37,573 nucleotides of DNA. It comes from a virus. The position numbers and the translations under genes were made by a program. Each line of letters begins with the position of its first letter. The stretch's first letter is position 1. The stretch spans positions 1 through 37,573 of IMG/VR virus record IMGVR_UViG_3300038422_000017; one strand, written 5' to 3'. Below the pieces are notes generated by a model. The model did no database searches. It was not told the DNA's origin and saw only the letters and a program-made list of their open reading frames with translations. Of the stretch, positions 1 to 37,573 are shown one piece after another.

Positions 1-179
1 CGAATGACATTGCCGGATCTGTCTCGAATAAAGTTATTTCTCTTATCTTGAATGGTTCTGTCGATGTCGTCATTTTATATGTCTTCTTCGTGTTTAAGCA
101 GCCTAACTAAAGCGCAAAATATAAAATCTTTCGACTTCTGTTCTGCGGGTAGCTGATCATAAGGAAGTAAGCATGGATG
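1..179. repeat. Left copy of contig-end direct repeat (circular closure)
   Basis: Bases 1-179 match 37395-37573 with one difference: C at 128, A at 37522. The repeat covers the first codons of the acetyltransferase gene and the 3' part of the RyR-domain gene. It cuts through a tight operon rather than bounding it, so it most likely reflects a circular or circularly permuted genome assembled slightly past full turn. A genuine short terminal repeat is possible but less likely at this place. With one copy removed the genome is about 37,394 bp. Confidence 0.9.
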
Positions 180-428
180 TTCTTTCTTTTCCGGATCTTT
201 TACCGGCCCGTATTTCCATCCCTCATGTAACTTATTAGATATCCATGAATTATGTAATCCTGCTGGACCTGCATTTGGATACCTAATGTTAAATCTAATT
301 CCTTCGAAATAGGAGTTCTTCCGGTTTTCAGACGATTCTTCCCATGGCAAATCCGAATAGTCTCCTATCGATTGGCAATAGGCTCTATTTACCTCATAAC
401 ATATCCTGGCTATTTTATATATATCCAT
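75..428 (-). CDS. RyR-domain protein (copy A)
   Basis: This is a 117-residue stand-alone RyR-domain protein. RyR domains are named from ryanodine receptors, and small single-domain versions occur in bacteria and phages without a proven job. Typical features are visible: the N-terminal IARICYEVNRAYC helix, the GW-YGPVKD turn, HPCLLPYDQLP and a closing QKSKD-F. The ATG at 428 has AGAGG six bases upstream and is preferred over a TTG at 434. The gene follows the large terminase and a 63-residue gene, and one base separates its stop from the acetyltransferase ATG across the circle junction. A diverged relative lies at 2047-2397. RyR modules are predicted to bind small ligands or nucleotides, but its role here is unknown. 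Confidence 0.8.
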   Translation of the reverse strand: MDIYKIARICYEVNRAYCQSIGDYSDLPWEESSENRKNSYFEGIRFNIRYPNAGPAGLHNSWISNKLHEGWKYGPVKDPEKKEHPCLLPYDQLPAEQKSKDFIFCALVRLLKHEEDI

Positions 429-480
429 TGTCAACCTCTGTATTTTTCCAATTCTTTTTTGTGTATCTCACTTCCACTTC

Positions 481-672
481 TTAATGTAACTCATTACTCA
501 ATTTTTCCATCTGTCTTATTAGCTTTTTCAGTTTGTTATAAGTGTTGAACTGACCAAGGTTATATAGTTTAGCTTCTACCTCGGAAAGTGTCTGGAAGGA
601 ATTCCTTAGCAACTTTCTAATCTCTCCATACTTATGTTTTTCTACGATAGTTAGAATGGTTTTGCTGTCCAT
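481..672 (-). CDS. Hypothetical 63-residue helical protein
   Basis: I do not recognise this protein. It is short, charged and predicted to be mainly helical, with leucine/isoleucine spacing such as YNKLKKLIRQMEKL near the C terminus that could form a coiled coil. AAAGGA lies at a good distance upstream of the ATG at 672. It starts 13 bases after the large terminase stop and is followed by the RyR gene, so it belongs to the packaging operon. It has no cysteine pairs, membrane segment or signal peptide. Confidence 0.65.
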   Translation of the reverse strand: MDSKTILTIVEKHKYGEIRKLLRNSFQTLSEVEAKLYNLGQFNTYNKLKKLIRQMEKLSNELH

Positions 673-685
673 ATGTCTATCCTTT

Positions 686-2050
686 CTATCTCAACTCCAC
701 ATGGTGGTATGCCTTGCGTGTTTTCTTTTCAACCGGCTCGCGATATGGATCATCTGGCAATGGTGGCTCGATGTACTTCGGACGGATCCATTTATAGCCA
801 TAGCAAAGCATATCCGCAAGGTCGTCAGCTTGACCTTCGGCAATGTCCGTGTGCAATTCATCCCATTGCAGTGATCGAAGCTGGCGGATCAACTCCGCGT
901 TGTTATCCGGATCGATCGTCAAGATGCCCTGCTTGAATCCATCATTTACCATCTCGATCAGGGCCAGCTTATCGCGCTTGTCAGCCGGTATGATGTTTAT
1001 CTTATGCCGCTTGACCATCTCTTCGGCGTACGCTTTTCCCATGCCTCCGAGATCCCCGACGATCAGGTCGCATTTCCATTCGTCCTTAATCTTCTTTGCG
1101 ACGTCTGCCACGGTGGACGGCGCCGAGTCCTCGCGGTTCAACGAGAACATGCTAAACGGCACATGGATTCCCCTGACGTCGGTCCTTGTTTCGATTACCC
1201 CATACGCGGTCTTGTGGACTACTCCGAAGTCAAGGCTTAGGATCCTGGTCCGCTTGTGGCCGTATGGCAACGGCTTGTCTGCCCTCGAGGCAATGCATCT
1301 ATCCGAGAATGCCGAAAAAACCAAGGTAGATGGATCAAGACACCATCGGCCTAGGTACTGCATGACGAACGCCGGAGTGTCTTCTGTCCACCCATATTTT
1401 TTCAGCACTTTTTCCTTGATCCCGCGCGGCATAAACGGGTTGTTGTCAAGCGTCCATGAATGGACTGAGTATGCCGGTATTTTACCGGTGGTGATATCGT
1501 ACCAGTACCCAGACAGGACTCGCCCCGGAGTCCCTGCAACCAGCGTACGGCTGTCCGGGATGTCCTCCATTGCAGGGCCAGCTACCTCCTCAATCAGGTA
1601 TTGTAGGTAGTCCTGGCGCCAGGCTCCTGCCTCATCTACGAGTAGGAGTACCACGCGCTCTAGACCAAGTGATTTCTCTAGATCCGCGCGATTATCCGAA
1701 CCGAAGATAAGGCACTGCGAGCCAGTCGACGGACAGGAGATCGTTAGGGTGTCGCCCGCGAATTTGAAGGGCCATCCGTGCGCGGTGTTCAACCTGTTGA
1801 ATTTTTTATAGAAGATATTCCGAGCGCTCTTTATCGACAGGCCGACGAATATCACGTTCGCATTCTTGTGGGCCATCATCGTTTCGGCAGCTTCGAAGAC
1901 ATACTCTTCTGTCTTTCCGGCTCGACGCGAGCAGAATAGCGCTATCATCGGGTGAGAATCGGCCTTAACTTCCAACTGCTTATTGAAGCGCAGCCAATGG
2001 GGCTGGTGTCTCACCCGAGATAGCGTACGTATATAGTCTTCTTTGTTCAT
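686..2050 (-). CDS. terL: Terminase large subunit (packaging ATPase/nuclease)
   Basis: This protein powers DNA translocation into the prohead and cuts the concatemer. The 454 residues have the two expected domains. The ATPase part has a Walker A variant SRRAGKT at residues 41-47, Walker B VLLLVDE at 134-140 followed by the catalytic acidic pair, and the coupling motif AGTPG at 172-176. The RNase H-like nuclease part has acidic residues at LSLDFG (Asp274), VGDLGG (Asp333) and ADDLAD (409/410). Its start overlaps the stop of the second RyR-like gene as ATGA, so the two are probably translationally coupled. Length and motif order are normal for the family. Confidence 0.95.
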   Translation of the reverse strand: MNKEDYIRTLSRVRHQPHWLRFNKQLEVKADSHPMIALFCSRRAGKTEEYVFEAAETMMAHKNANVIFVGLSIKSARNIFYKKFNRLNTAHGWPFKFAGDTLTISCPSTGSQCLIFGSDNRADLEKSLGLERVVLLLVDEAGAWRQDYLQYLIEEVAGPAMEDIPDSRTLVAGTPGRVLSGYWYDITTGKIPAYSVHSWTLDNNPFMPRGIKEKVLKKYGWTEDTPAFVMQYLGRWCLDPSTLVFSAFSDRCIASRADKPLPYGHKRTRILSLDFGVVHKTAYGVIETRTDVRGIHVPFSMFSLNREDSAPSTVADVAKKIKDEWKCDLIVGDLGGMGKAYAEEMVKRHKINIIPADKRDKLALIEMVNDGFKQGILTIDPDNNAELIRQLRSLQWDELHTDIAEGQADDLADMLCYGYKWIRPKYIEPPLPDDPYREPVEKKTRKAYHHVELR

Positions 2051-2397
2051 CCTATGGTCAGCAGCTCTTTCACAGCAGTAAAGAACAGCTCGTCCTTTAT
2101 GCGTACTCGAACAGGGAGCTCTGCATACTCAACGAGCAAGGGCGTTGTCTTTTTTTTGTCGTCGTTCTCTTTGCCATAAATCCAACCGCGCGCTTTTAGT
2201 TGCTCTATATAAAGCGTATGTTGGTAACCCGCCGTCGCTTTGGGGTTTCCGTAGATCAGGCGGACCCATGACACGTACTGATTTTTGAGCTGCTCTGGTA
2301 TCTCGTACCATGACAGTTTAGGCGGCTTGTCACCGAGCACTATAGACGCGGTACGCGCTACCTCGTATCCAACTTTTGCCATCTGCTCGAATGTCAT
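2047..2397 (-). CDS. RyR-like protein (copy B) between the terminase genes
   Basis: These 116 residues align by eye with the RyR-domain protein at 75-428. Shared landmarks are an N-terminal A-x-YEV-R helix, GD before a tryptophan, KN-Y before an Arg, NPxA-AG-H, the GW-YG turn, a Pro-Leu-x-x-Tyr-x-x-LP segment and a final KD--F. It lacks the HPC motif of copy A and is clearly diverged. The start overlaps the small terminase stop as ATGA, and its stop overlaps the large terminase start the same way. Its stoichiometry is therefore probably tied to packaging proteins. An RyR assignment is probable rather than certain, and its function is unknown. Confidence 0.7.
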   Translation of the reverse strand: MTFEQMAKVGYEVARTASIVLGDKPPKLSWYEIPEQLKNQYVSWVRLIYGNPKATAGYQHTLYIEQLKARGWIYGKENDDKKKTTPLLVEYAELPVRVRIKDELFFTAVKELLTIG

Positions 2398-3050
2398 TCG
2401 TGTATCTCCGCTTTTAGTTCGGTTACCTCTCCTATCGAATAGAGCTCGCGAACTATTTGCATTGCCTCTAGTGCATTATCAGCGCTTACATACATCACGC
2501 ATAGGTAACCGGACTTCATATACTCGACTCGATAGGTCTGCTTCTTTTTTATCTCGTTTGGTTCGATATCCACTATAGGATCTGGCTCTACTCCGATTAT
2601 CGGATCAGTATCTTCTGATAACTCCGGTGTCGGCGTCGGCTGATCATCCATCCATGATGGCAGAACGAACCCCTCTGCTTTTAGTTCAGCCTTAATTCGC
2701 TGAACCTCGTCTGGTTGCATGAAATCGACGTCGACTCCTATTGATCCTGAGAGATCCACGGAGGACACAGGACGCCCTTCTGTCCGGTCTACTACCTCCC
2801 GGTACGCTTCCTGATCACCACGTAGAGCCTTTTGGATTTGGATCTGCGCGAGCACGTCCGCGATCGTTGCCCCTCTGTTGATGAGCTTGTAATCGACTCC
2901 GGCCTTTTCTGCCGCTATTTCCAGCGCAGCATCCGGCTCATAGCCTTTCGCGAGGTAGCGCCGTAGGTACGACTCCACCGTATTCTTTGCGCCCCTAGGT
3001 CTACCCAAGGGGTTACCTGACTCTCCAGGCTTCCATCTATGAAGTGCCAT
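2394..3050 (-). CDS. terS: DUF5681-type protein, probable small terminase subunit
   Basis: This 218-residue protein opens with WKPGESGNPLGRPRG (residues 6-20), the signature of the DUF5681 family. That family is commonly encoded beside large terminases and is thought to act as, or with, the small DNA-recognition subunit. Residues about 20-100 are helical and charged. The C-terminal third is acidic, with DPIIGVEPDPIVDIEP repeats, and ends in a compact segment with RVEYMKSGYLCVMYVSADN. GGAG lies about ten bases before the ATG. It leads directly into the RyR-like gene and the large terminase, which supports a packaging role. The family and position are well supported. The small-terminase function is inferred. 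Confidence 0.75.
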   Translation of the reverse strand: MALHRWKPGESGNPLGRPRGAKNTVESYLRRYLAKGYEPDAALEIAAEKAGVDYKLINRGATIADVLAQIQIQKALRGDQEAYREVVDRTEGRPVSSVDLSGSIGVDVDFMQPDEVQRIKAELKAEGFVLPSWMDDQPTPTPELSEDTDPIIGVEPDPIVDIEPNEIKKKQTYRVEYMKSGYLCVMYVSADNALEAMQIVRELYSIGEVTELKAEIHE

Positions 3051-3276
3051 ATTTCGTTGACTCCTTTTCGTCCACTATTCGTCCGCTTATCTTTTTTATG
3101 TTGCTGTATGGTATAAACTCGTAGTTGTATTTGCTCGATAGGAAAAAGATACCCTCGTTTGTTATCTCGACCTTCAACCCTTTGTCAGGATCCTTGACCA
3201 TCAGACATGTCACCATCTGTCCGTCGATTACCACTGGGTATACTAGGTCTATTCTCTCGCAGATTTGGCGCTCCAT
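3037..3276 (-). CDS. Hypothetical 79-residue protein
   Basis: No family is recognised with confidence. The sequence is beta-rich (VYPVVIDGQMVTCLMV, then LKVEITNEGIFFL, then FIPYSNIKKI) and looks like a small folded domain with an IPYSNI strand. AGGGA lies about ten bases upstream of the ATG. The first 92 bases overlap the 3' end of the zinc-finger gene in another frame, and the last 14 bases overlap the small terminase start. Because the zinc-finger tail over this overlap is low in information, I take this frame as the genuine one there. Confidence 0.6.
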   Translation of the reverse strand: MERQICERIDLVYPVVIDGQMVTCLMVKDPDKGLKVEITNEGIFFLSSKYNYEFIPYSNIKKISGRIVDEKESTKYGTS

Positions 3277-3910
3277 TTTTCTCGCGTTCCCTTCTGTTGT
3301 ACTCGTACACAGCGTTACGGCATTTAGGCGAACAGTATCTCTTTTTGTAATTCGTCATCAAAAACATCTTTCCGCAGTTCGTGCACCTCTTTTCTTCGGG
3401 ATTCTCTAATACTTCGGCTATCCTTTTCTCTCTAATCTTGTGCTTTACGCATGAGGGGCAAAGCGACGCGGATCGCGTCATAAATCTCCGCCCGCATCTC
3501 TCACATACAATCAGCTTTTTTTGACGTCCATGGGGTGGGGCTTTGCTTTCTTTCTCTTTGAGCTTTTTTCCCTTCTCGGATAGCCTTTGATAGCCATCCC
3601 TCACGCACTCGCCACGGATCTTTATAGCACCGCATATGCAATACCACGAAGGATCAGGCTCGCCTTTGTGACGCGCTTCGCCAACGTGGCAGTCAACACA
3701 TAGTGAGTTCTGCAGCATAGACATAGTACGAGCGCGGTACATGCCGCGATAATCCTCGACATTCCCGGCCTTAGACGCTTTCGCCATCTGCCAATTTTTT
3801 ATGCATGACGATCTTGTCAGGCGTAGACTTTGAGGTACGCATTCGACCATATCGAACGTGTTGATAGCCGTCTCTATCTTCTCAGGTGTTACCAGGGTTG
3901 TCTTCTTCAT
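3185..3910 (-). CDS. Triple zinc-ribbon protein
   Basis: This 241-residue basic protein has three cysteine clusters spaced as zinc sites: C71/C74/C91/C93, C136/C139/C151/C154 and C176/C179/C193/C197. The last resembles the small phage zinc-ribbon pattern CxxCGKxF-YCSxxCRNAxYxYNRRE. Such proteins probably bind nucleic acid or another protein, and an operon position between the replication and packaging genes would suit a transcription or DNA-processing role. The ATG at 3910 follows AAAGGAG. An in-frame upstream start at 3958 lies inside the preceding gene and is less likely. The last 30 residues are Ser/Gly/Arg-rich and overlap the next gene. Zinc binding is well supported, but the exact role is unknown. 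Confidence 0.7.
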   Translation of the reverse strand: MKKTTLVTPEKIETAINTFDMVECVPQSLRLTRSSCIKNWQMAKASKAGNVEDYRGMYRARTMSMLQNSLCVDCHVGEARHKGEPDPSWYCICGAIKIRGECVRDGYQRLSEKGKKLKEKESKAPPHGRQKKLIVCERCGRRFMTRSASLCPSCVKHKIREKRIAEVLENPEEKRCTNCGKMFLMTNYKKRYCSPKCRNAVYEYNRREREKNGAPNLRENRPSIPSGNRRTDGDMSDGQGS

Positions 3911-4091
3911 GTTTAGGTCTCCTTTCAAACACCTTGAGCCATCTGCCAGCGAGAGCACCGTTGGTTGTGAATATCGTTAGCCCTCCATTCGCGATATCGT
4001 TGTCAGTTTCTAATACCTCTGATATGACTAGCTCGCCCTCTCTATAGTGCTTTATCCAGTCTCCCTTTTTCACATTATCCGCCGATATCAT
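3882..4091 (-). CDS. Hypothetical 69-residue protein
   Basis: This is a short protein of no recognised family. The opening KKGDWIKHYREGELVISEVLE and following strands look like a small SH3-like beta barrel of the kind often seen in phage early proteins. The ATG follows AAAGGGACAGAAAAAA. Its last 29 bases overlap the start of the zinc-ribbon gene, so it sits in the same operon. No membrane or metal-binding features are visible. Confidence 0.6.
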   Translation of the reverse strand: MISADNVKKGDWIKHYREGELVISEVLETDNDIANGGLTIFTTNGALAGRWLKVFERRPKHEEDNPGNT

Positions 4092-4173
4092 TTTTTTCTG
4101 TCCCTTTCTGTTTCTTCATCTAGTTTACATTGCTAGTCATTAAATAGAACGCATGAACCGCAATCGTCAACCT

Positions 4174-4371
4174 CTAATAGACTTCCTCTTTGCATATCAC
4201 ATCCGTATTCCCATAACCAAACGTATATACATCGTCTATCTTGTTTATCATTTTTTGAATACGGCTGAACTGCTTATGTTCCGCATGATGGTACATCACT
4301 GGCGCCAAGGCCGCTAGCAAGTTGCGCGATTCCTCTAATAGCTCTACCGTTTTTTCTTCTGTCGATTTCAT
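4174..4371 (-). CDS. Hypothetical 65-residue protein
   Basis: I do not recognise this protein. It is helical and acidic at the N terminus (TEEKTVELLEESRNLLAAL) with several His and Lys residues in the middle. The ribosome-binding site is unusually strong for this genome: AGGAGGACAGAT directly before the ATG. It lies 10 bases after the 98-residue gene and before the 69-residue gene in the same leftward unit. About 80 bases that follow it (4092-4173) contain no credible gene. Confidence 0.65.
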   Translation of the reverse strand: MKSTEEKTVELLEESRNLLAALAPVMYHHAEHKQFSRIQKMINKIDDVYTFGYGNTDVICKEEVY

Positions 4372-4381
4372 ATCTGTCCTC

Positions 4382-4678
4382 CTATTCTGTAATATATTTC
4401 CTATCTTTTAAATATTCGGATATCTTATTGAACGATTCCTGGTCTATAAGCCTCACTCCCTTTATCGTTATCAACCTATGGTATGTCTCTGTTATGGTCA
4501 ACGCGTCATCCATGACCCATCTTGGTATTCTTATCTCCGACAACCTGCGCAATGGGTTATCTCCGACCCTTCGTGAGTCGTCAATCATCCTGGTAACAAT
4601 GTCTATCGTCCGTTTCGGCTCCATTTCCTTCTCGCTGAACAGACTTTTCGTAAACCGGTCCTCTTTCTCTCTTTCCAT
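4382..4678 (-). CDS. Hypothetical 98-residue protein overlapping the nuclease gene
   Basis: No family assigned. The N-terminal 20 residues are highly charged, then comes a helical, basic region (TIDIVTRMIDDSRR, RRLSEIRIPRWVMDDALT) and a C-terminal Lys-rich stretch. AGAGG lies close to the ATG at 4678. The first 98 bases lie inside the 3' end of the VRR-NUC gene in another frame. An internal ATG at 4624 would shorten the overlap to about 44 bases and cannot be excluded. Confidence 0.55.
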   Translation of the reverse strand: MEREKEDRFTKSLFSEKEMEPKRTIDIVTRMIDDSRRVGDNPLRRLSEIRIPRWVMDDALTITETYHRLITIKGVRLIDQESFNKISEYLKDRKYITE

Positions 4679-5117
4679 ATACCTCTTCTATTCTCCTTAT
4701 TGCATCGTCTAGGCCATAGGCCGCGAACCATAACCATCCTCGTTTAACCAATTCCTCGCCCCATTTACTTTGCCCAGACCTTAGTCTCCCATAATGGGCC
4801 CTCTTTAATTCGATAGCCACACCGTTTACTGGAAACCTTAGAACTTTTGGAACCTCGAATATCAATATGTCCGGGAATTCATCCCTTAGCCCCATGGCTT
4901 TGAGTTTTTGCAGGTGAAACACCCCGCTCTTACCTGTTACTATCCTCTCGGCTGGATACGAGCACCATCCGTAATACCCGAAACGCGCGTCCAAATATCT
5001 GGCCAGTGCCTTTTGATCATCCGACTCCTTCGGTACTATCTCACGAGGTATCTTGGGACCCGTGGCGGATTTTGTTCGCTGGTTACAGTGCTTACCTACT
5101 ATGTTGTGCTGACTCAT
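4581..5117 (-). CDS. VRR-NUC domain nuclease
   Basis: VRR-NUC proteins are PD-(D/E)XK-superfamily nucleases; phage copies are thought to cut branched or flap DNA during replication and recombination. The 178 residues contain the family core: a Q-KALARYLD helix at 35-43, FPDILIFE at 81-88 (acidic Asp83), GVAIELKR at 99-106 (Glu103, Lys105) and SGQ at 114-116. The end of the domain is marked by AAYGLDDAIRRIEEVYG at 132-148. Residues after about 150 are low in information and overlap the next gene. GAAAGGACAAA precedes the ATG. It lies downstream of the replication initiator, which fits a role in DNA metabolism. Confidence 0.85.
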   Translation of the reverse strand: MSQHNIVGKHCNQRTKSATGPKIPREIVPKESDDQKALARYLDARFGYYGWCSYPAERIVTGKSGVFHLQKLKAMGLRDEFPDILIFEVPKVLRFPVNGVAIELKRAHYGRLRSGQSKWGEELVKRGWLWFAAYGLDDAIRRIEEVYGKRERGPVYEKSVQREGNGAETDDRHCYQDD

Positions 5118-5168
5118 TTTGTCCTTTCAAAACGTCCATCGGTTTTTCCCGCCACGGGCGAAATAGCT

Positions 5169-5273
5169 TTATAGTTCAACCCCTAGGAACCACGTGGATA
5201 GGATTATCCAAGACCATGTGACGCCAACGTATATCACGAATAAAAATAATCCTACTATGATTTTATTTCTCAT
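5169..5273 (-). CDS. Possible 34-residue membrane peptide
   Basis: This small ORF occupies the otherwise empty 145-bp space between the 62-residue gene and the nuclease. After MRNK it is almost entirely hydrophobic (IIVGLFLFVIYVGVT, then WSWIILSTWFLG) and would form one transmembrane helix with a short tail. It overlaps the stop of the upstream gene by 11 bases. The ribosome-binding site is weak (an A-rich stretch). The hydrophobic pattern is better than chance would suggest, but expression is unproven. Confidence 0.4.
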   Translation of the reverse strand: MRNKIIVGLFLFVIYVGVTWSWIILSTWFLGVEL

Positions 5274-5451
5274 TTTTTCTGGCATTTTTCTTCATCCTTT
5301 CTATCTCGCATCTACTGCAAAGACTATGCCAGTCGCGTCTGTCCATTACCACTCGACCGTCTCTCATAGGTAACTCGTTTAATTCTCTTCCACACTCGTC
5401 ACACTTGATTACAGCTATCTTCTGCTCTCCGATATTCTTTATCGTTATCAT
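5263..5451 (-). CDS. Small zinc-binding protein (62 residues)
   Basis: Two CxxC pairs are visible, CDECG (residues 17-21) and CSRCE near residues 45-49, separated by about 25 residues. This is typical of a compact zinc ribbon. The C terminus is lysine-rich and could contact nucleic acid. GAGGATACT precedes the ATG. It lies immediately downstream of the replication initiator (7 bases), so it is probably co-transcribed with it. Function is not known beyond likely zinc binding. Confidence 0.65.
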   Translation of the reverse strand: MITIKNIGEQKIAVIKCDECGRELNELPMRDGRVVMDRRDWHSLCSRCEIERMKKNARKNEK

Positions 5452-5458
5452 AGTATCC

Positions 5459-6889
5459 TCACTTTATCTCTCTTAGGAACTCCGCTATATCCGTAGCCTC
5501 TACTCCGCCCTCCATGGAGAGCTGCGCGTCCAGCTCGCGTTGGCGTCGTTCGAACTCCATTGTATTGCGTTTGTATATCGCCGCCTGATCACCTGTACCT
5601 TCCTCGCGGAGTGCCATCGGCCCTGGTTTCGGCTTAGGAACCGGTTTAGGTGGCTTGTAGTAACGTCCTAAATTCTTGACATAGGAGCCGATTGGGTAAT
5701 CGTGTTCTACTAGCCAGGTTTCTTTGCAAGCGTAAAAGTTGTGTAGCGAAATATTCACGACCTCAAATGGTGACACTTTATCGTCCTCGGCTAGCTGTAC
5801 TATTTGTAGGACGCCGTCTTGTCGGAGGTCATAGTCCGAATTTTTGGGACTATACGCGGTCAGTCCGGCGGCTTTGCGGTGTTCGTGGATTGCTTTGGCC
5901 AGCAGCGATGTGTCGAGCTCACGCCCAACTGGCGCCTCCAGGATTTCTTTTTTGAGTGGGGTAGCTAGGGTGGTAGCTGGGGTAGGGGGGATAGGGCAAC
6001 TGGGAGCAGCGTCGAGCGGTTTTGACGGCTTTGGTGGGTCTGGTGTCGTCTCCGGCAGGTTGTCTTGCTGAGCTTTCATCGCTCGCACGGAAGAAACCAT
6101 CAGCTTGGATACCGCTGGTCCGAGGTTTCCGTTCACCTTTTTCCGGTCTGATTCCGATGATTTAGACGCTCTTGCCGATTCCAACCGTCGTTGCGCCTCG
6201 AGGATTTTCTCGGGGATTGCGGTTGAGGTCTGCTCCGGTTCCGGGGTTTGTGAAATAAAATTCACAGCGCCACTCCGGGCGACGTCGGAGGAACCGCGCG
6301 GTGCTGTCTGCTCTGCAATCCGGAGTGGCGCTGTGATCTTAATTTCCTCTCCTTTCCTCTCCTCTCCTCTCCCGGCGACATTGGCGACAAGTGGCGACAT
6401 CGTGGCGACATTTTGCGACAAGTGGCGACAATCGTCGTCGTTTTGTCGGGCGACAAGTGGCGACAAAGTATCTGTTTTGCCTTTTTTCCGGGCCCTTTCA
6501 TCGCGTTTTTGTAGGCGTTTTTTCCACTTAGAACAATATTCAGACCAATCGTGAATTACGCACGACCCGTCTGCTCGCCTGTCGAGGAATCCTGATCTGC
6601 ATGCCGCTTCCGTAAAGCCAATTGACCCTGTCGCAACCTGTCGCTCGTTGTCGGCCGACATTGGCGACATTTGGCGACAGGGGATCTCTTCCATAGACCA
6701 ATCCGCCTCACTGTCTATTTCTTCATCCGTCATAGATGACAGGTCACCGTCTTCTGCGTGCCTTAGGGCGTATGTCCACAAGCAAATTAAATGACCCATG
6801 GCCACCGATTTTTTGATGCCCAAAAGCCTCATCAGCCGCTTGAGTTTTACGTGGTCATTTAGGGTATCGTGTAACTCGCAATATGGCAT
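5459..6889 (-). CDS. Replication initiator / replisome-organiser-like protein
   Basis: The 476-residue protein starts with a winged-helix-like domain (residues about 1-125: KLKRLMRLLGIKKSVAMGHL, LWTYALRHAEDGDL, then GFLDRRADGSCVIHDWSEY). This resembles the N-terminal DNA-binding domain of phage replisome organisers. A long low-complexity linker (about 130-320) follows, then a C-terminal helical domain (DLRQDGVLQIVQLAEDD to SYVKNLGRYYKPPKP) that may act like a DnaD-type helicase-loading segment. There is no ATPase motif and no helicase gene in the genome, so it would recruit host machinery. The linker codons contain phased GCGACA repeats, as in lambda O, whose gene contains the origin. The start overlaps the stop of a 41-codon leader ORF as TAATG, with AAAGG upstream. 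Confidence 0.75.
   Translation of the reverse strand: MPYCELHDTLNDHVKLKRLMRLLGIKKSVAMGHLICLWTYALRHAEDGDLSSMTDEEIDSEADWSMEEIPCRQMSPMSADNERQVATGSIGFTEAACRSGFLDRRADGSCVIHDWSEYCSKWKKRLQKRDERARKKGKTDTLSPLVARQNDDDCRHLSQNVATMSPLVANVAGRGEERKGEEIKITAPLRIAEQTAPRGSSDVARSGAVNFISQTPEPEQTSTAIPEKILEAQRRLESARASKSSESDRKKVNGNLGPAVSKLMVSSVRAMKAQQDNLPETTPDPPKPSKPLDAAPSCPIPPTPATTLATPLKKEILEAPVGRELDTSLLAKAIHEHRKAAGLTAYSPKNSDYDLRQDGVLQIVQLAEDDKVSPFEVVNISLHNFYACKETWLVEHDYPIGSYVKNLGRYYKPPKPVPKPKPGPMALREEGTGDQAAIYKRNTMEFERRQRELDAQLSMEGGVEATDIAEFLREIK
6262..6336. repeat. Perfect 17-bp inverted repeat within the initiator gene
   Basis: TCACAGCGCCACTCCGG at 6262-6278 is the exact reverse complement of 6320-6336, with a 41-base loop. 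The loop contains two smaller palindromes, CGACGTCG and ACCGCGCGGT. It could extrude as a cruciform or fold in mRNA. It lies in linker codons of the initiator beside the pyrimidine run and the iterons. Confidence 0.85.
6374..6465. repeat. Iteron array A (GGCGACA, about 10-base phasing)
   Basis: Eight near-identical 7-mers lie in 92 bases, in the same orientation, with start-to-start spacings of 9, 10, 11, 10, 10, 25 and 10. Within the 25-base gap TTGTCG faces CGACAA across two bases (6443-6456). The array encodes Ser/Val/Ala/Asn/Asp-rich linker residues, so protein constraint is weak and the repeat is probably maintained as DNA. Confidence 0.85.
6629..6679. repeat. Iteron array B (dyad of TGTCG / CGACA half-sites)
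   Basis: Half-sites TGTCGC at 6629 and 6639 and TGTCGG at 6649 are mirrored by CCGACA at 6655 and GCGACA at 6664 and 6674. The central 12 bases TGTCGGCCGACA are a perfect palindrome. The sequence elements are the same as array A but arranged head to head. Confidence 0.85.
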
Positions 6890-7014
6890 TACTTTTTACC
6901 TTTCAGACCGCAGAAACCTAGGCACTCGACTACCGCAGGGCCATCACTCCCAACGTGAGTGCCCAGATTTCTGCGTTCGAAATAACTATTGAAACGGTGA
7001 TGGTTCGTTTTCAT
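6889..7014 (-). CDS. Possible 41-residue leader ORF of the initiator gene
   Basis: Forty-one codons run from the ATG at 7014 to a TAA that shares bases with the initiator ATG (TAATG), a coupling style used repeatedly in this genome. CAAGG lies about nine bases before the ATG. The product is small and basic, ending VVECLGFCGLKGKK, and no family is recognised. Both arms of a 19-bp RNA stem lie within it, so ribosomes translating the leader would melt the structure just upstream of the initiator's ribosome-binding site. A leader or regulatory role is inferred, and a plain small gene is the alternative. Confidence 0.45.
   Translation of the reverse strand: MKTNHHRFNSYFERRNLGTHVGSDGPAVVECLGFCGLKGKK
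6909..6975 (-). promoter_or_regulatory. 19-bp RNA stem in front of the replication initiator
   Basis: In the - strand transcript, bases 6975-6957 pair with 6927-6909 over all 19 positions: 17 Watson-Crick pairs and two G-U pairs. On the opposite strand the G-U pairs would be A-C mismatches, so the structure favours the initiator mRNA. The 29-base loop holds GAGTG and GCCC, which could pair instead with GGGC and CACTC of the 5' arm, giving an alternative fold. The stem ends a few bases before the AAAGG of the initiator. Translational or antisense control of initiator level is inferred. Confidence 0.6.
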
Positions 7015-7057
7015 GTTCTGTTACCTTGATTCCGTGTTTTCCCGTTGTCAATAAAAA

Positions 7058-7234
7058 TCACTCAGACGTCGGTATCTTAGCCCGTATTGCCTTGCCGGTT
7101 TCGGTGTCTCCCCGATCTGCCAACTGGTCAGCGAGCCATCCGAGGTACCATGCTTTCTGATTATCACTCATGTGAGTAGCAAGCACAATGTCAGCCAATA
7201 AAAGCGAAAAATCTCTCGAATATAGATAGCTCAT
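7058..7234 (-). CDS. Possible 58-residue protein
   Basis: This short ORF fills most of the gap upstream of the initiator. Its C-terminal half (MSDNQKAWYLGWLADQ, then LADRGDTETGKAIRAK) reads like a genuine amphipathic helical protein with repeated Trp and Leu. The first ATG lies three bases after a terminator T-run, with no ribosome-binding site. Translation may instead begin at the ATG for residue 22 (7171), which also lacks a clear site. No family recognised. It could be a decayed or leader gene. Confidence 0.35.
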   Translation of the reverse strand: MSYLYSRDFSLLLADIVLATHMSDNQKAWYLGWLADQLADRGDTETGKAIRAKIPTSE

Positions 7235-7236
7235 AT

Positions 7237-7261
7237 AAAAAAAGGGGGACCAAAATCCCCC
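7237..7261 (-). terminator. Intrinsic terminator after the 166-residue gene
   Basis: On the - strand GGGGGA pairs with TCCCCC around a 6-base loop and is followed at once by seven T residues. It lies ten bases past the stop of the gene ending at 7271. It would separate the first leftward genes (methylase and others) from the initiator and everything downstream unless antiterminated or re-initiated. I see no convincing promoter in 7015-7230; a TTGACA at 7051-7046 lacks a good -10. Confidence 0.8.
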
Positions 7262-7270
7262 TCTCCTTTC

Positions 7271-7771
7271 CTAATCGCGATCACCTTCTCGGAATCGCAC
7301 TACATCCTGCAACTTATTTTCTAACGATTCCTCCTCATTTCTCGGTTCGCTTGCCTTAGTGCCGCGTTTTTCCGGCTTATCACGGCTTATTTCCTGCTTA
7401 TCAGGTTGGTTTCCTTGCGTGAATGGTAAGTGTTGCTGCAGCTCGAACTCGCTTAGCGGGTAGCGCTCGACGCATTCGCCGGTGTCCTCGCGGAAGAGGT
7501 ATTTCATTTGGATGGTCCAGTCGAAGTCCCAAAAACACCGTACATCTCGCCCCTCCCTATGCGTATGGACGGCCGATGATAGGGTCTTCTTTCTGGCCTG
7601 TAGGCGGTCGTCCTCCAGTTTGAGCTGATTGGCCATATCCTTTTTTTGGGCGGCCACTTTGTCAATCTCGATACATACCGAAGCTAGCTCTTGCGCTCTG
7701 CATGCAATTTCTTCATCTGTTAGATTGACTGTTAGGTATCTGTCTTCATATTTTTTGTTTTCTTTATCCAT
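7271..7771 (-). CDS. Coiled-coil protein of unknown function (166 residues)
   Basis: Residues about 18-65 form a long charged helix (DEEIACRAQELASVCIEIDKV onward) predicted to be a coiled coil. A compact beta-rich core follows with VRCFWDFDW and a DTGECVERYPLSEFELQQHL motif. The last 45 residues are Lys/Glu/Pro-rich and probably disordered. Proteins with this coiled coil plus DTGEVVE-like layout recur in phage early regions, but I know of no function. It starts directly after the 67-residue gene and is followed by a strong terminator. Confidence 0.65.
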   Translation of the reverse strand: MDKENKKYEDRYLTVNLTDEEIACRAQELASVCIEIDKVAAQKKDMANQLKLEDDRLQARKKTLSSAVHTHREGRDVRCFWDFDWTIQMKYLFREDTGECVERYPLSEFELQQHLPFTQGNQPDKQEISRDKPEKRGTKASEPRNEEESLENKLQDVVRFREGDRD

Positions 7772-7975
7772 TTATTTTTGTTCACCTTTCTCGTTCATTC
7801 TTTCGGCGCACATTCGCACTATACTCATAAACTCTTCAAATGTGTCATCAACGATTTCTTTTCTTTTTTCCTCTGTCTCCGCCACTCGCATCTCATGCAT
7901 AGATGTCAGGATAGAGCTGTATAATATGCCGAATAGGCCCATGTAATAAAGGTCATTTGCTGTTCTTTCTTTCAT
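7772..7975 (-). CDS. Hypothetical 67-residue helical protein
   Basis: I do not recognise this family. It is helical and charged, with a Tyr/Leu/Ile-rich centre (LYYMGLFGILYSSILTSM) that could pack in a bundle or touch the membrane, followed by a Glu/Lys-rich helix. I chose the ATG at 7975, one base past the methylase stop and with AAAGGA upstream. A longer version starting at 8053 would overlap the methylase by 77 bases and is less likely. Confidence 0.55.
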   Translation of the reverse strand: MKERTANDLYYMGLFGILYSSILTSMHEMRVAETEEKRKEIVDDTFEEFMSIVRMCAERMNEKGEQK

Positions 7976-7976
7976 T

Positions 7977-8483
7977 TTATCTATATTCCTTTCTCGCATA
8001 TACTCTTCCGATCGCTCCAAACCAACTGCAGAATGATAGGCGATAATCTCCATAGTAAATCAGTGCCGAACTGAATCGCGCGGTATCTTTCGCTCCTTCG
8101 AATTTCAGTCTCTTTCTGATCGCGCAAAACGGCACGGAATGCTCGCCTATGTCTGTATTGGCCACCTCCCACCATTCGGTGGACATATCAATGGGTACTA
8201 ACCCTATAGATTCCGTCTTGTTTTTCTCGTATTCGAAGCGAGCTTTTCGAACCCACTTGATCAGATTACCGCTTGAGTATGGAGGATTCCAGTACACGAT
8301 CCGTTTTTTGCTTCCTACTCGGACGTGCCATGATTTGGTTAATCCGTCCTGATCTTCTGTGTAGTTTTTTTGTGCAAACCAATCACGAGGATTCGGCGAC
8401 GCGCAAGGATCTATCGATATTACGCGCCACTGTTGGATATTATCTATCAACCAGCTTGGCGTTCGCCAGGTGTCGTTTGGCAT
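7977..8483 (-). CDS. Phage Dam-type DNA N6-adenine methyltransferase
   Basis: This 168-residue enzyme probably methylates adenine in duplex DNA, usually in GATC for this phage family. It has the family opening DTWRTPSWLID (4-14), the SAM-binding-side DPCAS motif (25-29) and the catalytic WNPPYSS (65-71). A C-terminal sheet includes RFSSALIYYGD. Its length is normal for the compact phage Dam family. AGGACAAAC lies before the ATG, and the first 37 bases overlap the preceding gene. Such enzymes can protect phage DNA from restriction or mark it for replication control. No partner nuclease is present. Confidence 0.9.
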   Translation of the reverse strand: MPNDTWRTPSWLIDNIQQWRVISIDPCASPNPRDWFAQKNYTEDQDGLTKSWHVRVGSKKRIVYWNPPYSSGNLIKWVRKARFEYEKNKTESIGLVPIDMSTEWWEVANTDIGEHSVPFCAIRKRLKFEGAKDTARFSSALIYYGDYRLSFCSWFGAIGRVYARKEYR

Positions 8484-8734
8484 GTTTGTCCTGTTTGTGC
8501 TATTTCGTCGTAAGAGCCGGAAAGGCCAGCGGCAATCTTATTTATTGTGATTAACGCCCTTACGAAATCGGTGTATAGCGAGCTGAATATAGGTATGTTA
8601 TTTTCATCAGGGCCATCCTTAATCAATTCGTGCACAACTACCACGCGCCCTACAAACGTCAAGAATTCACGGTCTACTTTCCGAACGAACGTGTCTCTAT
8701 CTAAAGCGGACAATTCTTTGTCTACAAATTCCAT
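8447..8734 (-). CDS. Hypothetical protein, first gene of the leftward unit
   Basis: No family is recognised in this 95-residue protein. It is mostly helical, with FVRKVDREFLTFVGRVVVVHEL and a second helix FVRALITINKIAAGL. The last 15 residues are Gln/Thr-rich and overlap the methylase start. GGAGG precedes the ATG at 8734. It is the first gene after the divergent control region, so it should be expressed early. No enzymatic motif is visible. Confidence 0.6.
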   Translation of the reverse strand: MEFVDKELSALDRDTFVRKVDREFLTFVGRVVVVHELIKDGPDENNIPIFSSLYTDFVRALITINKIAAGLSGSYDEIAQTGQTCQTTPGERQAG

Positions 8735-8834
8735 ATTTAATTCCTCCAGTTAAAGTTGTATCGGTCGTTGCCAACGATAGCAAATATTATGCCATTGGTA
8801 CGGACTTTGCTATCGCCGGTGTAGGAGAACCTTT
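8735..8834. promoter_or_regulatory. Divergent control region with inverted repeat
   Basis: The 100 bases separate the two divergent units. CGATAGCAAA (8775-8784) and TTTGCTATCG (8806-8815) form a perfect inverted repeat with centres 31 bases apart, about three helical turns. A leftward promoter candidate is TTGCTA (8783-8778) and TACAAC (8760-8755), 17 bases apart, with the -35 inside the left arm. A rightward -10-like TATTAT lies at 8785-8790 between the arms, though its -35 is poor. The arrangement fits an operator, but no repressor gene is recognised in the genome. Confidence 0.5.
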
Positions 8835-9092
8835 ATGAAAAAGCTTGTTCGCCAAAGAACTGATGAAAGTCTAATCGATGAATGGTATGATCCGCAGATG
8901 GGTCATATTCGTCTATTCGGGTCGGAGTCCGGTTTTTGTCGAGCCGCGATTACAGACGAATTTAATATGGGGTACGACGGCGACGGATATGGTATAATCG
9001 ATTCCTTCGACATCGCCAAAAGCGAGTGGCGCAAGGATAACCCAGATAAATATGACATAAATGTCATAGCACTTTTCCCAGAAAAAGATTAA
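8835..9092 (+). CDS. Hypothetical protein, first gene of the rightward unit
   Basis: This 85-residue acidic protein belongs to no family I know. It has mixed strands (GHIRLFGSESGFCRAAITDE), a Gly/Asp-rich turn (YDGDGYGIID) and a C-terminal INVIALFP strand. TAGGAG lies before the ATG. As the first gene after the control region it is probably expressed early and could serve in host takeover or anti-defence. That is inference from position only. Confidence 0.6.
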   Translation: MKKLVRQRTDESLIDEWYDPQMGHIRLFGSESGFCRAAITDEFNMGYDGDGYGIIDSFDIAKSEWRKDNPDKYDINVIALFPEKD

Positions 9093-9094
9093 AA

Positions 9095-9352
9095 ATGAAA
9101 ACTTTGCATAGCAAATTGACACCGATGTCAGAATATAAACCATCGCGTAGCCCGCGATATCACGAAAGATGCGTCTTACGGCTGTCGTCGCGGTGCGGAT
9201 TGATGGTAGGATTCCACTATACAAAAGAGGCGATGATTGACGCGTTGAAATCGGCAGGATGGCTCCTGACTCCGCACGGGTGGGGATGCCCTGATTGCTG
9301 CCAGGCGAGCATTCGACACAAGTTAGGAAAACTTGGCACGAGACGTGCATAA
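9095..9352 (+). CDS. Hypothetical Cys/His-containing protein (85 residues)
   Basis: The protein is basic, with RCVLRLSSRCG, then KEAMIDALKSAGWLLTPHGWGCPDCC and a final IRHKLGKLG. The GCPDCC pair with nearby Cys and His residues may bind zinc, and ALKSAGW resembles helices in small phage DNA-interacting proteins. It begins two bases after the preceding stop. The ribosome-binding site is weak (A-rich), and an alternative ATG at 9125 exists. No firm assignment. Confidence 0.55.
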   Translation: MKTLHSKLTPMSEYKPSRSPRYHERCVLRLSSRCGLMVGFHYTKEAMIDALKSAGWLLTPHGWGCPDCCQASIRHKLGKLGTRRA

Positions 9353-9382
9353 CCGATGATCCTAATGGAACATCTAAGCCTA

Positions 9383-9400
9383 CAAGGCAAGCCAAGGAGA
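9383..9400 (+). repeat. GGCAAGC/AAGG purine-rich repeat before a start codon
   Basis: AAGGCAAGCCAAGGAG lies just upstream of the ATG at 9407 and includes the ribosome-binding site. It is the shortest of three occurrences of this GGCAAGG-type sequence in the rightward unit (also 9690-9710 and 12090-12236). Confidence 0.5.
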
Positions 9401-9406
9401 TTATAA

Positions 9407-9601
9407 ATGAACCGAGTTGAAGCTGCCGAAAATATCCTCGCTGATTGCCCCATGGAGTCAATCAAGGACCATCAGATCATCGCCCTCAGGCTCCTAAACA
9501 ACAGTCCGCTCCCGATCATCCTCGCGTCAAAAGAGTGCGAGCGCTGGCCTGAAACGCGAGTGTGGCTTAAGGCCATGCTCAAGCATGAGCTGGTACGGTA
9601 G
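9407..9601 (+). CDS. Hypothetical 64-residue helical protein
   Basis: This protein is unrecognised. It is all-helical by eye (RVEAAENILADCP, KDHQIIALRLLNNS, then PETRVWLKAMLKHEL). CCAAGGAG lies ahead of the ATG at good spacing. It belongs to the early rightward unit upstream of the recombination genes. The following 115 bases (9602-9716) hold no gene I can support, only a GC-rich hairpin (GGGG/CCCC near 9647-9662) and the GGCAAGG repeat. Confidence 0.55.
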   Translation: MNRVEAAENILADCPMESIKDHQIIALRLLNNSPLPIILASKECERWPETRVWLKAMLKHELVR

Positions 9602-9689
9602 TATCATTGTCGCGACTAGGGGCTATCCTGGATGGCCACTAGTTGGGGTAATGTTGCCCCTATTAGCCGAATGGGATGTTCGATATAAG

Positions 9690-9710
9690 CAAGGCAAGGC
9701 AAGGAAAGGA
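9690..9710 (+). repeat. GGCAAGGCAAGG repeat overlapping a ribosome-binding site
   Basis: CAAGGCAAGGCAAGGAAAGG runs straight into the ribosome-binding site of the gene starting at 9717. It offers several AAGG Shine-Dalgarno-like registers and four GG runs. Confidence 0.65.
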
Positions 9711-9716
9711 ATTTAC

Positions 9717-9956
9717 ATGAAAATCACTGACACCGATCGAGACGAGATAAACCGCGCCGTACGAACCTACGTAAAATTAGAGGTATCAAATCCGACTCTG
9801 TTCGTTCTGGCGATCGCTCGCATGTTTCAGCCGGACGAGGTCTTTACGGTAGACGCCATGTCAGACTGGGCTCGCGAGCAATCACCGTCCGTCGTATGCG
9901 AAGAGAAATCCCTGCATCTATGGGCATTGTCCCATGGATACAGAAAGGACGAGTAA
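9717..9956 (+). CDS. Hypothetical protein upstream of the exonuclease (79 residues)
   Basis: The start at 9717 follows AGGAAAGGAATTTAC. An in-frame start at 9585 would translate the repeat and overlap the previous gene, so I rejected it. The protein is helical: TDRDEINRAVRTYVKLEV, LFVLAIARMF, then FTVDAMSDWAREQ and a C-terminal LHLWALSHGY. It looks like a small helical adaptor or DNA-binding protein, but no family is assigned. One base separates its stop from the exonuclease ATG. Confidence 0.6.
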   Translation: MKITDTDRDEINRAVRTYVKLEVSNPTLFVLAIARMFQPDEVFTVDAMSDWAREQSPSVVCEEKSLHLWALSHGYRKDE

Positions 9957-9957
9957 A

Positions 9958-10887
9958 ATGCTAACAGTGAAAGACCATGCGCTTCGAAAGACCGGCATTA
10001 CCGGCTCGGAGATATGGGACCTCGTATGCGGAGACAAGCTATCTCTATGGGCGAAAAAGGTAGGACTGATCGACTCGCATGAGACCACTTATCCAATGAG
10101 GAGAGGTACTGCGCTTGAAGCTGGAATGCGACACCTGTACCGCGAGGAAACAGGATACATGGTAGACGAGGTCGGCACCATGGTACATCCGGACGACCCA
10201 CTGATAATCTGCACGCCAGACGGAGTCGTGTATAGGCGCGATACAGAACCGCCGTTTGCGGCTCTCGAAATCAAAGTGCCTACTCCCCAAACCTATAACG
10301 AATGGGGGGAAAGCCACACTGACCAGATCCCAATTATGTACGTCGGCCAAACGCTATTTGAGGCCGCCGTACTAGGCGTAAGAGAGACTCAGGTGTGCGC
10401 CGACCTCGGAACACGACTCGGGATCTACGAGGTTCCCTTCGACGCGGAAGCGTTCGGGTCACTCCAGGATCTTGTGCACAAATTTTGGCGCGATTATGTC
10501 CTTACGAAGAAAGCCCCCGAGCCGAGCGGCTCGCCCGACGATATGGATACAGTGCGTAGGCTGACACCGTTCGCGAAGTACGATGGCCATATCAGGGCAG
10601 AGGGCGAGTTGCTGACCCTGGTAGGCGAGTACCGTAAAGCCCGCGACGCCCGCGAGACAGCAGAGAAGCACGAAGATAGGCTAAAAGGCGAGTTGATGCT
10701 TCATATTGACGATCACGCAGGATTGATCGGTGACTTCGGCCGAATCGATTACAAAAACAATAAGCCATCTTCAAAGACCAATTGGCAAGCAATTTGCATG
10801 GAACTGCACGCGAGCGACGAACTCATAAAAAAACACACGGAAAGCAAACCTGGGGCACGAGTCTTTAAGCCATATTGGAGGAAATAA
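9958..10887 (+). CDS. YqaJ-family recombination exonuclease
   Basis: This is a PD-(D/E)XK exonuclease of the lambda Exo/YqaJ group, which resects duplex ends to give single strands for annealing. In 309 residues the conserved positions appear in order: ITGSEIWDL (Glu18), RRGTALEAGM (Glu54), CTPDG (Asp88), LEIKVP (Glu104, Lys106), then DQIPIMYVGQ (Gln123, Gln131). The C-terminal third is helical and charged. The ATG at 9958 has AAAGGA upstream. It is immediately followed by a 64-residue gene and the probable annealing protein, the usual two-part recombination cassette. Confidence 0.9.
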   Translation: MLTVKDHALRKTGITGSEIWDLVCGDKLSLWAKKVGLIDSHETTYPMRRGTALEAGMRHLYREETGYMVDEVGTMVHPDDPLIICTPDGVVYRRDTEPPFAALEIKVPTPQTYNEWGESHTDQIPIMYVGQTLFEAAVLGVRETQVCADLGTRLGIYEVPFDAEAFGSLQDLVHKFWRDYVLTKKAPEPSGSPDDMDTVRRLTPFAKYDGHIRAEGELLTLVGEYRKARDARETAEKHEDRLKGELMLHIDDHAGLIGDFGRIDYKNNKPSSKTNWQAICMELHASDELIKKHTESKPGARVFKPYWRK

Positions 10888-11082
10888 ATGAACTCGACTC
10901 AATATATAGGAGACGGAGTCTATCTAAACGATGGACATGGACAACTAGTACTGTATAGTACGGACGGCGTAACAACCCAGGACGAAATATATTTAGACGA
11001 AGATACGCTCAGGACATTTTTGACGGCCATTAGATACACATCACTGGGGCATTTAATAAAGGAGATCACAGACAATGGATAG
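10888..11082 (+). CDS. Small acidic phage protein (64 residues)
   Basis: The sequence opens YIGDGVYLNDGHGQLVLYSTDG. This resembles a recurrent tiny phage protein type (IGDGVYAEYDGYQI) whose function is unknown. Strands dominate the first half and a helix (EDTLRTFLTAIRY) the second. GGAGGAAATAA precedes the ATG. It is wedged between the exonuclease stop (no gap) and the next gene, whose start it overlaps by 8 bases, so it probably works with the recombination cassette. Confidence 0.7.
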   Translation: MNSTQYIGDGVYLNDGHGQLVLYSTDGVTTQDEIYLDEDTLRTFLTAIRYTSLGHLIKEITDNG

Positions 11083-11953
11083 CATAACAAGAGTAACAGA
11101 CACAGCGAACGATATTATTACTCCGCCAAAGATGTCATCCGAACTCGCACCAGTAGAACAAACCGCTGTCGCTCGCACGGTAGAGGCGAGAGCAATATCT
11201 GAGGTACAGGCGTCAGTAATTATGGCGAAACGGTACCCGCGAGACGAAATTAAAGCCAGGGATCGCATACTAAACGCCTGTGCGAGACCGTCACTAGCAG
11301 AGCGCGCGGTATACATCTACTCTCGCGGTGGAAGCGAGATCAGCGGCGCGTCTATCCGTCTAGCCGAGGAATCAGCTCGCCAATGGGGAAATATCGATTA
11401 CGGGTGGCGCACAATCGAGCAAGGCTACGAGTCGTCGATCATTGAGGCGTACGCGATTGACCTTGAGAGCAACGTACGCCGTTCTGTAGGTTTCAACGTC
11501 AGCCATAAACGACACACGAAAACGCGCGATTACCTGGTCACCGATCCTCGCGACATCTACGAGATGCAGGCAAATCAGGCGTCAAGGCGAGTGCGCGCTT
11601 GCATCCTGTCGCTTATCCCCGGTGACATCATAGATGAGGCACGAGATCAGTGCGAGCTCACCCTACGGACCAAAATCGATTTGACTCCCGAAAAGATCAA
11701 GTCCCTGGTCTCTCGATTTGCCGAGATAGACGTGACGGTAGAACAGATCGAAAAGCGTATCCAGCGAAAGGTGGACGCGATCCAACCAGCGCAAGTCCTG
11801 CAGCTCCACAAAATCTACAACTCGATCAAAGAAGGAATGAGCGACGTCAAGTACTGGTTCGAGCCGATCGAGGACAAGGCGCTCGCCGCAGAAGTCGCGA
11901 AGCCAAAAGCTACAGGTATAGACGGATTAAAAAACGTAATCAAAGACAAGTGA
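11075..11953 (+). CDS. Probable single-strand annealing / recombination partner protein
   Basis: This 292-residue protein matches, from memory, a conserved phage family usually encoded beside YqaJ exonucleases. Landmarks are EVQASVIMAKRYPRDE (48-63), GGSEISGASIRLAEESARQWGN (about 90-111), SVGFNVSHKRHT (about 142-153), DPRDIYEMQANQASRRVRACIL (about 162-183), and a C-terminal region with TPEKIKSLVSRFAEI and LHKIYNSIKEGMS. I infer a RecT/Erf-like annealing role from the context: exonuclease upstream, no other annealing protein, and a helical basic core. I cannot place it in a named annealing family from sequence alone. Confidence 0.6.
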   Translation: MDSITRVTDTANDIITPPKMSSELAPVEQTAVARTVEARAISEVQASVIMAKRYPRDEIKARDRILNACARPSLAERAVYIYSRGGSEISGASIRLAEESARQWGNIDYGWRTIEQGYESSIIEAYAIDLESNVRRSVGFNVSHKRHTKTRDYLVTDPRDIYEMQANQASRRVRACILSLIPGDIIDEARDQCELTLRTKIDLTPEKIKSLVSRFAEIDVTVEQIEKRIQRKVDAIQPAQVLQLHKIYNSIKEGMSDVKYWFEPIEDKALAAEVAKPKATGIDGLKNVIKDK

Positions 11954-12272
11954 CCATAGCTGGCGAACGTCGGCCAGTGAACAACTAGACGTGACTGTCG
12001 GGAGAGACCGATTTTTCCCCGATAGCTTAACGCAAAGCGCTCGTCTGGCAAGTGCGAGAATATCTTGGCCCAATGCCAAGTCGGGGCGCTGGAAGGAGCG
12101 GTATGGTATGGCAGGGGTATGGCGCGGCGATGTCTGGTGGGGCGAGGCTTGGCAAGGCAAGGTTATAAAACTTCCACGGAACGGTCAGGCAAGGCGATGT
12201 ATGGCGAGGCTTGGCTTGGCAAGGCAAGGCAAGGTTTTATTCAATAAACAAACGATAGGAAAGGTAAAACAA
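11954..12272 (+). other. Non-coding spacer with purine-rich repeats
   Basis: These 319 bases separate the annealing protein from the next gene. The first 100 contain no gene. A hairpin CTTGGC/GCCAAG lies at 12064-12080. From 12090 the top strand becomes a patchwork of GGCATGG, GGCGAGG and GGCAAGG units. An open frame continues through it from 11991 but would encode only Trp/Gly/Arg/Lys-rich sequence, so I treat it as non-coding. Confidence 0.6.
12127..12239 (+). repeat. Imperfect direct repeat of a GGCGAGGCTTGGCAAGG module
   Basis: The block GCGATGT-TGG-GCGAGGCTTGGCAAGGCAAGGTT-TA occurs at about 12127-12165 and again at 12194-12239. The second copy carries an extra TTGGC and an extra AAGGC. 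Slippage of the CAAGG unit and duplication of the block could both have contributed. It ends about 35 bases before the ATG at 12273. Confidence 0.7.
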
Positions 12273-12818
12273 ATGTCAATGAACAAAGTAGATATAACGA
12301 TCAAAGGGACGAGTCCGATACTTATGAACGCCTACCCGATGATGGAGATCAATCCTCCATTGGACAAGCGGCCGAAAGAAGAACAGGCGGAGTTTGGCGC
12401 GTATAGAGTGCCAGATGGACGCGATAACGAGGGTGAGCTCTACTATCCTGCCGTCAATATCCAAAGATGCCTAGTAGGAGCCGCGTCGTTTTCAAAAGGG
12501 AAAGGGCGATCAAGCCTGCAAAAACAGACGGCCGCTTGCGTAATTGTTACCCCCGAGTACGTCCTATTTGGGACTCGTAACTACGAGATCGATACAAGGC
12601 CCGTGGTAATCCCTACCACGAAAGGTCGAGTGCTAAGACACCGACCGCGGCTAAACGATTGGCGATTAAGTTTTAGCATCGAATACGATCCATCTCTGCT
12701 AAAAGAAAAAGAGATGCGTCAGATCGTCGATGATGCAGGTTCGCGCGTCGGGCTAGGTGATTTTCGGCCTGAGCGAAAAGGACCCTATGGCCGTTTTGTA
12801 GTCGTTGCCTGGAAGTAA
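12273..12818 (+). CDS. Conserved-looking orphan protein near the recombination cassette
   Basis: I chose the ATG at 12273 (ATAGGAAAGG upstream). The 181-residue protein is strand-rich: DITIKGTSPILMNAYPM, then GELYYPAVNIQRCLVGAAS, a basic loop FSKGKGRSSLQKQT, YEIDTRPVVIPTTKGRVLRHRPRL, WRLSFSIEYD, and a final glycine-rich VGLGDFRPERKGPYGRFVV. The TSPILMN start, the helix that inserts partners, and the glycine-rich end give a vaguely RAMP/ferredoxin-like impression, but that is only a visual analogy. A nucleic-acid-binding role beside recombination genes is plausible. It is followed by a strong terminator. Confidence 0.65.
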   Translation: MSMNKVDITIKGTSPILMNAYPMMEINPPLDKRPKEEQAEFGAYRVPDGRDNEGELYYPAVNIQRCLVGAASFSKGKGRSSLQKQTAACVIVTPEYVLFGTRNYEIDTRPVVIPTTKGRVLRHRPRLNDWRLSFSIEYDPSLLKEKEMRQIVDDAGSRVGLGDFRPERKGPYGRFVVVAWK

Positions 12819-12857
12819 CGATCGGCCAAATATAGCCTAAAACGCGAGCTTTTGGAT

Positions 12858-12901
12858 GGCGGAAATCGAGATTTTGTCGTCTTGGTTTCCGCCTTTTTTT
12901 T
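12858..12901 (+). terminator. Intrinsic terminator after the orphan gene
   Basis: GGCGGAAA (12858-12865) pairs with TTTCCGCC (12886-12893) and is followed by eight T residues. It ends the main rightward unit about 40 bases after the stop at 12818. Confidence 0.85.
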
Positions 12902-12962
12902 GTCTTCAGTTAAGATGTAGGACAACCTCCCACTTATTTTTAAGCAATGGCCCTTTTTTAAT

Positions 12963-12990
12963 TTGCAATCTTCACATACCTGTGTAGAAT
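12963..12990 (+). promoter_or_regulatory. Sigma-70-like promoter for the last two rightward genes
   Basis: TTGCAA (12963-12968) and TAGAAT (12985-12990) are separated by 16 bases. They lie between the terminator at 12858-12901 and the gene starting at 13038, exactly where a new promoter is needed. The -35 and -10 each match the consensus at five of six positions or close to it. Confidence 0.6.
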
Positions 12991-13037
12991 TGAATTGTCG
13001 CCGCGAAATGACGGCTAAAAAAGGAAAGGGAACGAAA

Positions 13038-13217
13038 ATGACAAAACATACGACGATCGAGATCAACGCGATGCAGTATGAGGATTATGACGACTGTCTC
13101 ACAGCTGCTGCCGAGGACTACGTTTCCGATCACCAGGAAGCGGAAGGCTACGATATGGACCCACGTTGGTCTGATGAGACAGACCGTGCTGTGATCCTGT
13201 TAGATGTACCTGCATAG
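13038..13217 (+). CDS. Hypothetical acidic 59-residue protein
   Basis: I chose the ATG at 13038, with AAAGGAAAGGG upstream, over an in-frame start at 12963 that would overlap the promoter. The protein is very acidic (EDYDDCLTAAAEDYVSD, then RWSDETDRAVILLDVPA). Small acidic phage proteins sometimes mimic DNA or bind host factors, but there is no motif to prove that here. It is transcribed from its own likely promoter with the ribbon-helix-helix gene. Confidence 0.55.
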   Translation: MTKHTTIEINAMQYEDYDDCLTAAAEDYVSDHQEAEGYDMDPRWSDETDRAVILLDVPA

Positions 13218-13226
13218 CTCGTTAGT

Positions 13227-13262
13227 CTCCCGTTTGGCCCTCGCGAGAGGGCCACTAGGGAG
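13227..13262. other. Stable hairpin with GCGA tetraloop between two genes
   Basis: TGGCCCTC (13235-13242) pairs with GAGGGCCA (13247-13254) around GCGA. Outside a 3-base internal loop CTCCC (13227-13231) pairs with GGGAG (13258-13262). There is no T-run on either strand, so it is not a standard terminator. It could protect or process the short transcript, or slow the converging polymerases. Confidence 0.6.
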
Positions 13263-13284
13263 GCGATGAATAAAAGGGAAAAAA

Positions 13285-13479
13285 ATGACTAACAACGATG
13301 CACCGCGCACCGCGCGCCTAGACATTATGATTCCGCAAGCCAAGAAAGCTCAGTGGGTGGCGGAGTCCGTAACCAGACACTGGACCTTGACCGCGTTGAT
13401 CGAGGTTGCCGTGGATGAATTTATACAGAGGGCCACCGATAGCCAAGCACGCGATATCTCGGGTACGCGGCAACGTTGA
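13285..13479 (+). CDS. Ribbon-helix-helix-like DNA-binding protein
   Basis: The 64 residues fit the CopG/Arc-type layout: a strand with RLDIMIPQAKKAQWVAES, a turn, then the helix LTALIEVAVDEFIQRA. Such dimers bind operators. The ATG follows AAAAGGGAAAAA. It could regulate the divergent control region or its own promoter, but that is inference. The last 59 bases overlap the 3' end of the endolysin gene on the opposite strand, and the final RDISGTRQR lies in that overlap. Confidence 0.55.
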   Translation: MTNNDAPRTARLDIMIPQAKKAQWVAESVTRHWTLTALIEVAVDEFIQRATDSQARDISGTRQR

Positions 13480-13858
13480 CGGCATTGTTTTGGTTGCCGC
13501 CTAGGATTTTGATCGCCCGATCCCCTGACCGGTCGACAAAGAACCCAACATGACCCATCCATGACTCGGGTGAGTCCCTCCACAGGATGACGATTGCCCC
13601 ATAGCGCGGCTGATCGAGCCGCTCACCATAGGCCAGCCATGACCGCGCGTACGCCTTCCACGTCGCAGGGTAGGACGCCTTTTGCATTACCCAGTTGACG
13701 AACGCGGAACACCATGGGGTCTCATCCCCTCCGTATGCATGTACCGTCTGGAGATATTCTATGATCCGTGGATTGCTGAAGCCCCCTAGAACCTCACGCA
13801 CGCCGATCTCTCCTACGGCGACACGCATCCAGGGGGCCACAGCATACGGTGGTCTCAT
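13421..13858 (-). CDS. CHAP/NlpC-P60-like endolysin
   Basis: This cysteine amidase or endopeptidase cleaves the host peptidoglycan at lysis. The 145 residues match the compact TIGR02594-type layout: EIGVREVLGGFSNPRIIEYL at 17-36, catalytic Cys50 in ETPWCSAFVNW, GAIVILWR at 87-94, catalytic His103 in WMGHVGFFVD, and GGNQNNAVNV at 120-129. There is no signal peptide, so it depends on the holin for export. AGGAGCCT precedes the ATG. It is the last gene of the leftward unit and overlaps the converging ribbon-helix-helix gene. Confidence 0.88.
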   Translation of the reverse strand: MRPPYAVAPWMRVAVGEIGVREVLGGFSNPRIIEYLQTVHAYGGDETPWCSAFVNWVMQKASYPATWKAYARSWLAYGERLDQPRYGAIVILWRDSPESWMGHVGFFVDRSGDRAIKILGGNQNNAVNVAAYPRYRVLGYRWPSV

Positions 13859-13864
13859 AGGCTC

Positions 13865-14161
13865 CTAGGGGCAGCTCTCCGCCTGCTCTCGCGTGGTGGA
13901 TCTGGCAACGCAAGCTACGCGCTGATGGTATGCGGGGATCTCATCAGCTATCGCGCACCACTCCTCACACGGGGCGCCGAGAGGAGTGCTCCTGCCTTGC
14001 GGCATATCAAATCTCCGCCACACCTCGCATGCATGAGCGCAGTCCTCGATCACTACTGGAGTTGGGTCAGGAGGTACGGGGTCCGGCGTAATTTCGCCGC
14101 AAGATGGAGCCGAGCAAATGCCCGCGAGGAAAATAATTACTACTATTATTACGTATTTCAT
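13865..14161 (-). CDS. Small Cys-rich lipoprotein of the lysis block (98 residues)
   Basis: The ATG at 14161 overlaps the protease stop as ATGA. The N terminus is a lipoprotein signal: MKYVIIVVIIFLAGI, then a SAPSC lipobox-like cleavage site with Cys21. The mature part begins with a Pro-rich stretch (GEITPDPVPPDPTPVV) and contains seven further cysteines in pairs (CAHAC, CEEWC, ACVARS). It is probably anchored in the outer or inner membrane leaflet and disulphide-bonded. Placed just before the endolysin it could be the outer-membrane partner of a spanin pair, though the Cys-rich body is unusual for that. Confidence 0.65.
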   Translation of the reverse strand: MKYVIIVVIIFLAGICSAPSCGEITPDPVPPDPTPVVIEDCAHACEVWRRFDMPQGRSTPLGAPCEEWCAIADEIPAYHQRVACVARSTTREQAESCP

Positions 14162-14979
14162 GGTTTTGGCACTCCCGTAAATGCAAAAATAGCATCGCTG
14201 TATGGCCACTCGATTAGAGAGGCGTCATCTTTCACATACCCACCATCCCCGAATTCATCCGACCACGATCCGAGCTCATCTAATATATCACCATCATATC
14301 CGGTGAGGCATCTCATATGACCGGCATATGACGGGTCGTTCGGATCAAAATTTGACGGCGCCTTAAGTGGGGGATCTCCTGCTTTCCAGTTGCAGTATTC
14401 TTCGCCTACTGGACCGCCAATTGCTACGATGTATCCGGAGTCCAAAAGAAGCTTTACATCGTCTACCTTCGTAGCACCGCTCGAATATACCCAGACGTCG
14501 CCCCATTCTCCGGCGGAATCGGCCGCAAGAGCGTAGGGATCATGATCTGTCACACTAGACTGCCGTGGGAGATCGGCGTATTTTTCCGGCAGATAAGGCC
14601 AGCTTTTTTCTGGGCATACGCCCCATTTCTCGGCCGCTGCCACACCCGAGTAAGGATCACAGCCGGTGTCATGTTCCACATCGCGCTGGATGACTCGGGT
14701 ATTGTAGTATCCCATTAGGGCCGACTCTAATATCGGGTCAGGATCTCCGAGCTTAATTCTTAGCGCTCGTCTCATCTGGACGATAGCGAACCAAAAGCAA
14801 GACCCTAGCCATTGCTGATCCAAAACACTCTTGATAAATCCTCGATTATCCGCCTTACCTCGCGGAACAGCCGTTGGCCTGGCGACTCGCGCGGACGACT
14901 TGACGCGAAGCTTGCTTACAGGCTTTAGATATCCAAAACCTTTCGGCGATCCGCTCTTTAGTCGATGTACTTTGATCAT
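14158..14979 (-). CDS. Papain-like (C1 family) cysteine peptidase
   Basis: The 273-residue protein carries the papain fold signature. The catalytic Cys61 is in DQQWLGSCFWFA (family pattern DQGxxGSCxA), followed by YYNTRVIQRDVEHDTG and a GVCPEKSWPYLP segment that matches C1 peptidases. His221 is in YAGHMRCLTGYDGD, and ELGSWSDEFGDGGYV occupies the NSWGxxWGxxGY position. In that last motif the usual catalytic Asn is Gly, so activity may be altered, though the Cys-His pair is present. No signal peptide is visible. The ATG at 14979 overlaps the upstream stop (TGATG), with GAGG upstream. It may act in lysis, virion entry or host-protein cleavage. Confidence 0.82.
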   Translation of the reverse strand: MIKVHRLKSGSPKGFGYLKPVSKLRVKSSARVARPTAVPRGKADNRGFIKSVLDQQWLGSCFWFAIVQMRRALRIKLGDPDPILESALMGYYNTRVIQRDVEHDTGCDPYSGVAAAEKWGVCPEKSWPYLPEKYADLPRQSSVTDHDPYALAADSAGEWGDVWVYSSGATKVDDVKLLLDSGYIVAIGGPVGEEYCNWKAGDPPLKAPSNFDPNDPSYAGHMRCLTGYDGDILDELGSWSDEFGDGGYVKDDASLIEWPYSDAIFAFTGVPKP

Positions 14980-15440
14980 CAAAATGCCTCAATAGCCATT
15001 GGGTTAGGTCGAGGTCCTAGCGACAACGGACGGGCTACCTTCAATCTTGGTACTCCAGAGTATGTACCCGCGTAACCGTCCATCTGTACGCCATACGGTT
15101 GGAGCAAGGATATGAGTTGTAAAAACGCCGCGTTGAAGTTTTCCAACGCGAGATCGTAATCCTTGGCGATCATGTTCTTTCCGGCAGCAGTACACCGTTG
15201 CAGTATTACCAGATATCCTCGACAGTCATTTATGACCATCCGTACGGTTTTTTCCGTGTCCGGGTTCGGGTGCTCCTTAAAATATACGTCAACGAATGAC
15301 GCTATTTGGTCCACGATCATTACCGCGTCCTGAACTATAGACAGTGTCTTGACTGCTATGTTCAGTAAGTTTGGTATGCATCCACTATTTCCTATGACAA
15401 GGTATCCGATCAACATTACGATAATCATCATTCGTTTCAT
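14979..15440 (-). CDS. Phage lipoprotein of the lysis block (153 residues)
   Basis: A lipoprotein signal is clear: MKRMMIIVMLIGYLVI, then GNSGC with the modified Cys21. The mature protein is helical (LLNIAVKTLSIVQDAVMIVDQI) with a second helical region around 85-110 (AAGKNMIAKDYDLALENFNAAFLQLI) and a flexible C terminus rich in Pro, Arg and Gly. Similar lipoproteins occur in lysis regions of many phages without a known function. It may act as an outer-membrane spanin partner of the next gene upstream. TAGGAG lies before the ATG. Confidence 0.7.
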   Translation of the reverse strand: MKRMMIIVMLIGYLVIGNSGCIPNLLNIAVKTLSIVQDAVMIVDQIASFVDVYFKEHPNPDTEKTVRMVINDCRGYLVILQRCTAAGKNMIAKDYDLALENFNAAFLQLISLLQPYGVQMDGYAGTYSGVPRLKVARPLSLGPRPNPMAIEAF

Positions 15441-15451
15441 TTTTATATCTC

Positions 15452-15724
15452 CTATTTGTTACGCAAAATTGCCATCATTTCGTGCAATTGTTCGTATATC
15501 TTCTCGAATATTTCCGACAGTTTGGCGATCGTCTCTCTCTGCAAATCCGCCTCTACTTTTCGCGCTTCGCTTGCTGCGGTTAGCCGCTCCAGTATAACGG
15601 AATGCGATTGAGCGCAATCGCTGGATGAGCCTTTACTTTTGAGCAGTGGCATAACCTCTTTTATGAGGATATAGCATATAACCGCCCATATACCGCCTTC
15701 CGATATCATCTTAGTCCAATCCAT
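15452..15724 (-). CDS. Small membrane protein, BhlA-like holin or inner-membrane spanin
   Basis: One N-terminal membrane helix (GGIWAVICYILIKEVMPLL, residues 10-28) is followed by a charged coiled coil to the C terminus (ILERLTAASEARKVEADLQ onward, then IFEKIYEQLHEMM). This layout fits BhlA/UviB-type holin-like proteins and also inner-membrane spanin subunits. It lies between the holin and a lipoprotein, which suits either role. Ninety residues is normal for both. Sequence alone does not decide which. Confidence 0.7.
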   Translation of the reverse strand: MDWTKMISEGGIWAVICYILIKEVMPLLKSKGSSSDCAQSHSVILERLTAASEARKVEADLQRETIAKLSEIFEKIYEQLHEMMAILRNK

Positions 15725-15730
15725 CGCGGC

Positions 15731-16090
15731 TTACCCCCTGTTAGTCGGAAGCTTACCTATTGGAGTGGTGGTTATTAATCTTAGCGCTCCTTGAAGCACT
15801 CCTGAGATAACCAGGATGATAGCGGCCCGGAGATCGTCCGATCCTTGGTATGTCTGTATCCCACCGTAAATCGCTCCGACGATAATCTCGGCTATCGCCA
15901 CCCATAACGTCTTACTCTTGTACCACGGGGTTCTCATAACATCGTCATCCTTCCAATGATGCAGACTGCAACAATAATAATGATGGGTTACCCTGATAAG
16001 GTCCGGAAAAAAGCGGCAACTACCTATCAGGCCATCCTTGCCACCTATCCGGCTAGGACGGTAAAACAGGCAGTTGCCGCAAATACGCAA
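15731..16090 (-). CDS. Zinc-ribbon/holin protein with two possible starts
   Basis: The C-terminal part (residues 52-119) looks like a phage holin: PWYKSKTLWVAIAEIIVGAI, then AAIILVISGVLQGALRLI and a closing TTTPIG. This gives two membrane helices. In the same frame, from a TTG at 16090 with GGGGAAG upstream, comes an extra 51 residues with CGNC, GSCRFFPD and YYCCSLHHW, a zinc-ribbon pattern known from tiny separate phage proteins. An ATG at 15937 with GGAAGG upstream would make the holin alone. A dual-start arrangement with a regulatory long form is possible. A fusion, or a short protein running into the holin, are alternatives. Confidence 0.7.
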   Translation of the reverse strand: MRICGNCLFYRPSRIGGKDGLIGSCRFFPDLIRVTHHYYCCSLHHWKDDDVMRTPWYKSKTLWVAIAEIIVGAIYGGIQTYQGSDDLRAAIILVISGVLQGALRLITTTPIGKLPTNRG

Positions 16091-16092
16091 GG

Positions 16093-16149
16093 TTACTTCC
16101 CCTTGCCTTTACCCTTGCCTTTTCCTTTTCCTTTGCCACTGTTACACAT
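16093..16149 (-). CDS. Gly-Lys repeat micropeptide (18 residues)
   Basis: ATG at 16149 with GAAAGGAAACTACC upstream, then MCNS followed by seven Gly-Lys pairs and TAA. Codons for Gly and Lys alternate among synonyms (GGC, GGA, GGT, GGG; AAA, AAG), so the peptide pattern, not only the DNA repeat, appears conserved. Its stop lies two bases before the TTG of the zinc-ribbon/holin protein, and its last codons supply that gene's ribosome-binding site. It could be a cationic peptide or a leader setting holin translation. Confidence 0.5.
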   Translation of the reverse strand: MCNSGKGKGKGKGKGKGK

Positions 16150-16193
16150 GGTAGTTTCCTTTCGTTCGTTATTTTGTTTGTTCTACCCCAGAA

Positions 16194-16532
16194 TTAGAAT
16201 AGATTTATTGCGCAGGTGATATTACCCGTTCCGCTCGCATAGGTAAACACGACCTGATACTGGAGGAAATCTGCCGGGTCAATCTGAATTAGTATAGTCC
16301 ATGCAGAGCCAGACGGTTGACTACCCCATGTATAGGTATAATCCTGAAATGCGATTTCCTTTCGGGGATCATTTTTCGCCTGTAGTTTGAAGGTACCGGC
16401 CAGTGTGCCAGTGGTTCTCAAATCCAAAGATAACCGTCTGCCGTCTCCGGGAATAACCGTCTTTGACGTAACGTTTCCCGATACTGCCGACTCGTTTAAA
16501 ATCAAGTTAGGTTGTGATTGCATTGTAGGCAT
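16194..16532 (-). CDS. Hypothetical beta-rich virion-region protein (112 residues)
   Basis: No family is assigned. The sequence alternates short strands typical of a beta sandwich (SLDLRTTGTLAGTFKLQAK, YTYTWGSQPSGSAWTILIQI, LQYQVVFTYASGTGNITCAI). Proteins of this shape close many structural modules and may decorate the virion or assist fibre attachment. GGAGAAATAAT precedes the ATG. It is the last gene before the lysis block, 11 bases after the ejection protein. Confidence 0.6.
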   Translation of the reverse strand: MPTMQSQPNLILNESAVSGNVTSKTVIPGDGRRLSLDLRTTGTLAGTFKLQAKNDPRKEIAFQDYTYTWGSQPSGSAWTILIQIDPADFLQYQVVFTYASGTGNITCAINLF

Positions 16533-16542
16533 ATTATTTCTC

Positions 16543-18822
16543 CTATCGTATCAATTGTTCCGATCTAGACATGTTTCGATCTTCAAAATCAGACGTCGCT
16601 ATTCTGGCCCTGTTCCTCTTTTGGACTGGCTGCGCTCGAGGTTCTCCCATCCCGATAGCCTTTTGTGCGGCTAAGACAAACATGCCGCTCTGGTATGGAG
16701 TGACCGGCTTGCCGAGCAATTGGCTAAACTGCCGTTGCGCATTCATTGATGGTAGCCTATCGACATTTGTAGCAGCACGCAATGCTGCATTCTGCATTTG
16801 ACCGGTGAGCTTTGGGTAAACGGTCTTTACCGCGTTCACCTGCGTTATCGTCGCCGAACCGTCACCGATTGCTTCGATTACCGATTTCGGGTCTTCAACG
16901 GCGGAAATGATATCGAGCCATCGCTTTTGGTCGGCGGCCGATACCCGTGGCGGAGATATCGACGCAAACAGGTTATCCTCACGAGGACCGCGAATACCTG
17001 GCTGAGTAGCCCTGATGTAGGAAACTCCTCTCGAAGTAGTAGCTACGAGCGCGGCAGCCAGATTAGGCGCTTGACTCGGAGGTATCCCAGCGTCGGCCAG
17101 TCGGTCGAAGACGGTCTTGTTTACGGTCTGATCGTTCGCGTGTGCGTATTGCTCTTTCTTTTCCTCGAACCGTTCCGCGAGCGAGGATTGGAAGGCGCCC
17201 CGCGCGGCAATCGGCGCCGTCAACTCGGTGGAAAACATCCTGGCTACCGAACCATCGATTGACTTGCTTAGCGCGCCGATCTTCTCGCCGATACCTTCGA
17301 GCCCTACGGCAATAGCGCTTGCGCCGTATTTCTTGATTAGTACCGAAGCTTGCTGTTGCACCGCGCTGGCGCCGAATCCGATTAGGGCGCCGATCGGCTC
17401 GCCCGAGATAACTCCTCCTACCGTTGCTCCCGCGAGCGGCCCCATAATGCCGAGCGCTTGCTGTGTCTCATTGCGAGTTTCTCGGCGCGCCGCGACAGAT
17501 TCGGCGGTTTTTAGCCCATGGTAGTTGTTTTTAGCCGTCCGGTAGGTCGTCGCGAATTCCTCGCCTAGGCTGTTCGCGGCCGCGTCGGCCGAGTCTTCAA
17601 GCCGTTTCTCGATGATTCGCCGAGCGCCGCTTAGCATCTTTTTTAGCGAGACATCAAGGTTACCGCGCTCGTAATCGATCAGCTCGTCTAGCTCGTGACG
17701 CTTCGCATGCAGATCCGCGAAACCCCAAGGCCCTCGAGGTACCATTTCGTCGGTGGTTAAAAACGGTTTTAACTCTTCGCGGATATCGGCGGCAAGGCGC
17801 TTTTTCTTCGAGAACTCGGAGTTTTCTAGTGGCTTTAGAATTCGCGTTTCCAGCTCATCCGCCAATTCTTCGCGAGACGGCCGGAACATCGGCGCCATTT
17901 CATCCGCTTTCTCTAGCGATTCGCCGATCTGCTTTGCATAAGTTGGAAGCTTCGCGCGAATCCGCACGAGGATATCGTCGGCGTCGTTCTTTAGCCCTTG
18001 AAGCACATCGTTGTCGAGCACGATTTTACCGATCTTCTCCTGGTAGGCTGGACCCCATAGCTTCTTGGCTCTCTCCGCCTCTCGCACGCCTAAAGTCCCC
18101 TCGCCCATGGCTTGGTAGGCTTTGCGCTGGCGTAGTAGCTCGATGGCAGCGGTGTCGGTTACGGATGCCAGCTTGCCGGTAGCGGCCGATAGCCCCTCTC
18201 CGAGGATTTTAGCCGCTCCGCCGATAGCTCCGCCCGCGAGCGCGCCAGTTCCCATGGCCGCAATCAACTGTTCGGCGTTGAGTTCGTGGTCTGGCCCGAG
18301 CATGGTATTTTCGGATATCTGCTCGCCAGCGGCAATCGCCGCTCCTTCGGCCGCACCCGAGATAGCGGAACCGGCAATCCTTGCCAGCCGTCCGCCACCG
18401 AGCGCCCCTGCGGCAGTCTCACCCAACGTGGTAGCGCCCCTGGCCGCCATGGCCGCCGGAAGACCCATGGCGAGCTTCCCTAGGCCTATCTGCGGAACGA
18501 GCAACGGGGCAATCGTACCGGCAACCTCGCCAACGGCCGCCGTCGTGGGGTTAGCGCGCGCGCGAGCCGCCATGACTTCGGGCTCTACACCCATCATTTC
18601 CTCTGCCTTGCGCGATAGGCCGAATGTGGCGCCCGACGCAGCAGCCTCCAACCCGGTCTTGAGTTGCTCGATCGGCGTGCCGTACTTCCGTTGCTCGATC
18701 AGGGGCGCCATGTCCTGATCGGTCGCTTTACGCTTGACGACACCTTGGTTTATTGCGTCGGTGAGTTCGCTATCCTCGACGCTTCCAATCGTTCCATCAG
18801 CCTTTATTACATTTATTCGCAT
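16543..18822 (-). CDS. Large internal virion / DNA-ejection protein (759 residues)
   Basis: Residues 1-40 (MRINVIKADGTIGSVEDSEL onward) form a small module that opens similar proteins in other podovirus-like phages. Residues about 95-215 are Gly/Ala-rich amphipathic or membrane-active (AAVGEVAGTIAPLLVPQIG, AISGAAEGAAIAAGEQ, GTGALAGGAIGGAAKIL). The centre is a long helical coiled-coil stretch, followed by a second Gly/Ala segment near 450-490 and a helical C terminus. Short-tailed phages inject such proteins to form a channel through the envelope. The role is inferred from composition, size and place after the tail genes. GGAAT upstream of ATG. Confidence 0.7.
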   Translation of the reverse strand: MRINVIKADGTIGSVEDSELTDAINQGVVKRKATDQDMAPLIEQRKYGTPIEQLKTGLEAAASGATFGLSRKAEEMMGVEPEVMAARARANPTTAAVGEVAGTIAPLLVPQIGLGKLAMGLPAAMAARGATTLGETAAGALGGGRLARIAGSAISGAAEGAAIAAGEQISENTMLGPDHELNAEQLIAAMGTGALAGGAIGGAAKILGEGLSAATGKLASVTDTAAIELLRQRKAYQAMGEGTLGVREAERAKKLWGPAYQEKIGKIVLDNDVLQGLKNDADDILVRIRAKLPTYAKQIGESLEKADEMAPMFRPSREELADELETRILKPLENSEFSKKKRLAADIREELKPFLTTDEMVPRGPWGFADLHAKRHELDELIDYERGNLDVSLKKMLSGARRIIEKRLEDSADAAANSLGEEFATTYRTAKNNYHGLKTAESVAARRETRNETQQALGIMGPLAGATVGGVISGEPIGALIGFGASAVQQQASVLIKKYGASAIAVGLEGIGEKIGALSKSIDGSVARMFSTELTAPIAARGAFQSSLAERFEEKKEQYAHANDQTVNKTVFDRLADAGIPPSQAPNLAAALVATTSRGVSYIRATQPGIRGPREDNLFASISPPRVSAADQKRWLDIISAVEDPKSVIEAIGDGSATITQVNAVKTVYPKLTGQMQNAALRAATNVDRLPSMNAQRQFSQLLGKPVTPYQSGMFVLAAQKAIGMGEPRAQPVQKRNRARIATSDFEDRNMSRSEQLIR

Positions 18823-18824
18823 TT

Positions 18825-20615
18825 TTATTCCGTTGGGAAGACTGGAGCGCCTACCCGAATCGGTTGTGTATTCTGTCGACCCCCGGTGACCCGTAGGAAA
18901 TTCGAAGTCATTGTCCGGATCCGGTCTTCTGCTGCTTTCCGTTCCGCGATTAACTTAGCTTTCATCGCGTCAGGATTTCGCCATTCGGTAGCTGGGTTTC
19001 CAAACAGTTCTCTTCCTATTTCCATATCAGCTTCAGTCACGCGACCGGTAGGGTCGTAAACTTTCGCCCTGTTCATGATGGCCTGATCTACCAGAGCTTG
19101 AGCGCGCGCACCCTCGGCTCCAGTATAGATCTTATTACCGAATCTATCTAATGTCGTCGACTTGTCGAGGTACTGCGCTATTTCATCGGTGTTTTTGATA
19201 AATTGCTGCAAACTTATAATTGCCGTCCGCGCTTCTCCTGCTTCACTAGGTCTAGGAGCAATATACTGCTCGCTTCCAATGTTGACCGCGCGATCCCACG
19301 CCTTTTGTCGAGTCACTTCCTCCGGTGTGGTTATACCGGCTTTTTGCTGAGCAGTTACGAATTGATCTTGTAGCGCTTTGGCGCTCGCGGACATCTGTGA
19401 CTTGGTCGATTGAGCCAGCGCTTGCTGTTGCGCGACATAAATCTGTTCTTTCCTCGCTGCGATGTCCGCTTTCAACTGCGCGCCGATTTCCAATGCATTC
19501 TGCGCGTATGCTGCGGATTTAGACTCTGCCGCTATTTCATCTAGGTAGCTCGACACTTTCTGTTCCGCTACCACGTGAGCGACGTTCATCGCAACCCCTT
19601 CGTCCGAGAACATCTGTCGAGTACGCGCGAGCGATCCTTTCGCGTCTTCAATGCTTAGCCGTTGTTTTTGCAGTCTCATCCGTTGGAGATCCAGATCATT
19701 TTGGATCGCTTGATTCACGATTTGAAGTGCTTGGTTCGGCGTGCCGGTCACCGTAGACGCATAGGCACCCAAGGCTACTCCGATGGTAGCCATCACCTTG
19801 GCGCCAGTACCTCGGCTGGCCCAGAAGTCTGTAATCGGCGTGTCGCGAAATTCTTTTTCTAATGCATCGATATTTGCCGCGTCGCGTATAACAGAGTCGC
19901 GTTGTCGTTGCGCTAGGTCGGTGATTTGTCCTAGGTACCGGTCCTGCTCGGCCGCGCGATCCTGTGCGAGAAGACCTCTCTTGGCTTCTATATAAGCCTG
20001 ATCCTCCATGCCGCGTTGCTTGATCTCGGCGACGTCCTCCATGGTGCGTTGCACTTCGGCTTCAAGACCCTCGAATGTAGTCGGGGTCTGCTTATAGGTA
20101 GATACTCCGCCTATACCCGATCCAGACCGTTGCCCTAGTGCCGTTGACTGCCGGGTTGGCGCACGTCTGGCTGCCTGCGGTTGGATCGCCAAAGGCTCTG
20201 GATTAGCGACCATTTCGTTATCCTCGGGAGATATGGTAGGAGCCGACACCGTCATTGGTCCTTGGGGCATAGGCGCCGCTGGCATATCCGGCAACGATTC
20301 GTCCATCATGGCTGGAGGTATGGAGCGACGGGATGGTTGAGCCATTGGCGTTCGAGCCGACGTTGGTATCCTGATCATCGCCTGCGGGTTTGGCGCGATA
20401 GGTGGGGCGCCTATCTGCGGTATCCCCTCGTTCGAAGTAGATCCGATCATAGGTCTGGTCAGACTCGGGTTGTCCGGTAGACCGGCACGAGCTGACAGTT
20501 CTTGCTCTACATCAGGATCTAAGCTCGCCCGCGCGAGCGTCCTTTCGGCGCCGTCTGGGCCTACGACGGTGATCGTGTCAGGGGTTGATCCGGTTACGAT
20601 TAGTCCATTTAGCAT
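18825..20615 (-). CDS. Internal virion / DNA-ejection protein (596 residues)
   Basis: The first 170 residues are Pro/Ser/Thr/Met-rich and probably disordered. The rest is a long helical region with many Gln, Ala and charged residues (RGMEDQAYIEAKRGLLAQDR, QRMRLQKQRLSIEDAKG), broken by one hydrophobic part (GTGAKVMATIGVALGAYAST, about 270-290) that could touch a membrane. This composition matches ejection proteins of podovirus-like phages. GGAGAATAAAC precedes the ATG. Its stop is two bases from the next ejection gene, so the three large proteins form one block. Confidence 0.65.
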   Translation of the reverse strand: MLNGLIVTGSTPDTITVVGPDGAERTLARASLDPDVEQELSARAGLPDNPSLTRPMIGSTSNEGIPQIGAPPIAPNPQAMIRIPTSARTPMAQPSRRSIPPAMMDESLPDMPAAPMPQGPMTVSAPTISPEDNEMVANPEPLAIQPQAARRAPTRQSTALGQRSGSGIGGVSTYKQTPTTFEGLEAEVQRTMEDVAEIKQRGMEDQAYIEAKRGLLAQDRAAEQDRYLGQITDLAQRQRDSVIRDAANIDALEKEFRDTPITDFWASRGTGAKVMATIGVALGAYASTVTGTPNQALQIVNQAIQNDLDLQRMRLQKQRLSIEDAKGSLARTRQMFSDEGVAMNVAHVVAEQKVSSYLDEIAAESKSAAYAQNALEIGAQLKADIAARKEQIYVAQQQALAQSTKSQMSASAKALQDQFVTAQQKAGITTPEEVTRQKAWDRAVNIGSEQYIAPRPSEAGEARTAIISLQQFIKNTDEIAQYLDKSTTLDRFGNKIYTGAEGARAQALVDQAIMNRAKVYDPTGRVTEADMEIGRELFGNPATEWRNPDAMKAKLIAERKAAEDRIRTMTSNFLRVTGGRQNTQPIRVGAPVFPTE

Positions 20616-20634
20616 GTTTATTCTCCGTTATGCA

Positions 20635-22734
20635 TTATACCGGCTTAATGTCCGTGCTTCCTGTAGCTCCACCGAACAGAGTGCCTAGTGATTGAATCCA
20701 TCCGGCTTGTTTCTTCGTCGCGGCCGCGCGTTCGGTCTGGGTATATCCGGTAGTGATACCCATAGCCCTCGCTCTTAGTTCAGCGGCTGCCAACTCAGCG
20801 TCGCGATCTGATTCAGAGATAGCAGCTCTATTCATTATCGTCTGTACGGCTTTGTTCATCGCCTCATTGTATGCCCCGGTTTGCTGCCCGGCATTGAACT
20901 TGTTTATGTCGGTCCCAAGTGTGGCCGTAAGGGCATTCGTGTTGTAAACGGCGTCAGCATATGCCTTGTTCGCGTTTAGTTGATTTATCGCGTTTTGCGT
21001 GGCGACTTGCCGCGCTTGATCGGAGAGGTTGATCCCAATACCGGCCGCGTTCGTCGCAGCGTTCGAACTTCCGATCATCATGTTGCCTGCGGCCGTGTTC
21101 GCGAGCGACGCTCCAGTCATCATGTTCCCGGCATTCACGTACGCGTTCCCGGCATTGGTATACATGTTACCCTGACTAGTTGCCGCGTTCGCGCCAGCCA
21201 CTAGCAGGCCGCCTGCGTTCGTCGCAGCGTTCGCCGCACCGGTGTACATGTTTCCGACGTTAGCGCTAGCGTTCGCCGCACCAGTATACATATTGCCAAT
21301 ACCGACCGCGACTTGACCGGAGTTGTTGTACATGTTTCCGATATTAGTAGCCGCGTTCGCAGCGTTCGTGTACATGTTACCGATCCCAACTGCCACTTGG
21401 CCGCCAGTGTTGTACACCTGGCCTAGATTGGCCGCCACCTGGCCAGCGTTGGTTAGCAATCCGCCAGCATTGACGTTGCCCTGCGCTTGCGCGATGTCAC
21501 CGGCTCGCAGTTGTTGCGACGCGGCGTTGTATTCACCACGCGCTACTGCCATCTCTTGAGCGCGAAGGGCCGCTTGTTGGACCGCTACATCTTGGGCCAA
21601 TTCCGCGTTTTGTCCGATCGCCGCATTCCGCGCGATCATTTCCGCGCCGATTCCGCCGCGAGCGCTAGCCGCCGTAGCCAATGCGTTTTTCTGCGCGGTC
21701 TGGAGACCGGCTTTCATTAGCATTTCGGCAGCAGACGGCGCATTACCTTCGGCGGCCGCTTGCGATAGGCTTAGCGCGTGCTCCTGCGCATATCTCGCTT
21801 CGCTGGCGAGATCCAGAGCTTCATTAGCCCGGTCATATGAATTCTGTACTTGCGCCAGGTAATCCATACCTACGCCAGCCGCGCGGTTCGCTTGATCTAT
21901 CTGTGCGTATGCCTGCGCTGCGGCCGGGTCTACCTGCGCTAATTCTTGGTATGCATATTGAGCTGCCTGATTCGCCTGCGCAATAGCTTGGTACGCCGCG
22001 TCGCCCGCCGTGCTCACCTGACCTAGGAATTGATTCGCTTGCTGCCCTTGGACATTCACGTTAGAAAGGAAGTCCATCGACGTGTTGTAAGCGCCTGGCA
22101 CGGCGTTGAGAAAGTTTGTCCCCATCTGGCCAGACTGATTTACATTACTAATCATATTGTTTGCCAGATTATACGAGTTCGGCACTGACTGTAGATATCC
22201 GACTGAGTTCTTGTACGTGTCAGGTATCCCGCTAAGTGCACCCATGGCCGTGTTATAAGCAGACGTCGCCATGTTCGTTCCGGTCGCCATCCCAGACGTG
22301 TCAATGACGGGAGGAGTGTATAGCGTCTTGTCGACGCTTGGCATAGCCGTCGCTTGAGCGGTAAACGTCGGATAGGCTCCATTAAGCATCCTGTCCGTGA
22401 TCCCTTGCATTTGATAATACGGATCACTGCTCATGGCCGCCGCATCCGCCGTTCCTGCTTTCATCGCCCAGTCAATGATGAACTCGTCTGGCGACACCCC
22501 ATTGAGCATCGCATTGTACAGATCTTGAGTAGTCGGTGGCGGAGTAAATCCCTTAAACGCATCTCCCCTCTTTGTGGCTTCTTCAAGATTAAGGGCATCG
22601 ACATACCTTTGGTAGTTGTCTATCGGATCGGTTTCCTCGGTTACACCCTTGGACGTTATACCGCTGATGATTCCTAGTGGGTCACCGATTGTCTTCTTTA
22701 TTGGGTTTAGAATGTTCTCTAAAAAACTTGCCAT
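20635..22734 (-). CDS. Repeat-containing ejection or tail-hub protein (699 residues)
   Basis: I chose the ATG at 22734 with GAGGATAAC upstream. The protein is Ala/Asn/Gln-rich. Residues about 420-570 hold tandem units of the type GNMYTGAANAATN (about 11-13 residues, mostly A-N-x-G-N-M-Y), and an earlier stretch has AQANQAAQYAYQELAQVD-type repeats. Such repeats suggest a long helical or beta-solenoid rod. It follows the nozzle-like protein and precedes the two other large internal proteins, so it is probably ejected with DNA or lines the tail channel. The family is not certain. Confidence 0.65.
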   Translation of the reverse strand: MASFLENILNPIKKTIGDPLGIISGITSKGVTEETDPIDNYQRYVDALNLEEATKRGDAFKGFTPPPTTQDLYNAMLNGVSPDEFIIDWAMKAGTADAAAMSSDPYYQMQGITDRMLNGAYPTFTAQATAMPSVDKTLYTPPVIDTSGMATGTNMATSAYNTAMGALSGIPDTYKNSVGYLQSVPNSYNLANNMISNVNQSGQMGTNFLNAVPGAYNTSMDFLSNVNVQGQQANQFLGQVSTAGDAAYQAIAQANQAAQYAYQELAQVDPAAAQAYAQIDQANRAAGVGMDYLAQVQNSYDRANEALDLASEARYAQEHALSLSQAAAEGNAPSAAEMLMKAGLQTAQKNALATAASARGGIGAEMIARNAAIGQNAELAQDVAVQQAALRAQEMAVARGEYNAASQQLRAGDIAQAQGNVNAGGLLTNAGQVAANLGQVYNTGGQVAVGIGNMYTNAANAATNIGNMYNNSGQVAVGIGNMYTGAANASANVGNMYTGAANAATNAGGLLVAGANAATSQGNMYTNAGNAYVNAGNMMTGASLANTAAGNMMIGSSNAATNAAGIGINLSDQARQVATQNAINQLNANKAYADAVYNTNALTATLGTDINKFNAGQQTGAYNEAMNKAVQTIMNRAAISESDRDAELAAAELRARAMGITTGYTQTERAAATKKQAGWIQSLGTLFGGATGSTDIKPV
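21030..21480 (-). repeat. Tandem repeats encoding Asn/Ala-rich units of the ejection protein
   Basis: Units with GTACATGTTNCC and GCGTTCGC on the + strand recur about every 33-40 bases and encode GNMYTNAANA-like units. They are diverged at third positions, so they are not a recent expansion. Confidence 0.7.
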
Positions 22735-22741
22735 GTTATCC

Positions 22742-25700
22742 TCATGCATTCAGCCTAGGGGTTTTTGCTGCGGTCGGTAATATTCCGTATTCAAGCCGCA
22801 TCGCTTTAAACTTAACTCGTACTCCTACCGAATACGATGAGCTGTCAGCCACTACCTTGAATTTGATCGCCGTGCATCGCTGATTCGCTATCCCTAGTTC
22901 TAGGATCAGTGGCTTTACGTTGTGAATTTGCGAGTCCGTAATGCTGATCGTCTGAGTAAGGCCGCCTTCGGTCGTCTTGTAATCAGTATAGATCGTTACT
23001 GTAAAGTTTATCTGATCGGAGTCCGAACCTTTTTCGACGAACAGTAGCGCCTTCCAGACTCGCTGATAACCGACTATGCCCGCCAGATCGATCCATGGAG
23101 TCGTAAACGAGCTTGTATAAATAGCACCCTGATCATCTTTATAGTATGTATCGTCACTAGCTATTTCTTTGCCCGCTTTCGTCGACTCTTTCGCCGTGCT
23201 TACTAGATGGTTCGAGCCGTCGCTATAGCTATTGGTAGCGACATATCCTGATTCAGTGAGAGTTGACCATGTGGTCCACGCATTGAACCTCTGGTTGTAG
23301 ACAAGCATCGTCCCATCAGAACACACCCACCTGATATCACCGGTCTTTGATATCTCGGTAGCGCCTACAATCATATCGCGCTTCGTTTGATATGTATCGC
23401 GTATACCATCACTAATCAGAAGTGGCGCCGATAACCCGAGATCGACCTTATATATTCCTTCATCTCCGCCGAAATAAAGCCCGTCTGACGCTCGAATCGC
23501 CGAATGGATACTCCGTAGTCCGACCTTGTTTGATAGTTGTTGTACGGTGTAACTACCTCCTAGTCCTTGGTCGTTCGGCCCTTCTCCGAGGACAAAATAA
23601 GTTTCTGACGGATAGAACAGAATCAGATGGTAATAGGATAGGCTAACGATATTTTTCGCCACCATCTTTTTGGGAGCGTCCAGAATAAGATATTGCGAGA
23701 ATGAGTAACCCTCATTCTGAAACTTTCTCTTGGAGTAGTAGATATCCCCGGTAACCATATGAGCTACCCATAGGCGATTTTGGTGTTCCGCCATGCATGT
23801 ACATGGAGGGCACTGAAAATTCTCGACTATCCCTCCGGTAGTATAAAGCACGGGGTTTTCTTCAATTGTAGCGTCAGACTCATCGTCGTCCCATTGATCG
23901 CCGTATGGCCGGTTATCAAAGGACAGCTTATGGTATACCGAGCCGTTCACCAATGTCCGGTATATTTCAAGCTTGTATTGATCTGGCCCATATCCGTTGT
24001 ACATGCATGATGGAACATAAAGATTACAAGACCCGTTCTCGCTGGTTATCTCCGCCTTTACCGGTTCGCTTGTCTTCGATATCCAAGATAGACCACCCGC
24101 TAATGTGCGATATGCAAACTTATAATAATACGTGCCCGTGGTCAGGCTACCCGCCCCGTAGATATCTGGCGGTCTCGGCATTATTGGAGACGAAGGGGTA
24201 CCTCCTAGCTCCACGGGTATTCCATTATGGATCAGTATGGGGAACGATCCCGGTATTGCTATGCCATCGACTAAGGATGACGGGTGTTGCAGTTTTTGCA
24301 GGTAATCGTTCGCTTCAATGCTATTTAGGATTATTCCATTGCGATATAAGGGCGTCCCGCTATATTTTACTTGGAATAACTTTACTGTTTCTAACCAGTA
24401 CAGTTTTCCATTGGCATTTATAGCGATCGATGCTATATGGTTATCTACTGGTGCATTATATAATAGTGGATAACCATTTGGCGTAAGGGGTTGATTAAAA
24501 GACGCGCAAATCGATATGGAGTTATAATATCTCTGCCATATACCCATTAGCTCGTTAACATTCGCAGGGTCATTGTACCATATGGAAATTGTACCAAACG
24601 AATAGCCATAAAATGGAGCCAGCTTCGATCGGGCGGCATATCCATAATAATAGTTGTCTGTATGTAGAGAGCCGTCTGTCGCCAAGAAGCTGCAAATCAT
24701 CATGGGACACATATTTACGGTCCATGGATCCACGGTATATTTTGAGGAAAATCTTACTATGCAATATAACGTACCGCTGTATGTGATCCATCCAGAGCTT
24801 AGGCTAGTAAAAAAATTATTAACTCCCGAACCGTAATAGTCGGTACCGGCTCCTATAACAGAACCTAGGTTCGCCTGATAGATTACATTTACTACCTGGT
24901 TATTGGTACCGGATGGGCCATAAGTCAGAGCCACCTTGGCGCTTGCCGGATCGGTACTTTCTCTGCTATGAGATACGGTAATGGCCGGATATGATGCCAT
25001 CCTTGACGAATCAGGCACTGGGTACCCACTATACGTAAGAGCCTGTACAATCGTTCCGTTGGAATCTATATAACAAATGCTCACAGAGTTAGACGAGTTA
25101 TAGTAGACAATCCAGATATAGTCACCGTACGCACATATGTCCCATCCGTCATAGTTGGTCGAATTTATCGTGAATGATCCTATGCGTGTTTCCGTCCCTA
25201 AGCTCCCGTTAGGAAGAGAACTCATAATTCGATAGTATAGCCCCCCTCCTGATTTCGCATATATGAAGAATATCTTTCCGCCAGCAGCCACTACTCTAGT
25301 GCGCGCCAGGTGATTGGCGACACCAGAAGCTATGGAACCATCGTTAACCCGCATAAGGTCGTCTTCTTTAAACACGGCGTAATAACGATATCCGCCCCAG
25401 TCACTAGTAGCCCGATTGCATTCGGTATAGCATATGTATATATGGTTATTGTAGTAACAGCAGTCACCGTAGTCATAATCTTCAAACTTATCCGATATCA
25501 ATACATGCTCGCTAGTTATCGTGGAAGGGCAACCCGTGCTTATCTCTGTTCCGGAGGTTTCGGTAACGTTATATTGCTCAGTATTCCAGCCGTCGTCCCA
25601 AAACAGGATGCGTCGGTGTGCTACCCTCATTAGCATAGTCAGTCCATGGTATAATGAAGACCATGAAATGGAAAATTGTTGTTTGTATCCCACCCGTCTC

Positions 25701-25837
25701 TCTAGAGCACCGCCTTTGATGATCTGCACATTCAGCGAGTCGTCAAGCGCTGGCGCTTGCTTGAAGGTGTCGTCCGTCCCTTCTTGCTCTCCGGCTACTC
25801 CAAGCTGTATCTCCATGTAGCGCTTTTCGAGTGGCAT
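22742..25837 (-). CDS. Tail nozzle/stabilisation-like protein (1031 residues)
   Basis: I chose the ATG at 25837 with GGAGATCTGATC upstream, immediately after the transferase stop. A longer frame from 25909 would overlap it. The N terminus (DDTFKQAPALDDSLNVQIIKGGALERRVGYK) is typical of tail-nozzle proteins of P22/T7-like phages. The body is long and strand-rich with many Tyr, Ser and Gly, repeated W/Y-G-Y patterns and metal-like motifs absent. It ends in KMRLEYGILPT-like strands. In virions such a protein forms the lower neck or tail tip through which DNA leaves. Its placement between fibre and ejection genes agrees. Confidence 0.75.
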   Translation of the reverse strand: MPLEKRYMEIQLGVAGEQEGTDDTFKQAPALDDSLNVQIIKGGALERRVGYKQQFSISWSSLYHGLTMLMRVAHRRILFWDDGWNTEQYNVTETSGTEISTGCPSTITSEHVLISDKFEDYDYGDCCYYNNHIYICYTECNRATSDWGGYRYYAVFKEDDLMRVNDGSIASGVANHLARTRVVAAGGKIFFIYAKSGGGLYYRIMSSLPNGSLGTETRIGSFTINSTNYDGWDICAYGDYIWIVYYNSSNSVSICYIDSNGTIVQALTYSGYPVPDSSRMASYPAITVSHSRESTDPASAKVALTYGPSGTNNQVVNVIYQANLGSVIGAGTDYYGSGVNNFFTSLSSGWITYSGTLYCIVRFSSKYTVDPWTVNMCPMMICSFLATDGSLHTDNYYYGYAARSKLAPFYGYSFGTISIWYNDPANVNELMGIWQRYYNSISICASFNQPLTPNGYPLLYNAPVDNHIASIAINANGKLYWLETVKLFQVKYSGTPLYRNGIILNSIEANDYLQKLQHPSSLVDGIAIPGSFPILIHNGIPVELGGTPSSPIMPRPPDIYGAGSLTTGTYYYKFAYRTLAGGLSWISKTSEPVKAEITSENGSCNLYVPSCMYNGYGPDQYKLEIYRTLVNGSVYHKLSFDNRPYGDQWDDDESDATIEENPVLYTTGGIVENFQCPPCTCMAEHQNRLWVAHMVTGDIYYSKRKFQNEGYSFSQYLILDAPKKMVAKNIVSLSYYHLILFYPSETYFVLGEGPNDQGLGGSYTVQQLSNKVGLRSIHSAIRASDGLYFGGDEGIYKVDLGLSAPLLISDGIRDTYQTKRDMIVGATEISKTGDIRWVCSDGTMLVYNQRFNAWTTWSTLTESGYVATNSYSDGSNHLVSTAKESTKAGKEIASDDTYYKDDQGAIYTSSFTTPWIDLAGIVGYQRVWKALLFVEKGSDSDQINFTVTIYTDYKTTEGGLTQTISITDSQIHNVKPLILELGIANQRCTAIKFKVVADSSSYSVGVRVKFKAMRLEYGILPTAAKTPRLNA

Positions 25838-25839
25838 GA

Positions 25840-27057
25840 TCAGATCTCCAATAGCCCGCATGGGCGATAGCCGTCTTTGCAGTTGATCAGGTGAGCGACC
25901 GTCCAGCAAACACCGTCCGCATTCTTTTCGGTGGTATATAGTCTAGGCGCTTGGAACCGAACGGGTGTATCTATGTATTTTGCGTGGCTCTTTCGAGTAT
26001 AATAAAAGAAGCTATTCTGATTCCAGAAGGTCTTATGCGTAGGGTCTTGAAACGCCCCTCGCCCATCCGTGCTAGGCACCTGGCAGATTATCCATCCTCC
26101 GGGAACGAGGACTCTACTGCACTCTCTCATTGTATGGATTGGATCTTTAAGGTGTTCGAATACGTCCATCGCGCGAATCACGCCTACTGACGAGTCCTCA
26201 AGCGGCCAATCGTTATCGAGATCGGTATTGATATCGGCGCCCTTCAAGTCGACCGTCTCATAGCCCTTAGCGGCCGTCAGCCGCCCCCCAAGCTCGATTT
26301 TGCGATAGCCGTTCATCGTGGTCCATCTATCTACTAAGACCTCAATGAAGTCGTCATAGATTCGATAGACATTATCCTGGATCTCCTGATTAAACCTAAG
26401 CCATGTATTGCCGCCATGGACGCGGTAAACGTAAAGACCCTTATCTATGTGCTGAAACTTGGTTTCTAGGTACATCCTGCACATAAGTTCCATATCATCG
26501 AGGATCCGCATACCGACATTATAGCCGCCTATCTTCTCGTAAACCGAACGGCGAAAAGCGCGAAGATGATTCGGGGCGAACCAAATACGGCTTATGCTTT
26601 CAGGAGTCGGCTCGAAAGATATGTGCTCATCTAACTTATGGCCGAACGCCTCTACCTCGCGGAATTTCCATCCGTACCGTTCATCGAAGCGTTGCACTGG
26701 CGTGAAATCACCCATAGCATGAATCGTATTTGAATAAGCAAAACCGATCTTCGGATCTTCGAAAGCATTTTGCACATCCTCTATAGCAGTTGGCATTAGC
26801 AAATCATCATGATCGAGTTCGAGTAGCACATCCCCCGTAGCCAGCTTGCAGCACTCCGCTTTCATAGCGCCGACATATTCAGGGGCATTCCAAGCGACGT
26901 GTTCGATTACCCTCGGATCGTCGAACTCTATCGGAACTCCGCCGTTGTTGTAGACAATGATCCACTCATGAAATGGTTGATCTTTGATCGACTTATAGAT
27001 CTCTGGTAGATAGCTGCTGTTATTTGTCGGAGTAAATATAGAAACTTTTTGGGTCAT
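25840..27057 (-). CDS. Glycosyltransferase (GT2) - SAM methyltransferase fusion
   Basis: Residues 1-245 form a family 2 GT-A domain: VSIFTPTNNSSYLPEIYKSI, the donor-binding ELDHDD (80-85) after ATGDVLL, an acceptor-side FAPNHLRAFRRSVYEKIGGYN and LDDMELMCRMY. Residues 252-405 are a class I methyltransferase (RKIELGGRLTAAKGYETVDL, DVFEHLKDP at 298-306, RVLVPGG at 315-321, PSTDGRGAFQDPTHKTFWNQ). It therefore may add a sugar and methylate it. It lies directly downstream of the collagen-like fibre and a small protein, with ATGA overlap, so fibre or surface modification is the likely job. The target is inferred. Confidence 0.85.
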   Translation of the reverse strand: MTQKVSIFTPTNNSSYLPEIYKSIKDQPFHEWIIVYNNGGVPIEFDDPRVIEHVAWNAPEYVGAMKAECCKLATGDVLLELDHDDLLMPTAIEDVQNAFEDPKIGFAYSNTIHAMGDFTPVQRFDERYGWKFREVEAFGHKLDEHISFEPTPESISRIWFAPNHLRAFRRSVYEKIGGYNVGMRILDDMELMCRMYLETKFQHIDKGLYVYRVHGGNTWLRFNQEIQDNVYRIYDDFIEVLVDRWTTMNGYRKIELGGRLTAAKGYETVDLKGADINTDLDNDWPLEDSSVGVIRAMDVFEHLKDPIHTMRECSRVLVPGGWIICQVPSTDGRGAFQDPTHKTFWNQNSFFYYTRKSHAKYIDTPVRFQAPRLYTTEKNADGVCWTVAHLINCKDGYRPCGLLEI

Positions 27058-27395
27058 GTTTTGATTTCTTCTACTAATACCCTAAGACGATATTTCGTAA
27101 ACTGCGTATAATCCTCGGAGTTCGCCCACGCGTAGACATCGCCGTCGATGGGCGAAATAACTAATGTTTGCCCTATGTCTCGCTTTATCCCATGTAAAGA
27201 TATAATTGCAACCTCGGTGAACTCCGTGGTTAGATTCGCCGATATATGCGCGCTTTCTGTCGGCTGACCTAATACAATAGAGGCCGTAATGCGGTACATA
27301 TGATTTTTGTCCGCCGTGAACAAAAACGTAGGAACGGTCTCGCCTTCTTTATCTACTATATCTATTCCAGCTATTACCTCTACGGCAGTACCCAT
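27054..27395 (-). CDS. Hypothetical 113-residue fibre-associated protein
   Basis: The ATG at 27395 overlaps the fibre stop as TAATG, with AAAGGA upstream, and is preferred over an in-frame start inside the fibre gene. The sequence is beta-rich (MGTAVEVIAGIDIVDKEGET, FLFTADKNHMYRITASIVLG, TEVAIISLHGIKRD, ISPIDGDVYAWA). This looks like a small jelly-roll or Ig-like domain. Position after the fibre and coupled translation suggest a fibre chaperone, tip or connector. No family is assigned. Confidence 0.6.
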   Translation of the reverse strand: MGTAVEVIAGIDIVDKEGETVPTFLFTADKNHMYRITASIVLGQPTESAHISANLTTEFTEVAIISLHGIKRDIGQTLVISPIDGDVYAWANSEDYTQFTKYRLRVLVEEIKT

Positions 27396-30300
27396 TATGA
27401 TATCCTTTGTATTTTCAGATACGAGTTTGGTTTCACGTATGCGGTTTGGCTTGACTGCAAACATTTGCACTGAATCATAAACTGCGGCGATCCGGTAGAA
27501 GGGGCGATGAATATCCCTTTCATAAACATTTCGCCTAATCCAGCCGCCATATTGTTTTGATGTCCCTGTAATCCCAACGTAGTAATAAGCCAGTGATTAA
27601 CTGGAGCGCTAGTCGCCCCTTGAGCCCCTTGACTTCCGCGTGCTATCCCGGCAACCGATCCACCAGCGACATTGCATTGAGGACACCACTGTATTCCTTG
27701 CGATCCGGCCGTTTTTTGCGATCCAATTACGGCTTCCCATTCGTACGTGGCGTTATTGGTCAGAACTGAAGTCGTAAAGCCTGGCACGTTTTGCAATCCA
27801 CTTGCCTGCGTTAGAGACCATTGTGCGCCTTGAATCCTGTATTCTGGCGCGTATCCGCCTCCGCTAGCGCCTTGATACCCCTGATTACCTTGAGCACCTT
27901 GTTCGCCAGCTACGCTGATCGTCCAGCTAGCATATGTGCCGCTACCGCCAGTGCGGACTACGTTGACCGTCATCTGGTCAGTGGTCCAGCCGGTGATGTT
28001 CCCCTCCATCCAGTTGGTGGCGCTATTTATTATCCTTACCAGACTGCCAGTGACATACGCTACATTAGATACAGTATCAGATACCGTCATGGTTAAAGAA
28101 CCAGTCGCTATGGTCCTAGACGATACAGACGTAACATAGTATTTTTTCGCTGCTGGTCCGGGAGTGCCAGACACGTTTATATTCCATGCATTGTAAGTGC
28201 CGGTTCCGCCCCATTCGTCGATATATATTACTAGGCTCGTTCCAGAATATGAGCTGACTATACCTCCCATGAACGTGTAGTTGTCACCCTGAACGGTCGC
28301 CTTCGCGCGAGCGCCAGCTAAATATGCGAGCCCGGCCTGTACCGTAAATGTCTTTTCAACGTAACCTTCTACCAACAGTGATGAGCTAGACGTGGCAATA
28401 TATCCAGCGCCCGCTGTTCCTTGATATCCTTGGTAACCCTGCGCGCCGTTGTTTCCGGCATTTCCCTGATACCCTTGGTAACCCTGTGGCCCAGCCCCTC
28501 CCGCTGTTCCTTGATATCCCTGATTCCCTTGTGGCCCAGTGCCGCCAGCATTTCCTTGATAACCTTGCGGGCCAGCGCCACCGACGTCTCCCTGATTCCC
28601 TTGTGGCCCAGTACCGCCAGCGCTACCTTGATATCCTTGGTACCCCTGAGGTCCGGCTCCTCCGGTATTGCCCTGCGCTCCCTGAGAACCGGCATCACCA
28701 GCAACTCCTTGTGTCCCCTGATATCCCTGATATCCCTGATAGCCCTGATAGCCCCTTAGCCCTTGGTACCCTTGTGGTCCAGGATCTCCGCTATCTCCTA
28801 TGCTTCCTTGGTACCCTTGCGGGCCTTGACTTCCGGTATTCCCTTGACTTCCGGTATTTCCTTGCGGTCCAGTGTCACCGATAAACCCTTGAGGTCCTTG
28901 TGCTCCTTGTACTCCTTGTGGTCCTTGTATTCCGCCGCCGCCAGTAATAATCGCGGAAAGACCGCCACGGGGGGCATTGACAAATTGAGCGTTGCTAAAG
29001 TCAGTGGCGCCTTGCTGAATTATCAACCATCCACGGAAAATGCCCCAACTCAGATTTGGGTCTTCGACAAACCCGTCGGTATAATGCAGCAACGCGTCTT
29101 CTTTCGAATCGTATTCTACCTGTCCATAGGCGACGTATGTAAAAGAAAAGTCCGGTATAAGGTATATATACTGAACAGTCCATTTACCGGACCCTACATT
29201 AGTAATCCCTGTTAGGGTGTCGTAATTATTGGGGTCGATGTACAGAGTATATGAACTGTCTGTCCAATCTCCGGATCCATTGGTAAGCGCGTATTTGAAA
29301 TAGTAGTTCGCGCCGCTTGCCGCGATGATCGGCATATGCGGATTGACTTTTCCATCGGATCCATGAAAATTGATCCCTTTGCCCCAAACACGTCCGATGG
29401 ATTTGGCCAAGCGTAGCCCGCTTGAGCCAGCCGAGTAGATGTTGCCATAATCATTTTGTCTACCTAACCAAGTCCAAAACTGAGTCAGTTGAGTAGCAAG
29501 CTGCCCTTCGGAGGTCGGATAGTTCGAAACGGCATTGATGGTTGTTCGGTTCGAGTGGACCGTATTCCCGATATGGGCATATATGGCGTATTCGTCCGGC
29601 GTCCAAAAGTCCGGACCAGATCGTTGCGCGACCGTAGGTGGGTCGCTGTCTGTTAGCGCGATGAACGTAAGCGAAGAATTCGCTATCTCAGTATCGGTGA
29701 TCCCGATCATGTCCGAGAACTCGCGAATAGTTACAACGGGCGGATCGTCTGGATTCGTAAAGTTGTCGACGAACATGATCTTGTTCGTAGGATCGCTTCC
29801 GCTGTAGATATCAAACTTGGTATTGTCTCCTCCGTTTATTCGAACCTTGCACCCGCATATGATGGACGTCGCCTCCGACCACGTGGAACCTCCGCCTCCT
29901 TGTTCCCCCTGCGGCCCTTGTTCTCCTTGTTCTCCTTGTGGCCCTCCATAAGCACCTTGATAGCCTTGGTAACCTTGCGGTCCCTGAGACCCACTACCTG
30001 TCTGGCCCTGTAACCCCTGCGGCCCTTGGTATCCTTGCGGCCCTTGCTCTCCATCGATTCCCTGGTATCCATCGGCACCGGCGGGGCCTTGGTAGCCCTG
30101 GTTGCCTTGTGGCCCCTGTCCGCCTTGTGCGCCTTGTTCCCCGGCTCCCTGGATTCCCTGATACCCTTGTGGACCTTGCAAACCGGTGTCCCCGGTGTCG
30201 CCCTTCGAGCCAGTCGCGCCTTGTGGCCCTTGGTACCCTTGATATCCCTGGCTTCCGGTGTCGCCCTTGTCGCCTTCATCTCCTACATGTCCCTGTAGAC

Positions 30301-31144
30301 CCTGGGGTCCCTGCACTCCCTGAGTGCCCTGTGGTCCCTGTAGCCCGGTGCCGGTGACTCCCTGATTGCCTTGTGGCCCTTGGGCACCCTGGTATCCCTG
30401 ATTCCCCTGTGAGCCGGTGAGTCCGGTTCCACCTTGGAACCCTTGGAATCCCTGGTAACCCTGGTTGCCCTGGTTGCCCTGGTTGCCCTGCGTGCCTGCG
30501 CCGCCCACATTACCCTGGTTGCCCTGGTAACCCTGGTTGCCCTGGTTGCCCTGGTTGCCCTGCGTGCCTGCGCCGCCAGCCGTCCCTTGAAAACCTTGCG
30601 TACCCTGGGTTCCTTGAAAACCTTGCGTTCCCTGGTACCCCTGCGTTCCCACCTGTCCGGTGAGCCCGAGATTCCAGTCGGTCTTAGTTCCTGAACCGGA
30701 CGTGTAATCCATATTGACGACTAGCGTCGTTGACGAATAGGAGGTTACCAATCCCTCCATGAAATTCGTGGTGCCGCTCGCGCTTGTGGCCCGCACTCTC
30801 ATTCCAACGAGATAGGCCAGTCCGGCTTGCGTGGTAAAACTCTTACTACCCGTTCCGATAGTGAGCGAAGTGGTCGACGTCGCCGCATATCCGGCACCTT
30901 GCGAGCCTGCTCCCTGGACTCCCTGCGCTCCTTGCGCTCCTTGCGTTCCCTGAGTCCCTTGATATCCTTGCGGACCTCCAGAGCTGCCTTGCGGCCCTTG
31001 CGCCCCTTGAAAGCCTTGCGGCCCTTGTAAGTTTCCACCCATGGCGATTTCACCGTTCCTAATAGCGTTATACAAGTCCTCGAATTTTTTTTCTATCTCT
31101 TCGAGGTTGCGCGCCGGAGGCCTTTTGTGGATATCGAAAAACAT
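27395..31144 (-). CDS. Collagen-like tail fibre (1249 residues, GXQ repeats)
   Basis: The start overlaps the adaptor stop as TAATG. A 35-residue helical N terminus (RPPARNLEEIEKKFEDLYNAI) probably trimerises and binds the tail. Collagen-like tracts of Gly-X-Y follow, with Gln the dominant Y residue (GPQ, GYQ, GAQ, GNQ, GTQ). They lie at about 30896-31033, 29884-30668, 28405-28938 and a short one near 27860-27906. Three related domains of about 80 residues containing TTQAGLAYLVGMRVRATSAS-type sequence (the third more diverged) separate tracts, plus a larger globular domain (about residues 420-735). The C-terminal region (about 1095-1249) may be receptor-binding. Each tract should form a triple helix. 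Confidence 0.88.
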   Translation of the reverse strand: MFFDIHKRPPARNLEEIEKKFEDLYNAIRNGEIAMGGNLQGPQGFQGAQGPQGSSGGPQGYQGTQGTQGAQGAQGVQGAGSQGAGYAATSTTSLTIGTGSKSFTTQAGLAYLVGMRVRATSASGTTNFMEGLVTSYSSTTLVVNMDYTSGSGTKTDWNLGLTGQVGTQGYQGTQGFQGTQGTQGFQGTAGGAGTQGNQGNQGNQGYQGNQGNVGGAGTQGNQGNQGNQGYQGFQGFQGGTGLTGSQGNQGYQGAQGPQGNQGVTGTGLQGPQGTQGVQGPQGLQGHVGDEGDKGDTGSQGYQGYQGPQGATGSKGDTGDTGLQGPQGYQGIQGAGEQGAQGGQGPQGNQGYQGPAGADGYQGIDGEQGPQGYQGPQGLQGQTGSGSQGPQGYQGYQGAYGGPQGEQGEQGPQGEQGGGGSTWSEATSIICGCKVRINGGDNTKFDIYSGSDPTNKIMFVDNFTNPDDPPVVTIREFSDMIGITDTEIANSSLTFIALTDSDPPTVAQRSGPDFWTPDEYAIYAHIGNTVHSNRTTINAVSNYPTSEGQLATQLTQFWTWLGRQNDYGNIYSAGSSGLRLAKSIGRVWGKGINFHGSDGKVNPHMPIIAASGANYYFKYALTNGSGDWTDSSYTLYIDPNNYDTLTGITNVGSGKWTVQYIYLIPDFSFTYVAYGQVEYDSKEDALLHYTDGFVEDPNLSWGIFRGWLIIQQGATDFSNAQFVNAPRGGLSAIITGGGGIQGPQGVQGAQGPQGFIGDTGPQGNTGSQGNTGSQGPQGYQGSIGDSGDPGPQGYQGLRGYQGYQGYQGYQGTQGVAGDAGSQGAQGNTGGAGPQGYQGYQGSAGGTGPQGNQGDVGGAGPQGYQGNAGGTGPQGNQGYQGTAGGAGPQGYQGYQGNAGNNGAQGYQGYQGTAGAGYIATSSSSLLVEGYVEKTFTVQAGLAYLAGARAKATVQGDNYTFMGGIVSSYSGTSLVIYIDEWGGTGTYNAWNINVSGTPGPAAKKYYVTSVSSRTIATGSLTMTVSDTVSNVAYVTGSLVRIINSATNWMEGNITGWTTDQMTVNVVRTGGSGTYASWTISVAGEQGAQGNQGYQGASGGGYAPEYRIQGAQWSLTQASGLQNVPGFTTSVLTNNATYEWEAVIGSQKTAGSQGIQWCPQCNVAGGSVAGIARGSQGAQGATSAPVNHWLITTLGLQGHQNNMAAGLGEMFMKGIFIAPSTGSPQFMIQCKCLQSSQTAYVKPNSYLKIQRIS
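28405..28938 (-). repeat. Collagen-like GXQ repeat tract, distal
   Basis: This is a 9-base periodic repeat encoding Gly-X-Y triplets with mostly Gln at Y. Interspersed GDTGP and GDSGDPGP triplets break the pattern. The DNA repeat is imperfect, with mixed Gly, Pro and Gln codons. Confidence 0.85.
29884..30668 (-). repeat. Collagen-like GXQ repeat tract, central (longest)
   Basis: About 780 bases of 9-base units encode roughly 260 residues of Gly-X-Y. A nearly identical block of about 60 bases occurs twice around 30447-30575 (GNQGNQGNQGYQ units separated by VGGAGTQ), a recent local duplication. Confidence 0.85.
30896..31033 (-). repeat. Collagen-like GXQ repeat tract, proximal
   Basis: A short tract of about 15 Gly-X-Gln triplets lies just after the N-terminal helix and before the first 80-residue domain. 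Confidence 0.8.
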
Positions 31145-31848
31145 TAATAAATCTTATAGGTTAAATCGATATATTTTGATCTTGGTAACCTTCTCGGCGA
31201 ATCCGGCGCTCGGTTAGCCAGTGATTTAATGATTGCTTGCTGCAAATCGACCTTCAAAAACGCGAGGTCTTTTATGTCAAGTTCTTGTGCCACCCTCACC
31301 TTGATCGACGCGTTCATAACGACCCAGTCGTCAAGCCCGAGTCGGCCGTCTAGGTAATCGGTGCCGGTGGTAAACTCTTGGATTGCGTTACCGCCAGTGT
31401 TGTAGCAACCCATTAGATAGGACTGGTAATATATCTTGATCGTCTTATTCGACGTGCACTTGGGGTAGATCTCGATATGGTCACCCATGAAGAAAAACAC
31501 TGGCTCGCGGTCGTCCCACCCGGCAGCGATGGTATCGATGTTAGCATATTCGTCGGCCGAAGCGCGCCTAATCGGATATTCCTGTCCGTCCGCATCCACC
31601 CATGATACCCGTTCCGGCTTAAAGCAGTCGGTACCAAATGATACCGACGTGGAACCCGCCGTCAGAGTGGACGTGACGCTTTTCGACAAATATCGTTCGT
31701 CCGATAACCCGGATAGCAGAGACGCGCTCTGAACGACCGATTCATTAAGTAGTCGCATTATCTGGGCATCAGTAACCGCCTGTGAGCTACCTAGCCCAGA
31801 GTAGAAGCGGACGTCCGCCGTTAAGTTGGTTAGAGTCCGTGTTCTCAT
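31144..31848 (-). CDS. Head-tail adaptor protein (234 residues)
   Basis: This fits the adaptor group of short-tailed phages (P22 gp4/T7 gp11 type) that docks under the portal. It starts with a helical part (LTADVRFYSGLGSSQAVTDA, IMRLLNESVVQSASLLSGL). A strand-rich centre follows with FKPERVSWVDADGQEYPIRR and DHIEIYPKCTSNKTIKIYY, then a helical end (SIKVRVAQELDIKDLAFLKV). Position after the capsid genes and before the fibre is the normal one. GGAGAACGTCGC precedes the ATG. Confidence 0.75.
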   Translation of the reverse strand: MRTRTLTNLTADVRFYSGLGSSQAVTDAQIMRLLNESVVQSASLLSGLSDERYLSKSVTSTLTAGSTSVSFGTDCFKPERVSWVDADGQEYPIRRASADEYANIDTIAAGWDDREPVFFFMGDHIEIYPKCTSNKTIKIYYQSYLMGCYNTGGNAIQEFTTGTDYLDGRLGLDDWVVMNASIKVRVAQELDIKDLAFLKVDLQQAIIKSLANRAPDSPRRLPRSKYIDLTYKIY

Positions 31849-31860
31849 GCGACGTTCTCC

Positions 31861-32049
31861 TTACATTGATAGAAAATCAGACAGTGCGTCGGCCAGCATC
31901 GCTGGATCATCCGCCTTTATCGCATCGAGGATCAGGCTTGCGGCTGATTCCCTTCCCGCGTCAATCGGTTGATCGTCATCTTCGGAATCCTCGCCTTGCG
32001 GCTTGCCGATCCCGAGTAGGAGGGCTACGCCTTTGCTTTGCTTAGCCAT
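31861..32049 (-). CDS. Small head-neck region protein (62 residues)
   Basis: The protein begins MAKQSKGVALLLGIGKPQG, then an acidic linker, and ends in an amphipathic helix (ASLILDAIKADDPAMLADAL). Small proteins with the same SKGVALLLGIGKP start occur between capsid and adaptor genes of similar phages, with no known function. The ATG overlaps the preceding stop as TAATG. Confidence 0.65.
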   Translation of the reverse strand: MAKQSKGVALLLGIGKPQGEDSEDDDQPIDAGRESAASLILDAIKADDPAMLADALSDFLSM

Positions 32050-32453
32050 TAGTACGCACTCCCGTCCTTCAGACCTTTTTGCTTAAGCAGGAGCACGAAG
32101 TCGATCATATTCGCAGCGTTTGCGGCAATGTCTACGGCCGCGCCAGACGATGTCGTATAGGCCGCTATGCTGATCGACGGTACGGACAGATCGACGGCGA
32201 GGACTTGCCACTCAGTGGCGGTCAATGCGCTGTAGCGCGGGATCCCTTTGACGATCGACACCACTGCAAAGGCTGACCCTTTGAGCCAGTCTTGTAGCGT
32301 TACGGTCCATGCCCCAGTCCCGGTCCTAGTCACCGATTTTACGCAACCGGCAACGGTGGTGGGGTTAGACGACCCATTAGGATAGAATCGCCCTGGATAT
32401 GCCTGTAGACCGTTGTAGGCGGCCTTCAGTAGAAACATTTCACGATCTTGCAT
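32049..32453 (-). CDS. Hypothetical head protein after the capsid gene (134 residues)
   Basis: The ATG at 32453 with AGGAGATATAAA upstream replaces an in-frame start at 32522 that lies inside the hairpin spacer. The sequence is mainly strands (VAGCVKSVTRTGTGAWTVTL, FAVVSIVKGIPRYSAL, SISIAAYTTSSGAAVDIA). This fits a capsid decoration or stabilisation protein, since it follows the major capsid gene directly. That role is inference only. Confidence 0.65.
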   Translation of the reverse strand: MQDREMFLLKAAYNGLQAYPGRFYPNGSSNPTTVAGCVKSVTRTGTGAWTVTLQDWLKGSAFAVVSIVKGIPRYSALTATEWQVLAVDLSVPSISIAAYTTSSGAAVDIAANAANMIDFVLLLKQKGLKDGSAY

Positions 32454-32496
32454 TTTATATCTCCTATTCCTTTTTACACTTTTTAGTGATGATATG

Positions 32497-32518
32497 TACC
32501 CCCTCCGGAGAGGGGGTA
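32497..32518 (-). other. Hyperstable UCCG-loop hairpin downstream of the capsid gene
   Basis: On the - strand TACCCCCTC pairs with GAGGGGGTA around TCCG, a C(UNCG)G tetraloop. It lies 19 bases after the capsid stop. No T-run follows (ACATATC), so termination is not expected. A 3' stability or processing element that raises capsid over downstream messages is more likely. Confidence 0.65.
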
Positions 32519-32536
32519 ACATAGTTACATCAGCTA

Positions 32537-33790
32537 TTACGTGGTGGCCAACTTGATTCGGCAGCTAGCGAACGGACGATTGCAAGATAGGCCATAGCGA
32601 GTCTTGATCATAGCTTCCCAACTATCGCCATTGGCGACGACCGCACGGCGGAACGTCAGCCCGTCGAAGTTTTGAAGCTCCAACAGAGGGCCTACGCTCT
32701 TGAGGAACCAGCTTGATAGGTCGGTTAGGAACGGATACCCCTGCGGAATCCACCGATCCGAAACGACCTTGATGACGCCAGCTGCACAGGCGAGGTTGAT
32801 CGCAGCATAGCCGACGTCTAGAACCCTACCTCCAGGCCCTTTCGCCGGAATCGTGGTAGCGCCTTGCGCCGTTTCTGCCGCGTTGACTAGGGTGACCAGG
32901 TCGAGCGGATTGCAGAAATAGTGCGTCGGTACGGCTCCGCCCATGTGCTGCATATGAGCGCAAGCGGAGTTTAGCGCGGTTCTGTGGGTCTCACCAGAGC
33001 CGTCGTAGACGCTTCCCGCAAGCAGTTGCGGGTAAGCGCTGCGATCAACGCCACCGAACGAATCACCGCTCGTAGGAGCCGTCAAGGGAACCCATCCAGC
33101 AACCCCGGCGACGTTACCTTTGAATGATCCAGACAGAAACAGGTAATCGTTGTTCGCGAACGAGGTGATCGCCGAGTTCCAATTCGATCCGCCCGTTAAC
33201 GTTCCAGCGACATAGTCAACGGCGGTAAGCGTTTGGCTGCCCGTACGTTGGGTATCGCCGGAGGCGTCGCCGTTTGCCGAACATGCAACGACGATATCGC
33301 CCACCTTGAATTTGATCACGTCGCTCTTTCGAGACAGCGTGATCGTTGTGCCTGTGGCACCACTCGCGCACTGACCAAGCATGTTTCCAGGACCTACCTG
33401 GATCGCCGCACTGATCGCGGCCCGGTGATTCATCATCGCCCCGTCCACCTCGGTATCGATTACGCTGGCAATCGCCATTGCATCGCCACGCGAATCGCGG
33501 ATAGCATCGTCGGTGATGTAGATCGGTTGGTACTTGTTTACCCAACCGAAATCGAATTTGTCGTACTTGCCGGGTGTATGATTCGCTACAGCTGTAGAGT
33601 AGGTGTTTCCTCCGCCTCCAGGGGGCAGATAGTTGATCGGCGTTCGGCAGACCTCTCCGCCCGCTTTCTCGTCCTTATCAATCGCCCCTAGGAAGGCGGA
33701 ATCTTTGAGGAACAGACTTAGGAATTTACCGTCCTTAACGTAATACCGCTTGAGATAAGCGGCCAGATTAGCAGAAGTAATAGCGCCCAT
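32537..33790 (-). CDS. Major capsid protein (HK97-fold family)
   Basis: The 417-residue protein has the expected content for the shell subunit. It has an N-terminal helix with LAAYLKRYYVKDGKF, an extended arm with a Gly-rich loop (NYLPPGGGGNTYSTAV), an axial-like domain with VDGAMMNHRAAISAAIQVG, an inserted beta domain (residues about 155-215) and a C terminus with FDGLTFRRAVVANGDSWEAM. It is preceded by a scaffold gene and followed by small head genes, the standard order. TTGGAGAGTCTAA precedes the ATG. The assignment rests on size, composition and gene order. Confidence 0.82.
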   Translation of the reverse strand: MGAITSANLAAYLKRYYVKDGKFLSLFLKDSAFLGAIDKDEKAGGEVCRTPINYLPPGGGGNTYSTAVANHTPGKYDKFDFGWVNKYQPIYITDDAIRDSRGDAMAIASVIDTEVDGAMMNHRAAISAAIQVGPGNMLGQCASGATGTTITLSRKSDVIKFKVGDIVVACSANGDASGDTQRTGSQTLTAVDYVAGTLTGGSNWNSAITSFANNDYLFLSGSFKGNVAGVAGWVPLTAPTSGDSFGGVDRSAYPQLLAGSVYDGSGETHRTALNSACAHMQHMGGAVPTHYFCNPLDLVTLVNAAETAQGATTIPAKGPGGRVLDVGYAAINLACAAGVIKVVSDRWIPQGYPFLTDLSSWFLKSVGPLLELQNFDGLTFRRAVVANGDSWEAMIKTRYGLSCNRPFASCRIKLATT

Positions 33791-33810
33791 TTAGACTCTC
33801 CAAATTTCAT
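33718..33810 (-). other. Out-of-frame signal-like mini-ORF over the capsid start
   Basis: An ATG at 33810 with AAAAGG upstream opens a 30-codon frame, +1 shifted to the capsid gene. It encodes MKFGESKWALLLLLIWPLIS, then SGITLRTVNS and a TAA. It resembles a signal peptide or membrane helix. It may be a chance frame or a way to tune capsid initiation. The 97-base spacer 33791-33887 otherwise holds nothing I can support. Confidence 0.25.
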
Positions 33811-33887
33811 TTTTTTTAACCTTTTTATCCGCTTGTTTGGGTTGTCTGTGGCGCGGACCTGCCCGATCTGAGTAAGTGTATGGACGA

Positions 33888-34862
33888 TCATTCGTCTAGT
33901 GACACCTCAAAAGCTTCCGCCACGGCGAGCCTTTTTCGCTCATAATCCGTGAGTTTTGATCTGTCGATTTGTTTTTTCGCTTGTGTTTGATTTGAGTTGC
34001 TTAGGGTTGTAGATGCTTTTCTTGCCGGAGGTTCTTTAGTATCCTTTTCGTCTTTCGCATCTCCAAGCTCTGATAGGATGCTATCCAATAGACCTGCGGC
34101 CTTGAGCGTCTTGAGGCTTTGGCGAAGACCGGTGCGTAGTTGATTTTCAGTATACTCCGCGATTGACTCGAAAGTGTCATCCGGAGTCAGTTCGCCAGCG
34201 CGCTCGCGCCGATACGCCTCGTTGACGATCAGGTGAGATTGCTCCATGGCGGATAGTAGCGGGTATGTCCCTGCGGCCGCCTTTACCCGATCTCGCGTGA
34301 CGGCCATTTCGTATTTTATCTTTTCGGATTGCTGCCGTTCCGCTTCTTTACCGGCCAGTTCTTTTTCTTTGAGTTCCCTGTCCGCGATCTTTTTCTCGAT
34401 CTCGGAAAGCTTGATCTCTTCAGGCGTCTTTGGTTTTACACCGCGTTTCAGAGTCCGGTCGGTATATTCTGTGAGGTCTAAGCCAAGCCGTCGTAGGATT
34501 TCCGCTTGTTCACCGGGATCCGCGTTCGTGTCGCGAAGCTTTTCTTTGATCCGCTCGAACTCCGCGATGGACTGCTCTCGCTTGTTTACCGCTTCGGTAA
34601 GCTCGCGCATTTTGCGTGACATTCGCGCCATTTCTATGGCTTGCTGTCTGAGCTTGACGGTCGAATCGTCACCCTTTTTACTGTCAGTATTCTCTGTTTT
34701 CTGGGTTTCTGTAGGTACCGGAACCTTACGCGTTACTGATTCATCTGACGCTTTGAACGCCTCTAGAATAGCGCTCTCACGTGGTGTAGGGATATCCTTA
34801 GTACCATCGGCATTAGCCGTGTTATTAGTCGTCTGAGTATTTTCTGTTTTCTGCGTATCCAT
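33888..34862 (-). CDS. Scaffold protein (324 residues)
   Basis: The ATG at 34862 lies shortly after the portal stop. The Shine-Dalgarno is weak, and an in-frame TTG at 34946 inside the portal gene is less likely. The protein is highly charged and helical: a low-complexity N terminus (Thr/Asn/Gln), a coiled coil (KMRELTAVNKREQSIAEF, EKEL repeats around 175-215) and a basic C terminus with KKQIDRSKLTDYERKRLAV. Position between portal and capsid is where scaffold genes lie. No protease gene is seen, so the scaffold may leave the prohead intact. Confidence 0.75.
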   Translation of the reverse strand: MDTQKTENTQTTNNTANADGTKDIPTPRESAILEAFKASDESVTRKVPVPTETQKTENTDSKKGDDSTVKLRQQAIEMARMSRKMRELTEAVNKREQSIAEFERIKEKLRDTNADPGEQAEILRRLGLDLTEYTDRTLKRGVKPKTPEEIKLSEIEKKIADRELKEKELAGKEAERQQSEKIKYEMAVTRDRVKAAAGTYPLLSAMEQSHLIVNEAYRRERAGELTPDDTFESIAEYTENQLRTGLRQSLKTLKAAGLLDSILSELGDAKDEKDTKEPPARKASTTLSNSNQTQAKKQIDRSKLTDYERKRLAVAEAFEVSLDE

Positions 34863-34866
34863 ATAT

Positions 34867-36753
34867 TTACATTGGTAGCTGCGGGTTTTCTGTGTTCTGA
34901 TTTTCTGTGTTCTGTGGTTGTACTGCGGTTGGTTGCCGTTGCCCAACTGGTGGCGCGGCGGTCACTCCCGTCTGGAATTGTTGCTGTGACATCGACGCGG
35001 CCGCCGACGTCAATAAGTCAAGCGACTCATTGGCCAACTGTATGAGTAATTCTAATCGCTCGTATGGTACCTTTAAGCGCCTATAAAGATGGTAAGCCTG
35101 TATACCTAGTTTATGCTGTAAAGCTAAGTCGTCTACCACTTCTGGGGTAGTATATATGCCTTCCTCGATGATCTCCTCAATCTTATCGAGAGCCTCATGG
35201 TAGGCGGAAAGTTTCATTTCGGTGAACCGATCGAGATCGGGGAATCCCATCAGTTCACGCGCTTCGTTCAGATCGATAAGCCCGGAGTCAAGCCAGTCCT
35301 GAACGGTCTGCTTACGCGCGGCCGTAGATTTCGGAAGCGACGAAGACTTGCCCATCTGGAGCCAGTACTCTTCATCGTCCATGCTGATGTCTTTGAACTT
35401 TATGTTCAGGGATTCGGTGCGTCGGCCCTTCGTGATCTTTGCCCGCACTGGCTGGAGTTCGCCACGCGAATCCATCCAAATCGCCAGCCGTATAATGCCG
35501 CGAGCCACGTCCAGATAAAAGGACTCAATTTCCTCGATCTTATCCTTGAATCGCTGCGAGTACATATCTTGCAATTCTCGCATAGCGATAGCGGCGGTAA
35601 CCCCTGCAGGCTTTTCGCCCTTCTGCATCATTTCGTTGATGCCGACCTGATCGCGCGCCTCCATTATTGTAGCGGTACGAAACTGCAGCAGCTCGATCGG
35701 GATAACGGACGGCGCGAATACCTGAGGGGGTTTATTTCCGGCCGGGTATAGGTAGACATTCGCCGGGTCGTCGTCGAAGGTCTCTACCCTCGCTGTGTCT
35801 TCGGCTATTATCTTTATACGCGAGATGTTATAAAGCGCGTCTTGCACGCGGATGTCGAAGTACCTGACCGTCTCATGAGCAAGACGGAGATCCTCGGCTA
35901 CCGACATACCATAAAAACCGAACGGTCGCTTTTCCCATCTGTAGACGATGATCGGAAAGGTAGGTATCGGATAGTCTTCGTCCAGCAATATGCCAGCAGT
36001 GGTAACAATCATATGGCGGCCGCCGAGATACTTACCTCCCCTTCGGTATGGCAAATGCCACGCCTCTACCACCTGCACGCGGTCGGTACCTAGTGACCAG
36101 CCGGGCAACCAGGAGAATGCCTCATTGATTGAGCCTTTGTCCGCGCGCTCGATTACGTCCTCGGAGTCTGGGAATAGCTCGAGCAGATCTTCCCGCGACA
36201 TATTTTTGATCTGGTACATGTTACGCGGAGTGCCGTAATAGCCCTCATCTACGTCTACTAGGATCTCCTCTGGATGGACGCGCTCGATCTTAATCCGCCC
36301 GTCATCAGCGATCAGTTTTACCGCTCCTATGGGGACGGTTGCAGCGTCGGTGAAGACCTCTTTGACCAGTTCATGGAGCTTGTTATCTTCGGCAATCGAG
36401 TCGATGAACAATTCGAAGTAGTGCGCGCGCTTGATTTGGCTCCATTCGGCGCCGTTGGTCACACACTTGACCGATAGATCAGTGGCCCCGAGATGCGACC
36501 GAAGGGTGTTTACGAAAGCGCGGATCAAGTTGAAGCGAACCCTACCGTCGACCGCAGGCGCCGCTAGCAGTTGTTCGCCTTGGGCGGTGCCGTCGTTACC
36601 TACGGGATCGCAATTTGACATTATGTCAAGATAGAGCCGGTCATCCTCCCTACGGCCTGACAGGTCACCTAGGATCCGCCTTACCTCGGAGGATATCAGG
36701 TTGGCGGCGTCGCTTTCAGAGCCTTTGTGATACCACTTTGGGGCTATTTCCAT
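34867..36753 (-). CDS. Portal protein (628 residues)
   Basis: This forms the dodecameric DNA gate at one capsid vertex. It carries the portal pattern of P22/T7-like phages: RVRFNLIRAFVNTLRSHLG, an early helical wing, VRYFDIRVQDALYNISRIKI, a core with GVTAAIAMRELQDMYSQRFK, and a long helical crown near the C terminus, which ends in Gln/Pro/Thr-rich sequence. TTTAGGAG lies before the ATG. It is preceded by a hairpin with a T-run and a promoter-like sequence, so structural gene expression may begin here. Confidence 0.85.
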   Translation of the reverse strand: MEIAPKWYHKGSESDAANLISSEVRRILGDLSGRREDDRLYLDIMSNCDPVGNDGTAQGEQLLAAPAVDGRVRFNLIRAFVNTLRSHLGATDLSVKCVTNGAEWSQIKRAHYFELFIDSIAEDNKLHELVKEVFTDAATVPIGAVKLIADDGRIKIERVHPEEILVDVDEGYYGTPRNMYQIKNMSREDLLELFPDSEDVIERADKGSINEAFSWLPGWSLGTDRVQVVEAWHLPYRRGGKYLGGRHMIVTTAGILLDEDYPIPTFPIIVYRWEKRPFGFYGMSVAEDLRLAHETVRYFDIRVQDALYNISRIKIIAEDTARVETFDDDPANVYLYPAGNKPPQVFAPSVIPIELLQFRTATIMEARDQVGINEMMQKGEKPAGVTAAIAMRELQDMYSQRFKDKIEEIESFYLDVARGIIRLAIWMDSRGELQPVRAKITKGRRTESLNIKFKDISMDDEEYWLQMGKSSSLPKSTAARKQTVQDWLDSGLIDLNEARELMGFPDLDRFTEMKLSAYHEALDKIEEIIEEGIYTTPEVVDDLALQHKLGIQAYHLYRRLKVPYERLELLIQLANESLDLLTSAAASMSQQQFQTGVTAAPPVGQRQPTAVQPQNTENQNTENPQLPM

Positions 36754-36768
36754 GTGACTCAGGCTCCT

Positions 36769-36816
36769 AAAAAGCAGAAAGCCCGTAACGTCGCATGCTG
36801 GTCGGCGTACGGGCTT
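36769..36816 (-). terminator. Terminator-like hairpin just before the portal gene
   Basis: On the - strand AAGCCCGTA (36816-36808) pairs with TACGGGCTT (36787-36779) around a 20-base loop, and TTTTT follows five bases later, running into the AGGAG of the portal gene. It lies downstream of a promoter-like sequence, so it could end read-through from the acetyltransferase or act as an attenuator for structural genes. The five-base gap makes it weaker than the terminators at 7237 and 12858. Confidence 0.55.
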
Positions 36817-36855
36817 CCTGTAGGGAGGGTAGGACTGTTTTGCAATTCAGGTCAT

Positions 36856-36915
36856 TCAATACCCCGCTTTCTGTGGGTGTCAAGACATTTTTTCAATCGA
36901 TGTGACATTTTGTCA
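36856..36915 (-). promoter_or_regulatory. Promoter-like sequence with upstream palindrome
   Basis: A perfect TTGACA (36883-36878) is followed after 16 bases by TATTGA (36861-36856). Twenty bases upstream of the -35 the palindrome TGACATTTTGTCA (36903-36915) could be an operator. The 234-base gap 36754-36987 otherwise holds only the terminator-like hairpin. The -10 is a poor match, so this is a candidate only. Confidence 0.4.
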
Positions 36916-36987
36916 TTTTGCTCGAGCAGACTGCAGCGTCGCTGTAGATTTTCACTTATTCACGAGGTGGAACAAAATCGACAAAAA

Positions 36988-37467
36988 TCAGACCGCGTCA
37001 TCCCGGCAAACCATCCCGTGCTTTCCCGCGATCTCCGTCCACTCGTCCGACCTCGATTTGAACGCGGTCACAATGTCGCACAGGTCGCCGTCGAACGCCT
37101 GCTCCAGTAGCGCCTTGCCGAGTCCCATCCCGCGAAACATCTTTTTCACGTAGATGTAGTAGATGACCTTCATGTGATAGCTATACACGATGAATCCCGC
37201 ATATTCGTCCTTCACCTCTCCGTCGTCATAAGCCATCTCCGCTATGTCGATAATCGTGTCCTCGTCTTGCAATATGTTGTTTACTATCGGCGTGATCAGT
37301 GCTCGGCGCCTAGCCAGCTCTACGTTTTCGATCGGCGTTCCGTCAATGCGTCTTGTCCGCAACCCAACGGCCGAATCACGCCAAGTCCCGAACACGAATG
37401 ACATTGCCGGATCTGTCTCGAATAAAGTTATTTCTCTTATCTTGAATGGTTCTGTCGATGTCGTCAT
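36988..37467 (-). CDS. GNAT-family N-acetyltransferase
   Basis: This 159-residue protein has the GNAT acetyl-CoA-binding core: a strand with VIYYIYVKKMF, then RGMGLGKALL (112-121, the R/QxxGxG/A loop) and a following helix. The N terminus is strand-rich with VGLRTRRIDG. Its substrate is unknown; protein or antibiotic-like small molecules are possible. It begins one base after the RyR gene in the leftward packaging operon. The ATG at 37467 corresponds to base 73 of the left repeat copy. Confidence 0.75.
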   Translation of the reverse strand: MTTSTEPFKIREITLFETDPAMSFVFGTWRDSAVGLRTRRIDGTPIENVELARRRALITPIVNNILQDEDTIIDIAEMAYDDGEVKDEYAGFIVYSYHMKVIYYIYVKKMFRGMGLGKALLEQAFDGDLCDIVTAFKSRSDEWTEIAGKHGMVCRDDAV

Positions 37468-37573
37468 TTTATATGTCTTCTTCGTGTTTAAGCAGCCTAA
37501 CTAAAGCGCAAAATATAAAATATTTCGACTTCTGTTCTGCGGGTAGCTGATCATAAGGAAGTAAGCATGGATG
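37395..37573. repeat. Right copy of contig-end direct repeat
   Basis: This is the second copy of bases 1-179. The single mismatch at 37522 would change the conserved Asp codon GAT of the RyR protein (residue 101 counted from the ATG at 428) to TAT, Tyr. The copy lies at the extreme end of the contig, so an end error or a population variant are both possible. Confidence 0.9.

Follow-up and report, generated by a model that had tools for sequence, protein, structure and literature searches.

A replication origin placed inside the gene of its own initiator is an established arrangement, although to our knowledge few phages and plasmids have been studied in detail in this respect. The origin of lambda and of Stx phages lies in gene O (PMC7466680), oriL of SPP1 lies in gene 38 (PMC6316719), and the origin of pSK41 lies centrally in rep, where the linker encoded by the origin is dispensable (PMC5703833). 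Here, we analysed a 37,573-bp window (the whole stretch of DNA under study) of the virus record IMGVR_UViG_3300038422_000017, and found a locus that is very probably a phage replication origin of the theta type, lying within the gene that encodes its initiator.

The proteins recognised in the window included a large terminase, a portal or head-tail adaptor, a collagen-like tail fibre, a RecE-like exonuclease and a Dam methylase, together with a match to a T7-like internal virion protein. The ORFs at 75-434 and 2047-2397, on either side of the terminase gene, match identical PHROG families (5154, 11782 and 18865), which suggests a gene duplication. The collagen-like tail-fibre gene (27395-31144) is large and contains many tandem repeats of 9, 18 and 36-45 bp, and an 84-bp tandem repeat (21243-21416, 2.1 copies) lies within a 704-aa ORF without a PHROG match. 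GATC occurs 263 times in the window against about 144 expected from base composition, and the Dam-like methylase of the phage is encoded at 7977-8483. An Rfam scan gave no match. The gene at 5459-6889 (minus strand) encodes a protein of 476 aa whose N-terminus (aa 5-65) matched phrog_9474, a replication initiation protein family, with an E value of 2.2e-20. In tblastn searches, the protein also matched a 'primosome' protein of Paenibacillus phage Harrison and the initiator of Faecalibacterium phage FP_Lagaffe, and it aligned with 17 homologues across the whole N-terminal domain. These results establish that the gene encodes a replication initiator. AlphaFold modelling with a 24-sequence alignment predicted a winged-helix fold with confidence as far as about aa 139 and disorder over aa 142-221, and the protein is thus predicted to consist of a wHTH DNA-binding domain (aa ~2-139), a disordered linker (aa ~142-221) and a C-terminal part.

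Twelve exact copies of GCGACA or its complement TGTCGC were found at 6375-6679, compared with 36 in the whole window, and they are divided between array A, with eight copies (6375-6465, plus strand; TGTCGC in the direction of the gene), and array B, with four (6629-6679). The fourteen half-sites counted in the original prediction are these 12 plus the two halves of a palindrome, TGTCGGCCGACA, at 6649-6660. Among 5000 synonymous-codon shuffles of the gene, the mean number of sites was 2.9 and the maximum was 11, and steps of 9-11 bp, of which the gene has seven, never numbered more than three; the sites are therefore in excess of codon expectation. Because of the 10-bp pitch, the sites occupy all three reading frames and the encoded peptides differ between sites, which argues for constraint or selection on the DNA. 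The clustering was also borne out across the contig, where the density of 12 sites in 305 bp was matched by only one 6-mer, in the collagen-like tail-fibre gene. Array A had been described as direct repeats with 9-11-base steps; this holds for most of its steps (in order, 9, 10, 11, 10, 10, 25 and 10 bp), but one 25-bp gap interrupts the series. The array also comprises two higher-order units of about 31 bp (6374-6435) and an inverted relaxed half-site, TGTCGG, at 6444, and it holds a head-to-head element, TGTCGGGCGACA (TGTCG-N2-CGACA, 6444-6455), which had been missed earlier. The window has three copies of this head-to-head unit together with an adjacent site, all of them inside the two arrays. 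The codons of array A specify aa 142-172, directly after the wHTH domain, in a segment with a pLDDT below 50. Both arrays had been assigned to low-complexity linker codons, which is correct for array A, but array B lies within the predicted helix-turn-helix domain.

Two further elements, neither of them in the original prediction, adjoin array A. In the direction of the gene, array A is followed immediately by a homopurine tract of 31 nt (coding strand, 6343-6373) and then by an inverted repeat (6252-6346). A run-length scan showed that no other purine or pyrimidine run in the contig is as long as this tract (the next is 20 nt), and a run of this length was reached by 8 of 1000 synonymous shuffles. 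The inverted repeat has 27-nt arms (6252-6278 and 6320-6346; 89%) with a perfect core of 17 nt and a 41-nt loop; a repeat scan ranked it as the strongest in the contig and the sole perfect one of at least 11 nt (loop ≤ 60). Both elements strengthen the interpretation as an origin, and the homopurine tract is a candidate unwinding or strand-asymmetric element. No lambda-style AT-rich element was found beside array A (6325-6375, AT 0.46, z -0.08). The least stable of the 50-bp stretches sampled over 6200-6925 lies between the two arrays, at 6500-6550 (AT 0.64, z -1.2), and is a possible melting site. Cumulative GC-skew, proposed earlier as a check, was uninformative as an origin marker: it was dominated by gene strand and had no switch, and the third-position skew of the coding strands likewise had no switch at the locus.

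We compared these features with the described systems. As in gene O of lambda and Stx phages, the iterons lie mid-gene, between the DNA-binding and C-terminal parts and beside a special tract, and additional iterons add residues to the protein (PMC7466680). However, the lambda iterons are about 19 bp long, each an imperfect inverted repeat, and lie by an AT-rich tract, whereas those of the window are hexamer cores at steps of about 10 bp, and the tract beside them is purine-only and not AT-rich. Lambda also has no second dyad array in the codons of its DNA-binding domain, where the window has array B. Membership of the initiator in the lambda O family (Phage_rep_O) was rejected: no Pfam family was found at E 0.01, and the PHROG matches are to other initiator families. 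Given the missing O-family match, the different site size and the lack of an AT-rich tract, we regard the locus as similar in its working to lambda O, SPP1 gene 38 and pSK41 rep, and not as a member of the lambda O family. The locus resembles SPP1 in having direct repeats within the gene of the origin-binding protein itself (PMC6316719), but no counterpart of the AT-rich unwinding element, of the second origin (oriR) or of the loader gp39 of SPP1 was identified in the window, and a search of neighbouring genes revealed no helicase loader. The likeness to RepA_N initiators of the pSK41 type consists of a wHTH N-terminal domain, an origin placed centrally in rep, a linker encoded by the origin and a separate C-terminal domain (PMC5703833). 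The RepA_N structures 4pt7, 4pql and 5kbj were among the best structural matches (Z 4.2-5.0) but were tied with unrelated winged helices: 4pt7_B matched the full initiator model (Z 5.0, 83 aligned residues, rmsd 3.0), and 4pql_B matched the domain alone (Z 4.6) at the level of MarR and IclR domains. The structure search of the initiator returned generic winged-helix matches only. In addition, no RepA_N match was found in Pfam (E 0.01) and no plasmid match by tblastn, and site size and layout differ between the window and pSK41-type RepA_N systems. Finally, the protein shares with the phrog_9474 initiators both its N-terminal match and linker repeats that follow the wHTH domain, but a 21-aa insertion carrying array B is present in the window protein alone.

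Relatives of the N-terminal domain of the initiator are encoded by 29 viral loci. In a set of 21 non-redundant homologues, in the choice of which the motif played no part, linker repeats exceeded those of synonymous shuffles (Fisher 3.6e-10), and they still did so when microsatellite-type cases were left out (Fisher 2.6e-6); the value was 2e-13 with three array-selected loci counted in, and these were removed for the 3.6e-10. Homologous initiators carry linker repeats in the same position, mostly with other motifs: GCGCAC (L129 and L131), ACGCGG (L112), CACGTG (L126) and CGTGAC (L106), while L097/L132 has three copies of TGTCGC in its linker. In L111, L124 and L126, purine-only runs also follow the repeats, above synonymous expectation. 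Across the homologues, a T-poor strand asymmetry was not significant and inverted repeats were weakly significant, and an automatic scorer recovered the strict order of iterons, T-poor tract and inverted repeat in only 1 of 24; we therefore restrict the claim of a three-part, lambda-like layout to the window.

In a second, independent comparison, viral contigs were scanned for TGTCGC at 10-bp steps. In another initiator family (L079/L260, L099/L262, L263 and L033; L263 was included by homology and L033 was judged from its sequence), the linker holds five to nine TGTCGC-type sites at 10-bp steps, again in the same position. Matches to phrog_270, phrog_9474 and phrog_16167 were obtained for L079 and L099, and profile comparison detected no homology between the DNA-binding domains of the window family and the L079-type family. 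The arrays of the window and of L079, L099, L263 and L033 have in common 10-bp steps with a terminal 9-bp step; with only two lineages, sharing this terminal step does not reach significance. Initiator genes make up a minority of the 96 viral stretches that have such an array, and a TGTCGC 10-bp array is therefore not diagnostic alone. Three of these arrays (L009:12592-12617, L053:5128-5153 and L066:937-962) have a tRNA gene (Tyr or Gly) at a distance of 55-75 bp and might be integrase arm-type or attachment-site repeats. A TGTCGC scan of bacterial genomes returned mostly dispersed or GC-rich repeats with no relation to initiators. L143, L148, L155, L158 and other SHZD01 contigs, from a Myxococcales MAG (Baikal-deep-G136), contain dispersed repeats with TGTCGC arrays that are apparently a separate, unrelated repeat family.

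Array B (6626-6682) was delimited by site search, alignment and AlphaFold modelling. It is a dyad with a perfect central palindrome, as originally described, and reads TGTCGC-N4-TGTCGC-N4-TGTCGGCCGACA-N3-GCGACA-N4-GCGACA, with 19-nt arms that are 84% complementary. It coincides with a 63-bp (21-aa) in-frame insertion (~6623-6685, ~aa 69-89) that is missing from all 17 aligned homologues and that falls between helices 55-61 and 92-99, in the turn of the predicted HTH, where model confidence is 55-62. Two patterns of the dyad searched in viral contigs gave no match, and searches with P0001, terminase and portal found no close relatives with array B. Array B is the unusual feature of the locus, without a counterpart in any relative examined.

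The proposal of an origin in the initiator gene, made originally with lambda O as precedent, is backed by the identity of the gene, by codon-independent repeats in three frames, by the same linker position in homologues and by the adjoining homopurine tract and inverted repeat, and we conclude that array A is the core of this origin. Low-complexity coding drift through slippage in a disordered linker might also produce a tandem array such as array A. However, the cores are exact in three frames while the spacers vary, indels between repeat units are limited to spacers, the sites exceed synonymous shuffles and repeats recur at the same place in homologues, and drift as the only cause is very unlikely. 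A partition, packaging or integrase arm-type site is slightly less credible still; the tRNA-adjoining arrays of some other viral contigs speak for it, but the window proteins searched included no recognisable integrase or partition protein, a tRNA scan of the window gave no match, and the arrays lie inside the initiator gene, with the large terminase gene about 4.3 kb away.

For array B, the alternatives carry more weight. It may be a passive duplication of array-A units, a tolerated insertion in the HTH turn without a function of its own. In line with this, a 24-nt segment of array B is identical to the end of array A at 22 positions, array A itself was expanded by duplication of a unit of about 31 bp, and array B occurs in no homologue; yet the dyad of array B is precise on both sides and contains a perfect 12-bp palindrome, its four sites were reached by only 1 of 2000 synonymous shuffles, and an insertion in the HTH turn should cost the protein. 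We consider a passive duplication rather improbable on balance. Operators are often dyads, and array B (perhaps with part of array A), a dyad near the 5' end of the gene and about 235 bp inside it, could be an autoregulatory operator or a transcription roadblock at which bound initiator limits its own expression. No sigma-70-like promoter was found on the coding strand beside array B or at the start of the gene, and a purely regulatory role leaves array A and the repeats of the homologues unexplained, which makes these two regulatory versions jointly unlikely. Our tentative preference is that array B functions as a second site of initiator assembly, mirrored in orientation and lying in the codons of the initiator's own HTH, and we place a second facing assembly there at somewhat below an even chance. 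Two facing initiator assemblies, or handcuffing, are both possible forms of such a role.

Based on these features, we propose how the origin may work. The N-terminal winged-helix domain of the initiator would bind the TGTCGC sites, and the spacing of about 10 bp in array A would align consecutive sites along the same face of the helix, allowing initiator molecules to line up next to one another in an ordered complex. This complex could strain the DNA that flanks it, with the homopurine tract and inverted repeat lying to one side and the AT-richer segment that separates the arrays lying to the other, and the strained DNA would open. The C-terminal part of the initiator may then recruit a helicase or a loader. 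The disordered linker would be mostly a by-product of encoding the sites, and array B may have arisen from array-A units that were inserted among the codons of the DNA-binding domain, and may serve as a secondary site of assembly.

If array B does act in this way, it would face array A across the AT-richer segment, and two assemblies might load helicases for divergent forks; assemblies at the two arrays could also be bridged, limiting re-initiation. The initiator would then have taken 21 residues into its HTH turn to make room for a DNA element. Codon-independent linker repeats in divergent initiator genes offer a sequence-only route for proposing origins in uncultured phages, and these candidate-origin motifs vary among clades. 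Few cis DNA elements would be expected to lie, as array B would, in an insertion within the codons of a folded DNA-binding domain, and array B bears directly on whether origin architecture can reshape the initiator protein.
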